A stretch of DNA of 64,000 nucleotides from Candidatus Desulforudis audaxviator MP104C (GTDB taxonomy: Bacteria > Bacillota > Desulfotomaculia > Desulfotomaculales > Desulforudaceae), in contig NC_010424.1 of NCBI RefSeq assembly GCF_000018425.1, positions 558,001-622,000 on the forward strand, read 5' to 3'. The translations under genes and the position numbers were made by a program. The notes beneath the pieces are model-generated. The model did not search any database, was not told the DNA's origin, and was given only the letters and a program-made list of their open reading frames with translations. Below are positions 1 through 64,000 of the stretch, piece by piece. The stretch's first letter is position 1. Each line of letters begins with the position of its first letter.

Positions 1-54
1 AACAAGTTTTACTGGGTTGCATTACGCCTAAATCCAGATTTATAACTTGCCTGC

Positions 55-957
55 TCAGTCCGCCGGGATTCCGGGCCGGATGCGCTCCACCGCCTCCCGC
101 AGCCGCTTGCTGCTGCAGTGGGCGTAGATGCGGGTCGAGGCCAAGTCGGCGTGGCCCATCAACTCCTGGATGGTGAAGACGTCCGTCCCCTTTTCCAGCA
201 GCAGCGTGGCGAAGGAGTGCCGGAGCTTGTGCGGGGTGATCACCGCCGGGTCGAGACCCGCCATCCGGACGTACCTTTTGAAGAGCCGCGTCAGGGCGTC
301 CTTGTTCATCCGGCCGCCCTCCCGGCCCAGGAAAAGGGCGCGATTCTCTAAGGGGAGGCGCGTCTGCAGGTACTCCCAGAGGATCTGCTGCAGTTCCGGG
401 ATGAGGGGGATCAGGCGTTCCCGCTTCCCCTTGCCCCGCACGCGCAGCGTACCGGCGCCGAGGTCCACATCGTCCCAGTCCAAGCGCAGAAGCTCGCTTC
501 GCCTCAGGCCGCAGTAGGCCAGGAGATGGAGAATGAGCTTATCCCGTAAATGGTAAGGTCCACCGAGGTGCCCCGGGGCGGTGAGCAGCCACTTCAGCTC
601 CTCTTCCTTCAGGTAAATCGGGACGCGGTCGGGTTCTTTCGGCGGCCTTATTTTCCGCATCGGGTCCCCGGGTATGTACTCCTGCTCCGCCAGGTAGCGG
701 AAGAAGGAGCGGAAACAGTGGATCTTCCGCCGCAGGGAGGCAGCCTTGAGCTTCCGCTCCTCCTGAAGCCAGATGAAGTAGCGCCGCAGCACCGGCGTCG
801 TGAGGTTGGCGAGTTCCGGCGCGATCCGCTCCCGGAAGAGGAAGTCCTCGAGCGGCCTGAGGTCCGAGCGGTAGGCGGCCAGGGTTTCGGGGGAGGCGTC
901 CTTTTCCGCGCGCAGGTAACGCAGGAACTCCCGAATAACTTCCTGTAAGTGCGACAT
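55..957 (-). CDS. XerD-like tyrosine recombinase/integrase
   Basis: This is a 300-residue site-specific recombinase. Residues 5-90 form the SAM-like core-binding domain and 115-295 the catalytic domain. The catalytic set is visible: Arg in YCGLRRSEL (about 152), Lys near 176 in RGKGKRE, HKLRH (243-247), GHA (269) and the nucleophile Tyr in STRIYAH (278). The length matches XerC/XerD. It sits alone, without phage genes, so it could be a chromosomal Xer paralogue or the integrase of a lost element. The exact XerC/XerD assignment is not decidable here. Confidence 0.9.
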   Translation of the reverse strand: MSHLQEVIREFLRYLRAEKDASPETLAAYRSDLRPLEDFLFRERIAPELANLTTPVLRRYFIWLQEERKLKAASLRRKIHCFRSFFRYLAEQEYIPGDPMRKIRPPKEPDRVPIYLKEEELKWLLTAPGHLGGPYHLRDKLILHLLAYCGLRRSELLRLDWDDVDLGAGTLRVRGKGKRERLIPLIPELQQILWEYLQTRLPLENRALFLGREGGRMNKDALTRLFKRYVRMAGLDPAVITPHKLRHSFATLLLEKGTDVFTIQELMGHADLASTRIYAHCSSKRLREAVERIRPGIPAD

Positions 958-1107
958 AACACCCCTCCGTAACTTTAATTACGTATATTGCCCCTCGACC
1001 GGGTCGCGGTGCGGACCCGGAACCCCTTGGTATTCCTTGAAGACAGCAAGAAGGCACCCTTGGGTACCTTCTCCGTGTGAACTCGGCTTACAGGTTTACT
1101 CGCCCGC
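958..1107. other. non-coding spacer with a short hairpin
   Basis: No gene is seen. A hairpin of the form AAGGCACCC-TT-GGGTACCTT lies at about 1051-1070, just before a strong terminator at 1108. A small + strand RNA ending at that terminator is possible, but I see no clear promoter. Confidence 0.3.
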
Positions 1108-1137
1108 GCCAAACCGCGGCATAACCCGCGGTTTGGC
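1108..1137 (+). terminator. Rho-independent terminator
   Basis: A perfect 12-bp stem (GCCAAACCGCGG with its complement at 1126-1137) has a 6-nt loop and is followed by CTTTTATTTT, so it is oriented for + strand transcription. No + strand protein gene ends upstream. Confidence 0.8.
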
Positions 1138-1433
1138 CTTTTATTTTGCGGCTCGGAGAAGGGTTACAGCGGAGTTTGCACCTCAGGGAATATGCAGGAG
1201 TTATGGAGCTGTTTTTTACCGTTTGATGTTCGACGTCGCCGTGAGGTTGACTCCACTGACCAAGGCTCTCAAAGCGCTGAGCCGAAATTTTTCGCTGGTC
1301 TGGTAGCTCGTTCCGCTCCAAGGTCGGTGAGGTTTCGAGATTCCTACAGTGGGTTGACACGATCCCGCCGCAGAAAACCGCTGGAAAAGCGGGTTTTTTT
1401 TCAAGGTACAATAGTGCCGGGAGGGGATAATCA
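1138..1433. other. about 300 bp without a confident gene, ends in a terminator
   Basis: This stretch lies between two + strand terminators (1108 and 1376). It holds a 26-codon ORF from the ATG at 1226, MFDVAVRLTPLTKALKALSR and a short tail, with no good ribosome site. It could be a short untranslated RNA or a remnant. TACAAT at about 1407 could be a -10 box for the hicB-like gene, but no good -35 box is seen. Confidence 0.3.
1376..1401 (+). terminator. Rho-independent terminator
   Basis: CCGCT-GGAAA-AGCGG is followed by eight T residues. It lies just upstream of the hicB-like gene, so it ends an unidentified upstream transcript. Confidence 0.75.
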
Positions 1434-1658
1434 ATGATGCCCATTTTGACTGCTTTTACAGAAGCGGCAATGCGCGAGGCTAAATACAAAATTCTTGAGG
1501 ACGGCACGTTTTACGGGGAGATACCGCCCTGCCCCGGCGTGTGGGCCAATGAAGAGACCCTGGAGAAGTGCCGCGAAGTGCTGCAGGAGGTCCTTGAAGA
1601 GTGGCTTATCCTGAAGCTCCGTGACCGCGACCTGCTTGATACAGCGCCACGAGTATGA
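1434..1658 (+). CDS. HicB-family antitoxin-like protein, probably 3'-truncated
   Basis: The product of 74 residues contains the HicB/UPF0150 fold signature YKILEDGTFYGEIPPCPGVW, followed by the helix ETLEKCREVLQEVLEEWLIL. GGGAGGGG upstream of ATGATG is a good ribosome site. After LILKL the sequence stops matching the family, which usually continues with a short LP-rich tail. The last residues run into sequence that makes better sense on the other strand, so the 3' end looks replaced. No HicA toxin gene is adjacent. It may be an orphan or inactive antitoxin. Confidence 0.65.
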   Translation: MMPILTAFTEAAMREAKYKILEDGTFYGEIPPCPGVWANEETLEKCREVLQEVLEEWLILKLRDRDLLDTAPRV

Positions 1659-1661
1659 ACT

Positions 1662-1866
1662 ATCGTACGCGTCGACAGTTATACAGCCCGTTGCCAGAAT
1701 ACCGATGCTGGTAACCGAGAAAGTGGTCAGTTCGCTTCCATCGTCATATTGGACTTCCCGGATTTTCTCGGCGGTAACGAGGACAGGGACATCCAGGGTA
1801 TTGCCCAATGCACCAGGCAGCGTAGCCGCGGTTCGTCCGTGCCGAATAGGCCGGCTGGAAAACAGC
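1662..1866 (-). pseudogene. remnant of an unrecognised gene
   Basis: On the minus strand the frame reading LDVPVLVTAEKIREVQYDDG, then ELTTFSVTSIGILATG, has protein-like composition. It has no start beyond a possible TTG and runs antisense into the hicB-like gene. It begins just downstream of the aldo/keto reductase stop. I do not recognise the family. It reads as a gene fragment abutting the truncated hicB end. Confidence 0.3.
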
Positions 1867-1878
1867 CTTGACGCTTTA

Positions 1879-2862
1879 CTACCACTGATGCTTGAAAAAG
1901 TTTATTTCCTGCTGGTACGGCTCAGTCAATTCTTCTAACTGTTTCATCCGGTTTTTTGAAAACGGTTTAAAATTGCGGACAATACGCACGTTTTCCTCCA
2001 GCTCCTCCAGGTTGGAAACACCTACGAGAGCCGTGCTCACCGGGTAGGTCAGCGCATACCCCAAGGCCTGTTCCATGGAGGCGACTCCCCCCTCCCGGAA
2101 AATGCGCCCATAGGCAGCCACCTTCATGGCGACAATGCCCATGTCTTTCTGTCGGGCAACCTGGAGCACATTTTCGGCAAAGGAATCATCATGAACATCG
2201 CCTGCATTCAGGGCAATAAGGACACAGTCAAAATCATACTCTTCCAGGGCCTGCAAAAGGACGGGACAATTTTTATGGCTGGTTATCCCGGTGAATTTCA
2301 CGACACCGCCTTCTCTCAGCTCGTCTAGGGCCTTGATGGCTCCCTGCGCGCCGAATAGTTGTTTCAGGTCTTCATAAGAATGTACCCCGTGAAGCTGATA
2401 CAGATCCAAGTAATCGGTTTGCAGCCTCTTCAAGCTCTGCTCAAACAGTTGCATCGTCCCGTCGCGGGATCGGTCCAGCGTTTTGCTGGCAAGATATACT
2501 TCGTTCCGCCGGTACCGCATCACTTCGCCGATATTACTCTCGCTGTTGCCGTAGGTGGGGGCTGTATCGATATAGTTTACACCGAGATCGAGTGCCCGGT
2601 TAATGACAGCGGCGGCCTCATTCCGGCGACCCTGAGCTACGATGAAGGCACCGCCAAGACCGAATATACTTGTATAGTAGCCTGTCTGACCAAGCTTGCG
2701 CCGGGGGATGGGTGGCTCTTGCGACTCTTTTTCGTTTTCATCCGCCAAGGGAAGCTCTTCCACTTTGCCAGGCTCCAGGAAGAATTTACACCCCGTCAAA
2801 CCTGCGGTGGCAGTCACCGTCAACCCTAATTGTATAAATCTGCGCCTATTCATTATATTCAT
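1879..2862 (-). CDS. exported aldo/keto reductase (Tat signal and lipobox)
   Basis: The product is an NAD(P)H-dependent aldo/keto reductase of about 327 residues. The catalytic tetrad is visible: Asp and Tyr in YIDTAPTYGNSES, Lys in LASKTLDRS and His in LYQLHG. The N-terminus MNIMNRRRFIQLG... carries a twin-arginine motif (NRRRFIQ), a hydrophobic stretch and the lipobox LTGC. This suggests Tat export followed by lipid anchoring. The start ATG at 2862 follows GGGGTGGGG; longer upstream reading is unlikely. Export of a nicotinamide-dependent enzyme folded with its cofactor is unusual but fits Tat. Its substrate is unknown. Confidence 0.85.
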   Translation of the reverse strand: MNIMNRRRFIQLGLTVTATAGLTGCKFFLEPGKVEELPLADENEKESQEPPIPRRKLGQTGYYTSIFGLGGAFIVAQGRRNEAAAVINRALDLGVNYIDTAPTYGNSESNIGEVMRYRRNEVYLASKTLDRSRDGTMQLFEQSLKRLQTDYLDLYQLHGVHSYEDLKQLFGAQGAIKALDELREGGVVKFTGITSHKNCPVLLQALEEYDFDCVLIALNAGDVHDDSFAENVLQVARQKDMGIVAMKVAAYGRIFREGGVASMEQALGYALTYPVSTALVGVSNLEELEENVRIVRNFKPFSKNRMKQLEELTEPYQQEINFFKHQW

Positions 2863-3235
2863 TATGACCCCACCCCCAGGCTGATTCTTGTTGGTAATTA
2901 TCCTTGATCCTAGTGAGCCATCCTTTCTCCCTCCTGGTGGTTGAGATTGTGACATTTCTTATCTACACAGAAGGAGGGGTGGCTCTCCTGCTTAAAGCCC
3001 CACCAATTTTACACTATCATAATGGAGGGGCCAGGCCATGGCCGTTGGTTTCCAGGAGTACCCAGAGCCCCTTGTCCACTTCGTTCCGCTTCTTGCCCTG
3101 GTCCCGGCCTTTGCAGGATGGGCTTGCCAGGGCGGGGACGGACGGGCTATCATTTTCTTGAGGGCAACAGCGGTGACCAGGCAGGCCCACCAGTCTGAGA
3201 AAGTGGGGAACCTTCCCGGGCAGGTGCGTTACGGA

Positions 3236-3712
3236 ATGAACTGGCGCGTGCGCATAATGATTACGCTGGTCGCGTATCTCGTTCTTTCGCGCTTCATCAA
3301 GCCGCTTGACGCAGCCATCGCTTCAGTTCTGCTCCTGGTCTTCCTGAGCATGTTCCTGTACAATCTCGGCCGGGTGACCAAGATCGACAAAATCAACGAC
3401 ATCGTCCGGTCTTACCTGGAAATCTACTTCAGCCAGCGGGCTGCCGGGCTGCCGGTGGACGACGCCCTTTCCAATGTGATTGCTTCCCGGTACGCATTCA
3501 ACATCCGCCAGAGAATGATTATCTTCGAGTCGCTGCAGGAAATGGGAGCCAAGGAGGAGGACGAGCAGGTGAAGAAGGCGATCTACCTGATGTTTCTTTA
3601 CGAAGAGCCCGTGCCCCCAACCCGGTCGGCACTGGAGGCCATCGCCGAGGTAATCGACAAGCAGTACACGGCCCTGAAGCACCAGTACGACCAGAAGGCG
3701 CTCCGATTGTAG
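3236..3712 (+). CDS. small membrane-anchored protein of unknown function
   Basis: From the ATG at 3236 the protein has 158 residues. Two hydrophobic segments (RIMITLVAYLVLS and AAIASVLLLVFLSMFLYNLG) are followed by a soluble helical region rich in charged residues (KINDIVRSYLEIYFSQ to the C-terminus). An in-frame ATG at 3038 with a good GGAGGGG site would add 66 residues of low-quality sequence, so the true start is uncertain. No family is recognised. Confidence 0.6.
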   Translation: MNWRVRIMITLVAYLVLSRFIKPLDAAIASVLLLVFLSMFLYNLGRVTKIDKINDIVRSYLEIYFSQRAAGLPVDDALSNVIASRYAFNIRQRMIIFESLQEMGAKEEDEQVKKAIYLMFLYEEPVPPTRSALEAIAEVIDKQYTALKHQYDQKALRL

Positions 3713-3750
3713 CCTGGTCCGGGACTTAGAAAGGATGCCCTTCTGGCTAA

Positions 3751-3930
3751 GTGATACCGACACGCGATCTGCAGGTAGCCATTAGAAAAGAGCTGCGGGA
3801 TTTTGAAATACCGAAAGATGTTCTCGTTGCTACTCCGGAAGATATCAAGAAGTACAAGGAAGCCTGGTTGACAGTGTATCAACCGGCCTTGGAAAAAGGG
3901 AAGGTACTTAAGGTACTTTATGAACTGTAG
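3751..3930 (+). pseudogene. C-terminal stump of a MNT-type nucleotidyltransferase
   Basis: The GTG-start frame directly after a TAA gives 59 residues: KDVLVATPEDIKKYKEAWL then QPALEKGKVL. This matches the end of minimal nucleotidyltransferases (the antitoxin-like partners of HEPN proteins), which carry DvlV.TPed..ry....gtv..paL.eGkvLye. The catalytic GSxxxG and DxD part is missing. It therefore looks like a truncated gene; no HEPN partner is adjacent. Confidence 0.55.
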
Positions 3931-3945
3931 GGAGCAGGTGGTTTA

Positions 3946-4494
3946 ATGCGCTTGGGACTGGTGAGCGATACCCACGGCGAGTTGGAAAACCTGCGGGAGG
4001 CTGCGAATCGGCTGCGGGATGAATGGCGGGTGGACGCGGTTGCACATCTGGGGGATGACTGCGAGGACGCGGAGGTGCTAAGGGAGTATTCTTCATGGAA
4101 GGTGCTCCAAGTGCCGGGAGTCTTTTGCGAGCACTATCGCGACCCGACCGTAACCAACCGGGTGGTGGAAGGGTTTGCCGGTTGGCATGTGCTCCTTTCC
4201 CATACCCGAAAGCCGCACCAGAATGACTTGCCTGGAGATCCGGACCCGGAGGCGATGGGGGCCCGGCGGGAAGTGGACGTGGTGGCCTACGGACATTCCC
4301 ATATTCCGGAGATTGACATCGCGGCGAACGGGGTGCTCTGGATCAACCCAGGCCATCTGAAAAGCCAGGATAAGAAAGGCCACGCGCCGAGTTTCGCTGT
4401 TCTGGAGTTTGGGCCGGAAGTCGTAGTGGCCCGGTTGGTGGATTTACAATCCGGTGTTGTGATCGAGACCCGGCAAGTAGCGAGAAAGGATTAG
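3946..4494 (+). CDS. YfcE/MJ0936-type metallophosphoesterase
   Basis: The protein has 182 residues. Metal-binding motifs are in order: D-x-H in LVSDTHGE (residues 7-9), GDD in HLGDDCED, the SH of LLSHTRKP and GHSHIPEID, then NPGH. The asparagine of the usual GNxD block is not obvious (VPGVFCEHY replaces VrGNCD), so activity may differ from the classic members. Substrates of this family are usually small phosphodiesters. It starts 15 bp after the nucleotidyltransferase stump, with GGAG upstream of the ATG. Confidence 0.85.
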   Translation: MRLGLVSDTHGELENLREAANRLRDEWRVDAVAHLGDDCEDAEVLREYSSWKVLQVPGVFCEHYRDPTVTNRVVEGFAGWHVLLSHTRKPHQNDLPGDPDPEAMGARREVDVVAYGHSHIPEIDIAANGVLWINPGHLKSQDKKGHAPSFAVLEFGPEVVVARLVDLQSGVVIETRQVARKD

Positions 4495-4542
4495 CCTGAG
4501 GTGATCTTACCCCCCGCTGGGCTACACCCACAAGGGCGGGTA

Positions 4543-4571
4543 TTGACAGTAGGGCTTGGATTGTTTATATT
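4543..4571 (+). promoter_or_regulatory. sigma-A type promoter
   Basis: TTGACA (4543-4548), a 17-bp spacer and TATATT (4566-4571) are close to consensus. The next + strand start is the small membrane protein at 4642. Confidence 0.7.
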
Positions 4572-4641
4572 GGCTAAAAAAGCCGCCGCAGACGGGGGTG
4601 CCCGGGTTTGCGGTTCGGCTCCTTGGGAGGGGGGTTTTAGT

Positions 4642-4809
4642 ATGGTTGCCATGGGAATAGGCATTGCTATGATGGTCGTGTCCTTCTTTATGCTCGGGGC
4701 TTTCGACACTTACAGCTTGATGGGGATTTTGGGTGTTCTGTTGTTTTTGTTCGGGTTGTTGGGTCTTGGAATCGGGCTTAACAGCACTTTGAATCAGCAG
4801 GAATCATAA
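4642..4809 (+). CDS. small hydrophobic membrane protein
   Basis: The 55-residue protein is nearly all membrane segments: MVAMGIGIAMMVVSFFMLG and a second helix GILGVLLFLFGLLGLGIGL. GGAGGGGGG lies 7-8 bp before the ATG, and a near-consensus promoter is at 4543. That promoter and site decide the start against the longer upstream frame (4501). Function is unknown. Confidence 0.7.
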   Translation: MVAMGIGIAMMVVSFFMLGAFDTYSLMGILGVLLFLFGLLGLGIGLNSTLNQQES

Positions 4810-4824
4810 CAACCTTGAAGGTAA

Positions 4825-4917
4825 TTCTGTCTGTACTTCTACGACAGTAAAGGCCACAGCTCGAACGCCGTCAACCCCAAGCACCAGGCCGATGTGCTGC
4901 GGGCCGCCGGTTGGTAA
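4825..4917 (+). pseudogene. short gene tail of unknown origin
   Basis: A 30-codon open frame without a good start encodes YFYDSKGHSSNAVNPKHQAD followed by VLRAAGW and a stop. The composition is that of a real protein C-terminus. I do not recognise it. Confidence 0.25.
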
Positions 4918-4921
4918 ACGG

Positions 4922-5587
4922 CTACAGGTTAGCCAGAAACTCGTCCCAGGAATCCACGATGATGTCGGGGGCGTGTTCGGCCAGTTGTTCCCGACTCGCT
5001 ATGCCCCATGTCGCGCCGACGGTGGTCACGCCGGCCTGTTTGCCGGCTACGACGTCGTACCAACTGTCGCCGATGTAAGCCGCGTTCTGGGGCCGCGTGT
5101 GCAGAAGTTCAAGGGCCTTGAACACGGGTTCCGGGTCGGGCTTTGGCTTGGTTACGTCATCCGCGGTCACGACCGCTTCGATGTGTTGGTCAAGTCCGGT
5201 GAGGGCCAAACTTGCCAGGGCGGGTTCCCGACGTTTGGAGGTGACCACTCCGGTGCGGTAGCCGGCTGACTTGATGGTTGCCAAGGTTTCCACGGCTCCC
5301 GGATAAGCTCTGGTCAGTTCCCTGAATCTGGTCTTCTGGAAGGCTGCATACCGTTCCATGAATTCGTCCGCCCGGTCCGGCATATACCGGGCGGCAATTT
5401 CCCGCAGGGGGAGTCCCACGGTGTGCAGCACTTCACCGTTTTCCCAGGGCAGGCCGAAGTCTGCGAAAACCCGTTCGAAGGTCCAGCGGATCAAGGGAAT
5501 CGTGTCGATCAACGTTCCGTCCAGGTCAAAAAGCACGGCTCTTACGGTCAAAGACTGTTCTCCCCCGGCGGTTTTCCCGCTGTTCAT
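4922..5587 (-). CDS. HAD-family phosphatase, PpaX/Gph type
   Basis: The 221-residue protein has the HAD motifs in order: DLDGTLIDT (nucleophile Asp and the following Asp), VVTSKR (Thr/Ser of motif II), KPKPDPEPV (Lys of motif III) and IGDSWYDVVAGKQAG (motif IV acidic pair). The helical cap between motifs I and II is that of pyrophosphatase PpaX and phosphoglycolate phosphatases. The start is the ATG at 5587; an AT-rich stretch (5590-5630) upstream could hold its promoter. Pyrophosphatase and phosphoglycolate activity cannot be told apart from sequence alone. Confidence 0.85.
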   Translation of the reverse strand: MNSGKTAGGEQSLTVRAVLFDLDGTLIDTIPLIRWTFERVFADFGLPWENGEVLHTVGLPLREIAARYMPDRADEFMERYAAFQKTRFRELTRAYPGAVETLATIKSAGYRTGVVTSKRREPALASLALTGLDQHIEAVVTADDVTKPKPDPEPVFKALELLHTRPQNAAYIGDSWYDVVAGKQAGVTTVGATWGIASREQLAEHAPDIIVDSWDEFLANL

Positions 5588-5734
5588 CAGTAGATTTATA
5601 TACTATATAAATCATTATATTATATACCAAGCGCCGGTTCCCGGGGAGCCGGAACATATTGAACGGCAACCGCGTGGGGCTTTGGACGGCGGGTTGATTA
5701 TTGATTTTTATAGAGACTCTAGACCGAATTCGGG

Positions 5735-7114
5735 ATGATGTGGATGAAGGGTCGCGGATGGGCAACCATTCTGCTGGTTGCCGGTTTCCTGATTGCCGTT
5801 CTGATCCTGCCGGCGGGGGCCGCGCCGAAGGTGATCGTGGACGGGGTCCGGCTGAACCCCGCGGTGCCGCCCGTGGTGGAGCAGGGGGTCGTGCTGGTCC
5901 CCGCGCGGGACATATTCGAGGCCTTGGGGGCCGGGGTGTCCTGGGACGGCGCGACCAAGTCCGTTCACGTCCGCAAAGGGGATACCCACATCCGGCTCCA
6001 GATCGGGTCGACCCGCGCCTTCGTGAACGGCACGGCGGTCCCGCTGGCCGTGCCTCCTAGAACCGTCAACGGCGCCGTGATGGTGCCCCTGCGGTTCGTC
6101 AGCGAGTCGCTGGAGGCGGAGGTCCGCTGGAACGGGCTGACCAGGACGGTGACCGTTTTTTCCGGGGCCGCTGCGTCAGAAGAGGCGGCTCCGTCCGTGA
6201 CGCCGCGGACGCCGGGCACAATCGACAGGGAGTACTCCTGGGACTACGGCGGCAAGCGCTGGACCTACAGGCTGCAAGTGCCGCGGGAAGCATACGAATA
6301 CTACACCGGCCTGAAACGCCCGCCCACGGACAACTACTCGGTGTACGTCACCGACCCGGTGGACGATCCGTTCATTGCGGCAATGGCCGCCCGGTTCCTG
6401 GAGGTGGCCCGCCAGGAGAGGTACTCGCCGAAACAGACCGTCGAGTTTGTGGTGGCCTTCGTGCAGAGCCTGGAGTATGTAACCGATGATATCTCCAAGG
6501 GCTTCGACCAGTACGCCCGTTACCCGCTGGAAACCCTAGTGGAACAGGAAGGGGACTGCGAGGATACGAGCATCCTGCTGGCGTCTATCCTCCGGGAGAT
6601 GGACTTCGGCGTGGTGCTGGTCATGCTGCCGGGCGACCCCGGGCACATGGCCGTGGGGGTCAAGGGCGAGAACCTGCCCGGCGTATACTACGAGTACGCG
6701 GGTGCACGCTATTACTATGTGGAGACGACGGCCGCCGGCTGGTCGATCGGCCGGATTCCCGACGAATACCGTCACCGGGAGGCCCGGATTCTGCCGCTGG
6801 TACCCCAGGCGGTGATCACCCACGAGTGGGTTTCACGGGGTAGTGTGAGCGGCTACATCGAGTTGAAGGTCACGGTGCACAACTACGGCACCGTCACCGC
6901 CCGGGAAACGAAGGTGTACGCGGCTCTGGACGCCGGGGGCGGCAAGGTGTACGACCAGCGGTGGTCCGGCCCGCTGAACCTGGAGCCGCGCGCGCGGGGC
7001 ACCTACACCCTGCGCCTGAAGCCGCCGGCGAACGTTGAGACGCGCCTGATCGTGAAGATCGTCAGCGATGGCTACTTGGTGGATGAGAGCACCTCGGAGC
7101 GGTTCAGGACCTGA
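5735..7114 (+). CDS. exported stalk-domain protein with transglutaminase-like domain
   Basis: The 459-residue protein has a signal peptide (WATILLVAGFLIAVLILPAGA). A copper-amine-oxidase-type N-terminal 'stalk' domain covers about 30-135 (VIVDGVRLNPAVPPV, VPARDIFEALGAGVSWDG, VPLRFVSESLEAEVRWNG). A transglutaminase-like region covers about 215-335, with the probable nucleophile in QEGDCEDTSILLASIL (about 275) and a His in GHMAVGV. A C-terminal beta domain (HNYGTVTARETKVYAALD) resembles CARDB/APHP. Stalk domains in Clostridia attach proteins to the cell wall. The role is probably processing or cross-linking at the surface, but the substrate is unknown. ATGs at 5735, 5738 and 5744 are all possible starts. 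Confidence 0.8.
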   Translation: MMWMKGRGWATILLVAGFLIAVLILPAGAAPKVIVDGVRLNPAVPPVVEQGVVLVPARDIFEALGAGVSWDGATKSVHVRKGDTHIRLQIGSTRAFVNGTAVPLAVPPRTVNGAVMVPLRFVSESLEAEVRWNGLTRTVTVFSGAAASEEAAPSVTPRTPGTIDREYSWDYGGKRWTYRLQVPREAYEYYTGLKRPPTDNYSVYVTDPVDDPFIAAMAARFLEVARQERYSPKQTVEFVVAFVQSLEYVTDDISKGFDQYARYPLETLVEQEGDCEDTSILLASILREMDFGVVLVMLPGDPGHMAVGVKGENLPGVYYEYAGARYYYVETTAAGWSIGRIPDEYRHREARILPLVPQAVITHEWVSRGSVSGYIELKVTVHNYGTVTARETKVYAALDAGGGKVYDQRWSGPLNLEPRARGTYTLRLKPPANVETRLIVKIVSDGYLVDESTSERFRT

Positions 7115-7138
7115 GGGCCGGACGGCCGACTGAGCGGC

Positions 7139-7786
7139 TCAGCCACCGGGGAGCGTGTGGACCATGATGCCGTGAGAGGCCAGGATTCCCGACAGGGGAC
7201 GGCCGAAGATGAAGTACTCGTATTCGGTCTTGAGCCCCAGTTCGGATCGGGCGTAGTGACGGACCGCCAGGTCTTTGCGGGCCAACCCGGCGAGGGCGGC
7301 GAGGGTCTTTGACCGGTCGTCCCCGCGGGAGAGGCCGGCGATCAATGCCTGCACCTTGTGGGGCGGGCATTCTTCTTCGTGCGCCGCAATGACCTGCCGG
7401 ACCGGGTCCCCGGGATTGATGATGTCGGTGCGCACGATGGTGTTCACGCCGATTACGGCCACCAAATCGGCGGGGTTCCAACACTTCAAAAGACGGCATT
7501 CCAGGAAGCGGTGCTCATAAACCCTGCAGGCGGGACCCCTTTCGTCAAAAAGGCAGCAGGCCCACCCGTTTCCCTTGCCGCGCACCTTGACGAGTTCCTG
7601 GTCGGCCGGTCTGGGGACGCCCAGAACGGGGTCAAACACCAGTTCGCCCTTCCTGATGGTCACCAGGTGCTCGTACCCCGCGTGCCCCTCCAGAAGAAGC
7701 CTCTTGTCCTCGTGGTGGAGGGTCGGGCCGCCCTTCAGGCAGCAAGTGCCGCACCGTATGCAGCTGTCTCTGGGGGAGTCAGGCAT
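7139..7786 (-). CDS. YkgJ-family cysteine-cluster protein
   Basis: The 215-residue protein begins with CIRCGTCCLKGGPTLH, the CxxCxxCC cluster of the YkgJ/Fe-S-or-zinc chelating family. Further Cys are in ACCLFDERGPACRVYEHRFLE and CRLLKCW. The family is widespread and its function is not settled; metal binding is the safe statement. It converges with the stalk-domain gene (25 bp between stops). Confidence 0.8.
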   Translation of the reverse strand: MPDSPRDSCIRCGTCCLKGGPTLHHEDKRLLLEGHAGYEHLVTIRKGELVFDPVLGVPRPADQELVKVRGKGNGWACCLFDERGPACRVYEHRFLECRLLKCWNPADLVAVIGVNTIVRTDIINPGDPVRQVIAAHEEECPPHKVQALIAGLSRGDDRSKTLAALAGLARKDLAVRHYARSELGLKTEYEYFIFGRPLSGILASHGIMVHTLPGG

Positions 7787-8043
7787 CTTTTCCGGACCGC
7801 CTCCTTAAGACCCCAGGATAGTGCGCCGTGGCTGCCGCACATTCAAGATTGTATCATATCCCGGAGCAGCGTGCTTTTCCCCAAAGCGCAAACCTCCAAA
7901 TAAGCACGTGATCCTGAATGTGAAGCGGATTCCGGCCGGGGTTCTCGCCTGGAGAGTCCGGTCTCCGGACTTGAACGGAGCACCGGTTATGAGTCATAAT
8001 AACAAATGACAGCTAATACAAGGCAGAGAAAGGAGGTGTTGTG

Positions 8044-8928
8044 ATGAAGCGTATCGGGTTATTCCTTTTAGTCAACTTGCTGGTGCTCACCACGATCATC
8101 ATTGTCACCAGTGTGCTTGGGGTGAACCGCTATGTTGAAGGGCAGGGCATCAACTACGCCAGCCTGCTGGTGTTCGCCGCCGTCGTCGGTTTCTCCGGCG
8201 CCCTGATCTCCCTGGCGCTCTCCCGGTGGATGGCGAAGCAGATGATGCGGGTGCACGTGCTGGACCCGCGGGGCAACCTCACGGCCCAGGAGCGCCGGTT
8301 GGTGGAAATGGTGCACGAGATGTCCCGCCGGGCCGGCCTCAAGGTGATGCCGGAGGTGGGGATCTACCAGTCGCCGGAGGTGAACGCTTTTGCCACCGGG
8401 CCCACCAGAAACCGGGCTCTGGTGGCGGTTTCGACGGGCCTGTTGGGGCGGATGGACCAGGACGCGGTGGAAGGGGTCATTGCGCACGAGGTGGCGCACA
8501 TCGCCAACGGCGATATGGTCACCATGACCCTGGTCCAGGGCGTGATCAACACCTTCGTGGTGTTCCTTTCCCGGATCATCGCCCACGCCATCGCCAGCAC
8601 GGTGCGGAGCGAGGTCGCTCACGTCGTCCATATCGTGGCCATCATCGTGTTCCAGATCCTGTTCTCGATCCTGGGCAGCATCGCCGTGCTCGCCTTCTCC
8701 CGGCACCGGGAGTACCGTGCGGACGGCGGCGGGGCCGAACTGGCCGGCAAGGAAAAGATGATCCGGGCGTTGACCGCGTTGAAGAAGAATGTGGAGTTGG
8801 TGGACACCGAACAGACGGCGTTGCAGACCATGAAAATCAGCGGGGGGAAGCCGCGCGGTGCCCTGGCCCGGCTTTTCTCCAGCCACCCCGACCTGGACGA
8901 CCGCATTCGCCGCCTGCAGCAGATGTAA
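8044..8928 (+). CDS. htpX: HtpX-type membrane zinc metalloprotease
   Basis: The 294-residue M48 protease has two N-terminal membrane helices ([18 protein letters not shown] and [20 protein letters not shown]), the zinc site [13 protein letters not shown] (HEVAH at about 148) and two further helices around 165-220. The third ligand lies in [13 protein letters not shown]. It acts at the cytoplasmic face on misfolded membrane proteins. AAGGAGG ends 7 bp before the ATG at 8044, which favours this over the GTG at 8041. Confidence 0.92.
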
Positions 8929-9148
8929 TCCCGCATGCGGCAGGTGCGGGTAACGTCTGCGGACTCGCCCGGAGCTAATGGCTCTTTCTGCGGGCGTTGA
9001 TGTGGTAGCTCTGGCCGTCATGGCTGCCCTTGGGCCACTGGAGCGAACAGCGAAGCAACCCGGCCACTGACCCTGATCTAGGAGGATCGAAGGCCCTGGA
9101 GCACTTGGACGAGGAAGTTCCCGCTAAGGTCTGCCTGCCTGATTGAGA

Positions 9149-9168
9149 ACACCCCCGCAAGGGGGTGT
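9149..9168 (+). terminator. terminator downstream of htpX
   Basis: ACACCCCC-GCAA-GGGGGTGT is followed by GGTTTCTTG. It is oriented to end + strand transcription from the htpX side. Confidence 0.6.
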
Positions 9169-9188
9169 GGTTTCTTGATGCCAAGAAA

Positions 9189-9209
9189 AACCCCGAGGTT
9201 CTCGGGGTT
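9189..9209 (-). terminator. terminator for the small membrane protein gene
   Basis: AACCCCGAG-GTT-CTCGGGGTT forms a 9-bp stem. Read on the minus strand it is followed by TTTTTCTTGG, directly downstream of the gene at 9240-9434. Confidence 0.75.
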
Positions 9210-9239
9210 AACGATTCCGGGCAATTGATGATCTCTCGA

Positions 9240-9434
9240 TCAGTGCAGGCCGCCGCCTTCTTCGTATTCCTTGGTGTACTTTCCGAGGTCGATACGGAGA
9301 AGCAGAAACAAGAGGTCCGCAAGAATCGCACAGGACAAACCCAGTGCCGCCATGGTGGCGCAAACCACCAGCCCGAAGGAGATGGGCTTATTGACCGCGA
9401 GGTCCGTCGTCCAAACCCAAAAAGGCTCAAGCAT
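9240..9434 (-). CDS. small one-helix membrane protein
   Basis: The 64-residue protein has one or two hydrophobic segments (SFGLVVCATMAALGLSCAIL, LLFLLLRI) and a charged tail (KYTKEYEEGGG). AGGAGG lies upstream of the ATG and a terminator follows, so this is a complete monocistronic gene. The family is not recognised. Confidence 0.65.
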   Translation of the reverse strand: MLEPFWVWTTDLAVNKPISFGLVVCATMAALGLSCAILADLLFLLLRIDLGKYTKEYEEGGGLH

Positions 9435-9957
9435 CTCTTCTATAAACCTCCTCTCACCGAACTGTGAACGAAAAGTCTCCTAAAGTGTAGTGAAGCCGGG
9501 GGACTGCCAAGTATGCGCCTTTGCCTACCACCTCCACAACATCCGGCGTATTGCTTCGTCCGCGCACATAAGTTCGCCAGGACCGGTCTTAAACATCCCA
9601 CCCGGGACGGAACCGCCCGAAATGTCAAAATTTGTACCATCATGCGCCAACTCTTTCTTTATACTTGCTAGAAATGGCCCCGTAATGCGCAACTTTAGGA
9701 CATGTGCCCGAATCGTTGGATACATTATACGTCTGCGAGCAAGTAAACAAAAGAACGAGTTTGAAAAGCTCCGACCAGCTATTGCACGATCTGGCGAGAT
9801 AACAGCAAAAAAGAACCCCGGGTGACTGTACACGACGGGTTAACGGCTCGGCAGGCGCATTTGGATCAGGTTTGCCCTTAGGCCCGGGAATAATGGTTTC
9901 GAACAATGGTTACAGAACGCAGAAATCTGTGAAAACGGATCAGGATGGATTCTGGTT
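9435..9957. other. about 520 bp without a supported gene
   Basis: Open frames exist on both strands (for example 9525-9833 minus and 9490-9825 plus), but neither has a clear ribosome site, domain or normal composition. Base composition is lower in GC than the neighbours. It may be an old insertion or regulatory DNA for the flanking minus-strand gene. Confidence 0.4.
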
Positions 9958-11583
9958 TCAGGGGCGTTGTTTTGGGGAGGTGTTTACCGATAGCGGAAAA
10001 CGTACATAGAAGGTGGTTCCGGCGGGGCTGGTTTCAAAAGTCATCGTGGCATTGTGCTGGGCGGCGATACTGTCACAGACCGCCAGTCCCAGGCCGGTGC
10101 CCTGTTCCTTGTTGGTGACGAAGGGCCTGGTGATCTTGTCGACGAGTCCCGGTTCGATGCCGGGACCCTGGTCCTGGACCGCCAGGACCACCTCGCCGCC
10201 GTCCATGAAGGTGTTGAGCGTCAGCCTCCCGGAAGCGGACATTGCTTCGAGCCCGTTGCGGGCGAGGTTCAGTATGAGCTGGCGGATTTCGTTCTCGTCC
10301 AGCAGCAAATCCGGCACCTCATTGAGGTTGGCCTGCACGTACTTGTCCCCCGTCAAGGCATCGGCCTGGATGAGCGGAAGCAGGGACGAGATTATGGCAT
10401 TGAGGTTGTGGGGTTTCTGATTCAACGGCCTGTTTTTGGCCAGGGACAAAAATCCGGTGACGATGGCGCCGGCCCGGTCGAGTTCGGCGGTCATCAGGTC
10501 AAGGTGCTTGGTATAGTCGGACCATTCCTTTCGCTCCCGGAACATCTGCAGGAATCCGCGCACGGCCGTCAACGGGTTTCTGATCTCGTGGACAATGCCG
10601 GCCGCCATTTCCCCGATCAGATTCAACCGGTCAAGCCGGGCCATTTCATGCTCTATATGTTTCCGGACGGTGATGTCTCTCAAGGAAACCAGACAACACC
10701 GGTCACCACTCAGGTCCAGCAATTCCACGGACATCAGTCCTGCGTGCTGCTCACCGGTCTGCGACCGGTAGTTGATCTCCAGGTTGTGCACTGTCCGTTC
10801 TGCGGCGATTTCTCCGGCTATGCGCGCCAGCGCCGCCGGACTGATTATCAGGACCGGTTGCACGGCCCTGGACCCGATGGCTTCCTCGCGCCGCTGACCG
10901 GTAAGGTGCGACCAGTTTTCGTTTACGTCGAAGTAGCGGCCCTCGTCGTCAACAATGAACATGATGTCCGGACTCGAGCGGAAAACCTTGTGGAACCACT
11001 GCTCGGATGAGCGGAGCGCCTCTTCCGCCCGCCGCCGCGCGGCGATTTCCCTTTGTAGTTGTTCATTGACCGCGCTGAGTTCGGCGTTGCGCGCTTGCAG
11101 GAGTACCTCAAGCCGATCCAGTTGATCCCGCAGCTCTTTCTCCGTCTGCTTCCATCCCGTAATGTTCACCGCAAGTTCAACGGCGCCCTGGACGATACCC
11201 TGTTCATCCAGGAGCGGATAGGCCCGGATAAACAAATCCTGCCCGTCCGGAGTGCAGAGTTCGCCCTCTTGCGGCTGACCGCTCTGGAGTGCCTTGCGGA
11301 CTGGGCAACCCGGGCATTCTTCGCTGCGGCGGTGCCGGATTTCGTAGCAGTGACGGCCGACGAACGCCTCCGGCGCCAGGCCGGCCGACTCTGCGGTACT
11401 CCGGTTGGCCCAGAGCACTTTCAGATCCGGATCGAGGCAGACCAGTCCCTCCGAGAGGAGGTCGAGTATGGACTTGATTTGCGGGTCAAGCTCGAACCAG
11501 GCCGCATCAGCTCTCCGGTTTGTGTTGTTGACGGCTGATACTGCCGATTCCAAGGGCTTTCCACTTTCAGGCTGATCGTTCAT
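9958..11583 (-). CDS. PAS-domain sensor histidine kinase
   Basis: A soluble kinase of about 541 residues, with no membrane helix. PAS domain 1 (about 40-160) carries a cysteine group HRRSEECPGCPVRKAL; a coiled coil (about 165-215) leads to PAS domain 2 (about 215-330). The phosphoacceptor box HEIRNPLTAVRGF is near 332, the N box NLARNGLEAM near 440, then DQGPGIEP and GTGLGLAVC near 497. The layout is that of NtrB or sporulation KinA/KinE-type kinases. The Cys cluster in PAS1 might bind a metal or redox group (inference). No response regulator is adjacent. The start at 11583 is chosen because sequence before it is not protein-like; a start at 11697 is possible. Confidence 0.88.
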   Translation of the reverse strand: MNDQPESGKPLESAVSAVNNTNRRADAAWFELDPQIKSILDLLSEGLVCLDPDLKVLWANRSTAESAGLAPEAFVGRHCYEIRHRRSEECPGCPVRKALQSGQPQEGELCTPDGQDLFIRAYPLLDEQGIVQGAVELAVNITGWKQTEKELRDQLDRLEVLLQARNAELSAVNEQLQREIAARRRAEEALRSSEQWFHKVFRSSPDIMFIVDDEGRYFDVNENWSHLTGQRREEAIGSRAVQPVLIISPAALARIAGEIAAERTVHNLEINYRSQTGEQHAGLMSVELLDLSGDRCCLVSLRDITVRKHIEHEMARLDRLNLIGEMAAGIVHEIRNPLTAVRGFLQMFRERKEWSDYTKHLDLMTAELDRAGAIVTGFLSLAKNRPLNQKPHNLNAIISSLLPLIQADALTGDKYVQANLNEVPDLLLDENEIRQLILNLARNGLEAMSASGRLTLNTFMDGGEVVLAVQDQGPGIEPGLVDKITRPFVTNKEQGTGLGLAVCDSIAAQHNATMTFETSPAGTTFYVRFPLSVNTSPKQRP

Positions 11584-11711
11584 AGTGAAAGGAAGTGTTC
11601 TGCAAATAAGTGGATAATCCTTGTTCGAAAACGGTAGAGATTTGTAATGGCGTGTACAAGGAAAAGGGCCGGTCTCGAACTGGGACCGGCCCGGCAACGA
11701 AGGGGTTCGCC

Positions 11712-11891
11712 TCAGGTTTTCACGGTCGGTCTGAAGAGGTCAATAATGCCGAGCACGATGTGGGCCAACCCAAATCCAACCAATCCAGCTCCCCAGACTC
11801 CGGCGACAAAGAGCCACCCTACGGCCGCTACAATGACGCCGAGGCCGATGACGATCCAGCTGGTGAGACTGCCCCGGTTTGATTCTGCCAT
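11712..11891 (-). CDS. small two-helix membrane protein
   Basis: A protein of 59 residues with two helices (WIVIGLGVIVAAVGWLFVAG and GLVGFGLAHIVLGIIDLF). AAAGGAGGTG is 8 bp before the ATG at 11891. It lies upstream of and in line with the histidine kinase gene, so the two may share a transcript. Function is unknown. Confidence 0.7.
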   Translation of the reverse strand: MAESNRGSLTSWIVIGLGVIVAAVGWLFVAGVWGAGLVGFGLAHIVLGIIDLFRPTVKT

Positions 11892-11967
11892 TCGAAACAC
11901 CTCCTTTGGTATCTAGGATGTCCGCAGGAGGAGAAGAATATGCCAATGGATGCAAACCGGTCCCAGT

Positions 11968-12225
11968 TCAGCGGATCACCAGGCGGCGCATAAGACGGAC
12001 GGCGAAGGGCAGGAGCGCCAGGGAGACTACCAGCAGCCAGAGGGCGTGGTACAGGAGCGCTGGGCCGACCGCACCGGTGGCCAGGCTCCGGGTCAGGGCC
12101 ACAACGTGGTACAGGGGGCTGAACCAAGCCGCGGCCTCAAGCCCCGGGTGCAGGTCGGACAGGGGGAAGAACACTCCGGAGAACAGAAACAACGGCCACG
12201 ATTCCTTTCTTGCCGGCTTCTAAGT
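11968..12225 (-). pseudogene. C-terminal stump of an ABC-2 type transporter permease
   Basis: The frame WPLFLFSGVFFPLSDLHPGL, then PLYHVVALTRSL and a final LPFAVRLMRRLVIR, matches the last third of NodJ/DrrB-type ABC-2 permeases. An in-frame TAG lies just upstream and no N-terminal part or ATPase gene follows on this strand. The gene is 5'-truncated. Confidence 0.7.
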
Positions 12226-12332
12226 CAGAGTTCCGGTCCCTTCTTGGGAGGCGTTGACGCCTTCCCGGCCCGCGGATTATATTCAAGGAATGGATGATTT
12301 CAACCCGGTTTTCTTGTGTGGGGAGAGGCAAG

Positions 12333-13013
12333 ATGTCTTTTTGGTTCGAGTTCATCGGGCTGTCGTTCACCGTGGGGGCCGAGGCGAGGAACGTCAGTTG
12401 CTCCGGAGCGGTCGACCGGGGAGGGGTGATGCTGGTGCGCGGTCCCTCGGGAGTGGGCAAGAGCACCCTGCTCCGCGTCCTGGCCCGCCTGCAGCCGGGG
12501 ACCGGGGGCGACGTCCGGCTGGGAGGCCGCCAATGGCTTACCTTTGCGCCCACGGAGTGGCGGACCGCGGTCTGCTATGTGGCCCAGCAGCCGGCGCTCT
12601 TTGAGGGTACGGTGATGGACAACCTCCGGCGTCCGTTTCAGCTGGCTGCGGTGCGGAAACGCGCTACGTACAACGGTGCCCTGGTGGAACAGGGCATGGT
12701 GATGCTGGGCCTGGCCCCGGCGCTCCTGGAACAGGATGCCCGGCTGCTCTCCGGCGGGGAGGCGGCCCGGGTGGCCGTGCTGCGGGTTATGCTGACCCGT
12801 CCGTCGGTGCTCTTGCTGGATGAGCCCACCGCCGCGCTCGACCGGGTTTCCGCCGCCGGTTTTTGTGAGCTGATCAGGAACTGGTTGGCGGATGAACCCG
12901 ACCGGGCGGCGATGATAATCACCCACGACGAACTGGTGGAGAACTTTTTCCCGGACCCGGTGTTGTTGGAGCTTAATGCCGCCGGCGGCCACGCCCGCCG
13001 GCGGGGGGAGTGA
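12333..13013 (+). CDS. fetA: ABC transporter ATP-binding protein, FetA (YbbL) type
   Basis: The protein has 226 residues with Walker A GPSGVGKSTLL, signature LLSGGEAARVAVLR, Walker B SVLLLDEPTAALD and the H-loop MIITHDE. It is followed immediately by a UPF0014 permease, as in the E. coli FetAB iron exporter. The start ATG at 12333 has GGAGAGG upstream and is preferred over 12294. The FetA name rests on this pairing. Confidence 0.82.
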   Translation: MSFWFEFIGLSFTVGAEARNVSCSGAVDRGGVMLVRGPSGVGKSTLLRVLARLQPGTGGDVRLGGRQWLTFAPTEWRTAVCYVAQQPALFEGTVMDNLRRPFQLAAVRKRATYNGALVEQGMVMLGLAPALLEQDARLLSGGEAARVAVLRVMLTRPSVLLLDEPTAALDRVSAAGFCELIRNWLADEPDRAAMIITHDELVENFFPDPVLLELNAAGGHARRRGE

Positions 13014-13020
13014 GCAATCG

Positions 13021-13824
13021 TTGGACGCCTCTTTGATTCCCATCTCCGATTTTCAACTGGCTCTGAGCGTGATCCTGGTGGTGATCACTGGAGCCGTTTC
13101 GGCGGCCCTGCGCCTGGGATTGTTGAAATCCCTGCTCTGGGGTTCGGTGCGGACCTTCGTGCAACTGTCGCTGATCGGCTACGTGCTGAATTACGTCTTC
13201 GCCCTGGACAGCCTGGTGGTGGTGATCCTGTTGGTGCTGGCGATGTGTTGGATCGCCGCCCGGGCCTCGGTGCAGCGGGCCAAAAACGTACCCGGCAAGC
13301 CTACCCTGCCGGCCTACCTGTCCCTGGTGTGCAGCACCTTTTTCGTGGGCACGCTGGTCACCCAACTGATTATCGGGCCTGAGCCCTGGTACAGCGCCCG
13401 GATCGTGATCCCGATGTTCGGCCTGATCCTGGGGAACTCGATGAACGGCATCGCCCTGTCGCTGGACCGGCTGTACGCCGAGACGCGGGCCCGCCGGGGC
13501 GAGGTGGACACCCTGTTGGCGTTCGGCGCCACGCCCTGGGAGGCGGTCCGGGACTGTGTGCGGGAGGCGGTCCGGGCCGGCATGACCCCGACCATCAATT
13601 CGCTGATGGTGGTGGGACTGGTCAGCCTGCCCGGAATGATGACCGGGCAGATCCTGGGCGGCGTCGATCCGCAGGAGGCGGTGCGGTACCAGATCGTGGT
13701 CATGCTGATGATCGCGGCCGCGGTAGCCATCGGGTGCCTGATCCTGGTGGGAGTGTCGTACCGGAAGATGTTCACCGGGGACGGGGCGCTGAAGCCCGAG
13801 TTGCACCGCAGCCGGGCGGGCTGA
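13021..13824 (+). CDS. fetB: UPF0014 ABC permease, FetB (YbbM) type
   Basis: The 267-residue membrane protein has about seven hydrophobic segments. The family signature GNSMNGIALSLDRL is present, as are the cytoplasmic block LLAFGATPWEAVRDCVREAVR and GLVSLPGMMTGQILGG. The TTG at 13021 follows GGGGGAG at good spacing; an ATG at 12976 would overlap fetA by 38 bp and add an unlikely Pro/Ala/Gly leader. Partner of the upstream ATPase; inferred iron or metal export. Confidence 0.85.
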   Translation: MDASLIPISDFQLALSVILVVITGAVSAALRLGLLKSLLWGSVRTFVQLSLIGYVLNYVFALDSLVVVILLVLAMCWIAARASVQRAKNVPGKPTLPAYLSLVCSTFFVGTLVTQLIIGPEPWYSARIVIPMFGLILGNSMNGIALSLDRLYAETRARRGEVDTLLAFGATPWEAVRDCVREAVRAGMTPTINSLMVVGLVSLPGMMTGQILGGVDPQEAVRYQIVVMLMIAAAVAIGCLILVGVSYRKMFTGDGALKPELHRSRAG

Positions 13825-13906
13825 TCCGGAGCGCGCGGATGGCTCTGCCTCAAATGTGAGACCATAGACCTGCAGCCACTTGATCCCAGGGAGGGGTTGG
13901 GAACCG

Positions 13907-15304
13907 GTGAGTACGGTTGACGGACTGAATGTCGGCGATCGCGCCGAGATCGAAATTACGGGCCTCAGCCACGTGGGCGAGGGGGTCGGCCGGCGGCAAG
14001 GGCTGGTCATGTTTGTGCCCCTGGTGGTGCCGGGAGAACGGGTGCGGGTGGAGATTACCGCCGTGGGCAGGACGTTTGCCCGCGGGCGCTTGGTGGAAGT
14101 GCTCGAAAGGTCGAGAACCCGGGTCGAACCGGGATGCGCCCTCTTCGGTGACTGTGGGGGCTGTCACCTACTGCACATAGACTACCCGGAACAACTGCGG
14201 TGGAAAACCGTGCAGGTGCGGGACGCCCTGACCCGGCTCGGGGGTCTGGGAGAGGTGCCGGTGGCCAACACCCTGGGGATGAATGAGCCCCGGCATTACC
14301 GGAACAAGGCGCACTTTCACGTCAGCCGGGACTCGGGGCGCCTGGCCCTGGGCTTTCTGGCCCGCGGCTCGCACCGGGTCACCTGCTTTGTTGACGCAGA
14401 TGGCGGTTCCGGTTGTCTCCTGGTGCAGCGGGACCTTCTGCGGGTGGCGGCCCGCGCCGCCGCGCTCCTGGAAAGCCTGCGCGTACCGCTGTACGATTGG
14501 GAGACGCAACGGGGGTACCTGCGCAACCTGCTGCTGCGCCGGGCCGCGGCCACCGGGGAGATTATGCTGGTGCTGGTAACCGGCCGCCAAAACTGGCCGG
14601 GGGAGCGGGAGTTCGCCGAGCGGCTTACCGCGGAAGAGCCCGGGGTGGTTTCGGTGATCCGGAACGTCAACGCTCTGGAAACCCGGGAACTGCTCGGGCC
14701 GGAGAACCGGGTCCGGGCCGGTGAGCCTGCGATCACCGAACATCTGGGCGGGCTCAAGTTCCGGATCGGTCCCGCCTCATTCTTCCAGGTGAACCCGGAG
14801 CAGGCTGAAAAAACGTATGAAATCGCGCGCCTGTTCGCCGGGCTGACCGGGAAGGAGACGGTGGTGGACGCGTACAGCGGCATCGGCACCATCGCCCTTT
14901 TCCTGGCCTCACGGGCAAAAAGCGTAATCGGGTTCGAAGCCCTGCCGGCGGCGGTGGCCGACGCCCAGGAGAACGCGCTCCGCAACGGAATAAAAAACGT
15001 CCGCTTCGAACAGGGGGCGGTGGAGGACCTACTTCCGGAATGGGCGGCCCGGGGCCGGCGGGTAGACGTGGCCGTCCTTGACCCGCCGCGCCGGGGTTGC
15101 GGCCCGGCGGCGCTCGAAGCCCTGGGGCGCCTGCGGCCCCGGCGGGTGGTGTATGTGTCCTGTGCTCCGGCCACCCTGGCCCGGGACCTGGGGCGCCTGG
15201 CCGAGCTTGGTTTCGATGTTGTGAAGGTTCAACCCGTGGACATGTTTCCCCAGACCAGTCACATCGAGTGCGTAGTATCACTCACAAGAAAACACAGTCC
15301 ATAA
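13907..15304 (+). CDS. rlmD: 23S rRNA (uracil-5-)-methyltransferase, RlmD/TrmA family
   Basis: The 465-residue protein has an N-terminal TRAM domain (about 5-60, ending in LVEVLERSRTRV). The Fe-S cysteine group CALFGDCGGCHLLH follows, then the SAM site VVDAYSGIGTIALFLASRA, the motif VLDPPRRGCG and the catalytic region YVSCAPATLARDL. Members methylate U1939 and/or U747 of 23S rRNA; which site cannot be told here. The GTG at 13907, 10 bp after GGGAGGGG, is the likely start. Confidence 0.9.
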   Translation: MSTVDGLNVGDRAEIEITGLSHVGEGVGRRQGLVMFVPLVVPGERVRVEITAVGRTFARGRLVEVLERSRTRVEPGCALFGDCGGCHLLHIDYPEQLRWKTVQVRDALTRLGGLGEVPVANTLGMNEPRHYRNKAHFHVSRDSGRLALGFLARGSHRVTCFVDADGGSGCLLVQRDLLRVAARAAALLESLRVPLYDWETQRGYLRNLLLRRAAATGEIMLVLVTGRQNWPGEREFAERLTAEEPGVVSVIRNVNALETRELLGPENRVRAGEPAITEHLGGLKFRIGPASFFQVNPEQAEKTYEIARLFAGLTGKETVVDAYSGIGTIALFLASRAKSVIGFEALPAAVADAQENALRNGIKNVRFEQGAVEDLLPEWAARGRRVDVAVLDPPRRGCGPAALEALGRLRPRRVVYVSCAPATLARDLGRLAELGFDVVKVQPVDMFPQTSHIECVVSLTRKHSP

Positions 15305-15325
15305 AACCTTGCGCGGCAATGCTTT

Positions 15326-15484
15326 ATGGGTATTTGGGAGAAATTGGATATGTTCCCCTGGGCGGCGGGGGAGAAAACACTGAACGAGCGCATGTATTTC
15401 CAAGAGCTGGACCGTGAGGTAGAGATTCCGTTCGAGGTTTGTGGCGTCCGACCCGAACCCGAGCTTGCACCACTTGCAGGATAG
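15326..15484 (+). CDS. small ORF, possible gene (52 residues)
   Basis: ATG to TAG gives MGIWEKLDMFPWAAGEKTLN followed by ERMYFQELDREVEIPFEVCG and a short tail. Composition is protein-like (acidic, aromatic, ordered), unlike a chance frame in GC-rich DNA. No strong ribosome site is seen. It lies between rlmD and the DsrE-like gene. Unknown function. Confidence 0.35.
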   Translation: MGIWEKLDMFPWAAGEKTLNERMYFQELDREVEIPFEVCGVRPEPELAPLAG

Positions 15485-15587
15485 CATGATCGGCCGTATA
15501 ATTCTTAATATCTTACGCAACTGCAATTTCAATAGATCCCTGTCGCCGCGAAAAAAGTTAAAACACAAGATTAAGGAGGGGTCGCGG

Positions 15588-15959
15588 TTGAAGGTCCTCT
15601 TCCACATTAACGAATCCGACCGGTGGCAAAGAGTACTCGTAAACATCACCAATTTCTTGAACGACGCGGGGCAAGGAAACGCCGAAGTAGTGGCCAACGG
15701 TGAGGCGGTTTCCGTTTTCAGGAACAGCTGCCTGCCAACCGGGGGCGGCGGCCGGTGCTGCGGACCTGCTACCGGAGCACTAATGGAGCAGATGAAGCAG
15801 TTGTCAGAGATGGGAGTAAACTTTGCCGCGTGCCGGAACGCTCTCAAAGCTCAGTCTATTGACGAGGGGAGCCTCCCTGACTTTGTAACGGTTGTGCCGG
15901 CCGGCATAACAGAAATTGCCAGAAAACAGGCTGAAGGGTACGCCTACATCAAACCCTGA
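15588..15959 (+). CDS. DsrE/DsrF-like protein
   Basis: The 123-residue protein has the DsrE-like fold pattern: beta strand KVLFHINE, helix RVLVNITNFLND, strand AEVVANGEAV, then LSEMGVNFAACRNALKAQ and a C-terminal VVPAGITEIARKQAEGYAYI. The Cys in FAACRNAL is the position commonly used in this family. An extra Cys pair lies in an inserted loop (GGGGRCCGPATG). TTG at 15588 follows AAGGAGGGG. The fold suggests a sulfur-relay or sulfur-trafficking role, not proven by sequence. Confidence 0.8.
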   Translation: MKVLFHINESDRWQRVLVNITNFLNDAGQGNAEVVANGEAVSVFRNSCLPTGGGGRCCGPATGALMEQMKQLSEMGVNFAACRNALKAQSIDEGSLPDFVTVVPAGITEIARKQAEGYAYIKP

Positions 15960-16076
15960 CCATAATACCTGCGGGAAAGGGGGAAGTAAGAAGCTTCCCC
16001 TTCAACAATGATTTGAACATACAACAACGAAAAGGAGGGTCCGCTTCCGGCACAATAGGGGGGCGGGGAAATCGTT

Positions 16077-16865
16077 ATGGAAGGAATTGTAGATTCTCAC
16101 ACACACGTTTCGTTGCTTCCGTACGAAGGGCTGGAAAACATGGCCCTGGCCGGGGTGAAAAAGATTATCGGCTGTGCCATATTTTTTGGGGCAAAGCATG
16201 CGGAAACACTCTTTGACCATTTCCACCAAATGTCAACCCTTTCGGTGAAGAATGCTGCCGAAAATGGCATCAAGCTTTTCCTCGCAGTCGGCATTCACCC
16301 CATGGGGACACCGGAAGACTGGCCCAGGGTGATCGACGCCCTCCCAGGCTACTTGAAGATGAATGACGTCGTCGGCTTAGGAGAAATCGGCCTGCATGAG
16401 GGAAGCCGGCGGGAGCAGGACGTGCTAAAGGAGCAATTGAAGGTAGCCAAGGAACACAGAGTACCGGTAATCCTTCACACCCCGCCACAGGACAGGGTGA
16501 AGATAACCAACAAGACGATTGAAATTGCCGCCGCCGTCGGGATGGAGCCCGGAAAAGTGATCATCGACCACGCCAATTTGGATATTATTCACTTAATCGA
16601 GGACTTTGGGGCCGTTCCCGGGCTCACCATTCGCCAAGAAGGACTTACGCCCCATCTGTTGCTGAACCACCTGGAACGTTTCCAGCGAGGGGTGCTAAAC
16701 AGCGATTACAGCAACCTCAAACCCAACGACCCCCTGAGCGTTCCGAAGGCTGTGCGGTATCTGGAGCTGAACGGGGTCCCCCTGGAAATCATTGCCCGGA
16801 TTGCAAGATACAATGCGGAGAAAGTTTTCGGCATTCAAACGACCGGCAGCACGACTCATTACTAA
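16077..16865 (+). CDS. TatD-family metal-dependent hydrolase
   Basis: The 262-residue TIM-barrel protein has the amidohydrolase metal ligands: H-x-H in IVDSHTHVS (about 8-10), a Glu in GLGEIGLHEG, His in VILHTPP, His in IIDHANLD and Asp in GVLNSDYSN. It is related to TatD nucleases/deblocking hydrolases but diverged. Isolated gene; natural substrate unknown. GGGCGGGG precedes the ATG. Confidence 0.8.
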   Translation: MEGIVDSHTHVSLLPYEGLENMALAGVKKIIGCAIFFGAKHAETLFDHFHQMSTLSVKNAAENGIKLFLAVGIHPMGTPEDWPRVIDALPGYLKMNDVVGLGEIGLHEGSRREQDVLKEQLKVAKEHRVPVILHTPPQDRVKITNKTIEIAAAVGMEPGKVIIDHANLDIIHLIEDFGAVPGLTIRQEGLTPHLLLNHLERFQRGVLNSDYSNLKPNDPLSVPKAVRYLELNGVPLEIIARIARYNAEKVFGIQTTGSTTHY

Positions 16866-16971
16866 AAAACGGAGTCAAGAGTACTTCACTGGTGTAAGTT
16901 CCGAGACAACCCCAAAATTCCCTAACCATTGTTTTCCAACGTGATACATCCAAGATTAGGTAACCAGAGCT

Positions 16972-17144
16972 TTAGTGGGAAAGCGCTTTTTCAACAAGGG
17001 CCGAGTGCTTATCACCCCCCTTGCGGAACTCCAAATCGGTAGTGATGATCACGCTCTGGCTTGCGACGACGATGGTGAAGCGGATCTGGTGGCGGTCCTT
17101 GATCACCTCGAGGATCTCCCGGGATATGGCCCCGGGCCCGCTTA
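16972..17144 (-). pseudogene. C-terminal gene fragment, family not recognised
   Basis: The minus-strand frame with no start reads SREILEVIKDRHQIRFTIVV, then ASQSVIITTDLEFRKGGDKH and ends in ALVEKALSH. It directly abuts the transposase stump at 17142. It looks like the 3' end of a broken gene. Confidence 0.35.
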
Positions 17145-17336
17145 GTTTAAATCTGTAAATGCCTTTTCAATTTCTCTTTTTGTCAACCGGTCCATGTTGA
17201 GGTATGCTTTCAGTATGGAGAACAGCCTCTCAATGGAACTGCGGTTGCTGTAAAGTTCTTTCCAGGTCCGGCTGCCCACGGTGCGGGCTGCAAAACAGCC
17301 TGGGGTTTTCCTTAATGGAGATTCTTTTTGGGGCAA
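17142..17336 (-). pseudogene. C-terminal stump of a DDE transposase
   Basis: The frame contains RTWKELYSNRSSIERLFSIL followed by KAYLNMDRL, the typical last helix region of IS4/ISNCY-type DDE transposases (the E of the triad is in SIERLFS). The N-terminal catalytic domain is missing. The fragment touches the start of the next + strand gene. Confidence 0.6.
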
Positions 17337-19910
17337 CGGGTGGTGGATAGCGTGAACTCAGGACGGCGAACGGAAAAGACAGAGTGGGGACTGGGCTTTC
17401 TCGAGAGGATCGTCGACTCCCTCCCGGATGGCGTCCTTGCCGTCGACCGCGAAGGCAGGGCGGTCGTGTGGAACCGGGCCGCGGAAGAAATGACGGGAGT
17501 CAGGAAGGAAGAAGTGCTGGGCAGGGGCGAATACGCCTATGCCGTCCCGTTTTACGGGGAACCCAGGCCCATCCTCGTAAACATCCTGCTGGGCAACGGT
17601 AGGGAGTGGGAGCGGAAGTACGAGAAAATCGAGCGGAAGGGCCAGGTTCTTGTCGGCGAAGGTTTTGCCCCTTACGCTTACGGCGGCAGAGGCCTTCATT
17701 TCTGGACCATTGCGGCGCCAATCTATGATGAAGCGGGAAACTTGCTCGGGGCGGTCCAGTGCATCCGCGACATCGGCGAGCGCAAGCAGATGGAGGATAA
17801 ACTGAGGCACTGGAGCACCCATGACGCTCTCACCGGGCTTTACAACCGCGCCTTCTTCGAGGAGGAACTGCGGCGGCTGGAGAAAGGTCGCTCCTTTCCT
17901 GTAAGTCTCATCCTCTGCGACATCGACGACCTGAAGGTGGTTAACGACACCTTGGGCCACGCGCGGGGCGACGAGCTCTTACGCCGCGCCGCCAGGGTGA
18001 TCGCCAGCTGCGTCCGGGGGTCCGACCTGGTGGCCCGGGTCGGCGGAGATGAATTTGCCGCGGTGCTGCCGCAAACGGACCGGGCGGCGGCGGAGGAAGT
18101 GGCGCGGCGCATAACCCAGGCCGCGGCGGAGGATAATGCGGGGCGCCCCGAGTTCCCCCTGAGCATTTCGGTGGGCACGGCCACGGCCGAAGATCCGGGG
18201 CGTCCGCTGGTCGAGGCATACAAAGAGGCCGACGACGCCATGTACAGGGACAAGCTGGCCCGGGGGGCGGAGCCGCGAGAGGCCTGGAAGAAAGCGGACG
18301 AAATGGCCTTTCTCTACGACTTCTCCCGAACGGTACAAGAAACCCTCGAGGTAAGCGAGGTGGCGCAGCGGGCCCTGGAGGCGGTGCTGAAGGTGACCGG
18401 CGCCACCAGCGGGTCCGTGGTGATGCTGAGCGAGGAGATGCCGGGGGCCCTGGCTGCCGAGACGGCGGCGACCCTGGAGCCCGGCGACGAGTTCCGGGTC
18501 GTGCCGGCCGGCGAAGTCGTTGCCGCCGTCGAGCGGGAAACGCGCGCCGTGCACTTCGACAGCCGCCCCGGAGCCGGTACGGCCGCAGAAAGGCGGCCGG
18601 CGGTAGCCGTGCCCCTCATGGTAGAGGGCAAGGTGACGGGCGTGCTGACCATCGCGGGCCGGCCGGAAGGCGCGCCCTTCAGCGAGGAGGAGGCCGCTTT
18701 CTTGACCACCCTGGGCACCGGCCTGGGGCTGACGCTGCAAAACGCCCGCCTTTATCGTCAACTCCAGGCGAGGGCGGCCATGCTGGAACGCCTGATCGAG
18801 CTGGGACAGGCGCTGGCCGGCCACCTCGAGGAGAGCAAGGTGCTCGAAGCAGCTCTGGCTGGTGTAGGGGAGGTCCTTGGCGCGCAGTGGTATGCGCTGT
18901 GCCTGCTTGATGAGGAGACGGGCGAACTGGTGCTCAAGGCCAGCTCGGGCATGAGCGCGGAGCTGCAGGGAAGAGCGGCCCGTGTCCGGCCGGAGGGCAG
19001 CCTGCTGGGCGAAGTGCTCCGGAGAGGGGAGCCGGTGGCGGTGGACGATACGGCCGCCGCCGGGCCCGGCATGCAGCTGCCCTATTATGCGCCCGAGATG
19101 CGGGCGGTGGCTGTGGCGCCGGTAAGAGCGGGGGGCAAGATTCTGGGCACCCTGAAGGTGTACTCTCCAGTACCGCGACGCTGGTCAGAAGAAGAAGTTG
19201 GGTATCTGGCCACCGTGGCGGGCCAGGTGGGCTTGGCGCTGGAAAACGCCCGCCTGTACGCGTCCCTGCGCCAGTACTACCTGAGCACCCTGCAGGCGCT
19301 GGCAGCGGCCCTGGAGGCCAAGGACAAGTATACGCGGGGGCACTCCGTGCGGGTGGCCCGGCTGGGGCAGGCGTGTGCCCGGGCCCTGGGCTTAAGCGAT
19401 GAGGAGCGGGAGCAGCTCTACCTAGCCGCGCTCCTGCACGACATAGGCAAAATCGGCATACCCGAGAGCATTCTTTTAAAGCCCGGACCCCTTGAGCCGG
19501 CGGAGTGGGAGGAGGTTAGGAGCCACCCTGTGGTGGGAGAAAGGATCGTGGAGCCGGCCGGGTTTCATCCGCAGGTGGTTGCTGCCATACGGCACCACCA
19601 CGAGGACTGGAGTGGGGGTGGCTACCCGGACGGCCTGGCCGGGGAGGAGATACCCCTCCTGGCGCGCATTATCAGCGCGGCTGACGCTTACGACGCCATG
19701 ACCTCCGACAGGCCTTACCGCCGCGCACGCACGGCCGAAGAAGCAATCGAGGAGCTGCGCCGGGGAGCAGGGCGGCAGTTCGACCCGCGTGTGGTGGACG
19801 CGTTTCTGCGGATACCCGCTGCAGAAATGGAAGAAATTGGGGGGGGGGGGGGGTGCCTTGATCACCCTTCTCACCGAAGTTTTGTGCAGTTTGGCAGTTT
19901 AAGGAAATGA
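17328..19910 (+). CDS. PAS-GGDEF-GAF-GAF-HD-GYP signalling protein
   Basis: A protein of about 860 residues, no membrane helix. PAS (about 22-150), GGDEF domain (about 155-325, motif VGGDEFAAVLP intact near 240), GAF 1 (about 335-480), GAF 2 (about 490-650) and HD-GYP (about 665-840: LLHDIGKIGIPE near 703, HHHEDWSGGGYPDG near 756). It could both make and break cyclic di-GMP. GGDEF residues are canonical, and the HD-GYP motif reads GGGYP. Near the 3' end the frame crosses a 15-G run, so the last about 25 residues depend on its length. Start uncertain: TTG 17328 or GTG 17352. Confidence 0.88.
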   Translation: MGQRVVDSVNSGRRTEKTEWGLGFLERIVDSLPDGVLAVDREGRAVVWNRAAEEMTGVRKEEVLGRGEYAYAVPFYGEPRPILVNILLGNGREWERKYEKIERKGQVLVGEGFAPYAYGGRGLHFWTIAAPIYDEAGNLLGAVQCIRDIGERKQMEDKLRHWSTHDALTGLYNRAFFEEELRRLEKGRSFPVSLILCDIDDLKVVNDTLGHARGDELLRRAARVIASCVRGSDLVARVGGDEFAAVLPQTDRAAAEEVARRITQAAAEDNAGRPEFPLSISVGTATAEDPGRPLVEAYKEADDAMYRDKLARGAEPREAWKKADEMAFLYDFSRTVQETLEVSEVAQRALEAVLKVTGATSGSVVMLSEEMPGALAAETAATLEPGDEFRVVPAGEVVAAVERETRAVHFDSRPGAGTAAERRPAVAVPLMVEGKVTGVLTIAGRPEGAPFSEEEAAFLTTLGTGLGLTLQNARLYRQLQARAAMLERLIELGQALAGHLEESKVLEAALAGVGEVLGAQWYALCLLDEETGELVLKASSGMSAELQGRAARVRPEGSLLGEVLRRGEPVAVDDTAAAGPGMQLPYYAPEMRAVAVAPVRAGGKILGTLKVYSPVPRRWSEEEVGYLATVAGQVGLALENARLYASLRQYYLSTLQALAAALEAKDKYTRGHSVRVARLGQACARALGLSDEEREQLYLAALLHDIGKIGIPESILLKPGPLEPAEWEEVRSHPVVGERIVEPAGFHPQVVAAIRHHHEDWSGGGYPDGLAGEEIPLLARIISAADAYDAMTSDRPYRRARTAEEAIEELRRGAGRQFDPRVVDAFLRIPAAEMEEIGGGGGCLDHPSHRSFVQFGSLRK
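19839..19853. repeat. G15 homopolymer tract
   Basis: Fifteen consecutive G residues lie inside the 3' end of the GGDEF/HD-GYP gene. A change of one base alters the reading frame after the HD-GYP domain. It could be a slippage site or an assembly artefact. Confidence 0.9.
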
Positions 19911-19968
19911 ACCCGGTGGTGAACCCGGGCCATATCCACGCCGGAGAAAGCAGATGGAGGTCGGAAGC

Positions 19969-20322
19969 ATGAACAACTTCGGCGAGAAAGTCGCCTTCAT
20001 CTGGTCGGTGGCAGATCTCCTTCGAGGCCCATACCGGCCGAACCAGTACAAGGACGTCTTACTGCCCATGACCGTCCTCCGGCGGCTTGACTGTGTGCTT
20101 GAGCCAACGAAGGATCAGGTTCTGGAAAAGATAAAAACCCTGCAGGAGAGCAAGGTCAAAAATTTCGATCCCTCCTCTGCCGGGTTACGGGAGTGCCTTA
20201 ATTTATACTTTACGTTGGAGGGGCACCGGCAGCAGTTCGACCCCCGGTCGGCGGAGGCCTTTCCGCAAGTTTATATTCGGAGGGCAACACACCTGAGCGA
20301 TACAATTTTATGGGGAGGGTTT
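19969..20322 (+). pseudogene. N-terminal stump of a type I restriction HsdM subunit
   Basis: MNNFGEKVAFIWSVADLLRG, then NQYKDVLLPMTVLRRLDCVL is the HsdM N-terminal helical domain. After about residue 65 the text (TLEGHRQQFDPRSAEAFPQV) no longer follows the family, and the SAM and NPPF motifs of the methylase are absent. The frame continues only into ilvD. A deletion has removed most of hsdM, with no hsdS or hsdR nearby. Confidence 0.75.
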
Positions 20323-20323
20323 T

Positions 20324-22033
20324 ATGAACAGCGAAGTCATCAAAAAGGGCGTGGAGCGCGCCCCGCACCGCAGCCTGCTGCGGGCCACCGGCATCATTAA
20401 AGACGAAGCGGATTTCCAGAAACCTTTTGTGGCCATTGCCAATTCCTTCGCCGAAATCGTGCCGGGACATGCCCATCTGAACGAATTTGTCAAGGAAATT
20501 AAAGAAGCGGTGCGGGAAGCGGGGGGCGTTCCTTTTGAGTTCAACACCCTGGCCTTGTGCGACGGCATTGCCATGAATCACCCCGGCATGCGCTACAGCC
20601 TGCCTTCCCGGGAACTGGTCGCCGACAGTGTGGAAACAATGGTGCAAGGCCACCGGTTTGACGGCCTCATCTGTATCCCCAATTGCGACAAAATCGTGCC
20701 CGGCATGTTGATGGCGGCCGTGCGGCTCAATATCCCCACCATCTTTGTCTCCGGCGGCCCGATGAAAGCCGGGCGGGCCAAGGACGGCCGCCCGATAGAC
20801 CTGATTTCTGTCTTTGAAGGGATCGGGGCTTTCCGCGCCGGCAAGATCGATGCAGGCGACCTGTTGGAGCTGGAGCAGGCCGCCTGTCCCGGTTACGGCA
20901 GCTGCGCCGGCATGTTTACCGCCAACTCCATGAACTGCCTCTGTGAGGCCTTGGGCCTGGCTTTGCCCGGCAACGGCACCATTTTAGCCGTCGACCCGAG
21001 AAGAAGTGAGCTGAAAAAGTGGGCCGGGCGCCAAATTGTAGAGCTGATTAAACGGGATCTCCGGCCACGGGACATCGTCACCCCGGAGGCGATTGATAAC
21101 GCCTTTGCCCTGGACGTAGCCATGGGCGGCTCTACCAACACCATATTGCACCTTCTGGCTGTCGCCCAGGAGGCAGGAATAAACTACCCCCTTAAACGCG
21201 TCAACCTGATATCCGCCCGTACGCCCACCCTCTGCAAGATTTCTCCGGCCTCAAGCTTGCACATCGAAGACGTGGACCGCGCCGGCGGCGTCAGTGCCGT
21301 ATTGGGCGAGCTATCCCGCAAGCCCGGCCTGCTCAACCTGGACTGCCTGACGGTTACCGGAGAAACTTTGGGGGAAACCGTAGGCCAGGTCCAAAGCCTT
21401 GACCCGCGAGTCATTCGCGGCGTAGAGGAGCCGTTGAGCCCCGTGGGGGGGTTGAAGGTCCTTTTCGGCAGCCTGGCGCCGGAGGGGGCAGTGGTGAAGA
21501 CGGCGGCGGTGGTGCCGCAGATGATGCGCCATCAGGGGCCGGCGGTAGTCTTCAATTCGGAGGCGGAGGCTTCTGCCGCCATCCTGGGTGGGCGCATCAA
21601 GCATGGCGATGTTGTAGTCATCCGCTTTGAGGGGCCGAAAGGCGGTCCCGGCTTTATGGAGATGCTGGGCCCCACGGCGGCGCTGGTGGGGATGGGGTTA
21701 GGTGAGTCGGTAGCGCTAGTTACCGACGGCCGCTTCTCCGGCGGCACGCGGGGTGCCTGCATCGGCCACGTCTGCCCCGAAGCCGCCAGCGGCGGCCCCA
21801 TTGCCCTGATCAAGGACGGCGATCTGATCTCTTATGACCTGGAAGCGGGCACGCTGGAGCTGCTGGTGCCGCAGGAAGAGCTGGCCGCCAGAAAGGCGGC
21901 CTTTACGCCGCCGCTCAGGCAGGGACTCACCGGCTGGCTGGCCAGGTACGTCCAGATGGTTGCTCCGGCCAGTATCGGCGCCGTGCTGCGTCCTGCATGC
22001 GGCAGGCCGCCTGGGGAACAAGACTACGAATAA
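20324..22033 (+). CDS. ilvD: dihydroxy-acid dehydratase
   Basis: The 569-residue protein dehydrates 2,3-dihydroxy acids in valine/isoleucine synthesis. Fe-S cysteines are seen in [34 protein letters not shown] and [29 protein letters not shown] and [11 protein letters not shown] are also present. Length is normal. GGGGAGGG sits 5 bp before the ATG. No other ilv or leu gene adjoins, and it directly follows an HsdM stump, so this copy may have been relocated. Confidence 0.95.
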
Positions 22034-22143
22034 AAAAACCCTGCCTTGGATTAAGGAATAAATAAAGTTGCCTTCCGAAACTATAGTCCACTTAGGGTTT
22101 GTTTGTGCGTTTGCGGCAACTTTTCTTTAAGGGGGATTTATTC

Positions 22144-22911
22144 GTGGAAGAAATTTTAAGGGCTCTTCTGGAGGGAAAAATCGACATAGCCACTGCTAAA
22201 AACAAGCTGCGGGTGCTGAACATAAAAAGTGTGGCCGAAGTGGCGAAGCTGGACGTGAATCGGGCACAGAGGACAGGCGCTCCGGAGGCGATTCTGGCCC
22301 AAGGCAAGCTTCCTGAAGATGTAAGGAGGCTTGCCCTGGCGATGGCCGAAGAGAGCGGCTATGCCTTGATTACACGGGTGAAAGATGAAGATTTAAAGGA
22401 GCTTGAAGCCGATCTGCCCGACGGCTATGAACTGGTGATCAACCGGCAGGCCAGAACGGTCATCCTCAAACAAAAAGGACACTCTTTCCCGAAGGCCGGC
22501 AAGATCGGGGTGTTGGCCGCAGGCACAGCTGATATATCGGTTGCCGAAGAGGCGGTGGTCACCGCCACAGTGATGGGCTGCGAAGTAATCAAGGCTTACG
22601 ATGTGGGAGTTGCCGGTATCCACCGGCTTTATGGGCCCCTTACCGAGATGCTAGAGAATAATGTGGCGGCAATAGTGGTGGTCGCCGGTATGGATGCGGT
22701 GCTCCCCATCGTCGTTTCCAGCAACGTGGACGTTCCGGTGGTTGGTGTTCCCACCTCAGTGGGTTACGGTATGGGCAAAGGAGGCATAGCAGGGCTGATG
22801 ACCATGCTTCAGGCCTGCTCACCCGGGCTTGCCGTTGTGAACATCGATAACGGTTTTGGCGCCGGCGTTTTCGCATCACTCATCGCCAGGCAAGCGAAAA
22901 CACCCACCTGA
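22144..22911 (+). CDS. larB: LarB-like pyridinium-3,5-biscarboxylate mononucleotide synthase
   Basis: The 255-residue protein has a helical N-terminus (EEILRALLEGKIDIATAK) and the AIR-carboxylase (PurE)-like domain: IGVLAAGTADISVAEEAVVT, YDVGVAGIHRL, VVAGMDAVLPIVVSS, VPVVGVPTSVGYG, MLQACSPGLAVVNIDNGFGAG. LarB carboxylates nicotinate adenine dinucleotide in the first step of nickel-pincer cofactor synthesis. LarC and LarE are not adjacent. GTG 22144 follows AAGGGGG. Confidence 0.88.
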   Translation: MEEILRALLEGKIDIATAKNKLRVLNIKSVAEVAKLDVNRAQRTGAPEAILAQGKLPEDVRRLALAMAEESGYALITRVKDEDLKELEADLPDGYELVINRQARTVILKQKGHSFPKAGKIGVLAAGTADISVAEEAVVTATVMGCEVIKAYDVGVAGIHRLYGPLTEMLENNVAAIVVVAGMDAVLPIVVSSNVDVPVVGVPTSVGYGMGKGGIAGLMTMLQACSPGLAVVNIDNGFGAGVFASLIARQAKTPT

Positions 22912-23105
22912 GAGCTCACCGCGCTTTGCCTCGGGGCCGGCTATTAAATTTCGCCGGCGGTTAAATATGGAACGAAGGCGGCGCTGAAGGCCGGTCGGCA
23001 GCGAGCAGATGCAAATTATGCAAGCTTCTTGGCAGGATTGGGGAAACGGACGGTGAAAGATAATGGGAACGGAATGCGGATCATCAAGCCTTGGGGGGTA
23101 CGGGC

Positions 23106-23324
23106 TTGGGCAGAACCATTGTGTATACCAAAACCGGGTGTCCTTTCTGCGCGGGCCTGATACGCGAGTACCGGGAGCAAGGCCTGGAGTTCGAGGAAAT
23201 CAACGTCAGTCTCGACCCGGAAGCCAAGAAGCTGGTCAAAGGAACCTACCGAGTCAACCGGGTGCCCGTGGTGGTGCGCGACGGGCAGGTGGTCCAGGTC
23301 GGGGACCGGGCCGGGAAGGGCTGA
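23106..23324 (+). CDS. glutaredoxin-like protein
   Basis: The 72-residue protein has a thioredoxin-fold start TIVYTKTGCPFCAGLIREYR with the redox pair CPFC, then NRVPVVVRDGQVVQVG containing the cis-Pro VP. The size fits small glutaredoxins/NrdH-like proteins. TTG 23106 follows GGGGGGTACGGGC. Likely electron carrier for a reductase that cannot be named from context. Confidence 0.8.
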   Translation: MGRTIVYTKTGCPFCAGLIREYREQGLEFEEINVSLDPEAKKLVKGTYRVNRVPVVVRDGQVVQVGDRAGKG

Positions 23325-23535
23325 GCGATCTAGGCCGCGCTGGCGGTACGCCGGCGATCCGATCGGTAACCACCGGCCCCGCCCTGGTTAAGAACCAACA
23401 GATTCTTCTGTCGGGGGCGATACCTTTGGACCTGGGTACCCTGCAGGCGATCGGCCCGGTCCTTTCGCCTTTTTGGGGCCGGGCTACAAGATCGAACTGC
23501 ATGAGTTAGAATAGAGGCGAAAGGAGTGGACCTTG

Positions 23536-24072
23536 ATGAAAGACCTGAAAGGAACCAGGACGGAAGCGAACCTCAAAGCGGCTTTCGCGGGGGAGTCCAT
23601 GGCCCGCAACAAGTACACGTACTGGGCTTCGGTGGCGAAAAAAGAGGGCTTCGAGCAGGTGGCCGGCGCTTTTCTGGAGACCGCGGAACACGAGAAGGAA
23701 CACGCCAAGACCCTGTTCAAGTTCCTCAAAGGCATCCAGGACACACAGGCCAATCTGGAAGCGGCCATCGAGGGCGAAAACTACGAGTGGACCAACATGT
23801 ACAAGGAGTTCGCCGAGGTGGCCCGCGAAGAGGGCTTTCCGGAGATCGCCGCCGTTCTGGACAGTATCGCCCGGGCCGAACAGTATCATGAAAACCGGTA
23901 CCGGGCCTTGCTACAGAACATCCGCGACGGGAAAACCTTTTCCCGAACGGAACCGGTGCGCTGGAAGTGCCGGAACTGCGGTTATATCCGTGAAGGCGAG
24001 GAGGCACCGGAGATCTGCCCCGCTTGTGCGCATCCCCAAAGCTACTACGAGGTGCTCTGTGAACAATATTAG
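23536..24072 (+). CDS. rbr: rubrerythrin
   Basis: The 178-residue protein has a four-helix diiron domain (AAFAGESMARNKYTYWASVA, EHEKEHAKTLFK, EGENYEWTNMYKEFAEVARE, RAEQYHENRYRALL) and a C-terminal rubredoxin domain with two CxxC pairs (WKCRNCGYI, ICPACAHPQSYYE). It reduces peroxide in anaerobes. AAAGGAG precedes the ATG at 23536. A truncated second copy is at 61180. Confidence 0.95.
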   Translation: MKDLKGTRTEANLKAAFAGESMARNKYTYWASVAKKEGFEQVAGAFLETAEHEKEHAKTLFKFLKGIQDTQANLEAAIEGENYEWTNMYKEFAEVAREEGFPEIAAVLDSIARAEQYHENRYRALLQNIRDGKTFSRTEPVRWKCRNCGYIREGEEAPEICPACAHPQSYYEVLCEQY

Positions 24073-24176
24073 TTCCCCCTCGGAGCGGCCGCCCGGGGAG
24101 GATTTTCTAAGCGGCGTGTAGAAATCCAGAGTAGAATTTGCCGCCTGAGGGCGGATTGCAAAGGAGGACTGTCCGC

Positions 24177-24659
24177 TTGCCCGAAACCGTGACGTTGAAA
24201 AACATTCCGGCCTGCACCGTAGCTTACAAGTCCGGCAAGGGGCCCTACAGCCTGATTTCGGAAGCGGTGCGGGACTTGAACCTGTGGATCAGGGAGAACG
24301 GCCACACGGCGGCGGGGCCCCCTGTGGGGGTTTTCAAGAACAACCCCTACATGCCGCCCGAGGAACTCCTGTGGGAAGTCCAGGTGCCGCTCAAGCTGGA
24401 CGGACCGCTGTCCGTGCCGGAGACGGACACCACGCCGGGACTCAAGGACGTTCCGGACCGCCAGGTTATGGCCGCCCACCAGGGCGACCTGGACACGCTG
24501 GGCGAAGCTCTGCAGGGGCTGATCAGGTTTATGGTCTCCAACGGCTACCGGATGACCGCCCCTCCGGAACAAGTCTTCCTGAAGGATCCGGTGACCACGC
24601 CTCCGCATGAACTGGAAGGCGAGCTTCGGCTGACGGTCGAGAAGCGCGAGAAAGAGTAG
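24177..24659 (+). CDS. GyrI-like effector-binding domain protein
   Basis: A stand-alone 160-residue protein of the GyrI/SOUL-like small-molecule-binding family: VTLKNIPACTVAYKSGKGPY, PPVGVFKNNPYMPPEELLWE, AAHQGDLDTLGEALQGLIRF, PEQVFLKDPVTTPPHELEGE. No DNA-binding domain is attached. TTG 24177 follows AAAGGAGG at 8 bp. The ligand is unknown. Placed after rubrerythrin, perhaps cotranscribed. Confidence 0.75.
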   Translation: MPETVTLKNIPACTVAYKSGKGPYSLISEAVRDLNLWIRENGHTAAGPPVGVFKNNPYMPPEELLWEVQVPLKLDGPLSVPETDTTPGLKDVPDRQVMAAHQGDLDTLGEALQGLIRFMVSNGYRMTAPPEQVFLKDPVTTPPHELEGELRLTVEKREKE

Positions 24660-24798
24660 GTCTTTTTTCGGCCATTTTCAGGATCGGCCGGGGGCGCGCA
24701 AGTAACGATCCTCCGAAAGAGTTGGGATTCGGACTGACAGCTGTACGAACCCGACGTCGGTACCCAAAGCTGGAATGGAGGTGCGGCCCTTGCGGTTT

Positions 24799-26175
24799 TC
24801 AGCCGATGATGACCTGTTCCTCAGGGTATTTGAGTTTCGACTTTTTGATCGGCTTAGTCAACGCCCAGATGATCGTAAGCGGCCCAAGCCGGCCGATAAA
24901 CATACAGATGGTGACCACCAGTTTCCCGGCCGGGGAAAGCTCCGGGGTCAGGCCCATGCTCAAGCCCACGATTCCCACGGCGGAGGTGGCCTCAAACAGC
25001 GTGGTCAGAAAGTCGGCCTGTTCGGTCACCGAAAGAATGAGGGCGGCCAGAAAGATCAGGCCGAACAGGATGATGGTGAGGGCCACCGCCTTGTAGAACT
25101 GCGCTAGGGGAATCCGCCGGTCGCGCACATCGATGGATTCGCTGCCCCGGGACAGGGTCCAGACGGATAGGAGCAGGATCGCGAAGGTGGTCACCTTAAT
25201 CCCTCCGGTGACGGAGTTCGGCCCGCCGCCGATGAACATGAGCCCGATGGTGAAGAACTGGGTGGCCGGGTGCAGCGCCTCGGTGGCCACTGTGGAAAAG
25301 CCGGCCGAGCGGGAGGTAACGGCCTGGAAAAAGGCGGCCAGGACCTTTCCGGGACCGGTTAAATCGGCGAAGGCGCGGTTGTGTTCCAGGAGCAGCACAA
25401 CCAGGGTGCTGAACACCAGGAGCACGACGGTGGTTACGATGACGATCTTGCTGTGCAGGGTCAATTTTTTGAAGCTGCGCTGCTGGTAGAGGTCAACAAT
25501 AACGATGAACCCCAGACCGCCCAGGATCACCGGGATGGCGACGGCTAGGTTCACGATCACGTCCTCGGTGTAGGCCGTCAGGCTCCGGAAGCCGCCGAAC
25601 AGATCAAAGCCGGCGTTGTTGAAAGCAGACACGCCGTGAAACACGCCCATCCACAGGCCCCGCGGCCAGCCGAAATCGGCGATGAACCTTGCGGCGAGGA
25701 CGGCGGCGAAAAAGGCCTGGATCGCCAGGGTGATCACGATGATCTGGATCACCAGGCGGACGACACCCCCCACCCGGTTCTGACTCAGCGATTCCCGGAT
25801 GAGCAAGCGCTGGCGGAGGCCGATGCGACGGCCCGTAAGGACCAGGATCAGGCTGGCCACGACGATGAAGCCCAGGCCGCCGACCTGAATCAGGCCGAGG
25901 ATCACCGCCTGGCCGAAGGGCGACCAGTTGGTGCCGGTATCGACCACCACCAGGCCGACGACGCAGGTCGCCGAGGTGGCGGTGAAAAGCGCCACGAGAA
26001 AACTATTATCTCCGCCCGGGGCGACGGCGGCGGGCAGGCTCAAAAGGAAGGTGCCGGCGGCGATCAGCAGGCCGAAGCCCAGCAGAAGAATCCGCTGAGG
26101 AGTGAACAGTTCCGGGGTGCCGCGGCCGGCACCGAACCCGGTGGGCCCTGTCTGAAACCTGTCCTTATTAGCCAT
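24799..26175 (-). CDS. KtrB/TrkH-family potassium uptake channel subunit
   Basis: The 458-residue membrane protein has four M1-P-M2 repeats. Filter regions are visible: TATSATCVVGLVVVDTG, GVSAFNNAGFDLFGG, AVTSRSAGFSTV and ATSAVGIVGLSMGL. Size is typical of KtrB. The gating ring partner (KtrA/TrkA) is not next to it. A long gap between it and the next minus-strand gene suggests its own promoter. Confidence 0.9.
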   Translation of the reverse strand: MANKDRFQTGPTGFGAGRGTPELFTPQRILLLGFGLLIAAGTFLLSLPAAVAPGGDNSFLVALFTATSATCVVGLVVVDTGTNWSPFGQAVILGLIQVGGLGFIVVASLILVLTGRRIGLRQRLLIRESLSQNRVGGVVRLVIQIIVITLAIQAFFAAVLAARFIADFGWPRGLWMGVFHGVSAFNNAGFDLFGGFRSLTAYTEDVIVNLAVAIPVILGGLGFIVIVDLYQQRSFKKLTLHSKIVIVTTVVLLVFSTLVVLLLEHNRAFADLTGPGKVLAAFFQAVTSRSAGFSTVATEALHPATQFFTIGLMFIGGGPNSVTGGIKVTTFAILLLSVWTLSRGSESIDVRDRRIPLAQFYKAVALTIILFGLIFLAALILSVTEQADFLTTLFEATSAVGIVGLSMGLTPELSPAGKLVVTICMFIGRLGPLTIIWALTKPIKKSKLKYPEEQVIIG

Positions 26176-26278
26176 GTTACACCAATTCTACCCATTACGG
26201 CTTTTCCCTCTTCCCGGAGGTTCCCGGCGACAGACGGCTCGGGTTGGAGCTTCGCCGCCGGGGGTTACCGACGGGTTC

Positions 26279-26298
26279 CAAATAAATAAATAAATAAA
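26279..26298. repeat. short AAAT tetranucleotide run
   Basis: About five AAAT units lie at the 3' side (minus strand) of the terminator stem and supply its T-rich tail. Confidence 0.6.
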
Positions 26299-26325
26299 CT
26301 TCGCAGCCAGCGGGCTGCGAAGTTT
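26296..26325 (-). terminator. terminator of the CotF-like gene
   Basis: An 11-bp stem (AAACTTCGCAG paired with CTGCGAAGTTT) with an 8-nt loop is followed on the minus strand by TTATTTATTTATTT. It is 14 bp downstream of the stop at 26340. Confidence 0.85.
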
Positions 26326-26339
26326 GCCTGGATTCCGGA

Positions 26340-26651
26340 CTAAAAAGCGCCGGGGTTGGGTCCCTGGAACTGCTGCATCTCCGGGCGGTAAGCGGTGTAG
26401 TGTGGAGATTGCTGCTGGAACTGGGTCCGCATCCCCATTCCGGTGGCCGGTTCGACGTGGTACCATCCCCGCTGATGCATAAGATCGAACAGGGTTTTGT
26501 TCATCATCAGGGTGTCGTTGTGCATCCGGAAAAAGGCGTTTCGGATGTTGTCGTTGGATGCCTCGATGACGGCCCGGTGAAAAGTGCCGGACGCGTGCTT
26601 GGTACCCTCGAGGCAGTCGGTCACGATATCACGGTCGTTCAGGTGATGCAT
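26340..26651 (-). CDS. CotF-like spore coat protein
   Basis: The 103-residue protein starts MHHLNDRDIVTDCLEGTKHA and continues with ASNDNIRNAFFRMHNDTL, the coat F fold (a ferritin-like helical pair). The C-terminus is Gln/Pro/Tyr-rich, as in coat proteins. AAGGAGGG precedes the ATG. It lies next to a second small coat-type gene. Confidence 0.8.
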   Translation of the reverse strand: MHHLNDRDIVTDCLEGTKHASGTFHRAVIEASNDNIRNAFFRMHNDTLMMNKTLFDLMHQRGWYHVEPATGMGMRTQFQQQSPHYTAYRPEMQQFQGPNPGAF

Positions 26652-26688
26652 GCCTTTATCCCTCCTTAAGTGTTGATTGGGCTTAGGT

Positions 26689-26910
26689 CTAGGCCGTTTG
26701 TCCGCCGCCTTGCATTCCGGCCTGCTGCATGAAGCTGTTCAGCATGTTCGTGTGCTGCTGGCACAGATTGTGGTACTGGCTGAGCACCGACCGGATCTGG
26801 GGATCCTGGACCTGGTTCATATAGGCGGACAGCTTCTTGGCACACAGGCTTTCGTGCCGCAAGAGTTCGGTGATGTTCAGCTTTTCGATCTGGCTCATCT
26901 GAAAGTCCAC
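26689..26910 (-). CDS. small CotF-related spore protein
   Basis: The product of 73 residues is helical: MSQIEKLNITELLRHESLCA, NQVQDPQIRSVLSQYHNLCQ, QHTNMLNSFMQQAG. The pattern is that of short coat F-like proteins. The GTG at 26910 has AAGGAGGT at 7 bp. The GTG at 26919 overlaps the ribosome site, so it is not the start. Probably in one transcript with the CotF-like gene. Confidence 0.7.
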   Translation of the reverse strand: MDFQMSQIEKLNITELLRHESLCAKKLSAYMNQVQDPQIRSVLSQYHNLCQQHTNMLNSFMQQAGMQGGGQTA

Positions 26911-27112
26911 GTTTGTCACCTCCTTGCCGAATGACGGTTGAATACTTGTCTTATTATGCTAATGAAATTCCTGAATTATACGAATTATGTGTTTTATAGA
27001 AACCCCCCACTTTGGGTCATACTCTTTTGCGCCGGGGTGGTGAAATCCTTTCCCGTTCGGGCTGGAAAGAAAAATGCTGCCAGCAACTGGAACTGGCAGC
27101 GGTTTGGGTCTG

Positions 27113-27262
27113 TTACTTCTTGTCGTTGAAGGGCACCCGGTATCCGGTCAGGTCTTCGGCGACGTAGCCGGGGGCGATGTCGGCGCCGACCGGCCGGTTG
27201 GTGCCTACCGGTGCTTTCTTGTCGTTCTGTTTCTTCCGCTTTTCCTTTTTCTTGGCTGCCAA
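27113..27262 (-). CDS. small basic protein, 49 residues
   Basis: The TTG-start frame gives MAAKKKEKRKKQNDKKAPVG, a lysine-rich head, followed by an ordered tail GADIAPGYVAEDLTGYRVPF. GGAGGAGG lies 9 bp upstream. Too short for automatic calling. It may bind nucleic acid through its head (inference). It lies in a minus-strand run of small genes with the coat proteins. Confidence 0.6.
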   Translation of the reverse strand: MAAKKKEKRKKQNDKKAPVGTNRPVGADIAPGYVAEDLTGYRVPFNDKK

Positions 27263-27280
27263 GGATTTTTTCCTCCTCCA

Positions 27281-27445
27281 CTAACGGTTTTCAAAGGTGG
27301 GGTTGTTCATGAGGCCTTCAATCAGCTCGTCCGCTTCTTCCGCCGCGGCGTCCGGTTCGTGCACGGGCGTGCTCAATACGGCGGCACCGGTTTCCGTTCG
27401 GGCCACTACGTGTTCGTCATCCCGGTCGTCGGCACTCGGCCACAT
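27281..27445 (-). CDS. small acidic protein, 54 residues
   Basis: ATG 27445 with CAAGGAGTG upstream starts MWPSADDRDDEHVVARTETG. The protein ends EADELIEGLMNNPTFENR and is strongly acidic. Its stop is 18 bp before the start of the basic 49-residue gene, so the two form a probable pair of opposite charge. Function unknown. Confidence 0.6.
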   Translation of the reverse strand: MWPSADDRDDEHVVARTETGAAVLSTPVHEPDAAAEEADELIEGLMNNPTFENR

Positions 27446-27642
27446 ACGTTCTCACTCCTTGGGCCGGAATTGTCCGGCACCTGCTATTCACGCTTAGTAT
27501 CTATCGGCGAGCGCAGTCTATGCAGTCCGCCCCTCTCTATGATTGTTAATTATTCCGTCTCATTCTCCGAGTTGAACCAGACAACCTTGAGATTGTCTAA
27601 GTTTAGCGGGATGGATAAGATAAGGTTGAGGTGTTTTTCGCA

Positions 27643-28974
27643 TTGGAAATGGAACGGAAGTTCGTGCATACAATTACCTTCGGCTGCCAGATGAACGAAT
27701 TTGACTCTGAACTGATGACCGGGCTGCTTGAGGGAATGGGCTACGAGCCAGCGAAATCCCTCAGGGAGGCCGACCTGGTGCTGATCAACACCTGCTGCGT
27801 GCGCGAGAGCGCCGAAAACAGGGTCTGGGGGCTTCTGGGGAGCCTGAAGCGGTACAAGCGGGACAAGCCTGAGCTGATCGTGGCCGTTTCGGGGTGCCTG
27901 CCGCAGCAGGAGGGGACGGCCGAGGAGATCATCCGGCGTTTTCCGGTGGTGGACCTGGTGCTGGGCACCCACAACCGCCACGAACTGCCGGGTTTGATTG
28001 AGGAAGTCCGGGCGGGGCGGCGGCCGGTTCTGGGCGTGCGGCAGCCGGACAGCGCCGTGCCGGAGGGGCTGCCGGTCCGCCGCAAGAGCGGCTTGCGGGC
28101 CTGGGTGCCGGTCATCCATGGGTGCAACAACTTCTGCACCTACTGTGTCGTACCCTATGTCCGCGGGCGGGAATGCAGCCGCCGTCCCGACGCCGTCGTG
28201 GACGAAGTTTGCGGCCTGGCTGCGGCGGGCTACCGCGAGGTGACTCTGCTCGGCCAGAACGTGAACTCTTACGGCCGGGACCTGGGCGAAGGGATCGACT
28301 TCGCGGCGCTCCTGGCCCGGCTGGACGGAGTCGAGGGTCTCTGGCGCATCCGGTTCACCACTTCCCACCCGCGGGACTTCACGGACAGGCTGATTGAGGT
28401 GGTCGCCCGGGCGGCGAAGGTGTGCGAGCACATCCACCTGCCGGCCCAGGCCGGGTCAAACCGGGTCCTGCAGCGGATGAACCGGGGCTACACCCGGGAG
28501 GACTACCTTGACCTGGTGGCCAGGATCCGGGCGGCGGTTCCCGATGTTTCTCTGACCACCGACCTCATGGTTGGGTTCCCGGGGGAGACGGAGGAAGACT
28601 TCGCGGATACGCTGGACCTGGTACGGCGGGTCGGGTACGACCAGGCCTTCACTTTCGTGTACAACCCCCGGCGGGGCACCCCGGCCGCCGGATGGCCGGA
28701 CCAGGTACCGGAAGACGTGAAGTCAAGGCGTATCCAGGAGTTGATCCAGGTGCAGAAAGAGATCGGGCTGGCCCGGAACCGGGCCGAGGAGGGAAAGGTC
28801 CTGGAAGTGCTGGTCGAGGGGCCGAGCGCCACCAGACCGGACCTGCTGTCCGGGCGCAGCCGCACCAACAAGACGGTGGTATTTCCTGGGGAACCCGGGC
28901 TTGCCGGGCAGCTGGTCCGGGTCCGGGTCGAGGTCGGGCACCTCACTTACCTGGCGGGCCGCGTGGAAGACTAG
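27643..28974 (+). CDS. miaB: tRNA-2-methylthio-N6-dimethylallyladenosine synthase
   Basis: The radical SAM protein (about 443 residues) methylthiolates i6A37 in tRNA. The N-terminal UPF0004 domain has three Cys ([33 protein letters not shown]). The SAM cluster is [16 protein letters not shown], and a TRAM domain ends the protein. TTG 27643 is 9 bp after GAGGTG; the ATG at 27649 is an alternative. MiaA, which makes its substrate, is encoded at 37490. Confidence 0.95.
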
Positions 28975-29032
28975 GCGCTCAAAATTGGGAGCGTCTGTCA
29001 AACATAATATTGTATACTAGTCTGGCAGTTAG

Positions 29033-29061
29033 TTCACAGTATGGACGGGTTGTGGTAAAAT
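29033..29061 (+). promoter_or_regulatory. likely sigma-A promoter for nfnAB
   Basis: TTCACA, a 17-bp spacer and TAAAAT. It is the best match in the 250-bp gap before nfnA. Transcription would start near 29068. Confidence 0.5.
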
Positions 29062-29102
29062 TATTGAGTCAGAACGAGATGATCACCGTACAAGGTTCTT
29101 GA

Positions 29103-29132
29103 GGCGGGGATAGCCGTTCACGGCCTTCCCCG
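29103..29132 (+). promoter_or_regulatory. leader hairpin before nfnA
   Basis: GCGGGGA-TA-GCCGT-TC-ACGGC-CT-TCCCCGC gives a long two-part stem in the nfnAB leader. No T-run follows, so it is more likely an RNA-stability or regulatory structure than a terminator. Confidence 0.45.
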
Positions 29133-29230
29133 CAAATCTTAACAAGAGTTTTGCCGGGCGTTCGGAGTGGGGCCGGGGGACATCCCAGCGGGTTTACCCA
29201 GGGGAGTATGCCGAGGGGGGCAGGGAGCAT

Positions 29231-30070
29231 TTGTACAGGATCTTGAGGAAAGAGGTCTTTTCCCCGTCCGTGAAGCTCCTCGAGATCGAGGCGCCGCGGG
29301 TGGCGAGAAAGGCCCAGGCCGGACAGTTTGTGATGCTGCGCGTGTACGAGCGGGGGGAGAGGATTCCACTTACCGTAGCGGACTGCGACCCGGAGCGGGG
29401 GTCCGTTACGGTCGTTTTTATGGAGGTCGGCAAGACCACCCGGCTGTTGGGAAGCCTGGAGGAAGGGGCGGGTATCCTGGATTTTGTCGGGCCGTTGGGG
29501 AACCCGACGGAGATTGAAAAATTCGGCCGCGTGGCCTGCGTCGGCGGCGGCGTGGGCGTGGCCTGCATCTACCCGATCTGCCGGGCGCTCAAGAAGGCCG
29601 GGAACGAGGTGATCGCGGTCGTGGGGGCGCGGACCAAGGAGCTCCTGTTCTGGGAAGACCGGCTCCGGGAGACTGTGGACGAACTCTTGATCACTACCGA
29701 TGACGGTTCCTACGTGCGCAAGGGTTTTGTGACCGACGTGCTCCGGGAGGTGGCCGGGCGTGAGAACCCTCCCGACCGGGTGGTGGCTGTGGGGCCGCTC
29801 CCCATGATGCGGGCGGTTTGCGGTGTGACCAAGGAGTTCGGCCTGAAAACAATCGTCAGTTTGAACCCGATTATGGTCGACGGCATCGGGATGTGCGGCG
29901 CTTGCCGCGTTACGGTCGGCGGTGAGACCCGGTTTGTGTGTGTCGAAGGGCCGGAGTTCGACGGGCACGAGGTTGATTTTGCGGAGCTGGCCCAGCGGTT
30001 GCAGCGTTACCGCGCTCAGGAGCAGGAGTCGCTGGCCAGGTACGAGGCGGGGTGTGGCGGACGATGTTAG
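29231..30070 (+). CDS. nfnA: NADH-dependent ferredoxin:NADP+ oxidoreductase, small subunit
   Basis: The 279-residue FAD/NAD-binding protein has FAD-site motifs (AGQFVMLRVYERGERIPLTV), the nucleotide region GGGVGVACIYPICRAL and the [2Fe-2S] cysteines in GIGMCGACRVTVGG and RFVCVEGPEFDG. It pairs with the next gene as NfnAB, which couples NADH and NADPH pools to reduced ferredoxin by bifurcation. TTG start at 29231 after GGGAG; spacing is short. Confidence 0.85.
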   Translation: MYRILRKEVFSPSVKLLEIEAPRVARKAQAGQFVMLRVYERGERIPLTVADCDPERGSVTVVFMEVGKTTRLLGSLEEGAGILDFVGPLGNPTEIEKFGRVACVGGGVGVACIYPICRALKKAGNEVIAVVGARTKELLFWEDRLRETVDELLITTDDGSYVRKGFVTDVLREVAGRENPPDRVVAVGPLPMMRAVCGVTKEFGLKTIVSLNPIMVDGIGMCGACRVTVGGETRFVCVEGPEFDGHEVDFAELAQRLQRYRAQEQESLARYEAGCGGRC

Positions 30071-31503
30071 GCGGGGGAGACGGGCAAAAGGTCAAAAAGA
30101 AGATCATTCCCCGGCGGGTGGCCATGTCCTGCCGGGATCCGCGGGAGAGAATCCGGGACTTTGAAGAGGTGGCGCTGGGGTACACTCCCGAAGAGGCGGT
30201 GGCCGAGGCCCAGCGGTGCATCCAGTGCAAGGAGGCAAACTGCCGGCAGGGCTGTCCCGTCGGAGTGGACATCCCGGCCTTTATCGGGCTGATCCGGGAC
30301 GGCCGGTTCGAAGCTGCGGCCGCAAAAGTCCAGGAGCAAAACCTGTTGCCGGCCATCTGCGGCCGGGTTTGTCCCCAGGAGAACCAGTGTGAGAAGTTCT
30401 GCACCATGGGCAAGAAACACGACCCGGTGGCCATCGGCCGGCTGGAAAGGTTCGTGGGGGATTTCGAACTGGCCCGGGATAGGGAAGCGCCCCCCGTGGC
30501 GGCCCCTAGCGGCAAAAGAGCGGCGGTGGTGGGTTCGGGCCCGGGCGGGCTGACCTGTGCCGCCGACCTGGCCCGGCGGGGCCACGCGGTGACCATCTTT
30601 GAGTCCCTGCACAAACCCGGGGGTGTGTTGACTTACGGGATTCCGGAGTTCCGTCTGCCGAAGCGGGTGGTGCAGGCCGAGATCGACGTCCTGCGCCGCA
30701 TGGGCGTGCAGATCGAGTGCAACGTGGTGGTGGGCCGGACGGTCACCGTCGACGAGCTTTTTGCCGAGGGGTTCGAGGCCGTGTACATCGGTACGGGGGC
30801 TGGCACCCCACTTTTCCCGAACCTGCCGGGTGAAAACATGCCCGGCATCAAGTCGGCGAGCGGCTTTTTGACCCGGGTGAACCTGATGCACGCCTACGAG
30901 TTCCCAGAGTACGACACCCCCGTGTTGATCGGACGCCGGGTGGTGGTGCTGGGCGGCGGAAACGTGGCTATGGACGCGGCCCGCACGGCGCTGCGCCTAG
31001 GGGCCGAAGATGTGCGGATTGTCTACCGCCGTTCCGAGGAGGAAATGCCGGCCCGGCGGGAAGAGCGGCACCACGCGGCCGAGGAAGGGGTGCGGTTCCA
31101 GTTTCTAAGTGCGCCGGTGCGGTACGAGGCGGGTGAGACCGGCTGCGTGAGCCGGCTGGAGTGTATGTGCTGCGAGTTGGGTGAACCGGACGCCTCCGGG
31201 CGCCGCCAGCCAAACCTGGTGCCGGGGTCTGAGTTTTTCCTGGACGTGGATACGGTCATCATCGCCATCGGGCAGCGGCCCAACCCGTTGATTCAGGCGA
31301 CCACCTCGGGGTTGGCCACCAGCCGGAAGGGAACGATCATCGCTGATCCGGCGACCGGAGCGACCACCCGGCGCGGGGTGTTCGCCGGCGGGGACGTGGT
31401 CACGGGGGCGGCGACGGTCATCCTGGCCATGGGCGCGGGGCGGACCGCGGCCCGTACGATCGACGCTTACCTCCGGGGTGAGACCGATCCCTGGTCGGGA
31501 TAG
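30064..31503 (+). CDS. nfnB: NADH-dependent ferredoxin:NADP+ oxidoreductase, large subunit (GltD/SudA-like)
   Basis: The 479-residue flavoprotein has N-terminal 4Fe-4S cysteines (CIQCKEANCRQGCPVGVDIP and CGRVCPQENQCEKFC). An FAD site follows (VVGSGPGGLTCAADLARRGH), then an NADPH site (VVVLGGGNVAMDAARTALRL) and a GD motif FAGGDVVTGAATVILAMG. It overlaps nfnA by 7 bp, so translation is coupled. GltD-type glutamate synthase subunits look alike, but the tandem with nfnA decides the call. Confidence 0.88.
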   Translation: MLGGGDGQKVKKKIIPRRVAMSCRDPRERIRDFEEVALGYTPEEAVAEAQRCIQCKEANCRQGCPVGVDIPAFIGLIRDGRFEAAAAKVQEQNLLPAICGRVCPQENQCEKFCTMGKKHDPVAIGRLERFVGDFELARDREAPPVAAPSGKRAAVVGSGPGGLTCAADLARRGHAVTIFESLHKPGGVLTYGIPEFRLPKRVVQAEIDVLRRMGVQIECNVVVGRTVTVDELFAEGFEAVYIGTGAGTPLFPNLPGENMPGIKSASGFLTRVNLMHAYEFPEYDTPVLIGRRVVVLGGGNVAMDAARTALRLGAEDVRIVYRRSEEEMPARREERHHAAEEGVRFQFLSAPVRYEAGETGCVSRLECMCCELGEPDASGRRQPNLVPGSEFFLDVDTVIIAIGQRPNPLIQATTSGLATSRKGTIIADPATGATTRRGVFAGGDVVTGAATVILAMGAGRTAARTIDAYLRGETDPWSG

Positions 31504-31632
31504 GGGTTGCATTTATTTCCGAACCTCCGTTATAATTAGGTCAATAATCAGCAAGGTAATCACTGAGGCCTCCCGTTTTGCAGGTCTTGTTGTTTTGTCT
31601 TGCAGGTCGTAGAAGTTCGAGGAGGTGACAGA

Positions 31633-31980
31633 GTGTCGGTAATCCTGAAAGCCATGGAACTGGGCCAGGAGATTTCCCAATCCGCGGAACTGAAGAAGAT
31701 GCGGGAAGCGGAAGCGACTGTGCACGCCGATCCGGCGGCCGCCGACATGATCCGCGAGTTCCAGGTGAAGCAGCGCATAATGGTCGAGGCGCGCTCGGCA
31801 GGCCGGAGACTCACCGGCGAGGAGCAGGACGAACTGGTGAACCTGCACCAGCGGATGACCGCAAACCCGAAGATCAAGGAATTCATGGAAGCGCAGCGCC
31901 AGTTTCACGAAATGATCAATGACATTAACCGGATTCTGCAGCAGGCCATTACCGGAAACACCTGCACGCCGAGCGGGTGA
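31633..31980 (+). CDS. YlbF/YmcA-family protein
   Basis: The 115-residue all-helical protein includes MELGQEISQSAELKKMREAE, IREFQVKQRIMVEARSAGR, LHQRMTANPKIKEFMEAQRQ, FHEMINDINRIL. In Bacillus, YlbF, YmcA and YaaT form a complex acting on RNase Y and development. This copy precedes mutS, a frequent place in Clostridia. GTG 31633 follows GAGGAGGTG. Confidence 0.8.
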   Translation: MSVILKAMELGQEISQSAELKKMREAEATVHADPAAADMIREFQVKQRIMVEARSAGRRLTGEEQDELVNLHQRMTANPKIKEFMEAQRQFHEMINDINRILQQAITGNTCTPSG

Positions 31981-32065
31981 GCGTCGTGCGGGCCCTCCGG
32001 GTGCGGGCCGACATCTTAGTGTCGGGTTGAAACAGCCGGTAGCATCAGTAAAGTTTGATTCAAGT

Positions 32066-32097
32066 GGCGGTCGGGGAGAGATTCCCGGCCGTCTTTG
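32066..32097 (+). terminator. terminator between ylbF-like gene and mutS
   Basis: A 12-bp stem with G-T pairs (GGCGGTCGGGGA and TTCCCGGCCGTC) and a GAGA loop is followed by TTTGTTT. Confidence 0.7.
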
Positions 32098-32124
32098 TTT
32101 CGGTGTGTTTCCGGGGTTTCCCTT

Positions 32125-32152
32125 TTTGAGGAGAGGACCGGCGTGTTATAAT
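32125..32152 (+). promoter_or_regulatory. putative mutS promoter
   Basis: A perfect TATAAT (32147-32152) has a weak -35 region (TTGAGG, 15-bp spacing, at about 32126). It sits between the terminator and mutS. If used, transcripts start near 32159, which rules out the ATG at 32151 as the mutS start. Confidence 0.5.
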
Positions 32153-32180
32153 GGCCACAGCAATCAGGCCCGGCGGAGGT

Positions 32181-34835
32181 ATGGCAGTGGCGGTTACTCC
32201 CATGATGCGACAATACCGGGAAATCAAAAGCCGGTATCCGGATGCGATCCTGTTTTTCCAGATGGGCGACTTCTTCGAGATGTTTTTTGAGGATGCCGAG
32301 AAGGCCGCGCCCGTGTTGGAGGTCGCCCTAACGGGGAGGGACGCCGGAGAGCTGGGGCGAGTGCCGATGTGCGGCATACCCGTGCACGCGGTGGAGAACT
32401 ATTTAGGTAAGCTGGTGGCCGGAGGATACCGGGTGGCGATCTGCGAACAGGTTGAAGACGCACAAGCCGCCCGGGGTGTGGTGCGCCGGGAGGTCACCCG
32501 CGTGGTTACTCCAGGCACGCTGATTGAAAGACAATTGCCGGATGAACGCGGCAACAACTACCTGGCGGCCGTGGGCCGGGCGGGGCACGGCTGGGGACTG
32601 GCGGCCGCCGATGTGAGCACCGGCGACTTTATCGTCGGGACCTACACGGGGGATACGGCCTGGACAAGGCTGGTGGAGGAACTGGCCCGGCTGGCGCCGC
32701 GGGAAGTGCTTCTGGCGGGTGTCCCCTGGGGGGGGGAGGTTCCCGAGCCCCCCCGGAAATTTGGAGACCATGTCCCCGCCGCCGTCGTCACCGTGCCGGA
32801 CCCTTATCTCGAAGCGGCTGCCGGGACCCTGGAAGCCCACTTCGGGCCGGATGCCGTTGCGTCCGCCTCCTGGGCGCGGCACCCGGCCGCCAGGCAGGCC
32901 GCCGGCGTACTGCTGGTCTACCTGAATGAGACCCAGAAACGCGTACTTTCACACCTCCGTTATGTGCGCAGCCCGCTGCCGGAAAGGCATATGCTCCTGG
33001 ACGGCGCCACCAGACGCAATCTGGAACTCACCGCTTCCCGGGACGGCGGCCGCCGGCACACGCTGTTTGGAGTGCTGGACCATACGGTCACGGCGATGGG
33101 CGGCCGGCGGTTGCGCCAGTGGCTGGAGCAGCCGCTGCTGGTGGTGGAGGAAATCCGGGAACGGCTGGACGCGGTGGGGAGACTTGCGGCCGACCGGATC
33201 AAGCGGGAAACACTGCGGGAACGGTTGAAAGGTATGTACGACATCGAGCGCCTGGCCGGCCGGGTGGCGTACGGCACGGCCCACGCCCGGGATTTGCTGG
33301 CGCTCTCGTCTTCGCTCGAAGCAATGTTCGGCGTACGGGACCTGCTGAAAGGTGAACCGGGACTTCTGGGGCGCCTGGCGGCCGATATCGATCCGCCCGC
33401 CGAGCTTGTGGACCTGCTGAAACGGGCGCTTGCCGACGACCCGCCGTTGTCCCTGCGGGAAGGGGGCCTTATCCGTGCGGGCTACGATCCGGAGGTCGAC
33501 CGCCTGCGGGAGGCAAGCACCCGGGCGCGTGAGTGGCTGGCCGGGCTGGAGGCGCAGGAGCGGGAGCGGACCGGAATCCGGTCCCTGAAGGTGGGTTACA
33601 ACCGGGTGTTCGGTTACTACATCGAGGTCACCAGGGCGAACCAGCACCTGGTCCCGGAGGATTACCGGCGCCGGCAGACCCTGGTGAACGCGGAACGTTA
33701 CATCACCCCCGAACTGAAAGAGTACGAGAGCCTGATCCTGGGGGCCCGGGAGCGGATGGTGGAGTTGGAGTACCGCCTGTTCGTGGAACTGCGGGACCGG
33801 GTACACTCCGAACTGGCACGGATCGGCCGGTCGGCCCGCGCGGTAGCCCGCCTGGACGCCCTCGCCTCCCTGGCCGAGGCGGCCGTGCGCGAAAACTACA
33901 CCGCCCCCGTGGTCGACGACGCGGACCGGATCCGGATCAAGAACGGACGGCACCCGGTGGTGGAGCGTGTGCTGGGGCCCGGGCGATTTGTCCCGAACGA
34001 CGTCCTGCTCGACTCAGACTGCCGGATCATGATCCTGACCGGGCCGAACATGGCCGGGAAGAGCACCTACATGCGCCAGGTGGCTCTGATCGTTCTGATG
34101 GCCCAGATAGGCAGTTTTGTGCCGGCCGAAGCGGCCGAAATCGGGGTGGTGGACCGGATTTTTACCCGGGTCGGGGCGGCTGACAATCTGGCGGGCGGGG
34201 AGAGCACGTTCATGGTCGAAATGAACGAATGTCGGGCTATCCTGGAGCAGGCCACTCCGTCCAGCCTGATCGTCATGGACGAGGTAGGGCGCGGGACAAG
34301 CACCTACGACGGCATGAGCCTGGCCCGGGCGCTGATCGAATACCTTCACCGGCGGGTAGGGGCCAAGACCCTGTTTTCCACTCACTACCACGAGCTGACC
34401 ACCCTGGACGCTCTTCCCGGGGTGGTGAACCACACTGTGACCGTGGCCGAAGAGGGCGACGAGATCGTCTTCCTGCACCGCGTGGTGCCGGGGAAGGCTG
34501 ACCGCAGCTACGGGATTCAGGTGGCCCGCCTGGCCGGGTTGCCGCCCGCAGTGATCGTCCGGGCCCGGGAAGTCTTGGAGCGGCTCGAGAACGGCCAGGC
34601 GGCCGAGCGCTGGAAACGGAGCGCTACGGCCCAGCTCGAACTATTTCCCCGGCAGAAGGAACACCCGGTGCTGAGTGAACTGCGCCGGCTGGACGTGTTG
34701 AACATGACGCCGCTCGAAGCCCTGAGCAAGCTTGATGAGTGGCAACGGAGACTGATCCGGGAGCGGACCGGCGGTGCAAACGCCGCCCCGGCGGGAACGC
34801 GGAAAAAGAGCCGGGGAAGCGAGGGGACAAGCTGA
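32181..34835 (+). CDS. mutS: DNA mismatch repair protein MutS
   Basis: About 884 residues. Domain I carries the mismatch-reading FFQMGDFFEMF (Phe-x-Glu); the core and clamp run to about 560. The ATPase has Walker A GPNMAGKSTYMRQ, the loop DNLAGGESTFMVEM, Walker B SSLIVMDEVGRGTSTYDG and the H motif FSTHYHEL. The C-terminus carries a short tail. The TATAAT box at 32147 favours a start at ATG 32181 or GTG 32187 (GGAGGT directly upstream). It recognises mismatches and works with MutL encoded next. Confidence 0.96.
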   Translation: MAVAVTPMMRQYREIKSRYPDAILFFQMGDFFEMFFEDAEKAAPVLEVALTGRDAGELGRVPMCGIPVHAVENYLGKLVAGGYRVAICEQVEDAQAARGVVRREVTRVVTPGTLIERQLPDERGNNYLAAVGRAGHGWGLAAADVSTGDFIVGTYTGDTAWTRLVEELARLAPREVLLAGVPWGGEVPEPPRKFGDHVPAAVVTVPDPYLEAAAGTLEAHFGPDAVASASWARHPAARQAAGVLLVYLNETQKRVLSHLRYVRSPLPERHMLLDGATRRNLELTASRDGGRRHTLFGVLDHTVTAMGGRRLRQWLEQPLLVVEEIRERLDAVGRLAADRIKRETLRERLKGMYDIERLAGRVAYGTAHARDLLALSSSLEAMFGVRDLLKGEPGLLGRLAADIDPPAELVDLLKRALADDPPLSLREGGLIRAGYDPEVDRLREASTRAREWLAGLEAQERERTGIRSLKVGYNRVFGYYIEVTRANQHLVPEDYRRRQTLVNAERYITPELKEYESLILGARERMVELEYRLFVELRDRVHSELARIGRSARAVARLDALASLAEAAVRENYTAPVVDDADRIRIKNGRHPVVERVLGPGRFVPNDVLLDSDCRIMILTGPNMAGKSTYMRQVALIVLMAQIGSFVPAEAAEIGVVDRIFTRVGAADNLAGGESTFMVEMNECRAILEQATPSSLIVMDEVGRGTSTYDGMSLARALIEYLHRRVGAKTLFSTHYHELTTLDALPGVVNHTVTVAEEGDEIVFLHRVVPGKADRSYGIQVARLAGLPPAVIVRAREVLERLENGQAAERWKRSATAQLELFPRQKEHPVLSELRRLDVLNMTPLEALSKLDEWQRRLIRERTGGANAAPAGTRKKSRGSEGTS

Positions 34836-34995
34836 AATGACGGCCGAGGTCCAACCGGTCCGGGGGCGCGAAGGGACGGCGGCGTGCCCGGGGGCGGAAG
34901 TCAGAGTTCTTAAGACTTCCCCGGATGGCTTGATGGCAAGGACGCATTGTTGAACAGTTTCTTGGGGTGCCGTCTACAAGAAGCAGGTGAAAAGT

Positions 34996-36693
34996 ATGGC
35001 GCGAATCAGGGTTCTGGATGCCGACACCGTCTCCCGGATCGCGGCGGGCGAAGTAGTAGAGCGGCCGGCGGCCGTGGTCAAGGAGTTGGTGGAAAATGCA
35101 CTGGATGCTGGAGCCCGGGTGGTGCACATCGACATAGCCGCCGGTGGTCTGGAAAGGATCACGGTTACAGACGACGGGTGCGGAATGGAACCGGGCGACG
35201 CCGAACTGGCCCTCCAGCGGCACGCGACCAGCAAGATCACTGCGGCGGAAGACCTGGAGGCGGTCCGGACGCTTGGTTTCCGGGGAGAAGCTCTGCCCAG
35301 CATCGCGGCCGTTTCCCGCCTGACGCTCCGCACCCGGCCGGCGGCGTCGTCCGCCGGGACCGTGCTCGAAACTGAGGGCGGGCTGGTGCTTTCGGCGGGC
35401 GTGTCCGGTGGCCCCCCGGGAACGGTGGTGACGGTCCGCGACCTTTTCTTCAATACGCCGGCACGCAAGAAGTTTGTCCGGAGCGCCGCCCACGAGGGGG
35501 CGATGATCTCGGAGATGGTGGGCCGCCTGGCCCTGTCGCGGCCCGAGGTTGCTTTCCGCCTGACCGTCAACGGCCGCCAGGTGCTGGCGACGTCCGGGTC
35601 GGGTGACCTCCTGGATGCGATCGGTGCGGTGTTCGGGGCCGCGGTGGCCCGGGAAATGGTCCCGGTGCGGTTTGAGGAACGCGGGCTTGGGGTATCGGGT
35701 TACGTGGGCCGGCCCGGAGTGTCCCGGAGCAGCAGGCGGCACCAGGTGTTTTTCGTGAACGGCCGGTACATCCGCAGCGCGTATCTGGGGGCGGCGGCCG
35801 AGGAGTCACTGCATGGCGCGATGCCGGCAGGAAGGCACGCGGTACTGGTGCTGCATCTGTCGGTCGAGCCCGGAATGGTGGACGTCAACGTGCACCCGGC
35901 GAAGCACGAAGTCCGCTTCAGCCAGCCCCGGGACGTGTATGTCGTGGTGCACCGGGCCGTACGTGAGGCCCTGCACCGGGAGATACAAATCCCGGTGGAA
36001 GAGTGCGGACACCTGGAATCTGCCTGTTTTCCCGGTGCGGGCACCGGGTTCCGGATACCGGTGCAGGTGACCTTCCAAGGCGGGGAGCCGGAACTGCGCG
36101 AAGAAAGCACCGGTTACCAGGGCTTTCCGCAACTGCAGCCCCTGGGCTTTCTGCCGCCGGCCTACATCCTGGCCGGGGGGGCGGACGGGCTCTACATCCT
36201 GGACCAGCACGCGGCGCACGAGCGGGTCCTGTTCGAGCAGTACCTTCGTACGTTGGAGCAGTCCGCCGGGAAGCAGCTTCTGGTCCCGGTCATGGTGGAG
36301 ATACGGGGGCGGGAGGCGCAAACCCTCGAGGATTACGGCCCTTTCCTGCGGCAGGCCGGTTTTGAGGTCGATCCGTTCGGAGAAGGCGCCTATCTGATCC
36401 GGACGGTGCCTTCCTTCCTGCGGCCGGGTGCGGAGGCCGTCTTGTTGACCGACGTTTTGGACCGGCTGGCCGGGGAACGGCCGGTGGACGCGGACGCTTT
36501 CCGCCGGGTGGTGGCGGCGGTTCTGGCCTGCCACCGGGCGGTCCGCGGCGGGGACAAGCCAGCCGGCCCGGAGGCGGCCGCGCTTTTGACGGACCTCGGC
36601 CGTTGCGCGGAGCCATACTTGTGCCCGCACGGCCGTCCAACTCTGATCAGGATCGGTTTTCCGGAACTGGCGCGGAGGTTTCAGCGCGAATGA
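34996..36693 (+). CDS. mutL: DNA mismatch repair protein MutL
   Basis: The 565-residue protein has the GHKL ATPase head: IAAGEVVERPAAVVKELVEN, VTDDGCGMEPGD, HATSKI, TLGFRGEALPSIAAVS. The C-terminal domain has DQHAAHERVLFEQY, ACHRAVRGGD and CPHGRPTLIRI. The DQHAxxER, ACH and CPHGRP blocks place it with MutL endonucleases, although the metal-site motif reads DQHAAHERVLFE as in Bacillus. AGCAGGTG precedes ATG 34996. Confidence 0.95.
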   Translation: MARIRVLDADTVSRIAAGEVVERPAAVVKELVENALDAGARVVHIDIAAGGLERITVTDDGCGMEPGDAELALQRHATSKITAAEDLEAVRTLGFRGEALPSIAAVSRLTLRTRPAASSAGTVLETEGGLVLSAGVSGGPPGTVVTVRDLFFNTPARKKFVRSAAHEGAMISEMVGRLALSRPEVAFRLTVNGRQVLATSGSGDLLDAIGAVFGAAVAREMVPVRFEERGLGVSGYVGRPGVSRSSRRHQVFFVNGRYIRSAYLGAAAEESLHGAMPAGRHAVLVLHLSVEPGMVDVNVHPAKHEVRFSQPRDVYVVVHRAVREALHREIQIPVEECGHLESACFPGAGTGFRIPVQVTFQGGEPELREESTGYQGFPQLQPLGFLPPAYILAGGADGLYILDQHAAHERVLFEQYLRTLEQSAGKQLLVPVMVEIRGREAQTLEDYGPFLRQAGFEVDPFGEGAYLIRTVPSFLRPGAEAVLLTDVLDRLAGERPVDADAFRRVVAAVLACHRAVRGGDKPAGPEAAALLTDLGRCAEPYLCPHGRPTLIRIGFPELARRFQRE

Positions 36694-37493
36694 GCCACGC
36701 CGTGAGCATCCTGGTCACGACCTCCATCCGGCCGCGCCGGGCGCAGCGGTTGCAGGCCGAGGAGATAAGCCGTACGCTGGGTTTGCCGTACGTGTCCCGC
36801 AGCCGCGAAAGCCTGGAGGCCCTGCGCAGAAAATCCGGGGCGGAAGCGGTGGTGGTAGTGTCCCGCAACCGCGTGGGGCTGGTGTTCGCCGGGAGGGAGT
36901 TTTTCTTTCATCCCGGACTGGGCAAGGTGCGCATAAGAAGAATAGAGGCTGGGAAAACTGACCAGATGATACAAGCTATGGGGCTCAAGGCCGGGGACAG
37001 CGTGCTGGACTGCACGCTGGGTCTGGGGGCCGACGCCTTGGTCGCCAGTCACGTGGTGGGTGCCGGGGGCCGGGTGGTGGGGCTGGAAGTCGTGCCCGTG
37101 GTCGCGATGCTGGTGCGGTGCGGCCTGGAGAATTACGCGGGCGGCGGCCCGCCGGCCGAGGCGATGCGGCGGGTGGAGGTTGTGACGGCCGACCACCGGG
37201 AGTACCTGCAGGCTCTGGAGAACGACAGTTTTGACGTGGTCTATTTCGATCCCATGTTCCGGGTGCCCCGTCATGCTTCGAGCGCGATGGAACCGCTGCG
37301 GCCGTTGGCCGACGCGCGGGCGCTCGATCCGGAGTCGGTTGGTGAGGCAGTCCGCGTGGCGCGCCGGCGGGTGGTGCTGAAGGAGCGGGCGGGCAGCCCC
37401 GAGTTCGAACGTCTCGGCTTCCGGCGGATCACCGGGGGCCGCTATTCACCGGTGGCCTACGGGATCATCGCAAAGGACGGGGATGAGGCGTGA
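36690..37493 (+). CDS. class I SAM-dependent methyltransferase (RsmJ-like)
   Basis: The 267-residue protein has a short N-terminal domain, then VLDCTLGLGADALVASHVVG (SAM motif I), VVGLEVVPVV and FDVVYFDPMFRVPRH (DPM.. catalytic region as in N/O-methyltransferases of the RsmJ group). The start ATG overlaps the mutL TGA (ATGA), so it is translationally coupled. Substrate not known; rRNA is a reasonable guess. Confidence 0.75.
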   Translation: MSHAVSILVTTSIRPRRAQRLQAEEISRTLGLPYVSRSRESLEALRRKSGAEAVVVVSRNRVGLVFAGREFFFHPGLGKVRIRRIEAGKTDQMIQAMGLKAGDSVLDCTLGLGADALVASHVVGAGGRVVGLEVVPVVAMLVRCGLENYAGGGPPAEAMRRVEVVTADHREYLQALENDSFDVVYFDPMFRVPRHASSAMEPLRPLADARALDPESVGEAVRVARRRVVLKERAGSPEFERLGFRRITGGRYSPVAYGIIAKDGDEA

Positions 37494-38422
37494 CCGTGCC
37501 GCCCCCGCTGGTCGTAATCACCGGACCCACGGCCACGGGGAAAACCGAAGTCGGCATCAATGTCGCCCTGGCCTGCGGCGGAGAGATCGTTTCGGCCGAT
37601 TCGATGATGGTCTACCGGGGGATGGATATCGGCACGGCCAAACCGTCCGCTTCCGAGATGCGGGGTGTACCGCACCACCTGATCGACGTCGTGGACCCGG
37701 ATGAGGAGTTCAATGTGGCGCGGTACCAGCAACTGGCCGGGGAGGCAATAGTCGGTATTCTCGGGCGGAAACGGGTTCCGCTGCTGGTCGGCGGCACGGG
37801 CCTTTACATCCGGTCGGTGGTCGAAGACTACCGGTTTCCGGTACGGGCCGACCGGCGGCTTAGAAACAGATTGCAGGAAGCGGCCGAGCTTTACGGGTGT
37901 GCGCGCCTGCACCGCCATCTGGCGGTGGTCGACCCCGTTACCGCCCGTCGGCTGCATCCGAACGACCAGCGCCGGATCATCCGCGCTCTGGAGGTGTACT
38001 ACCAGTCGGGGATCCCCTTCAGCCGCTATCCGGACCGGCGGGACAGGGCGCCGAAGTACCTTCCGGTCATGTTCGGGCTGAACATGGAACGGGGCCGGCT
38101 CTACCGGCGGATCGAAGACCGGGTCGACGCCATGATCCGGGCGGGGCTGGTGCGGGAAGTACAGTCCCTGCTGGAAAAGGGTTACGGTCCCGAACTAGTG
38201 GCGATGAAGGGGTTGGGCTACAAGGAAATCGCGGCCCATCTCCGCGGGAGTCTAACACTTGAGGAAGCGATCCATATACTGAAGAGAAACACCCGCCGGT
38301 TCGCCAAACGCCAGCTGACCTGGTTCCGGAGAGACGAGCAGATTCGCTGGCTGGACGTGGAGGAATGCGGCGGCCCGGTGGGAGCGGCCCGAGAAATTGT
38401 TGGTTCTATTGAGCAGGAGTAA
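37490..38422 (+). CDS. miaA: tRNA dimethylallyltransferase
   Basis: The 310-residue enzyme adds the isopentenyl group to A37. P-loop GPTATGKTEVG, SADSMMVYRGMDIGTAKPS, HHLIDVVDPDEEFNVARY, GGTGLYIRSV, NDQRRIIRALEVYYQSG and the C-terminal QLTWFRRDEQIRWLD are all typical. GTG 37490 overlaps the upstream TGA by 4 bp. MiaB acts on its product. Confidence 0.96.
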   Translation: MTVPPPLVVITGPTATGKTEVGINVALACGGEIVSADSMMVYRGMDIGTAKPSASEMRGVPHHLIDVVDPDEEFNVARYQQLAGEAIVGILGRKRVPLLVGGTGLYIRSVVEDYRFPVRADRRLRNRLQEAAELYGCARLHRHLAVVDPVTARRLHPNDQRRIIRALEVYYQSGIPFSRYPDRRDRAPKYLPVMFGLNMERGRLYRRIEDRVDAMIRAGLVREVQSLLEKGYGPELVAMKGLGYKEIAAHLRGSLTLEEAIHILKRNTRRFAKRQLTWFRRDEQIRWLDVEECGGPVGAAREIVGSIEQE

Positions 38423-38473
38423 TCTCGTTTCCGGCGAAGGATAAATAAGACAATTTACCATGGAGGCACCCCG

Positions 38474-38725
38474 ATGAGCAAAACGCAGATCAACCTTCAG
38501 GACGCCTTTTTGAACCAGTTACGTAAGGAGAACATACCGGTCACCATTTTCCTGGTAAATGGTTTTCAACTTAAGGGCGCGGTACGGGGGTTTGACAACT
38601 TCACCGTGATCCTGGAGAGCGACGGCAAACAGTTGATGGTCTACAAACACGCGATTTCTACGGTGAGCCCGTCCCGACCGGTGAACACCAGCGCGACACC
38701 TGAACACAGAAATGTCGGACAGTAG
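38474..38725 (+). CDS. hfq: RNA chaperone Hfq
   Basis: 83 residues with Sm1 ([40 protein letters not shown]) and Sm2 ([13 protein letters not shown], the YKH motif). GGAGG precedes the ATG. The miaA-hfq order is conserved in Firmicutes. A strong hairpin follows. Confidence 0.97.
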
Positions 38726-38749
38726 GGGCCCTTCCCAGGAAGGGCCCCT
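38724..38749 (+). terminator. hairpin after hfq
   Basis: AGGGGCCCTTCC and GGAAGGGCCCCT are perfect complements over 12 bp. The T-tail is short (TTGCTG), so read-through into the next gene is likely. The hairpin also argues against an upstream start for that gene. Confidence 0.6.
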
Positions 38750-38762
38750 TGCTGAGAAGCGG

Positions 38763-40013
38763 ATGAACGATCGATTGCTTATGTTGGCGGACGAGGTGGA
38801 ACAAGAAATCACCGGTGTCTGCCGCGAGATTGAAAAGACGGCCTTTTTCAACCACCAAAAAGTGCTGGCCGCCTTTCACGAACAACGGGTGAGTGAAGCT
38901 CACTTTCGGGGTACCACCGGCTACGGGTACGGCGACCTGGGCCGGGAAGTACTGGAACGGGTCTGGGCGCGTATTTTCGGCGCCGAATCAGCCCTGGTCC
39001 GGCTGCAGATTGTTTCCGGCACCCACGCGCTGGCGGTCGGATTGTTCGGACTATGCCGCCCCGGGGACGAACTGGTGGCAGTCGGCAAACCATACGACAC
39101 CCTGGAACGGGTGATCGGTATCCGGGAGGCTCCGGGGTCTCTTGCGGAAATGGGCGTCAGTTACCGCCAGGTCGATTTGAGTCCGGACGGGGAACCCGAC
39201 CCGGAGGGGTTGCTTGCCGCGCTCGGCCCGCGGACCAGGGTGATACTCCTGCAGCGGTCCAGGGGTTATGAATGGCGTTCGCCTTTGCATCTGGAGGCAA
39301 TGGCCCGGTTGATCGACGCGGTGAAGCTGCGGTTTCCGCGTGTCTGCGTGGTCGTGGACAACTGCTACGGGGAATTCGTCGAAACCCGGGAACCCTGCCA
39401 GGTCGGAGCGGACCTGGTGTGCGGATCGTTGATCAAAAATCCGGGCGGCGGGCTGGCACCGAGTGGCGGCTATCTGGCCGGTTCGGCGGAATGTGTGGAA
39501 CTGGCGGCCGCCAGGCTTACTGCTCCGGGACTGGGGCGGGCGGTGGGGGCGTCTCTGGGGGATTTGCGGCTTCTGTTCCAGGGTCTGTACCTGGCCCCGC
39601 ATTTTGTGGCTGAGGCGTTGAAGGGGGCCGTTTTCGCCGCCCGCCTGTTTGAGCGGCTCGGCTATGAGGTCCGGCCCGGTTTTGCGGACCGGCGTACCGA
39701 CATTGTGCAGGCCATCCGCCTGGGGACGGCGGAGCGGGTGGTCGCCTTCTGCCGGGGCATTCAGAAGGCTTCGCCGGTGGATGCCCACGCCGTGCCCGAA
39801 CCGGCACCCCTGCCCGGCTACCGGGACGGGGTGGTGATGGCCGCCGGCACCTTCGTGCAGGGCGCGTCACTGGAACTGAGCGCCGATGCTCCGCTTCGCG
39901 AGCCTTTCGCCGTCTACCTGCAGGGCGGGTTTTCCCGGGAATACGTAAAACTCGGGGTACTTGCCGCGGCCCGGGAACTGGAAGCGAGCGGCGGACCTTC
40001 AATAAGTCGATGA
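38763..40013 (+). CDS. PLP-dependent methionine gamma-lyase family protein (YnbB type)
   Basis: The 416-residue fold-type I PLP enzyme is of the 'aluminium resistance'/YnbB family. Motifs: HFRGTTGYGYGDLGRE, IVSGTHALAVGLFGL, VVDNCYGEFVETREP with the cofactor Asp, and GSLIKNPGGGLAPSGGYLAG with the Schiff-base Lys. The place directly behind hfq matches ynbB in Bacillus. Likely substrate is a sulfur amino acid (inference). Confidence 0.85.
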   Translation: MNDRLLMLADEVEQEITGVCREIEKTAFFNHQKVLAAFHEQRVSEAHFRGTTGYGYGDLGREVLERVWARIFGAESALVRLQIVSGTHALAVGLFGLCRPGDELVAVGKPYDTLERVIGIREAPGSLAEMGVSYRQVDLSPDGEPDPEGLLAALGPRTRVILLQRSRGYEWRSPLHLEAMARLIDAVKLRFPRVCVVVDNCYGEFVETREPCQVGADLVCGSLIKNPGGGLAPSGGYLAGSAECVELAAARLTAPGLGRAVGASLGDLRLLFQGLYLAPHFVAEALKGAVFAARLFERLGYEVRPGFADRRTDIVQAIRLGTAERVVAFCRGIQKASPVDAHAVPEPAPLPGYRDGVVMAAGTFVQGASLELSADAPLREPFAVYLQGGFSREYVKLGVLAAARELEASGGPSISR

Positions 40014-40026
40014 GGTGATGAATCTG

Positions 40027-40941
40027 ATGAAAGACCTGGTCATCATCGGCGGTGGTCCCGGGGGCCTGACCTGTGGGATATACGCCGTGCGGTCGGGGCT
40101 GGACGTTGTACTGTACGAGCGGAGCGCTCTGGGCGGCAGCGTCCTTTCCGCCGAGAAGGTCGAAAACTATCCCGGGTTTCCGGGCGGTATCAGCGGTCCC
40201 GACCTGATTGCCCGGATGGAGGAGCATGCGCTTCAGATCGGTCTGCCGATAGAGTTCACCGAGGTGCACGAGATCACGCCCGACAACAGCCATTACCGCC
40301 TGCGCACCCGAGACGGAGAGGTCTCCACCCGGGTGGTGGTGATCGCCACCGGGACCGGACCCCGCCCCCTGGGGGTGCAGGGCGAGGACCGTCTACGGGG
40401 ACGCGGTGTCTCCTATTGCGCGGTGTGTGACGGCGCCTTTTTCCGGGACCAGCCGGTGGCCGTGGTCGGGGGTGGGGACGCAGCCGTCGAGGAGGCGCAC
40501 TACCTCTCCCGGTTTGCCTCCCGCGTTTACCTGGTGCACCCCCGGGAGAGCATCAAGCGCTCGCGGGTCGGGCAGCGGAGAATCGAAGAAAACCGGAAGA
40601 TTGAAACGGTGCCCAACACCAGGGTGCTGGCCATCAGCGGGGACAGAGCGGTGGACGGGATTGTGCTGGAAAACATCCAGACCGGGGAAAAGTGGAATCT
40701 GAAGGTGGACGGAGTATTCGTCTACGTGGGCATTCAGCCGAACAGCTACCTGGTTGAGAAGCTCGTGGACCTCGATAACCGCCGGTTTATTATCACCGAC
40801 TCGCATATGCGCACCTCCCGGCCCGGGATTTACGCGGTGGGTGACGTGCGCCGCACCCCGCTGCGGCAGATCGCTACCGCGGTAGGCGATGGGGCGATAG
40901 CGGCCATCTGGGCCGAGAAGTATATTACTTCACTTTCCTGA
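40027..40941 (+). CDS. trxB: thioredoxin reductase family flavoprotein
   Basis: 304 residues: FAD site LVIIGGGPGGLTCGIYAVRSG, redox pair CAVCDGAFF, NAD(P) site VAVVGGGDAAVEEAHYLSR, C-terminal GIYAVGDVRRTPLRQIATAV. ATG 40027 is 9 bp after GAGGTG and is preferred over in-frame GTG/ATG codons at 40015-40018. Closely follows the PLP lyase (14 bp). Confidence 0.88.
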   Translation: MKDLVIIGGGPGGLTCGIYAVRSGLDVVLYERSALGGSVLSAEKVENYPGFPGGISGPDLIARMEEHALQIGLPIEFTEVHEITPDNSHYRLRTRDGEVSTRVVVIATGTGPRPLGVQGEDRLRGRGVSYCAVCDGAFFRDQPVAVVGGGDAAVEEAHYLSRFASRVYLVHPRESIKRSRVGQRRIEENRKIETVPNTRVLAISGDRAVDGIVLENIQTGEKWNLKVDGVFVYVGIQPNSYLVEKLVDLDNRRFIITDSHMRTSRPGIYAVGDVRRTPLRQIATAVGDGAIAAIWAEKYITSLS

Positions 40942-41033
40942 CCGTCCGGCGGACTCGGATGGTTTCAGGGCTTACCTGTGTTCGGCCCGGCAAAAACACG
41001 GTTTTACCGGGCCCGATTCGTTTCACCGGGGCA

Positions 41034-41062
41034 TAAAAAACGCTGTACCGAAGCGGTACAGC
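41034..41062 (-). terminator. terminator of the nitrilase-family gene
   Basis: GCTGTACCG-AAG-CGGTACAGC; on the minus strand it is followed by GTTTTTTATG. It lies about 75 bp beyond the stop at 41139. Confidence 0.75.
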
Positions 41063-41138
41063 AGAAAGGGAGAGGAGTTAGGTTGTTACTGGGTCCGGTA
41101 GAATTATAACCAGCAATGGGTGTTATCATACATTTTCA

Positions 41139-41957
41139 CTAAAATTTAATTAAGGTAGACTTTTCGGTCCGGTGCAGGGGCAGCTTTTTCCGAACCTCCG
41201 CGACCTGGCCCAAGTCTATCTCGGCCAGGAGCACCGTCTCCCGCTCACCGGCGCAGGCAATTACCTCAGCCCAGGGGTTCACGACCAGCGAATGGCCGTA
41301 GTAGGGGTACGGACTGTCCTCCGTCCAGGCCGGGCCGGCGCCGGCCACAAACACCTGGTTATCGACGGCCCGGGCCCGCAGCAGCAACTCCCAGTGCGGA
41401 GGGCCGGTGAAGGTGTTGAAGGCGGCGGGGGCGACAATCAGCTCCGCACCGCGTGCCGCCAGGTCCCGGAACAATTCTGGAAACCGGAGGTCGAAGCAGA
41501 TGGCCACGCCGAAAGTGACCAGGGGCGTGACAAAGACGGTGGGCGGACCGGTTCCGGGGGACAGGGTGTCCGATTCCCGGAAAACCAGGTCATCCGTCTC
41601 AATGTTGAACAGGTGCAGCTTGCGCTGGCGGCCGAGCATCCGCCCGTCGGGGCCGTAGACGAAGCAGGTGTTGTAGGTGCGCCCGTCCTCCGCTTCCGGA
41701 ATTGAGCCGCCGATCAGGTACACGCCCAACTCCCGGGCGGTGCTGGTCAGCATTCGGAAGGTATCCCCGTCCGGGCAGGTTTCGGCGAAGCGGGTGAAGA
41801 ACTCGTGCTGGTAGGGGCAGTTGAACATTTCAGGCAGCACCACGACCCGGGCCCCGGCCCGCGCGGCTTCAGCCGCCATTTGACGGGCCCGGCTCAGATT
41901 TTGCTCCTTGCTCGCGGTCACCGGCATCTGACAGATACCGAGCTTTATTACGCCCAT
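41139..41957 (-). CDS. nitrilase-superfamily amidase (omega-amidase like)
   Basis: 272 residues with the Glu-Lys-Cys triad in VVLPEMFNCPYQH, GRQRKLHLFNIETD and VAICFDLRFPELFRDLA. The ...YQHEFF.., SDTLSPG and DLRFPELFR features match Nit2-type omega-amidases, which hydrolyse 2-oxoglutaramate/2-oxosuccinamate. GGTGGAGGTGGGTC precedes ATG 41957. Monocistronic. Confidence 0.85.
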   Translation of the reverse strand: MGVIKLGICQMPVTASKEQNLSRARQMAAEAARAGARVVVLPEMFNCPYQHEFFTRFAETCPDGDTFRMLTSTARELGVYLIGGSIPEAEDGRTYNTCFVYGPDGRMLGRQRKLHLFNIETDDLVFRESDTLSPGTGPPTVFVTPLVTFGVAICFDLRFPELFRDLAARGAELIVAPAAFNTFTGPPHWELLLRARAVDNQVFVAGAGPAWTEDSPYPYYGHSLVVNPWAEVIACAGERETVLLAEIDLGQVAEVRKKLPLHRTEKSTLIKF

Positions 41958-42106
41958 GACCCACCTCCACCGCCCGGTTATGGTAGAATCTGAGTATCTC
42001 CGGGAACCGGCGGTTTTATTATAGGGTGTTTAGCGGCGGTGGTAAAACACCCGATCGGGTCCTGAGAAGGCCCGGTGGGCTTTTGGGAAAGGAGAGGCGG
42101 CGGGGA

Positions 42107-42481
42107 ATGCAGTTGTTTTTGTTTTTTGGGTTGCTGTTTGCCTTCCTGGTGGCGGTGTTCGCGGTGCAGAATGCGGACCCGGTGGATATTGAGTTCCTGT
42201 TCTGGTGGGTGAAGGATGTTTCCCTCTCCCTGGTCGTTCTCGGATCGGTGTTCGCAGGAGCCCTGATCGCCCTGGTGTTGGGTTTTGCGCGCCAGTTCCG
42301 GATGGCCAGGCGGATCAAGGAGCTGACGGCCAAACTGGCCGGATATGAAATGGGTTCCAAAGGCACACCGAGGCCCGAAAAACAACACAAGCCGGCGGCT
42401 GCAGGTGAAGCCCGCCCGGGGCCGGAGCCAGGAGGCGACGCGCCCGCGGAAAAAGAGGCGGGGCCTGGAATCCGGGAGTAA
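42107..42481 (+). CDS. LapA-domain membrane protein
   Basis: The 124-residue protein has two helices (LFLFFGLLFAFLVAVFAVQN and LVVLGSVFAGALIALVLGFA) around ADPVDIEFLFWWV, the LapA/YciS (DUF1049) pattern. A short coiled segment and a Pro/Lys/Glu-rich tail follow. AAAGGAGAGG lies upstream of ATG 42107. Probably cotranscribed with the helicase gene 12 bp further on. Confidence 0.8.
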   Translation: MQLFLFFGLLFAFLVAVFAVQNADPVDIEFLFWWVKDVSLSLVVLGSVFAGALIALVLGFARQFRMARRIKELTAKLAGYEMGSKGTPRPEKQHKPAAAGEARPGPEPGGDAPAEKEAGPGIRE

Positions 42482-42493
42482 GGGGAGTGAGCG

Positions 42494-45259
42494 GTGTCCC
42501 GCACGTTTGTGGTGCTGGACTTGGAAACCACCGGCCTCGATCCTCAAGCAGACGAGATTGTTGAGGTCGGCTTGGTGCGTGTCGAGGACGGGAAGCCCGG
42601 AGCGGTTTTCCACGCCCTGGTGCGCCCCTCGCGACCTTTGCCGGCGCGGATCAAGAGCCTGACCGGCCTGGACGATGCCGACCTGGCGGAAAGGCCGGAT
42701 TGGTCCGAAGTGCGCCCGGCGGTGACCGCCTTCCTCGGGAATGAGCCGGTGGTCGGGCACCACGTGCATTTTGACCTGGCCTTCCTGGAAAGGCACGCCG
42801 GGTACCGGGCAACGCAGGCGTACGACACCGTGGACCTGGCGCGGCTGGTGCTGCCCGGACTGCCGTCGTACCGCCTGGAGTTGCTGTGTGCGCACCTGGA
42901 CCTGCCTGAACGGCCGGGCCACCGCGCCATGGAGGACGCCCGGGCGGCGGCCGGGCTGTTCACGGCGCTCCTGGAAAGGTTTTGCCGCCTCGAATTCACC
43001 ACCCAGGCCACGGTGCACCGCATCCTGTCCCAGACCCCCGGTTCTCCCTGGTTCCCGCTGGTGGACGCGGCGGTGCGGTTGGGGATCAAGACCCTTCCGG
43101 ACCACGGAATCCAGGCGGCAGGCGACGGTGATTGGCCCGCCGCGGTTCCGGCGGTCGGGGCCGGGGTCAAGACCGTACCCGGGTTCGGCCCGCAGGCCGT
43201 TGAAGCGTTCCTGGGGCCCGGCGGTGTGCTGACCCGTCACTTCGCCGACTTTGAATACCGGCGGCCGCAAATGCAGGTTGCACTGGCGGTGGGCCGGGCG
43301 CTGGAGGAGCAGACCGTCCTCACGGTGGAAGCCGGCACCGGGACCGGCAAGTCTTTCGCCTACCTGGTGCCGGCCGCGCTCTGGGCCCTGGACGGGGGAC
43401 GCCGGGTGGTGGTGTCGACCCATACGGTCAACCTTCAGGACCAGTTGATGGAAAAAGACCTACCGCTTCTCGGCCGGGCGCTAGACGCGCCGCTCAAGAC
43501 CGTGCTCCTGAAAGGCCGGGGGCACTATCTCTGCCTGCGGCGTTGGGGAGCGGCCGTGAATGAACAGAGCTTTTTACCCGACGAGGGCTTCTTGTATGCC
43601 CGCATTGCGGTGTGGCTGGCCCGGACGAAAACCGGAGACCGGGCCGAACTCAGCCTGCGGCCGGAGGAAAAGGGATTCTGGGACGGAGTGGCCGCGGGAG
43701 ACTGGGGCTGCGCGCACGCGTACTGCCGTTTCAACAGTGTCTGTTTCTTGCAGCGGGCCCGGCGGGCCGCCGAACAGGCGCACCTGGTGATCACCAACCA
43801 TTCACTCCTGCTTTCCGACCTGAAGATGGAAAACCGACTGCTGCCGGCATACGACGCCCTGGTGCTGGACGAAGCACACCACCTCGAGGGGGTGGCCACC
43901 GAGCAACTGGGGACCACCGTATCGCGGGGCGCGCTGGAACGGTGGGTGGAGGGGCTGAACCGGCTGACCGGAAGAATCGGCGAGTTCTACCCGGACAACC
44001 GGGATGAGTTTCTCCGGGACGGGGAGGCACTGCTGGCGGCGGTACGGCGTTTTTTCGCCCTGCTGGGTGCGCGTCTGCGGCGGCGGGAACTTCCGGAGGA
44101 AGACTTTGCGGCGGAGCGCCTCGGTCCGCGGGCCCTGGACGCGTGCCCGGAAACGGCGGGAAGTTACCTTGAACTTGCCGGGAGTCTGAAAGCCTACGTG
44201 CAACGGCTGTCTAGGGCGGTCGAGCGGCTGACCGACAGCACCGTGCCGGCGGTTCAGGAGGAACTGCGGGTGGGGCTCGAGCAGGAGTTGGCGGTTGGCA
44301 AGCGCTTGGCCAGCGACCTGGAGTTCGTATACGAGGCCGCCGATCCCGGGTATGTTTTCTGGCTCGAGGGCGGGGGGCGGCAGACCGCCGAGGGCGTGCT
44401 CCGCGCGGCGCCGGTCCACGTAGGGGAGCTCTTGCACGACGGCTTCTTCCGCTCCGGCAAGCCGGTCATTCTCACTTCGGCCACACTCACCGTCCAAAGT
44501 TCGTTCTCCTTTTTTGACGAGCGGGTGGGGCTTGAGCATTTGCCGCGGGACCTGCGGGGCAGCCTGATCGTTGGTTCTCCTTTCGCCTATGCCGAACAGG
44601 CCCTGCTGTACGTGGTGACCGACCTGCCCGACCCGGGAGACGGGGACGGGGCCTACCTGGACGCCGTCAGCGATGCCCTCGGGCGGATCGTCGGGGTCAC
44701 CCGGGGCCGGACGCTTGCACTATTTACCGCACATAAAGCGTTGCGCACCGCATATAGAAGACTGAAACCCGTCTTGGAAAAGCAAGGCTTGGAACTGTTG
44801 GGTCACGGCCTGGACGGGGGGCGGGCGCGTCTTTTGCAGTATTTCCGCAACACACCCCAGGCGGTGCTGTTTGGGGCCTCCAGTTTTTGGGAAGGGGTGG
44901 ACGTTCCGGGGGACGCGCTGTCCTGCCTGGTGATTGTGAAACTCCCGTTTGAACCGCCCAACCGCCCTGTGCTCCAGGCGCGGCGCGAGGAGGTCCGCCG
45001 GCGGGGCCGGAGTGACTTCAACGACCTGTGCCTACCGCAAGCCGTGCTCCGCCTGAAACAGGGTTTTGGACGCCTGATCCGTACCACCGCGGACCGGGGC
45101 GTGGTGATTATTTTGGATAACCGGCTGGTACGGAAAAGGTATGGCGCCCTGTTTTTGGAGTCCCTGCCGGCGGCGCCGATGCACGGGTCCCTGGAGGCAG
45201 GGCTGGAAGCGACGGCCGCGTTTCTTTTTGACGGCACGTTTGCGGCTTCAAAGCCATAA
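42494..45259 (+). CDS. dinG: DinG-type helicase with N-terminal DEDDh exonuclease
   Basis: 921 residues. The exonuclease domain (1-165) has VVLDLETTGLDP, HHVHFDLAFL and HRAMEDARAAAGL. The XPD-like helicase has Walker A EAGTGTGKSFAYLVP (about 277), DEAHHLEG (about 458), LTSATL, FGASSFWEGVDVPG and QGFGRLIRT. Cysteines YLCLRR, WGCAHAYCRFNSVC could hold a 4Fe-4S cluster as in XPD, although Bacillus DinG is reported to lack one. GTG start at 42494. Confidence 0.9.
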   Translation: MSRTFVVLDLETTGLDPQADEIVEVGLVRVEDGKPGAVFHALVRPSRPLPARIKSLTGLDDADLAERPDWSEVRPAVTAFLGNEPVVGHHVHFDLAFLERHAGYRATQAYDTVDLARLVLPGLPSYRLELLCAHLDLPERPGHRAMEDARAAAGLFTALLERFCRLEFTTQATVHRILSQTPGSPWFPLVDAAVRLGIKTLPDHGIQAAGDGDWPAAVPAVGAGVKTVPGFGPQAVEAFLGPGGVLTRHFADFEYRRPQMQVALAVGRALEEQTVLTVEAGTGTGKSFAYLVPAALWALDGGRRVVVSTHTVNLQDQLMEKDLPLLGRALDAPLKTVLLKGRGHYLCLRRWGAAVNEQSFLPDEGFLYARIAVWLARTKTGDRAELSLRPEEKGFWDGVAAGDWGCAHAYCRFNSVCFLQRARRAAEQAHLVITNHSLLLSDLKMENRLLPAYDALVLDEAHHLEGVATEQLGTTVSRGALERWVEGLNRLTGRIGEFYPDNRDEFLRDGEALLAAVRRFFALLGARLRRRELPEEDFAAERLGPRALDACPETAGSYLELAGSLKAYVQRLSRAVERLTDSTVPAVQEELRVGLEQELAVGKRLASDLEFVYEAADPGYVFWLEGGGRQTAEGVLRAAPVHVGELLHDGFFRSGKPVILTSATLTVQSSFSFFDERVGLEHLPRDLRGSLIVGSPFAYAEQALLYVVTDLPDPGDGDGAYLDAVSDALGRIVGVTRGRTLALFTAHKALRTAYRRLKPVLEKQGLELLGHGLDGGRARLLQYFRNTPQAVLFGASSFWEGVDVPGDALSCLVIVKLPFEPPNRPVLQARREEVRRRGRSDFNDLCLPQAVLRLKQGFGRLIRTTADRGVVIILDNRLVRKRYGALFLESLPAAPMHGSLEAGLEATAAFLFDGTFAASKP

Positions 45260-45293
45260 AATACTCTATCAACGCCTGGAGGAGGGAAAGGTC

Positions 45294-45359
45294 TTGCGTG
45301 TCTACTTCATTCGTCTCCCGGGTTTCCTGAAGTCGATTCTGGCAAAGATCATCAAGTAG
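45294..45359 (+). CDS. spoVM: stage V sporulation protein M (micropeptide)
   Basis: The 21-residue frame MRVYFIRLPGFLKSILAKII-K aligns by pattern with SpoVM of Bacillus (MKFYTIKLPKFLGGIVRAML...), an amphipathic peptide that senses forespore membrane curvature and anchors SpoIVA. The Pro in RLPGFL, needed for its shape, is kept. GGAGGAGGG lies 7 bp before the TTG start. It is five residues shorter than the Bacillus peptide. Confidence 0.8.
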   Translation: MRVYFIRLPGFLKSILAKIIK

Positions 45360-45385
45360 GAAGTCCAACCGCAAAAGGCGGGCAA

Positions 45386-45566
45386 AATCAAAAACCCGCT
45401 TTGGTTCTGCGGGTATAAGTTCTTCCGCTGGGGGCTCTTTCACGTGTTCCCCAGCCTTACCACGGAGCCGACACAGGGTGGAGCTGCGCCGTGTGGGGGG
45501 ACATCACCGCTCTCTCATCCACCAGAGAGCCTCCCCCGACCCTGCTCACGGGTCACACCGGATCCT
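45386..45566 (-). ncRNA. standalone structured RNA, about 180 nt
   Basis: On the minus strand a strong promoter (TATAAT at 45573-45578) predicts a 5' end near 45566 and the terminator at 45395-45413 a 3' end near 45386. There is no ORF with a ribosome site inside, and no minus-strand gene follows. Folding by eye gives a hairpin GCTCTCT/AGAGAGC inside GGGGGA/TCCCCC and a second hairpin GCTGGGG/CCCCAGC. A 6S-type RNA fits the size and bipartite stems, but I cannot confirm it; no SRP, RNase P or tmRNA hallmark is seen. Confidence 0.6.
45395..45413 (-). terminator. terminator of the small RNA
   Basis: On the minus strand CCCGC-AGAACCAAA-GCGGG is followed by TTTTTGATTTT. The + strand view shows a weaker stem that could also serve spoVM. 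Confidence 0.75.
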
Positions 45567-45572
45567 GTCTGC

Positions 45573-45601
45573 ATTATACCAGTCCGGAGCAGTCGTGACA
45601 A
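45573..45601 (-). promoter_or_regulatory. strong sigma-A promoter of the small RNA
   Basis: TTGTCA (45596-45601), a 17-bp spacer and a perfect TATAAT (45573-45578) read on the minus strand. Confidence 0.8.
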
Positions 45602-45718
45602 GGGGAAACCGAAAAAACGGCCCGCACATTTTTTAGAGGACTTTGGCCCTTGGCGGCGAAGATAATCGAAAACCAGGTTGTTATTTTTTTTGCTTTCAGG
45701 GCGGAGGAAACGGAGCAG

Positions 45719-46285
45719 GTGCTGAATTTCTCCCGGGCGGCGGCGGACGGCGCCCAGTTTGTCAAAGAAGTTGAAAGGCTTAGCGGGCAACGGCTCACGA
45801 ATTGTTACCAGTGTGGCAAATGTACGGCCGGTTGCCCACTTGCTTTTTCCATGGATCTGATGCCCCACCAAGTGATCCGCCTGATCCAACTGGGACTGCG
45901 GGAGGAGGCGCTGGACAACAGGGCGGTCTGGCTCTGTTCGACCTGCGCGACCTGCAGCACCCGGTGTCCGCGGAACGTAGACCTGGCCGGGCTGATGGAT
46001 GCCCTGCGGATCATGGCCCGCCGCGAAGGGCGGACCGGGAAGGGGGCCGGCGCGGCGCTCTTTCACCACATCTTCCTGGATTCGGTGCGCCGTCACGGCC
46101 GGGCCCACGAGTTGGGCATCGGCCTAAAGCATAACTTGAGAACCGGGAAACTATTCAAGGACAGTGACCTAGCCCGCGGCCTGCTGGTCCGGGGGCGGCT
46201 CAGATTCCGCCCCTCCCGGATCAAGGGGGCGGCGGAGGTGTCCCGTATCTTCGCCGAGGTTAAACGCGTGGAGGAAGGTAAATGA
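45719..46285 (+). CDS. hdrC: heterodisulfide reductase-like subunit C
   Basis: 188 residues with two 4Fe-4S motifs, CYQCGKCTAGCPLAF and CSTCATCSTRCPRNVD. It passes electrons between the HdrA flavin subunit and HdrB. GTG 45719 with GGAGGAAACGGAG upstream is preferred over the frame opening at 45650, which begins with a low-complexity hydrophobic run. First gene of the seven-gene operon; stop overlaps hdrB (ATGA-type, 4 bp). Confidence 0.88.
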   Translation: MLNFSRAAADGAQFVKEVERLSGQRLTNCYQCGKCTAGCPLAFSMDLMPHQVIRLIQLGLREEALDNRAVWLCSTCATCSTRCPRNVDLAGLMDALRIMARREGRTGKGAGAALFHHIFLDSVRRHGRAHELGIGLKHNLRTGKLFKDSDLARGLLVRGRLRFRPSRIKGAAEVSRIFAEVKRVEEGK

Positions 46286-47133
46286 AGTACTCCTACTACG
46301 CGGGCTGTTCGCTGCACGCCACCGGCCGGGAGTTTGACCTTTCGACCCGGGCGGTGTGCGGCCGGCTGGGGATCGGACTTTCTGAAATCCCGGACTGGAA
46401 CTGCTGCGGGGCGACCTCGGCTCACAGCACCAGTCATCTGCTGGCCGTGGCACTGGCGGCCCGTAACCTGGCCCTGGCCGACGAACAGGGCACCGGCGAT
46501 GTGCTCGTGCCCTGCGCCGCCTGTTACCACCGGCTGGCGGTGGCGCGCAAGGAACTGGGGGAAGATCCCGGACTTCGGGACCAGGTGGCGCAGGTCACCG
46601 GCCGGGACTACAGCGGGCGGGTCGGCGTGCGTTCCTTGCTGGAGGTGCTGGCGGGTATGGATCCCGAACACCTGAACACGCAAATCTCACGGCCCGTAAA
46701 CGGGCTGAAAGCGGCCTGCTATTACGGCTGCCTGCTGGTTCGGCCACCGGCCGTCACGGGGTTTGACGACCCCGAAGACCCGCGGTCCATGGACGATCTG
46801 ATCCGCCTGGCCGGGGCGGAGCCGGTGCCGTGGGGTTACAAGACCGAGTGCTGCGGGGCGGCCCACGGGGTAGCGAACGAACCGGTGACGCTGAAGCTGG
46901 TGCGCGACATCCTGGAGGTGGCGCGCCGCGCCGGTGCGGACTGCCTGGTGTGCGCCTGCCCCCTCTGCCAGAACAACCTCGACGCCCGTCAGGAGCACGT
47001 GAACCGGGCCTTCGGCACGGACTTCCGCCTGCCGGTGCTGTATTTCACCCAGTTGCTCGGACTGGCCTTGGGATTTTCGGCCCGGGAACTGGGCCTGGAC
47101 AAGCATTTCGTAAAATTCGGGTTGCGAGTGTAG
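46282..47133 (+). CDS. hdrB: heterodisulfide reductase-like subunit B
   Basis: 283 residues with two CCG domains: YYAGCSLHATG, WNCCGATSAHS and CAACYHR; then CYYGCLLVRPP, ECCGAAHGVAN and CACPLCQNNL. These hold the unusual 4Fe-4S clusters that reduce disulfides. In non-methanogens the acceptor is probably not CoM-S-S-CoB; a DsrC-type trisulfide/disulfide has been proposed in related systems. Confidence 0.92.
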   Translation: MKYSYYAGCSLHATGREFDLSTRAVCGRLGIGLSEIPDWNCCGATSAHSTSHLLAVALAARNLALADEQGTGDVLVPCAACYHRLAVARKELGEDPGLRDQVAQVTGRDYSGRVGVRSLLEVLAGMDPEHLNTQISRPVNGLKAACYYGCLLVRPPAVTGFDDPEDPRSMDDLIRLAGAEPVPWGYKTECCGAAHGVANEPVTLKLVRDILEVARRAGADCLVCACPLCQNNLDARQEHVNRAFGTDFRLPVLYFTQLLGLALGFSARELGLDKHFVKFGLRV

Positions 47134-47153
47134 ACTCATTGGGAGTGTAGCCG

Positions 47154-49139
47154 ATGCCCAGAACGGGCGTGTTTGTGTGTTGGTGCGGTTCGAACATCGG
47201 CGGGGTCGTGGACTGCCCCGGGATCGCGGCCGAGGCTGCCCGGCTGCCGGGGGTGGTCTACAGCGCGGACGAAAAGTACATGTGCTCGGAGCCGGGCCAG
47301 AACAAGATCATCCAGGCCGTCCGGGAGCACCGCCTGAACCGGGTGGTGGTCGCTTCCTGCTCCCCGCGGCTCCACGAGGAGACCTTCCGCAAGGTCCTGG
47401 CACGCGCCGGGCTGAATCCGTACCTGGTGGAGATGGCCAACATCCGCGAGCACTGCACCTGGGTGCACGGACCGGAGCCGGAGCGGGCCCAGGTGAAAGC
47501 GCTCAGCCTGGTCCGGCGGGCGGTGGCCAAGGCGAACTGCCTCCAGCCGCTGTCCGGATCCAGGATTCCGGTCACCAGGCGCTGCCTGGTCATCGGTGGC
47601 GGGATCGCCGGGCTTCAGGTGGCCCTGGATGTGGCCGACGCCGGCCACGAAGTGATCCTGGTGGAAAGGGAACCGACGCTCGGCGGGAACATGGCCAAGC
47701 TGGACAAGACGTTTCCCACCCTGGATTGTTCGGCGTGCATCAGCACCCCGAAGATGGTGTCCGCGGTGTCCCATCCAAACATTCGGTTGTACACCTACGC
47801 CGAGGTCGAAAAACTGACCGGCTACATCGGCAACTTTGAGGCGACCATTCGGCAAAAGGCCCGCTACGTGGACCACGCAAAGTGCAGCGGGTGCGGCACC
47901 TGCTGGGAGAAATGCCCGGTGCGGGTGCCCAGCGAATTTAACGCCGGAATGAGCGACCGGAAAGCGATCTACATTCCTTTCCCCCAGGCCGTGCCCAACA
48001 AGCCGGTGATCGACCGGGAGAACTGCCGGTATTTCAAGACCGGCAAGTGCCGGATCTGCCAAAAACTCTGCCCGGCCGGCGCGGTGGAGTACGAGCAGGA
48101 AGAGGAAACGGCGGTCGAAAAGGTCGGGGCCGTGGTCGCCGCCACCGGCTTCAAATTGTTCGACTGGGCGCGGGTCTACGGGGAATACGGGTACGGCAGG
48201 TATCCGGACGTGATCACCGGCCTGCAGTTCGAGCGGCTGGTGAACGCGGCCGGGCCCACGGGGGGCAAGATCCGGCGCCCGTCGGACGGGGCCGTGCCGC
48301 AAACGGTGGTTTTCGTGAAGTGCGTCGGGTCACGGGACGAGGCCAAGGGCCGGGCGTACTGCTCCCGGATCTGCTGCATGTACACCGCCAAGCACGCCCT
48401 CCAGGTGCTGGAGAAGGTGGCTGGGGCCCGGGTGTTCGTGTTTTTCATGGACGTTCGCACGGCGGGCAAGGGCTACGAAGAGTTCTACCAGCGGGCCGTC
48501 CGGGAGGGCGCCGTGTACATCCGCGGGCGGGTCTCCAAGATCTACCAGGACGGCGGGCGGCTGGTGGTGAAGGGCGCAGACACTCTGCTCGGGCGGCCGG
48601 TGGAAGTGGACGCGGATCTCGTGGTGCTGGCCACGGCCGTGGAACCGGCCGCGGGGGCGGCGGCCGTGGCGCGGCTGCTGGGGATCAACGCCGACCAGGA
48701 CGGCTTCTTCCAGGAAGCGCACCCGAAACTCCGGCCGGTGGAAACCCACACCGGAGGGGTGTTTTTGGCCGGAACCTGCCAGGCGCCCAAGGACATTCCG
48801 GACACCGTGGCCCAGGCCGGCGGCGCGGCGGCGAAGGTGGCCGGACTCCTGTCCAGGGATGAGCTGGTCACCAGCCCCATGGTCTCAACGGTGAACGAGA
48901 CGCTTTGTTCCGGCTGCCTTCTATGCGTGCCGGTCTGCCCGTACCGGGCGCTGGAGGCAGGTGTGATCACCGAGCGGATCAGCGGCTACCCGGCTCGGGA
49001 ACGAACGGTGGTCAAGGTGAACACCGGCCTGTGCCAGGGCTGCGGGGCCTGCAACGCGGCCTGCCGGTCCGGAGCCATCGAGGTGCGCGGGTTCACCAAC
49101 GAGCAAATACTGGCGGAGTTGGAGGCCTTATGTCTATAA
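47154..49139 (+). CDS. hdrA: heterodisulfide reductase-like subunit A (bifurcating flavoprotein)
   Basis: 661 residues: FAD site [33 protein letters not shown], an inserted cluster [42 protein letters not shown], and two C-terminal 4Fe-4S motifs [18 protein letters not shown] and [18 protein letters not shown]. HdrA holds the flavin where electron bifurcation occurs. The C-terminal end overlaps the start of the MvhD gene by 10 bp. Confidence 0.93.
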
Positions 49140-49564
49140 GCCCTTCCCGTGAATGGGAGCCGAAGATCCTGGCGATTTTCTGCAACTGGTGCAGCTATGC
49201 CGGAGCCGACCTGGCCGGGGTGAGCCGGATGACTTATCCCCCGCACGTCAGGATCATGCGGGTGCCGTGCTCCAGCCGCGTCGATCCTGCCTTCGTCCTG
49301 CGCGCCTTCCAAAGGGGCGCGGACGGGGTCCTGATTTCCGGCTGACACCCGGGTGACTGCCACTATGTTAGTGGCAACTACCACGCCAGACGACGTTTCC
49401 TGTTGTTCAAGCGGCTTTTGGAGTACGCCGGCTTCGAGCCGAGCCGTTTTCAGCTGCATTGGATCTCGGGTTCCGAGGGGGGCAAGGTGGTGGACACGGT
49501 GCGGGAGATGACCGAACAGATCCGCGCCTTAGGCCCGAACCGGAAGATGAGGGATGACCGGTGA
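49130..49564 (+). CDS. mvhD: MvhD/FloxD-like 2Fe-2S protein, predicted selenoprotein
   Basis: ATG 49130 to TGA 49564 is 144 codons with one in-frame TGA at 49343 (residue 72). The text around it, ADGVLISG-[TGA][12 protein letters not shown], matches the MvhD block ...GCHPGDCHY..GN with the TGA exactly at the first Cys. Homology continues without a frame change ([39 protein letters not shown]). Upstream Cys are in [14 protein letters not shown] and [10 protein letters not shown]. Selenocysteine is therefore the best reading. The protein links HdrA to the electron-input module; here that module is FloxABC. Start overlaps hdrA; next gene overlaps its stop. Confidence 0.85.
49343..49375 (+). promoter_or_regulatory. 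putative bacterial SECIS element
   Basis: The TGA codon is followed after 13 nt by a perfect 7-bp stem GCCACTA/TAGTGGC (49359-49365 and 49369-49375) closing a 3-nt loop TGT. The position fits a bacterial SECIS hairpin. The loop is small, so the exact SelB-binding form needs checking. Confidence 0.6.
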
Positions 49565-50547
49565 AGCAGAGCGCCGACGAAGTGCGGCGGGAAGCCGCCA
49601 AACTGATCAAGGAAGAGCGGGTCAAATACGTCATCGGCTACGCGCCGGGCACCGACCTGGCCCGGGTCATGCCCTTTTTCGCGTCCAGTGTCCGGCAGGC
49701 CGCGAGGCTGACCTGGAACCCGTTTTGCGTGCCGAGCCTGGTAAAATACCTGTTGGACCACCGTTACGCCGACACCCGCCTGGCCGTGTTTATCAAGGGG
49801 TGCGACAGCCGGGGCTTGAACCGGATTCTTTCAGACCGCCAGTTTCCCCGGGAGCGGTTGGTAGCGCTGGGGCTGCCGTGCGGCGGCATGCTGGACCGGG
49901 CCAAGGTGCTGGCGGTGGTGGCCCCGGATACCGAACTGGTGGCGGTGGAGGACTGGGGCGACGGGTACGTTTTAACCACCGGCCGGGGCGCCTTCGAGTT
50001 CCCCAAGCGGGATTACCTGCTGGCCAAGTGCCTGGAGTGCGAGCACAACGTGCCGCTGACGGCCGACAGATTGATCGGACCGGTAGTACCCTCGCCGGCG
50101 GTGCCCGGCGGCGACCGCTTCGCGGCGGTGAAGCGGCTGGAGTCTCTGGAGCCGGCAGCCAGGAGCGCGTTCTGGGAGCGCCGGTTCGCCCGGTGCCTGC
50201 GCTGCTACGCCTGCCGCAACGCCTGCCCGGCCTGCAACTGCAAGGAGTGTTCCTTTGAACAGGCCGTGCCGGGGTGGCAGCAGGGGGCGTGTTGGATCAG
50301 CAAGCGGACCAATCCCGGTCAAAACGGCTTTTTTCACCTGATGCGGATGATGCACGTCGCCGGCCGGTGCGTCGACTGCGGCGAATGCGGCCGGGTCTGC
50401 CCGGTGAGCATCCCCCTGCGCGAATTATACCGCAAGGTGCAAAAGGACGCGCAGGAGTTGTTCGGATGGGCGGCCGCCGGGGTGAGCCCGGAAGAAACGC
50501 CGCTTTTGAGCAGGTATGAAGAGGCCGACCCCGACGAGTTCAAATAG
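49561..50547 (+). CDS. floxC: FloxC-like 4Fe-4S dicluster protein
   Basis: 328 residues. The N-terminal about 150 residues resemble the F420 hydrogenase-beta/FrhB N-terminal region (AVFIKGCDSRGLNRIL). Cysteines follow: AKCLECEHNVP, CLRCYACRNACPACNCKECSF, and CVDCGECGRVCPVSIPL. Overlaps mvhD by 4 bp (GTG start). Member of the Flox electron-input module. Confidence 0.78.
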   Translation: MKQSADEVRREAAKLIKEERVKYVIGYAPGTDLARVMPFFASSVRQAARLTWNPFCVPSLVKYLLDHRYADTRLAVFIKGCDSRGLNRILSDRQFPRERLVALGLPCGGMLDRAKVLAVVAPDTELVAVEDWGDGYVLTTGRGAFEFPKRDYLLAKCLECEHNVPLTADRLIGPVVPSPAVPGGDRFAAVKRLESLEPAARSAFWERRFARCLRCYACRNACPACNCKECSFEQAVPGWQQGACWISKRTNPGQNGFFHLMRMMHVAGRCVDCGECGRVCPVSIPLRELYRKVQKDAQELFGWAAAGVSPEETPLLSRYEEADPDEFK

Positions 50548-50572
50548 GGTTTCAAGAGGTGTGAGAAAACCC

Positions 50573-51601
50573 GTGACTGCAGCCAGGGTCTTAGCTGGCG
50601 GGCGGATGGTACCGCTCCTGGACCGGATCGCGCAGAAATACCGCTTGATGGCCCCCGTGAGGGAGGACGGCGTACTCCTTTACCGTCGGGTGGATGGAGG
50701 CGGGGAGGTATGTCTGGATTTCGGCCTGCCGCTGGTACCGCCGAAGACGCACTTTTTCCCCCAGACCGAACTGCTTTTCAGCTATGCCGCGGCCGACGGC
50801 CTGGAACTCAAGGAGCCGTCCGGGATACCGGCAAGCGTTCTATTCGGGGTCCGGCCCTGCGACCTGCGGGGATTCACAACTCTGGACCCGGTTTTCAACG
50901 GCCGGTTCCGGGACGCCTACTACCTGGATAAACGCGAGAACACGACCGTTGTGGGCCTGAGCTGCACCGAGGTGCGGCCGGAGTGTTTTTGCGGGGCGTA
51001 CGGCGGTTCTCCGGTGGACGGGCAGGGAGCAGACCTCATGCTCACCCGGGTTGGTGAGTCCTACCTGGCCGAAATCCTAACCCCGAAGGGTGAGCAGTTG
51101 GTCCGCCGTTGCGGCGAGTTCTTCCTACCGGAAGGCGCCGAGGAGTTTGTCCGGGCGAAGGCCGCCCTGGGCCGCGAACTGGAGGCCCGGTTCAGCCGCC
51201 GGGTGGACCTGGAGGGCGTGAAGGACAAGGCGGCTGCGCTGTTCGAGAGTTCCTACTGGAGAAAACTGGCCTACCGCTGCCTGGGCTGCGGGATCTGCAC
51301 CTACCTTTGCCCGACCTGCCACTGCTTCGACATCGTCGACGAGGACCGCGGTGACCAAACCGGTACCCGTTGGCGCTGCTGGGATTCCTGCATGTTTCGA
51401 GACTTCACGCTGCACACCAGCGGTCACAACCCGCGGGGTTCGAAAATGGAGCGGGTGCGTAACCGTTTCCTGCACAAGCTCTCCTACCACCTGGACCGTC
51501 ACGGCCTGCCCGGGTGCGTCGGCTGCGGGCGCTGCATCGCCGCCTGCCCGGTGAACATCGACATCACCAGGGTGATTGCCGAGATCAAGGAGGTGGAATA
51601 G
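50573..51601 (+). CDS. floxB: FloxB-like 4Fe-4S protein (AsrA/HydB-like)
   Basis: 342 residues: the N-terminal domain is as in sulfite reductase AsrA and hydrogenase beta subunits (VLFGVRPCDLRGFTTLDPVF, GLSCTEVRPECFCGAYGG). Two 4Fe-4S motifs follow: CLGCGICTYLCPTCHCFD and CVGCGRCIAACPVNID. WRCWDSCMFRDFTLHTSGHN is typical of the family. GTG 50573 is chosen; GTG 50561 is too near the ribosome site. Confidence 0.8.
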   Translation: MTAARVLAGGRMVPLLDRIAQKYRLMAPVREDGVLLYRRVDGGGEVCLDFGLPLVPPKTHFFPQTELLFSYAAADGLELKEPSGIPASVLFGVRPCDLRGFTTLDPVFNGRFRDAYYLDKRENTTVVGLSCTEVRPECFCGAYGGSPVDGQGADLMLTRVGESYLAEILTPKGEQLVRRCGEFFLPEGAEEFVRAKAALGRELEARFSRRVDLEGVKDKAAALFESSYWRKLAYRCLGCGICTYLCPTCHCFDIVDEDRGDQTGTRWRCWDSCMFRDFTLHTSGHNPRGSKMERVRNRFLHKLSYHLDRHGLPGCVGCGRCIAACPVNIDITRVIAEIKEVE

Positions 51602-52447
51602 GTGAGCGGCGAGCGCAATCCACTGCTGCCCTACCGGGCCACTATCCAGGATATCATCCCGGAAACGAGCGACGTAAAGACTTTCCGGATCACCCTGGAC
51701 AACCCGCGGGCGGCGGCAGGTTGGCGCCACGAGCCCGGACAGTTGGCTATGCTCTCGGTGTTCGGCGTGGGGGAGGCCATGTTCTCGATCAGCTCGACGC
51801 CCACCCGGCGCGATTTCCTGGAGTTCAGCATCAAGCGGATGGGCAGGCTCACCCGGGCGCTGCACGAAATGGAGGCCGGGGGGCGGATTGGGGTGCGCGG
51901 GCCTTACGGGAACCACTTCCCGTATGAGAAGTTCCAGGGCAAGGACCTGTTGTTTGTGGGCGGCGGGATCGGAATGGCGCCCCTGCGTTCGCTGATCGAC
52001 TTCGTCCTGGAGGCGGAAAACCGCCACAGGTACGGCCGCGTGGAAATCCTCTACGGGGCGCGTTCGTACGACGACCTCTGCTTTAAAAGCCGGCTGCTGG
52101 ACGGCTGGCACAAGGAACCCAACACAGTGGTGTACAGCACCATCGACCGGGCGGAGGCGAGATGGACCGGCCACGTCGGCTTCGTGCCGGCCTACCTGGA
52201 GAAAGTCGCCCCGAGCCCGGAAAACAAGTGCGCCGTTTTGTGCGGCCCGCCGGTGATGATCAGATTCGTGTTGGAGGTCCTGAAAAAGCTGGGGTTTGCG
52301 GATGATCAGATTTACTCGACGCTGGAGCTGCGGATGAAGTGCGGCGTGGGCAAGTGCGGCCGCTGCAACATCGGCGCAAAGCTCGTGTGCCTGGACGGGC
52401 CGGTGTTCAGCATGGCCGAGATCGGCAAACTACCACCCGAGTTCTAA
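51602..52447 (+). CDS. floxA: FloxA-like FAD/NAD(P)H-binding subunit
   Basis: 281 residues: FAD domain (HEPGQLAMLSVFGVGEAMFS, ISSTP), pyridine-nucleotide domain (LFVGGGIGMAPLRSLIDFVL, LCGPPVMIRFVL) and a C-terminal [2Fe-2S] site (MKCGVGKCGRCNIGAKLVC). It oxidises NAD(P)H for the complex. GTG 51602 directly follows the floxB stop, with AAGGAGGTG upstream. Last gene of the operon. Confidence 0.85.
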   Translation: MSGERNPLLPYRATIQDIIPETSDVKTFRITLDNPRAAAGWRHEPGQLAMLSVFGVGEAMFSISSTPTRRDFLEFSIKRMGRLTRALHEMEAGGRIGVRGPYGNHFPYEKFQGKDLLFVGGGIGMAPLRSLIDFVLEAENRHRYGRVEILYGARSYDDLCFKSRLLDGWHKEPNTVVYSTIDRAEARWTGHVGFVPAYLEKVAPSPENKCAVLCGPPVMIRFVLEVLKKLGFADDQIYSTLELRMKCGVGKCGRCNIGAKLVCLDGPVFSMAEIGKLPPEF

Positions 52448-52542
52448 GAACGGCACGGTCATCCCGTCATCCATACCGACTAGCCTACTCCTGTAGAAAA
52501 AATCAATGCGGGATTCGCGGCTCGCGGCGGCCCCAAGCAGGA

Positions 52543-53430
52543 TCACGTGCCGCGGCTGATTTCCCGGAATTCTCCGCGTAAAAGATTCGGCGGCCGCTTA
52601 GCAGCGATGACTTCTCCACCGGCCTGGATCCCCCCGCCGGCCCGGATTATTCTGCCGGCCTGGATCCCCCCGCCGGCTTCGATATCCTCGTCGGCATGAA
52701 TGTCCACACCGGCCCGGATGTGCCTGACGGTCTTGATATTCCCGCCGGCCTGGATATTTTTGCCGGCCCAGATGGCCCAGCCGGCCTTGATGTCCTCGCC
52801 GGCTTGGAGGTCCCCACCGGCCTGGATACTTTCGCCGGCCTCGATGTTCTCGCCGGCCTGAATGCACCCGCCGGCCTGGACGCTCGCGCCGGCTCGGATG
52901 CGCTCGCCGACCAGAACACCACCGACCTCGATTTCCCCGCCGGCCTGGATGCTTTCGCCGGCTTCGACGTCCTGGCTGGCGAGGATTTCCCCGCCGGCTT
53001 GGATGCTTTCGCCGACCTTGATATTTCCACCGGCCCGGACGTTCTCGCCGGTCCGGATATTCTCGCCGGTGAGGGTACCGCCGGCCTCGATGTCCTTGCC
53101 GGCCTGGATGTCCTTGCCGGCCTGGATGTCCTTGCCCGCCTGGATTCCCCCGCCGACCAAGAGCGACTTGGCGGCCTTGATCGAGCTTTTTGCAACAAGC
53201 GAGCCCGCGAAAAACAAGTTCTCAACGACCAAATCCTCGATCTCCATAACGGCGCTCGTGAGGCCTGCTTCCCGCATCAACCAGACCGCCCAATCAGCAC
53301 GGTCTTCCACAGCCAACATGTCCAAAACGGCCTGGTATTCTGCGCCGCACGGGAAGCGATCCCTGAACGTCTTCAGCATCTCGGCGGGGGCTTCTCTTTC
53401 AAGGAGCCATTCCGTCGTGATAATCGTCAC
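52543..53430 (-). CDS. hexapeptide-repeat beta-helix protein
   Basis: 295 residues. A unique N-terminal domain (about 1-85: TTEWLLEREAPAEMLKTFRD, DWAVWLMREAG) precedes about 30 six-residue repeats of the type x-x-I-x-A-G (GKDIQAGKDIQAGKDIEAGG and so on) up to about 280. The spacing suggests a left-handed beta-helix, built from near-identical 18-bp DNA units. No signal peptide. Function unknown; could be a structural, scaffold or polymer-forming protein (inference). AAGGAGG lies 8 bp before ATG 53430. Confidence 0.75.
   Translation of the reverse strand: MTIITTEWLLEREAPAEMLKTFRDRFPCGAEYQAVLDMLAVEDRADWAVWLMREAGLTSAVMEIEDLVVENLFFAGSLVAKSSIKAAKSLLVGGGIQAGKDIQAGKDIQAGKDIEAGGTLTGENIRTGENVRAGGNIKVGESIQAGGEILASQDVEAGESIQAGGEIEVGGVLVGERIRAGASVQAGGCIQAGENIEAGESIQAGGDLQAGEDIKAGWAIWAGKNIQAGGNIKTVRHIRAGVDIHADEDIEAGGGIQAGRIIRAGGGIQAGGEVIAAKRPPNLLRGEFREISRGT
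52615..53165. repeat. 18-bp tandem repeats in the beta-helix gene
   Basis: About 30 units related to GCCGGCCTGGATGTCCTT lie in tandem. Three consecutive units near 53098-53150 are identical, a sign of recent expansion. Confidence 0.85.
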
Positions 53431-53700
53431 TATTTTTCCTCCTTAAAATTCTGGATCCCGGGGTCAGGTGTCTAAATTGAGCAAAAAAGAGCGGCAGATT
53501 TGAATGGTGTCGGAGAACCCCAGCAGCGCTTGCAAAAAAATAGTTAACACTTATTAAAATTTTTGTTATTGTTTTCGCAGACACACCACAACTATCAGAC
53601 CGCTATATGACAAAGACGCTGGGTGAAAAGAAGAGAACTTTGGCTCTAGAGTTTATATGTATGGTAAAGTTTAGTCAAGAGGTAAGGGGCGGATGCTGTG
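53431..53700. other. AT-richer intergenic region
   Basis: 270 bp with no gene between divergently transcribed genes. AT-rich boxes (TTATATGTATGGTAAAGT near 53653-53672) may hold promoters, but none is near consensus. Confidence 0.4.
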
Positions 53701-54156
53701 ATGAGCCGGCTGGATTACCCGGTTTTCAGCGTACCGAGCTTGGAGGCGTTTCTGGCCCGGCTTACGCCTGAGATTGAGGCGGTGGATCACCACTGGCTGA
53801 TAGAGACCGTGGGGCTCTCGGAAAAGGAGGCCGGTCCACTTATTGCGGGGCTTTGTATCCTGGGTTTTGCGGAGCCGAATGGGCGCCTTACCGCCGAGGG
53901 GAGGTTATTGGCCGCCTCCGACACGCGGGGCACGGCTTTCGGGCGAGCATGCGCCAGAGTGTACGCCGAGATGCTCGATTCTCTCCTGCAACACGAGGAG
54001 TTCCATACGGACCATGTGCACCAGTTCCTGAGTCAACGCGGGATCAAGCACATGAAAGAGCGCCAGAAGACGGCGCTGGTGTTTAGATTTCTGGTATTGA
54101 ACAGCGACCGCGAGGACTTGATAAGACGTTACAGCACGAAGAAGTGTTTCGCTTAG
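53701..54156 (+). CDS. winged-helix-like protein of unknown function
   Basis: 151 residues: SVPSLEAFLARLTPEIEAVD, HHWLIETVGLSEKEAGPLIA, GLCILGFAEPNGRLTAEGRL form a winged-helix-like start as in DUF5343-type proteins. A helical C-terminal part follows (FGRACARVYAEMLDSLLQ, KTALVFRFLVLNSDREDLI). Downstream sequence to 54238 is non-coding. Function unknown; a regulator is possible. Confidence 0.6.
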   Translation: MSRLDYPVFSVPSLEAFLARLTPEIEAVDHHWLIETVGLSEKEAGPLIAGLCILGFAEPNGRLTAEGRLLAASDTRGTAFGRACARVYAEMLDSLLQHEEFHTDHVHQFLSQRGIKHMKERQKTALVFRFLVLNSDREDLIRRYSTKKCFA

Positions 54157-54238
54157 AGAGAATGCGCTCAGCGGAGCATGAGCAAAAAGCCCAGAGCCTG
54201 CAGGGCGAAGCCGACGCGAAAAAGAGACTCCCTGGCAA

Positions 54239-54487
54239 TCACGGACGGACGCTCCCCAAAACGGTTTGATCAGCCGGTTCGCTGTCTCTCTCCAATCCTC
54301 CTTCTCCGGCGCTCAACTTCACCATGAAAGGGTAATCCTTATGAGTAGTGGTCACCACGATCACAATTGTGGTTGGGCTATACTTGTTGCCCACATCGTT
54401 TTGAACGACGACGGCGGGCCGACAGCCCGCCTGCTCACTTCCCCGCGCCGGGTTAAAGTCCGTCAGGAAGACACCGCCACGCTTAAT
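54239..54487 (-). pseudogene. MazF/PemK-like toxin gene, 3'-degenerate
   Basis: The frame reads IKRGGVFLTDFNPARGSEQA, then RPAVVVQNDVGNKYSPTTIV, the MazF beta-barrel start. After GGLERD the usual DSvillEQiRTiDk block is missing and the frame stops early (82 residues instead of about 115). There is no ATG/GTG/TTG; an ATT after GCGGAGGTG would be the start. Probably inactive. Confidence 0.6.
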
Positions 54488-54687
54488 CTCTGCCGCGAAA
54501 CACCTCCGCTTGCAGCGGAAGGAAAAGCTCAGCGTCCGCTTTGTGAAGCTCGGCCATCTCAAGATAGCCTTGCCTGAGCCTGACCTCCAGTTCCTCCTGC
54601 TCCGCACGCCGCAGCAGCTCGGCTACAGCGCCGCTTCTGCTAGGCACGGAGATGCCCTTCAGGCGCGCGGCCCGGGTTATGGGTTTT
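54483..54687 (-). pseudogene. MazE-like antitoxin, 5'-truncated
   Basis: The minus-strand frame SGAVAELLRRAEQEELEVRL, RQGYLEMAELHKADAELFLP, QAEVFRGRD and stop is the helical tail of a ribbon-helix-helix MazE-type antitoxin. It overlaps the toxin start by 5 bp, as intact pairs do. Its DNA-binding N-terminus is missing where the ISLre2 sequence begins. Confidence 0.55.
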
Positions 54688-55686
54688 CTAGTACCGGGGA
54701 TTCACTGGATGACCGTCTGGTCTAAGGTTCAGGATGCTGGAGAAAAGGCCGCCCGGGATGCTGAGGCACTACGCGAGGCCGTCTTTGAAGACGGTGTGGT
54801 TCCTGAAGGCGGCAAGGAGGTTCGGGAGTTATCCATTGAAGCCGATGGTGTAGTAATACCCTTGCAGCGGTCGCCCAAGGCGTTTGGTGAGATCAAGCTG
54901 TTTATCGGCTACGAGGGCAGGGAACAAAAGACCCGGAAACTGGTGAACCGTTACACGGTGGCCACCGCCAGGGGCAGCCGGGTGGCTTGGGAAGACACCG
55001 GGGCGGCCTTCGGCCACAAGTGGGACCTTAGCAGGGTAGAGCGGATCCGCATTGGTGGGGACGGCGCCGAGTGGATCAAACAAGGCCTGGAGATGTTCCC
55101 CGGGGCGACTTACCACCTTGACCCCTTCCACCTGCGCCGGCGTTTAACCGAGGCTTTAAGTTACAGCAGCAACGTCTATGAAACTGTCACCGAAGGGTTA
55201 GCCGAGCTAAACCAAGATGCGGTAGTTTCCGCCTTGGACCAGGCGATTCGGGTCAACCGGGGTGCACGCCGTAACGGGATCATGCGGCTTAAGGAGTATC
55301 TCCTGGCTAACTGGCAAGGTATCGCCGCCTTGCCGGAGGGAGACCGTTTAGGTGCGATCGAGGGCCAGGTCCGTCACACCATCGCCAGGCGAACAAAGCG
55401 GATTGGGGCGCGTTGGAGCCCGGCCGGTGCGGAACGGATGGGACGCCTGTTAGCGGTACGGGCTAATGATGAGCTGGACAGATACGTGGTACACTCGGAA
55501 CCCCGGTTCGACCTACTGAAAAAGGCTGTCGGAGCCGAGGCAATCCAACTGCCCAAACGCTTCGGCAAAGATCCCGAGGCCTGGCTTCAAGCCAACGTGC
55601 CCGCCCTTGAAGGACCGCATGCCGGAAAACACTGGGTCAAGCACATAGTAAGAGAGATTAGTTCACCGAGGTGGTCTACGGTCTAA
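54670..55686 (+). pseudogene. ISLre2-family transposase, N-terminally truncated
   Basis: About 330 residues of a UPF0236/ISLre2 transposase remain: FLVPGIHWMTVWSKVQ, LSIEADGVVIPLQRS, RIRIGGDGAEWIKQGLEMFP, YHLDPFHLRRRL and a C-terminal REISSPRWSTV. The first about 130-150 residues (present in remnant form at 63340-63880) are missing. The 24-bp repeat at 55712 probably marks the element end. Confidence 0.75.
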
Positions 55687-55711
55687 TTCAAATTAAATCG
55701 GCTGGGAGATC

Positions 55712-55735
55712 GCCTACTAAGTCTTGACACGGACT
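55712..55735 (+). repeat. 24-bp inverted repeat, left copy
   Basis: GCCTACTAAG-TCTT-GACACGGACT; 23 of 24 positions match the inverted copy at 56455-56478. It lies 26 bp after the transposase stop, as expected for an IS terminal repeat. Confidence 0.8.
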
Positions 55736-55812
55736 CGTTCTAAGATGAGCTTCCCTTCTTTTCCCCGGTGTGGTAAGATTAGTTATAGACTCTTCAGCAG
55801 GAGGCTTAACTC

Positions 55813-56442
55813 GTGGAAGAGCTTTTACAGCAAATCCTTAATAAGTTGGAAGATCTGAGCCGGGGCCAGCAGGCCCAAAATCAACGGCTGCAACGCTTAG
55901 AGGATGGCCAGGAGGCTTTGCGCACTGACGTGGCCGGCCTCCAAGCGGGCCAGGAGGCTTTGCGCACTGACGTGGCCGGCCTCCAAGCGGGCCAGGAGGC
56001 TTTGCGCACTGACGTGGCCGGCCTCCAAGCGGGCCAGGAGGCTCTGCGCACTGACGTGGCCGGCCTCCAAGCGGGCCAGGAGGCTCTGCGCACTGACGTG
56101 GCCGGCCTCCAAGCGGGCCAGGAGGCTCTGCGCGCTGACGTGGTTAGCCTCCAAGCGGGCCAGGAGGCTCTGCGCGCTGACGTGGTTGGCCTCCAAGCGG
56201 GCCAAGAAGCTCTGCAAAACCGCCTTGTCGCACTGGGAGTCCGCCTGGAAAATGAAGTCTTTGAAAAGATCAGGGCACTCTTCGACGCCCGCCAGGTTCA
56301 TCTGGACTACTTCGAGAGCCTCCGGGATGCGCTATCCCGGGTGGAAGAAAACCTCGACCACCTGATCCGCAGAGAACGCCAGCAGGACATCCGCCTTGAT
56401 GAACACGAGCGGGAAATCCGTCTGCTCCGTTTGCGAAAGTAA
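55813..56442 (+). CDS. coiled-coil protein with 14-residue tandem repeats
   Basis: 209 residues. About eight 14-residue units of LQAGQEALRTDVAG (residues about 35-140) are coded by near-identical 42-bp units; flanking parts are LLQQILNKLEDLSRGQQAQN and HLIRRERQQDIRLDEHEREI. The hydrophobic spacing gives a long trimeric-type coiled coil. AGGAGG lies upstream of GTG 55813. Flanked by 24-bp inverted repeats. Role unknown; similar proteins serve as spacers or scaffolds. Confidence 0.75.
   Translation: MEELLQQILNKLEDLSRGQQAQNQRLQRLEDGQEALRTDVAGLQAGQEALRTDVAGLQAGQEALRTDVAGLQAGQEALRTDVAGLQAGQEALRTDVAGLQAGQEALRADVVSLQAGQEALRADVVGLQAGQEALQNRLVALGVRLENEVFEKIRALFDARQVHLDYFESLRDALSRVEENLDHLIRRERQQDIRLDEHEREIRLLRLRK
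55907..56219. repeat. 42-bp tandem repeats in the coiled-coil gene
   Basis: About seven and a half units beginning GGCCAGGAGGCTTTGCGCAC, nearly identical to each other; units at the 3' end have drifted (GCTGACGTGGTT). Copy number may vary between strains. Confidence 0.85.
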
Positions 56443-56454
56443 GCTATTTCTTCA

Positions 56455-56478
56455 AGTCCGTGTCAAAACTTAGTAGGC
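56455..56478 (-). repeat. 24-bp inverted repeat, right copy
   Basis: Reverse complement of the repeat at 55712-55735 with one mismatch. The two copies enclose a 719-bp interior holding only the coiled-coil gene. Confidence 0.8.
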
Positions 56479-56556
56479 TTTGTTTTGGGTATTCGCTGTT
56501 GAGGCTTGTTTAAGCTTCGACGTATCGAGTTTTGAAGTTTTTGAGGTCTGACCCCC

Positions 56557-57050
56557 GGTTCCCGCGCCGCTGGTGGACTACCGCCGCGGAATGGCGGTGA
56601 GGCGCGCCGGGTCTTCGAACTCCTGGCCCCGCTGCTGCTTCAGCGGATGGTCTGGCCGCCGGGAGGCCTTGTGGCGCTGGGTCAAGGCGCACCCCGCAGT
56701 AAGGGATTACGCCCGGTTCCGGGCCGTGGCGGAGCGGCAGCGTGCCGGCTGGCCGGCGTGGCCCGAACGGATGCGGGACGGCGCTCTTCGGGAGGGGGAC
56801 TACGACCCGGAGGCGGAGCGCTACCACCTGTACGTGCAGTGGCCGGCGCACGAGCAGTTCGAGGCCCTTTCGGCTCGAACCCGAAAGCCGGGGTTCGGGC
56901 TATACCTGGATTTGCCGCTGGGGGTGCATGGCGGCGGGTATGACACCTGGCGGGAGCGGGACGCCTCGGCTTCGTCTGGGTCCGCCTGGTTTTCTGGAAT
57001 ACTTCGTCCGCTTGTTATTGGCCATGCCGGATCGACACGAGCTGCGGTGA
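56557..57050 (+). pseudogene. 4-alpha-glucanotransferase (malQ) remnant
   Basis: Pieces of GH77 amylomaltase appear in several frames: LVDYRRGMAVRR, then GRREALWRWVKAHPAVRDYA, AERYHLYVQWPAHEQFEALS, GFGLYLDLPLGVHGGGYDTW, and a C-terminal FLEYFVRLLLAMPDRHELR in another frame. At least two frameshifts and an internal deletion are needed to join them. No catalytic core remains. Confidence 0.7.
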
Positions 57051-57116
57051 GGCAAGGCGCGAGATAAGGCGAATAGGTTCGGGTGTGTTTTGCCGGACAT
57101 GGACGGCGGTGCTTCG

Positions 57117-57530
57117 CTAGTTAAAGGACTTGGGGTTTGTCAGCCGGCGCTCCAGGGCGCTCCACTCGTAAGCACCTACGGGGTCCAGGCGCCGGAGTTC
57201 GGCGATGTACGGCTGTGCTTCCGCGGCACGGCCCTGCTGTACCAGGAGGTCGGCCAGGTGCAGCAGCGCCCGCAGGTACGGGCGGTTTTCCAGGAGGTGG
57301 TGCGGGTGGCTCTCCCCATCCCACACAAGTTCGCAGCGGCCCACTTCCACCGCGCGCCGCAGCAGGGGCTCGGCCCGGGCCGGCTCCTTTAGGTCGTCAA
57401 ACAGAAAGATCCCGTAGTAGGACAGGGCCATAACGCAGTCGGGGTCGAAGTCCAACGCCCGTTCCATGGCCCGCTCAAACCGAAAAGGGAAGCTCTCGGC
57501 CCAGTGATCCAGCAACTGCTGAGGCCCCGG
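57117..57530 (-). pseudogene. TPR protein fragment
   Basis: RFERAMERALDFDPDCVMAL, LRRAVEVGRCELVWDGESHP and LADLLVQQGRAAEAQPYIAE form tetratricopeptide-like helix pairs and end at a normal stop. The 5' side joins nitroreductase sequence in the same frame, so no proper start remains. Confidence 0.55.
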
Positions 57531-57574
57531 TCCCAGGCCGTCACTATTAGGTTCAAGGCGGCTATACTGCAGTC

Positions 57575-57758
57575 CTACCTGAAAGTCAGGGCCTTGGTGT
57601 CGTTGTATATCAAAATGAGGGCGGGGGCGTCGTAGAAGATGTTGAAGCAAAATCCACGGTTGGCGGTTCATGTCGCTGGGTGCCCAGACGGCCTGTTCCA
57701 GCAGTTCCCGGATGGTTTGATCCGGGATTTGATCGAGCAGAAAAAGATTACGTGGCAA
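57575..57758 (-). pseudogene. nitroreductase fragment
   Basis: RELLEQAVWAPSDMNRQPW in one frame and FYDAPALILIYNDTKALTF in another are consecutive segments of nitroreductase-family flavoproteins. A frameshift and large deletions separate them. Confidence 0.65.
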
Positions 57759-58455
57759 ACAAAGTTCTTCGAAGTTTTCCCGGAACTCAAGGACGCAGCC
57801 AACGGCGCCTATCGCGATATTACGTTGGAAGATCTGTTTCTTGGTAAGGCAGGAATCAAGTCGTATACAGACATGGACACAGAACCGTTTCCCGAGTACG
57901 GCCCATCAATCGGCGACAAGAGACTGGAATTCATTAAGCACCTGATTGCGCAGCCCCCGTCATCGAAAAAGAAGGATGGGAGATTTCAACACTTCTACTC
58001 AAATGCAGGCTATACGATGGCTTCCGCCATGCTTGAAAGGGTTTCTGGCGATACGTATGAGAAGCTTGTAAAGAAGACACTAACTGACGGCCTAGGTATG
58101 TCAGTACATATCGGTTGGCCGAATAGCATTGGCCCGGATCAGCCATGGGGTCATCTTGTTACTAAGAAAATAAGAATAAACTAAGAATAAACTCGAAACC
58201 TTTCCGCCTAATCACGAATACAAACTCCTTACTTGATTACCCCCGCTGGAGATTTAAGCATGACGCCGAAGGATTACGCAAAATATACGCAGTTGCACTT
58301 GCAGGGCTTGGTGGGCAGAGACAACTATATTTCCAGCGAGGCATATCGCTATATCCATTTCAGCCACAACCGCGTTGGGTTTGGCGTCGTTAATGGTGTT
58401 TTGGGAGGCAAGAGATTTTCAGGTTTTGACGGTTCTGCCGGGACGTTTTTCTGTC
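57735..58455 (+). pseudogene. serine beta-lactamase-like hydrolase, broken
   Basis: DITLEDLFLGKAGIKSYTDM, FQHFYSNAGYTMASAMLERV (the YxN motif) and, after a frameshift near 58190, PAGDLSMTPKDYAKYTQLHL, NRVGFGVVNGVLGGKRFSGF. This is a class-C type esterase/beta-lactamase. The SxxK part is missing at the 5' end. The DNA is clearly lower in GC than its surroundings, which suggests transfer from elsewhere. Confidence 0.75.
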
Positions 58456-58796
58456 GTTCCCTCATTGGCGACGGGCAATTCCAGCTTCTGCTCCGGCCCG
58501 AAAAAGGCAATATGCTCCCGGCAGCACAGATCGCCTTCACAGCAAACGTCGATGTCCATGGCTGCGCCCGGTCCGACATTTCTGATAAACAGACTGGGCG
58601 GCTTGGGGCCGTCACCGTGCCCCTTCAGCACAGCGTACAGCAGGGGCCTAAAGTGCGCCAAGCGCGATTCATACATTTCACGGGCCGTGCTGCGGGCGGC
58701 GCGCACCGAGAAAAAGGTTAGAAAGGCCAAGGTTGCGGTAGCCGCCGCCGAAAGGGTCGGACCGAGCGCCTGCAACGTAGTCAGATCCATTGCCAT
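58419..58796 (-). pseudogene. membrane-anchored hypothetical protein, 3' end replaced
   Basis: MAMDLTTLQALGPTLSAAAT, a helix ATLAFLTFFSVRAA and HFRPLLYAVLKGHGDG, PSLFIRNVGPGAAMDIDV read like a real N-terminal half. The last residues overlap the beta-lactamase fragment antisense, so the natural C-terminus is lost near 58460. GGGAGAG lies upstream of the start. Confidence 0.45.
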
Positions 58797-58998
58797 CTCT
58801 CCCGGTTTGCACTTACTATTAATTTAGTCGCCTGCTAGATTACCCTACCGGCATCGTGTTTACCCCACCCCGGGCCGTGGCTATCATATGTTGCTGCGCT
58901 GTCGGATAGCCGACCGACTCCGAGCAACCCACTATGGCAATATAGCAATATAACAGAAACAAGAACTTCATCAATACAAACACTTTCGGGGAGGCCGA

Positions 58999-59238
58999 AT
59001 GATGACCGGCAGCTGTCAAGTCTGCAGAGGGGTAGGAGAACTGGAGGAAAACTGCCTGATCGAGGTTTGCCGTCAGTGTTGGGCTATTTATTGCCAGACA
59101 CGTAGCCTGGTGATGGCCACCGTCACCTGTGGCGGCTGCGCCACCTGGCAAAAATCGGTCTTTAACGGCGAAACGCCGCAATGCCGGGAATGTGACCATC
59201 CCAAACAGTCCACCGTAATGGAGAAATGCACGGCCTAA
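58999..59238 (+). CDS. small zinc-ribbon-like protein
   Basis: 79 residues with four pairs of Cys: CQVCRGVGE, CRQCWAIYC, CGGCATWQK, CRECDHPK. GGGGAGG precedes ATGATG. The Cys spacing suggests one or two zinc ribbons. Function unknown. The stop overlaps the end of the broken spoIIP on the other strand. Confidence 0.6.
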   Translation: MMTGSCQVCRGVGELEENCLIEVCRQCWAIYCQTRSLVMATVTCGGCATWQKSVFNGETPQCRECDHPKQSTVMEKCTA

Positions 59239-60013
59239 AGCGGGTGCAGATCCTGGTTGTAATTGCCGTTGGCGATGAACACGCCGCGAATCAGTCCCGG
59301 ATAAACTCCGTCGATGTAATTCTTCAGGTCAAACGCGAAACCGCGGTTCGTGGCGAAGTGGGGGTTCTGGCGGCCGACCACGAACATAATCTGGGCCAGC
59401 CATTCGCCGTCCACCTTTTCGGCGTAGGCATACCAGGGCGCTGCGTCCCGGTGGATGTCGAAAACGGCATCGGGCTCTTCGGCCAGCAACTCCAGCGCTG
59501 TATTGCGGGCGCGTCGGTAGGCGCCCCGGTCGTGCGGCAGGTGGAGGTCCTCCTTGTGGACACAACCACACCCTGTTGTTCTTCCAGTGTCTCGCGGAAC
59601 ACCTCGCCCACCGCATGGATATCGCCCTGGCCGTCTACATTTGCTTTTCCGCGTTCCGGAACGTAGGATTCACCGTTGTGCGTATGGTAAATAGCGATGC
59701 GCCTGTTGGGAAACCCTGCACGGGTGACGTTCCGGCCGCTTCGTCCCGATTGATTCCCGAGAAGACGGCCCGCGACTCGGACGAAAAGGTGCGCAGGTAC
59801 CGGGCGTAACCCACCCGGTCTTCGACCCGTTCCACTTCGTACAGTCGGTTGTCGCCGGCCAAATAAAGCCCCTCGGCGATTTCCCGGTCCATCAGTTCGT
59901 CGAACTGCTCCGTCAGTTCTGCTAGCGGCGGGGAACCGGCGGCACACTGAACCTACGCCCCACCGAGGAACAGCGCCAGGGTAAGCACCACCAGACACTT
60001 ACCTTTAGACATG
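59235..60013 (-). pseudogene. spoIIP: spoIIP (stage II sporulation protein P), multiply broken
   Basis: The order is that of SpoIIP amidase/endopeptidase: signal-like start MSKGKCLVVLTLALFLGGA then an in-frame TAG; LMDREIAEGLYLAGDNRLYE; after a frameshift RRIAIYHTHNGESYVPERGK (metal-binding His block); after a second frameshift VFDIHRDAAPWYAYAEKV, IMFVVGRQNPHFATN, YPGLIRGVFIANGNYNQDL. One nonsense codon and two frameshifts are needed, so this copy cannot be functional unless read errors explain them. Confidence 0.8.
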
Positions 60014-60630
60014 GGCTGGTCCCCCTCTCAACCGCTCCCGGATTTCCCCGATCAACTCGGTTAGCAACACGGTGAACACACCGGACACCACTACGGTACC
60101 AAACACGCCGCCGCCCCCCAGCACCACCGGACCCATTGGCGTACCCGCAGCCAGATTCCACACCCACAACCCTACGTCCAGAAGGATAATGCCGAGCACC
60201 CCGCCGGTGAAGGCCGCCCGTCGGGAACGACCCAGCAGGTAAGCCGTCAGCCCACCAGCGGGGGCAGGTACAACGGGTCGATGTCCAGACGGCCGACGCC
60301 CGGCTGCCCAGGCAGCAACACTTCCAGAATCCACACGGCCAAGGCGGCGATCACCGCCGCCAACACGCCCCGCAGTTTCTCGAGGCCGCTGTCCGCGGTA
60401 ACCAACAGGTAGACACCCACCCCCAAGAGAATCAGGGCGCCACCGATATTGAAGGCCAATCCCTGCCCAAGAGCAATGTCAGGCAAGAAACCCCCTACCA
60501 GCATCAGCGCCAGCACGGCCAGGGCTTGGCCCTTGGTAAGGCGCATCCGGTCCAGCACCCGGTGCAACAGGCCGAGAAACACCAATGCGAGGAGAACCAT
60601 TAGGATCGATACGGGAATGGACTGGTGCAA
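60005..60630 (-). pseudogene. DUF1614 membrane protein, frameshifted
   Basis: PVSILMVLLALVFLGLLHRV, LALMLVGGFLPDIALGQGLA, LDIDPLYLPPLVG and, after a one-base shift near 60255, LTAYLLGRSRRAAFTGGVLG, VVVSGVFTVLLTELIGEIRE together make a complete DUF1614 protein (TTG start 60630 after GGGAG). It overlaps the spoIIP start by 9 bp, so both belonged to one operon. Confidence 0.7.
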
Positions 60631-60706
60631 CGTGGACTCCCTTTTCGCCCCCCAACGGGAACCAGTTCCGGCCGAGGCGAAAATCCCCCGGCGTCCATAG
60701 CTTGCG

Positions 60707-61141
60707 TCAAGCGCCGCCGCGGTTGGGGCCACGATCTTCAAACCAGGCGTACGGGCTGGCGTCGCTTTGGACCAAAAGCCCTTCTTGAGGCATGCGCTCG
60801 CGGGAGCGCCGTTTCCGCCGCTTGGCTCGGCGGCTGTGCCGATTCTTGATACCGGCCTGCTTGAATATGCGACGCAAGCTGCGGCCCAAGATCGAAATTT
60901 CATATAGTTCCTCAAGCAGTTCAGCCATATGCTCGCAACTTGCGTCCTTGAGTTCTTCTGAGGCGAGGCTGATGATCCGGTCCCAGACGTCGTGGGTTAT
61001 AGCGTGTTTTGGTTTACGGCCTCGGTTTTTGTGGACGAGGAAAGCCTCACCCTCCTGTTTCATTCCTTTCTTGAGGCGCATAATACCTAGTCTCCTGGCT
61101 TCCTTGGGTTTCAAGAAAACGTCTCCCTTCATGGGTGACAT
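60707..61141 (-). pseudogene. ISNCY-type transposase N-terminal remnant
   Basis: EAFLVHKNRGRKPKHAITHD, LGRSLRRIFKQAGIKNRHSR and LVQSDASPYAWFEDRGP (first catalytic Asp region) match ISNCY-like transposases. The front helix-turn-helix looks shortened and everything after the first Asp is missing. It abuts a truncated rubrerythrin copy. Confidence 0.7.
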
Positions 61142-61179
61142 TTTCTCAGACCGCTTATGAGGTGACAATATCACAGGCC

Positions 61180-61571
61180 AACAGCAGGCACGAAAAAGAA
61201 CATGCCAAGACCCTCTTCAAGCTGCTGCAGGGAATCCGGGATACGCCAGCCAACCTGGAGGCCGCCATTCAGGGCGAGAACTACGAATGGACCAGTATGT
61301 ACAAGGAATTCGCCCGGACGGCCCGTGAAGAGGGCTTCCCCGCGATCGCTGCTGTTTTCGAAAATATCGCCCGGGCCGAGGAATATCACGAGCGGCGGTT
61401 TCAGGCGCTGCTGCAGAACATCCGGAATGGGCAAGTCTTCACCCGGGATAAAAGCATCACCTGGAAATGCCGGAACTGCGGTTATAACACGAAGGAAACG
61501 AAGCGCCGGAGCAGTGCCCGGCCTGCGCCCACCCCCGGAGTTTCTTCGAGGAACTCGGCGAGAATTACTGA
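61180..61571 (+). pseudogene. second rubrerythrin copy, truncated and frameshifted
   Basis: From HEKEHAKTLFKLLQGIRDTP to RYHERRF-like helices and WKCRNCGY it follows the intact protein at 23536. The first about 55 residues are missing at the transposase junction. Within the rubredoxin part the frame changes; the correct text HEGNEAPEQCPACAHPRSFF, EELGENY and stop lies in a neighbouring frame. Confidence 0.8.
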
Positions 61572-61622
61572 TAAAGCACCGGCGGCATGACGGCGTGAAC
61601 CTCTGCCTTGTGGGGTGGCGTT

Positions 61623-61898
61623 TTGACCAAGAGAGAAGTGCGTCAACTGCTTGAAGAACGGCGCTATTTGGTCAAGATGGGGACGCCGGACGAATCCGGC
61701 GGGGATCAGGGGCGGGAAATTGAGCTGGAAGGTATCCGGTTGTTTTTGCACACTGACATCCTTTGTGAGAATCGTATGCCTGATCAGGCATCAGCCCGTC
61801 GGTGGGCGCGGCAGACAGTCTTGCGGTTCAGGATAATAATGATGATGAAAACCGGTAGTGCTGCAATGCCGTCTGGGCACCGTTTCAGCCTGCTATAG
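61623..61898 (+). CDS. hypothetical protein
   Basis: 91 residues: TKREVRQLLEERRYLVKMGT, GREIELEGIRLFLHTDILCE, then a less ordered tail. GGGGTGG precedes TTG 61623. The front looks like a real protein, the tail may be altered. Not recognised. Confidence 0.4.
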   Translation: MTKREVRQLLEERRYLVKMGTPDESGGDQGREIELEGIRLFLHTDILCENRMPDQASARRWARQTVLRFRIIMMMKTGSAAMPSGHRFSLL

Positions 61899-61983
61899 CA
61901 CAGATTTCCCGAGGCCGGGATATGTAAGTAGTCCTGTTGACCAGTCTACCCGCGGTCTTTTAATACCGCCAGGAAAACCGCTG

Positions 61984-63246
61984 TTATTTCCGGGTCGAAA
62001 ATTCCGGAGCGGCGTCTTTCAATGCGGCAAAATCCGCATAATCCCGCAACAGCAACCCGGCCACGTCTCCATCGAGGGCCCCGGCGCGCACCTGTTGCTG
62101 GATAATGCCGGTGACCTGCTCCCGCTGCATACCCGCGCGATAAGGCCGGTCCTCGATCAGAGCCGCGAAGATATCGGCCGCCGCCATCACCCTGGCCCCC
62201 GGAGACAGACCGGAAGCCGCGATGCCGAAAGGGTAACCCCGCCCGTCCAGTCTCTCGTGGTGATAGGCGGCCCACTCCCGGATGGTTTCAAAACCCTCGA
62301 TGGGACGCAGGATATGGTAAGTATAGTAGGTGTGCCTCTTGACGACGTTATACTCGGCGGAATCAAGCTTACCCGGCTTTTCCAGAATCTCCTCGGGAAC
62401 ACTCAGCTTGCCCAGATCGTGGAGCAGGGCGGCCACCCTCATCCGCCGTTTTTCCGCTTCGGAAAACCCGAGTCTTGAAGCCAACTGCACCGCCGTCCGG
62501 GCGACCAGCGCGGAATGGCGGTAGGTGAAAGTGCTCCGGCTGTCAATCACCCGGGAGAACATCCGGGCGATGCCGAGTAGTTCCTCCGGCCCGATGGTCA
62601 CGTTCAGCAGATCCCCGGCGCGCGTTTCCAGCAGTTCGGGCAGGAAATCGGCGTCCAGATCGAACCAGAAACTTTCCCGGACCGAAACGTCCTCGAGCAC
62701 CGCGACCAGTTCCGGGTCGAAGATGCGCCCGGCCAGTTCACGGAGCCGCCCCAGCAAAGGCTCGCGCCGGCTTAGGATGTCTCCCGCCCGTCCTTCGAGA
62801 CCAACGTCCACGCGGTCGGCCAGGTGCAGAATCCGGCCGGCCAGCGGGATGGCCTCCCGTGCCAGCCCGCTTGGATTTGTTCCGGACCAGCGGTCGTGAT
62901 GGGTGGCGATGACGTCCCCGAGGACGGCGAACACCGCACTGTCGGACACGAAGTCGCGCCCCCGGATACAGTGTTCGAACGCATTCTCGACCTCGAACGC
63001 GGCCAGGTCGGCTTTTTCCCGGAGAGTGATCGCCCCGATGTCGTGCAGTAACGCCGCGCAGTACAGTTGGCGGAGATCTGTGGCCGCCAGCCCCAGACCG
63101 CGCCCGATTTCCAGCGCGACGTGGGCGACCCGCCGGTGATGCCCGGCCAGACCGTGATAGGTGAAATCCAGGGCCGTCGAGAGGGCGGCAAGCAGATTAC
63201 CCAGATTGAAACCCGGCGTCAACCCCTCTTCCACTTCCATGTCCAT
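61984..63246 (-). CDS. tandem HD / HD-GYP domain protein
   Basis: 420 residues with two HD domains. The first (about 30-190) has LLHDIGAITLREKAD and ATHHDRWSGTNPSGLA; the second (about 230-400) has LLHDLGKLSVPEEIL and AAYHHERLDGRGYPFGIAAS, the canonical GYP. The protein probably hydrolyses cyclic di-GMP in the second domain; the first is diverged. No sensor or receiver domain. GGGGGAATGAGG lies upstream of the start. It is intact inside a decayed region, so it is under selection or recent. Confidence 0.85.
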   Translation of the reverse strand: MDMEVEEGLTPGFNLGNLLAALSTALDFTYHGLAGHHRRVAHVALEIGRGLGLAATDLRQLYCAALLHDIGAITLREKADLAAFEVENAFEHCIRGRDFVSDSAVFAVLGDVIATHHDRWSGTNPSGLAREAIPLAGRILHLADRVDVGLEGRAGDILSRREPLLGRLRELAGRIFDPELVAVLEDVSVRESFWFDLDADFLPELLETRAGDLLNVTIGPEELLGIARMFSRVIDSRSTFTYRHSALVARTAVQLASRLGFSEAEKRRMRVAALLHDLGKLSVPEEILEKPGKLDSAEYNVVKRHTYYTYHILRPIEGFETIREWAAYHHERLDGRGYPFGIAASGLSPGARVMAAADIFAALIEDRPYRAGMQREQVTGIIQQQVRAGALDGDVAGLLLRDYADFAALKDAAPEFSTRK

Positions 63247-63339
63247 GCGTCCTCATTCCCCCTACTGCAAGAATACATCGGTATTGCAATTCGTTACATC
63301 CGGCACAGGTAAAGCAATTGGTACTAAAGTATAACAGAT

Positions 63340-63880
63340 GCTGGTAGATAGTTGGGCGTCAAGAACATAATGTCGCCCAAATCTCTTTATAACCATCACT
63401 ATCACGCCCCAAGGCAGCCACCAGGTATTTGTCCAGGTGGAAAAGGTCCAAAACAAAGACGCTCTGCGGTAGAAACTCCAACCCTTTCTTTATCCACCTG
63501 TCTTCCGGTAGGAAAGCTCCACCGCCTCTTCTAAGGATTGGGCCTTAACCAGAGGATCAACCCGTACGTGCGGCCCGTAACCCGCTAACCGGTCTATCAG
63601 GTGCATCCGCTCCCCATTCTCTTTGTGCCAGTAATAGGTCCGCTTGTAGCTGACCAAACCGAAAAGGGTGAGCACTTCTTTGGGGTCATCCCGCCGCTCT
63701 ATCTGCCAGCCAGCCGCTCCTCCCGGTGCTCCCGTAAATAGGCGTCTTTCGCCTCTAAAACCTCGCTCAGGATCTCTTGCCCTAAGCCGTCGAGTTCCTG
63801 CCGGAGCCTCTCCTGGAAGCTTATAAAGTCAATCCCGTTCTCTTCTTGAGTGGTTGTTTTATCAGTTGCTCGCCGTTACA
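63340..63880 (-). pseudogene. ISLre2-family transposase remnant, N-terminal and central parts
   Basis: FISFQERLRQELDGLGQEIL, YLREHREERLAGWQ, then after a frameshift near 63705 VLTLFGLVSYKRTYYWHKEN, SLEEAVELSYRKTG, and, after a deletion, DRWIKKGLEFLPQSVFVLDL, FHLDKYLVAALGRD. These are consecutive ISLre2 segments with internal loss. The C-terminal half is missing. Confidence 0.7.
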
Positions 63881-64000
63881 AGAACGGTGAGGTCTCTCTT
63901 CTTTCTCTCCTTCCTCAGCTCCTACAAAATTCCTACAGTAACTTTACACTAAAAGCCATTTGCGATGTTCGGGAGAAAAGATAAATAGGCTGTTTTAGAG
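63881..64000. other. window edge, no gene seen
   Basis: This AT-richer DNA may be the outer part of the ISLre2 remnant. Its terminal repeat is not recognisable here. Confidence 0.3.

Follow-up and report, generated by a model that had tools for sequence, protein, structure and literature searches.

The window analysed here is a 64,000-nucleotide stretch of the Candidatus Desulforudis audaxviator MP104C genome. In it, a truncated insertion sequence (IS), a coiled-coil repeat gene and an unattached IS end lie next to one another, as listed below.

54639 to 55734, plus strand: 5'-truncated ISLre2-family IS (bases 477-1572 of the 1572-bp element), with 99.8% identity to a full-length copy over IS bases 477-1572
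54652 to 55686, plus strand: C-terminal part of the transposase, a 344-aa ORF (PF06782, 108.5 bits; NF033529 positions 49-382)
55713 to 55734, plus strand: IRR, the right terminal inverted repeat of the IS; the same end occurs in 13 copies and its tip is set by target duplications
55751 to 55779, plus strand: proposed sigma-A promoter of the coiled-coil gene, suggested by a position-specific signal over the 13 copies
55813 to 56442, plus strand: coiled-coil repeat gene, an ORF with 42-bp repeats encoding 209 aa with 14-aa repeats
56456 to 56478, minus strand: orphan IRR-like end (the orphan arm), with 1 mismatch in 23 and no attached IS body
56526 to 56964, plus strand: remains of genes to the right of the orphan arm, comprising a dispersed repeat and a 4-alpha-glucanotransferase (malQ) fragment, assigned by sequence matches

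A sequence-only reading of this DNA had described 24-bp inverted repeats bracketing the coiled-coil gene, and the pair is real. The arms at 55712-55735 and 56455-56478 lie 719 nt apart and are complementary at 23 of 24 positions, compared to best 24-mer matches of 14-17 in 38 random placements of the same geometry in the window (chance per position ~2.6e-13, assuming equal base frequencies). The actual repeat is ~22-23 bp long, and the terminal matching pair (T 55735 and A 56455) is flanking DNA beyond the IS tip. The same reading placed the transposase outside the left repeat; its ORF does end at 55686 on the plus strand, but the gap is 25 nt rather than 26. The repeat itself had been taken as separate from the IS, and this does not hold: the IS ends with the left arm, and the sequence shared by all 13 copies runs to this end.

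We searched the genome (2,349,476 bp in one contig; published as 2.35 Mbp, PMC8443664, and reported with 35 encoded transposases, PMC4406082) with transposase-region DNA and found 13 IS copies, every one ending in the repeat. Placed side by side, the copies have a common sequence through ...TTGACACGGAC and diverge directly after it (n=13); the shared right end also reads ...CCTACTAAGTCTTGACACGGAC, followed by differing DNA (n=13). Ten copies are complete, with lengths of 1567-1572 bp, first bases GTGAGTGTAAGGTTTAAGTAGG, and left and right terminal inverted repeats that differ from each other. Exact 9-bp target duplications lie directly outside both ends in eight of these ten, and the other two have a 7/9 duplication and none, respectively. 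The tip that adjoins a duplicated target is the outside of an IS, and because the exact duplications in these eight copies put GTCC outermost, the tip and the polarity of the element are fixed.

The intact transposase is a 474-aa open frame, intact copies of which are present in the genome. NCBIfam model NF033529 identifies the transposase of the window copy as ISLre2 (279.5 bits, cut-off 200). The genome's IS has in common with the ISLre2 family an NF033529/PF06782 transposase in one ORF, imperfect terminal repeats of ~22 bp and 9-bp duplications, the last being published ISLre2 behaviour (PMC8024623). The family has p-MULT 3 Mutator-like transposases and is grouped with the TnGBS ICEs (Guerillot et al. 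2014, PMC3942029). A further ISLre2 trace, a degenerate IRR-like end with no transposase match, lies near G000:C1:1799556 (L065).

The left arm in the window is the IRR of an ISLre2-family copy that lacks bases 1-476, with the junction at 54639. Its outer tip, GGAC at 55734, faces right, toward the coiled-coil gene. This copy is a remnant and no functional IS, because it has the right terminal repeat only; its left repeat is absent and its transposase is N-terminally truncated. Compared to the ISLre2 family, the window copy is thus without its left 476 bp and left repeat, and there is an additional, orphan right end at a distance of 721 bp, in inverted orientation. Adjacent to the junction is a PemK/MazF-like toxin gene (54239-54647, minus strand), whose antitoxin appears to have lost its N-terminus, since the antitoxin-like ORF upstream of the toxin gene meets the IS junction at 54639.

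ISLre2 and TnGBS elements are reported to insert 15-17 bases upstream of a sigma-A -35 box, 16 bp from IR-right (PMC3942029), and the IS of this genome shares the oriented insertion ~16 bp upstream of the sigma-A -35 on the IR-right side. Over the 13 copies, the mean match to TTGACA peaked at 3.77 of 6 at offset 16 from the IRR tip, compared to at most 2.69 among 2000 random sets; no comparable TTGACA peak was seen at the left ends of the copies. A sigma-A-like -35 box begins 17-18 bases past the IRR tip in most of the 13 copies, the coiled-coil locus included, and a -10-like hexamer follows 17-18 bp further on in most of them (L056 is the clearest exception). This promoter-upstream insertion preference is already published and is matched here, and it explains the position of the left repeat. 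The candidate promoter of the coiled-coil gene comprises TTCCCT (55751-55756), a 17-bp spacer and TAAGAT (55774-55779), with the -35 beginning at base 17 past the IRR tip; an AGGAGG ribosome-binding-like site and then a GTG start at 55813 lie downstream of TAAGAT. It is weak by consensus (3/6 for the -35 and 4/6 for the -10) and absent from a strict promoter scan, and it is its position that suggests a promoter.

Across the genome, the repeat has 14 close matches, of which 13 are IS right ends and one, the orphan arm, is unattached to any IS copy. The sequence-only reading had named occurrence of the repeat at transposase ends only as an outcome that would speak against a gene-carrying unit, and this is essentially what the search returned, with the orphan arm as the sole other occurrence. 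The outer tip of the orphan arm, GTCC at 56456, faces left, toward the gene. We found no IS sequence match to its right in 56479-57140 and no promoter at the expected distance in its outward flank, and the sequence sought as its target duplication partner, TTTCTTCAA, has a single further occurrence in the window, at 35445, beside no IS end. Other origins for the arm were also considered. As for an end of another known element, the A-variant of the arm had no exact match in genome_contigs, and neither variant was exactly matched in viral_contigs, both being collections from which records of this genome were possibly left out. A terminator or RNA structure was likewise rejected (fold z-score -0.96, no terminator called there). 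Pairing of the two arms within one coiled-coil mRNA is rejected by inference, because the left arm would lie upstream of the proposed promoter.

The coiled-coil gene has relatives in 42 of the 60 related genomes searched, although counts of this kind are inflated by coiled-coil repeats. The best homologs have a common N-terminal (M/V)E.(L/V)L.QIL..L motif, 11-14-aa tandem repeats in variable number and a common C-terminal LENEV.(D/E)KI.ALFDAR region, and bracketing repeats were found at none of the 16 homologous loci checked. The protein resembles DUF7491-like coiled-coil repeat proteins, with a Pfam DUF7491 match over residues 6-84, but differs from others of this kind in that its gene contains successive, almost identical 42-bp repeats and adjoins an IS remnant. 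A phage gene was considered and rejected, phages yielding a single weak SMC-like match. The protein is expected to form long helices, which have no bearing on mobility, and from its sequence one might guess that it is a multimeric coiled-coil scaffold. The gene belongs to the ordinary chromosome, with a broken transposon beside it, and is not transposon cargo.

Because both tips face the gene, it lies outside both IS ends, and the two ends are therefore unable to carry it. This bears directly on the proposal of the sequence-only reading that 55712-56478 could be a small passenger or MITE-like element, with the coiled-coil gene as its cargo and the ISLre2 transposase mobilising the element in trans. 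The gene is indeed flanked by inverted repeats that match at 23/24, intact transposase copies exist elsewhere in the genome, and, as in MITEs and trans-mobilised non-autonomous IS derivatives, the short inverted repeats are related to a genome-resident IS. We nonetheless consider such an element extremely improbable: its arms are reversed, with GTCC tips facing the gene and inner sides facing outward, whereas a MITE has IS tips at its outer edges, and both arms are right ends, but the IS works with a left and a right end that differ from each other. Nor does the unit behave as a mobile insertion present in multiple copies, since a search for further copies found the 767-bp unit only once in the genome; unlike in MITEs, the gene inside belongs to a family found without the repeats (as at the 16 homologous loci), and no target duplication would be expected at the left edge, because 55712 falls inside the IS. 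The unit is absent from the syntenic place in two genomes of the same genus, G001 and G002, an absence that follows from a wider synteny break. A composite transposon has two complete flanking IS copies; here the left one is truncated and the right one is 23 bp.

In G001 and G002, the hyd genes, the FapA-like gene and the gene at 53698 are retained at ~75-93% identity. What follows in both includes an ABC transporter, gntR and murT, and the window contains none of these; conservation of the locus ends at 54156, and no clean empty site is readable. On the other side, the malQ fragment (56562-56964) shares 92% identity with C1:923307-923706 elsewhere in the genome, and beyond it lie ORFs with partial TPR/nitroreductase and beta-lactamase matches. 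This stretch is a rearranged one. The ~30-bp repeat at 56526-56561 (TTTTGAAGTTTTTGAGGTCTGACCCC) has four other copies in the genome, with unrelated flanks, and is possibly a REP-type or IS-end sequence. Several further observations concern this neighbourhood and its relatives. A minus-strand gene at 52543-53430 encodes hexapeptide-type repeats (IQAGxx) with a FapA beta-solenoid match, and is found at 75-80% identity in the same place in the two congeners. G002 has a NiFe hydrogenase large and small subunit pair after the conserved 53698 gene (L152 8602-10472), with no ortholog in the window's genome (best matches 26-36%) or in the G001 stretch. A second, diverged ISLre2 remnant lies in the window at 63368-63953 (minus strand), with a partial transposase and a left-end-like sequence at 63932-63953. 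Genome G005 has a single-copy IRR-like tip, followed a short way on by an inverted end that matches it in part, and no transposase (L154 ~19140-19300), possibly a small decayed ISLre2 derivative; a candidate ISLre2-derived MITE in G005, at C2:62139, is single-copy.

Very probably, the inverted pair represents right ends of ISLre2 type that face each other, with an ordinary chromosomal gene between them; two opposing IS ends left after rearrangement, which the sequence-only reading had offered as its alternative, is thus the best supported interpretation. The copy whose IRR forms the left arm, now with its left 476 bp gone, would have inserted in a fixed orientation ~16 bp upstream of the sigma-A promoter of the coiled-coil gene. 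An oppositely oriented second ISLre2-type element may once have stood right of the gene and lost its body by deletion or rearrangement, with 23 bp of its IRR remaining, and the same event may have left the malQ and beta-lactamase fragments and broken synteny after 54156. It follows from the geometry that a transposase using these inward-tipped ends would leave the gene in place. A lost second copy that retained its tip is the simplest account of the orphan arm. Against it, no IS body lies beside the arm and no target duplication partner was found, the outward flank has no promoter at the expected distance, and the arm breaks off precisely where the conserved repeat has its inner edge, a position that random deletion would not favour; the weak consensus match of the coiled-coil gene promoter also counts against this explanation as a whole.

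The orphan arm could instead be the right end of a diverged ISLre2 relative, such as the element of the remnant at 63368-63953, an origin we regard as unlikely. The ISLre2 relatives L116, L121 and L122 keep their tips (22 bp) while their interiors differ, and the remnant has a portion at 63368-63708 in matching orientation, with its 3' part absent, and a left-end-like 16/22 match at 63932-63953. However, the orphan matches the active IS at 22 of 23 positions, closer than expected of a diverged element's end, 6.9 kb of unrelated genes separate it from the remnant, and no 9-bp duplication links the arm and the remnant end. It is more doubtful still that the arm arose by aberrant one-ended or end-targeted transposition of the neighbouring copy, with no decayed second copy. 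The IRR sequence is present alone and stops at the inner edge of the repeat, 721 bp from the related IRR and in inverted orientation, and circular intermediates have been proposed for the ISLre2 transposase superfamily (PMC3942029). Yet the genome has no second clean solo IRR, and its only other solo site, at 1799556, is degenerate. That ISLre2-type transposition can, more generally, produce or leave behind a single inverted right end close to a resident copy by such an event seems slightly less probable again; if true, a neighbouring gene could come to lie between two IRR tips that point inward, with no second element involved.

Overall, the locus is of an ordinary, already known kind: an IS remnant beside a typical target, together with an orphan IS end. 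Inward-facing pairs of IS ends are easily mistaken for a gene-carrying element, and it is the tip, fixed from target duplications, that decides between the two. The 13 copies also provide an independent view of the ISLre2 promoter-upstream insertion preference, in deep-subsurface Desulforudis.
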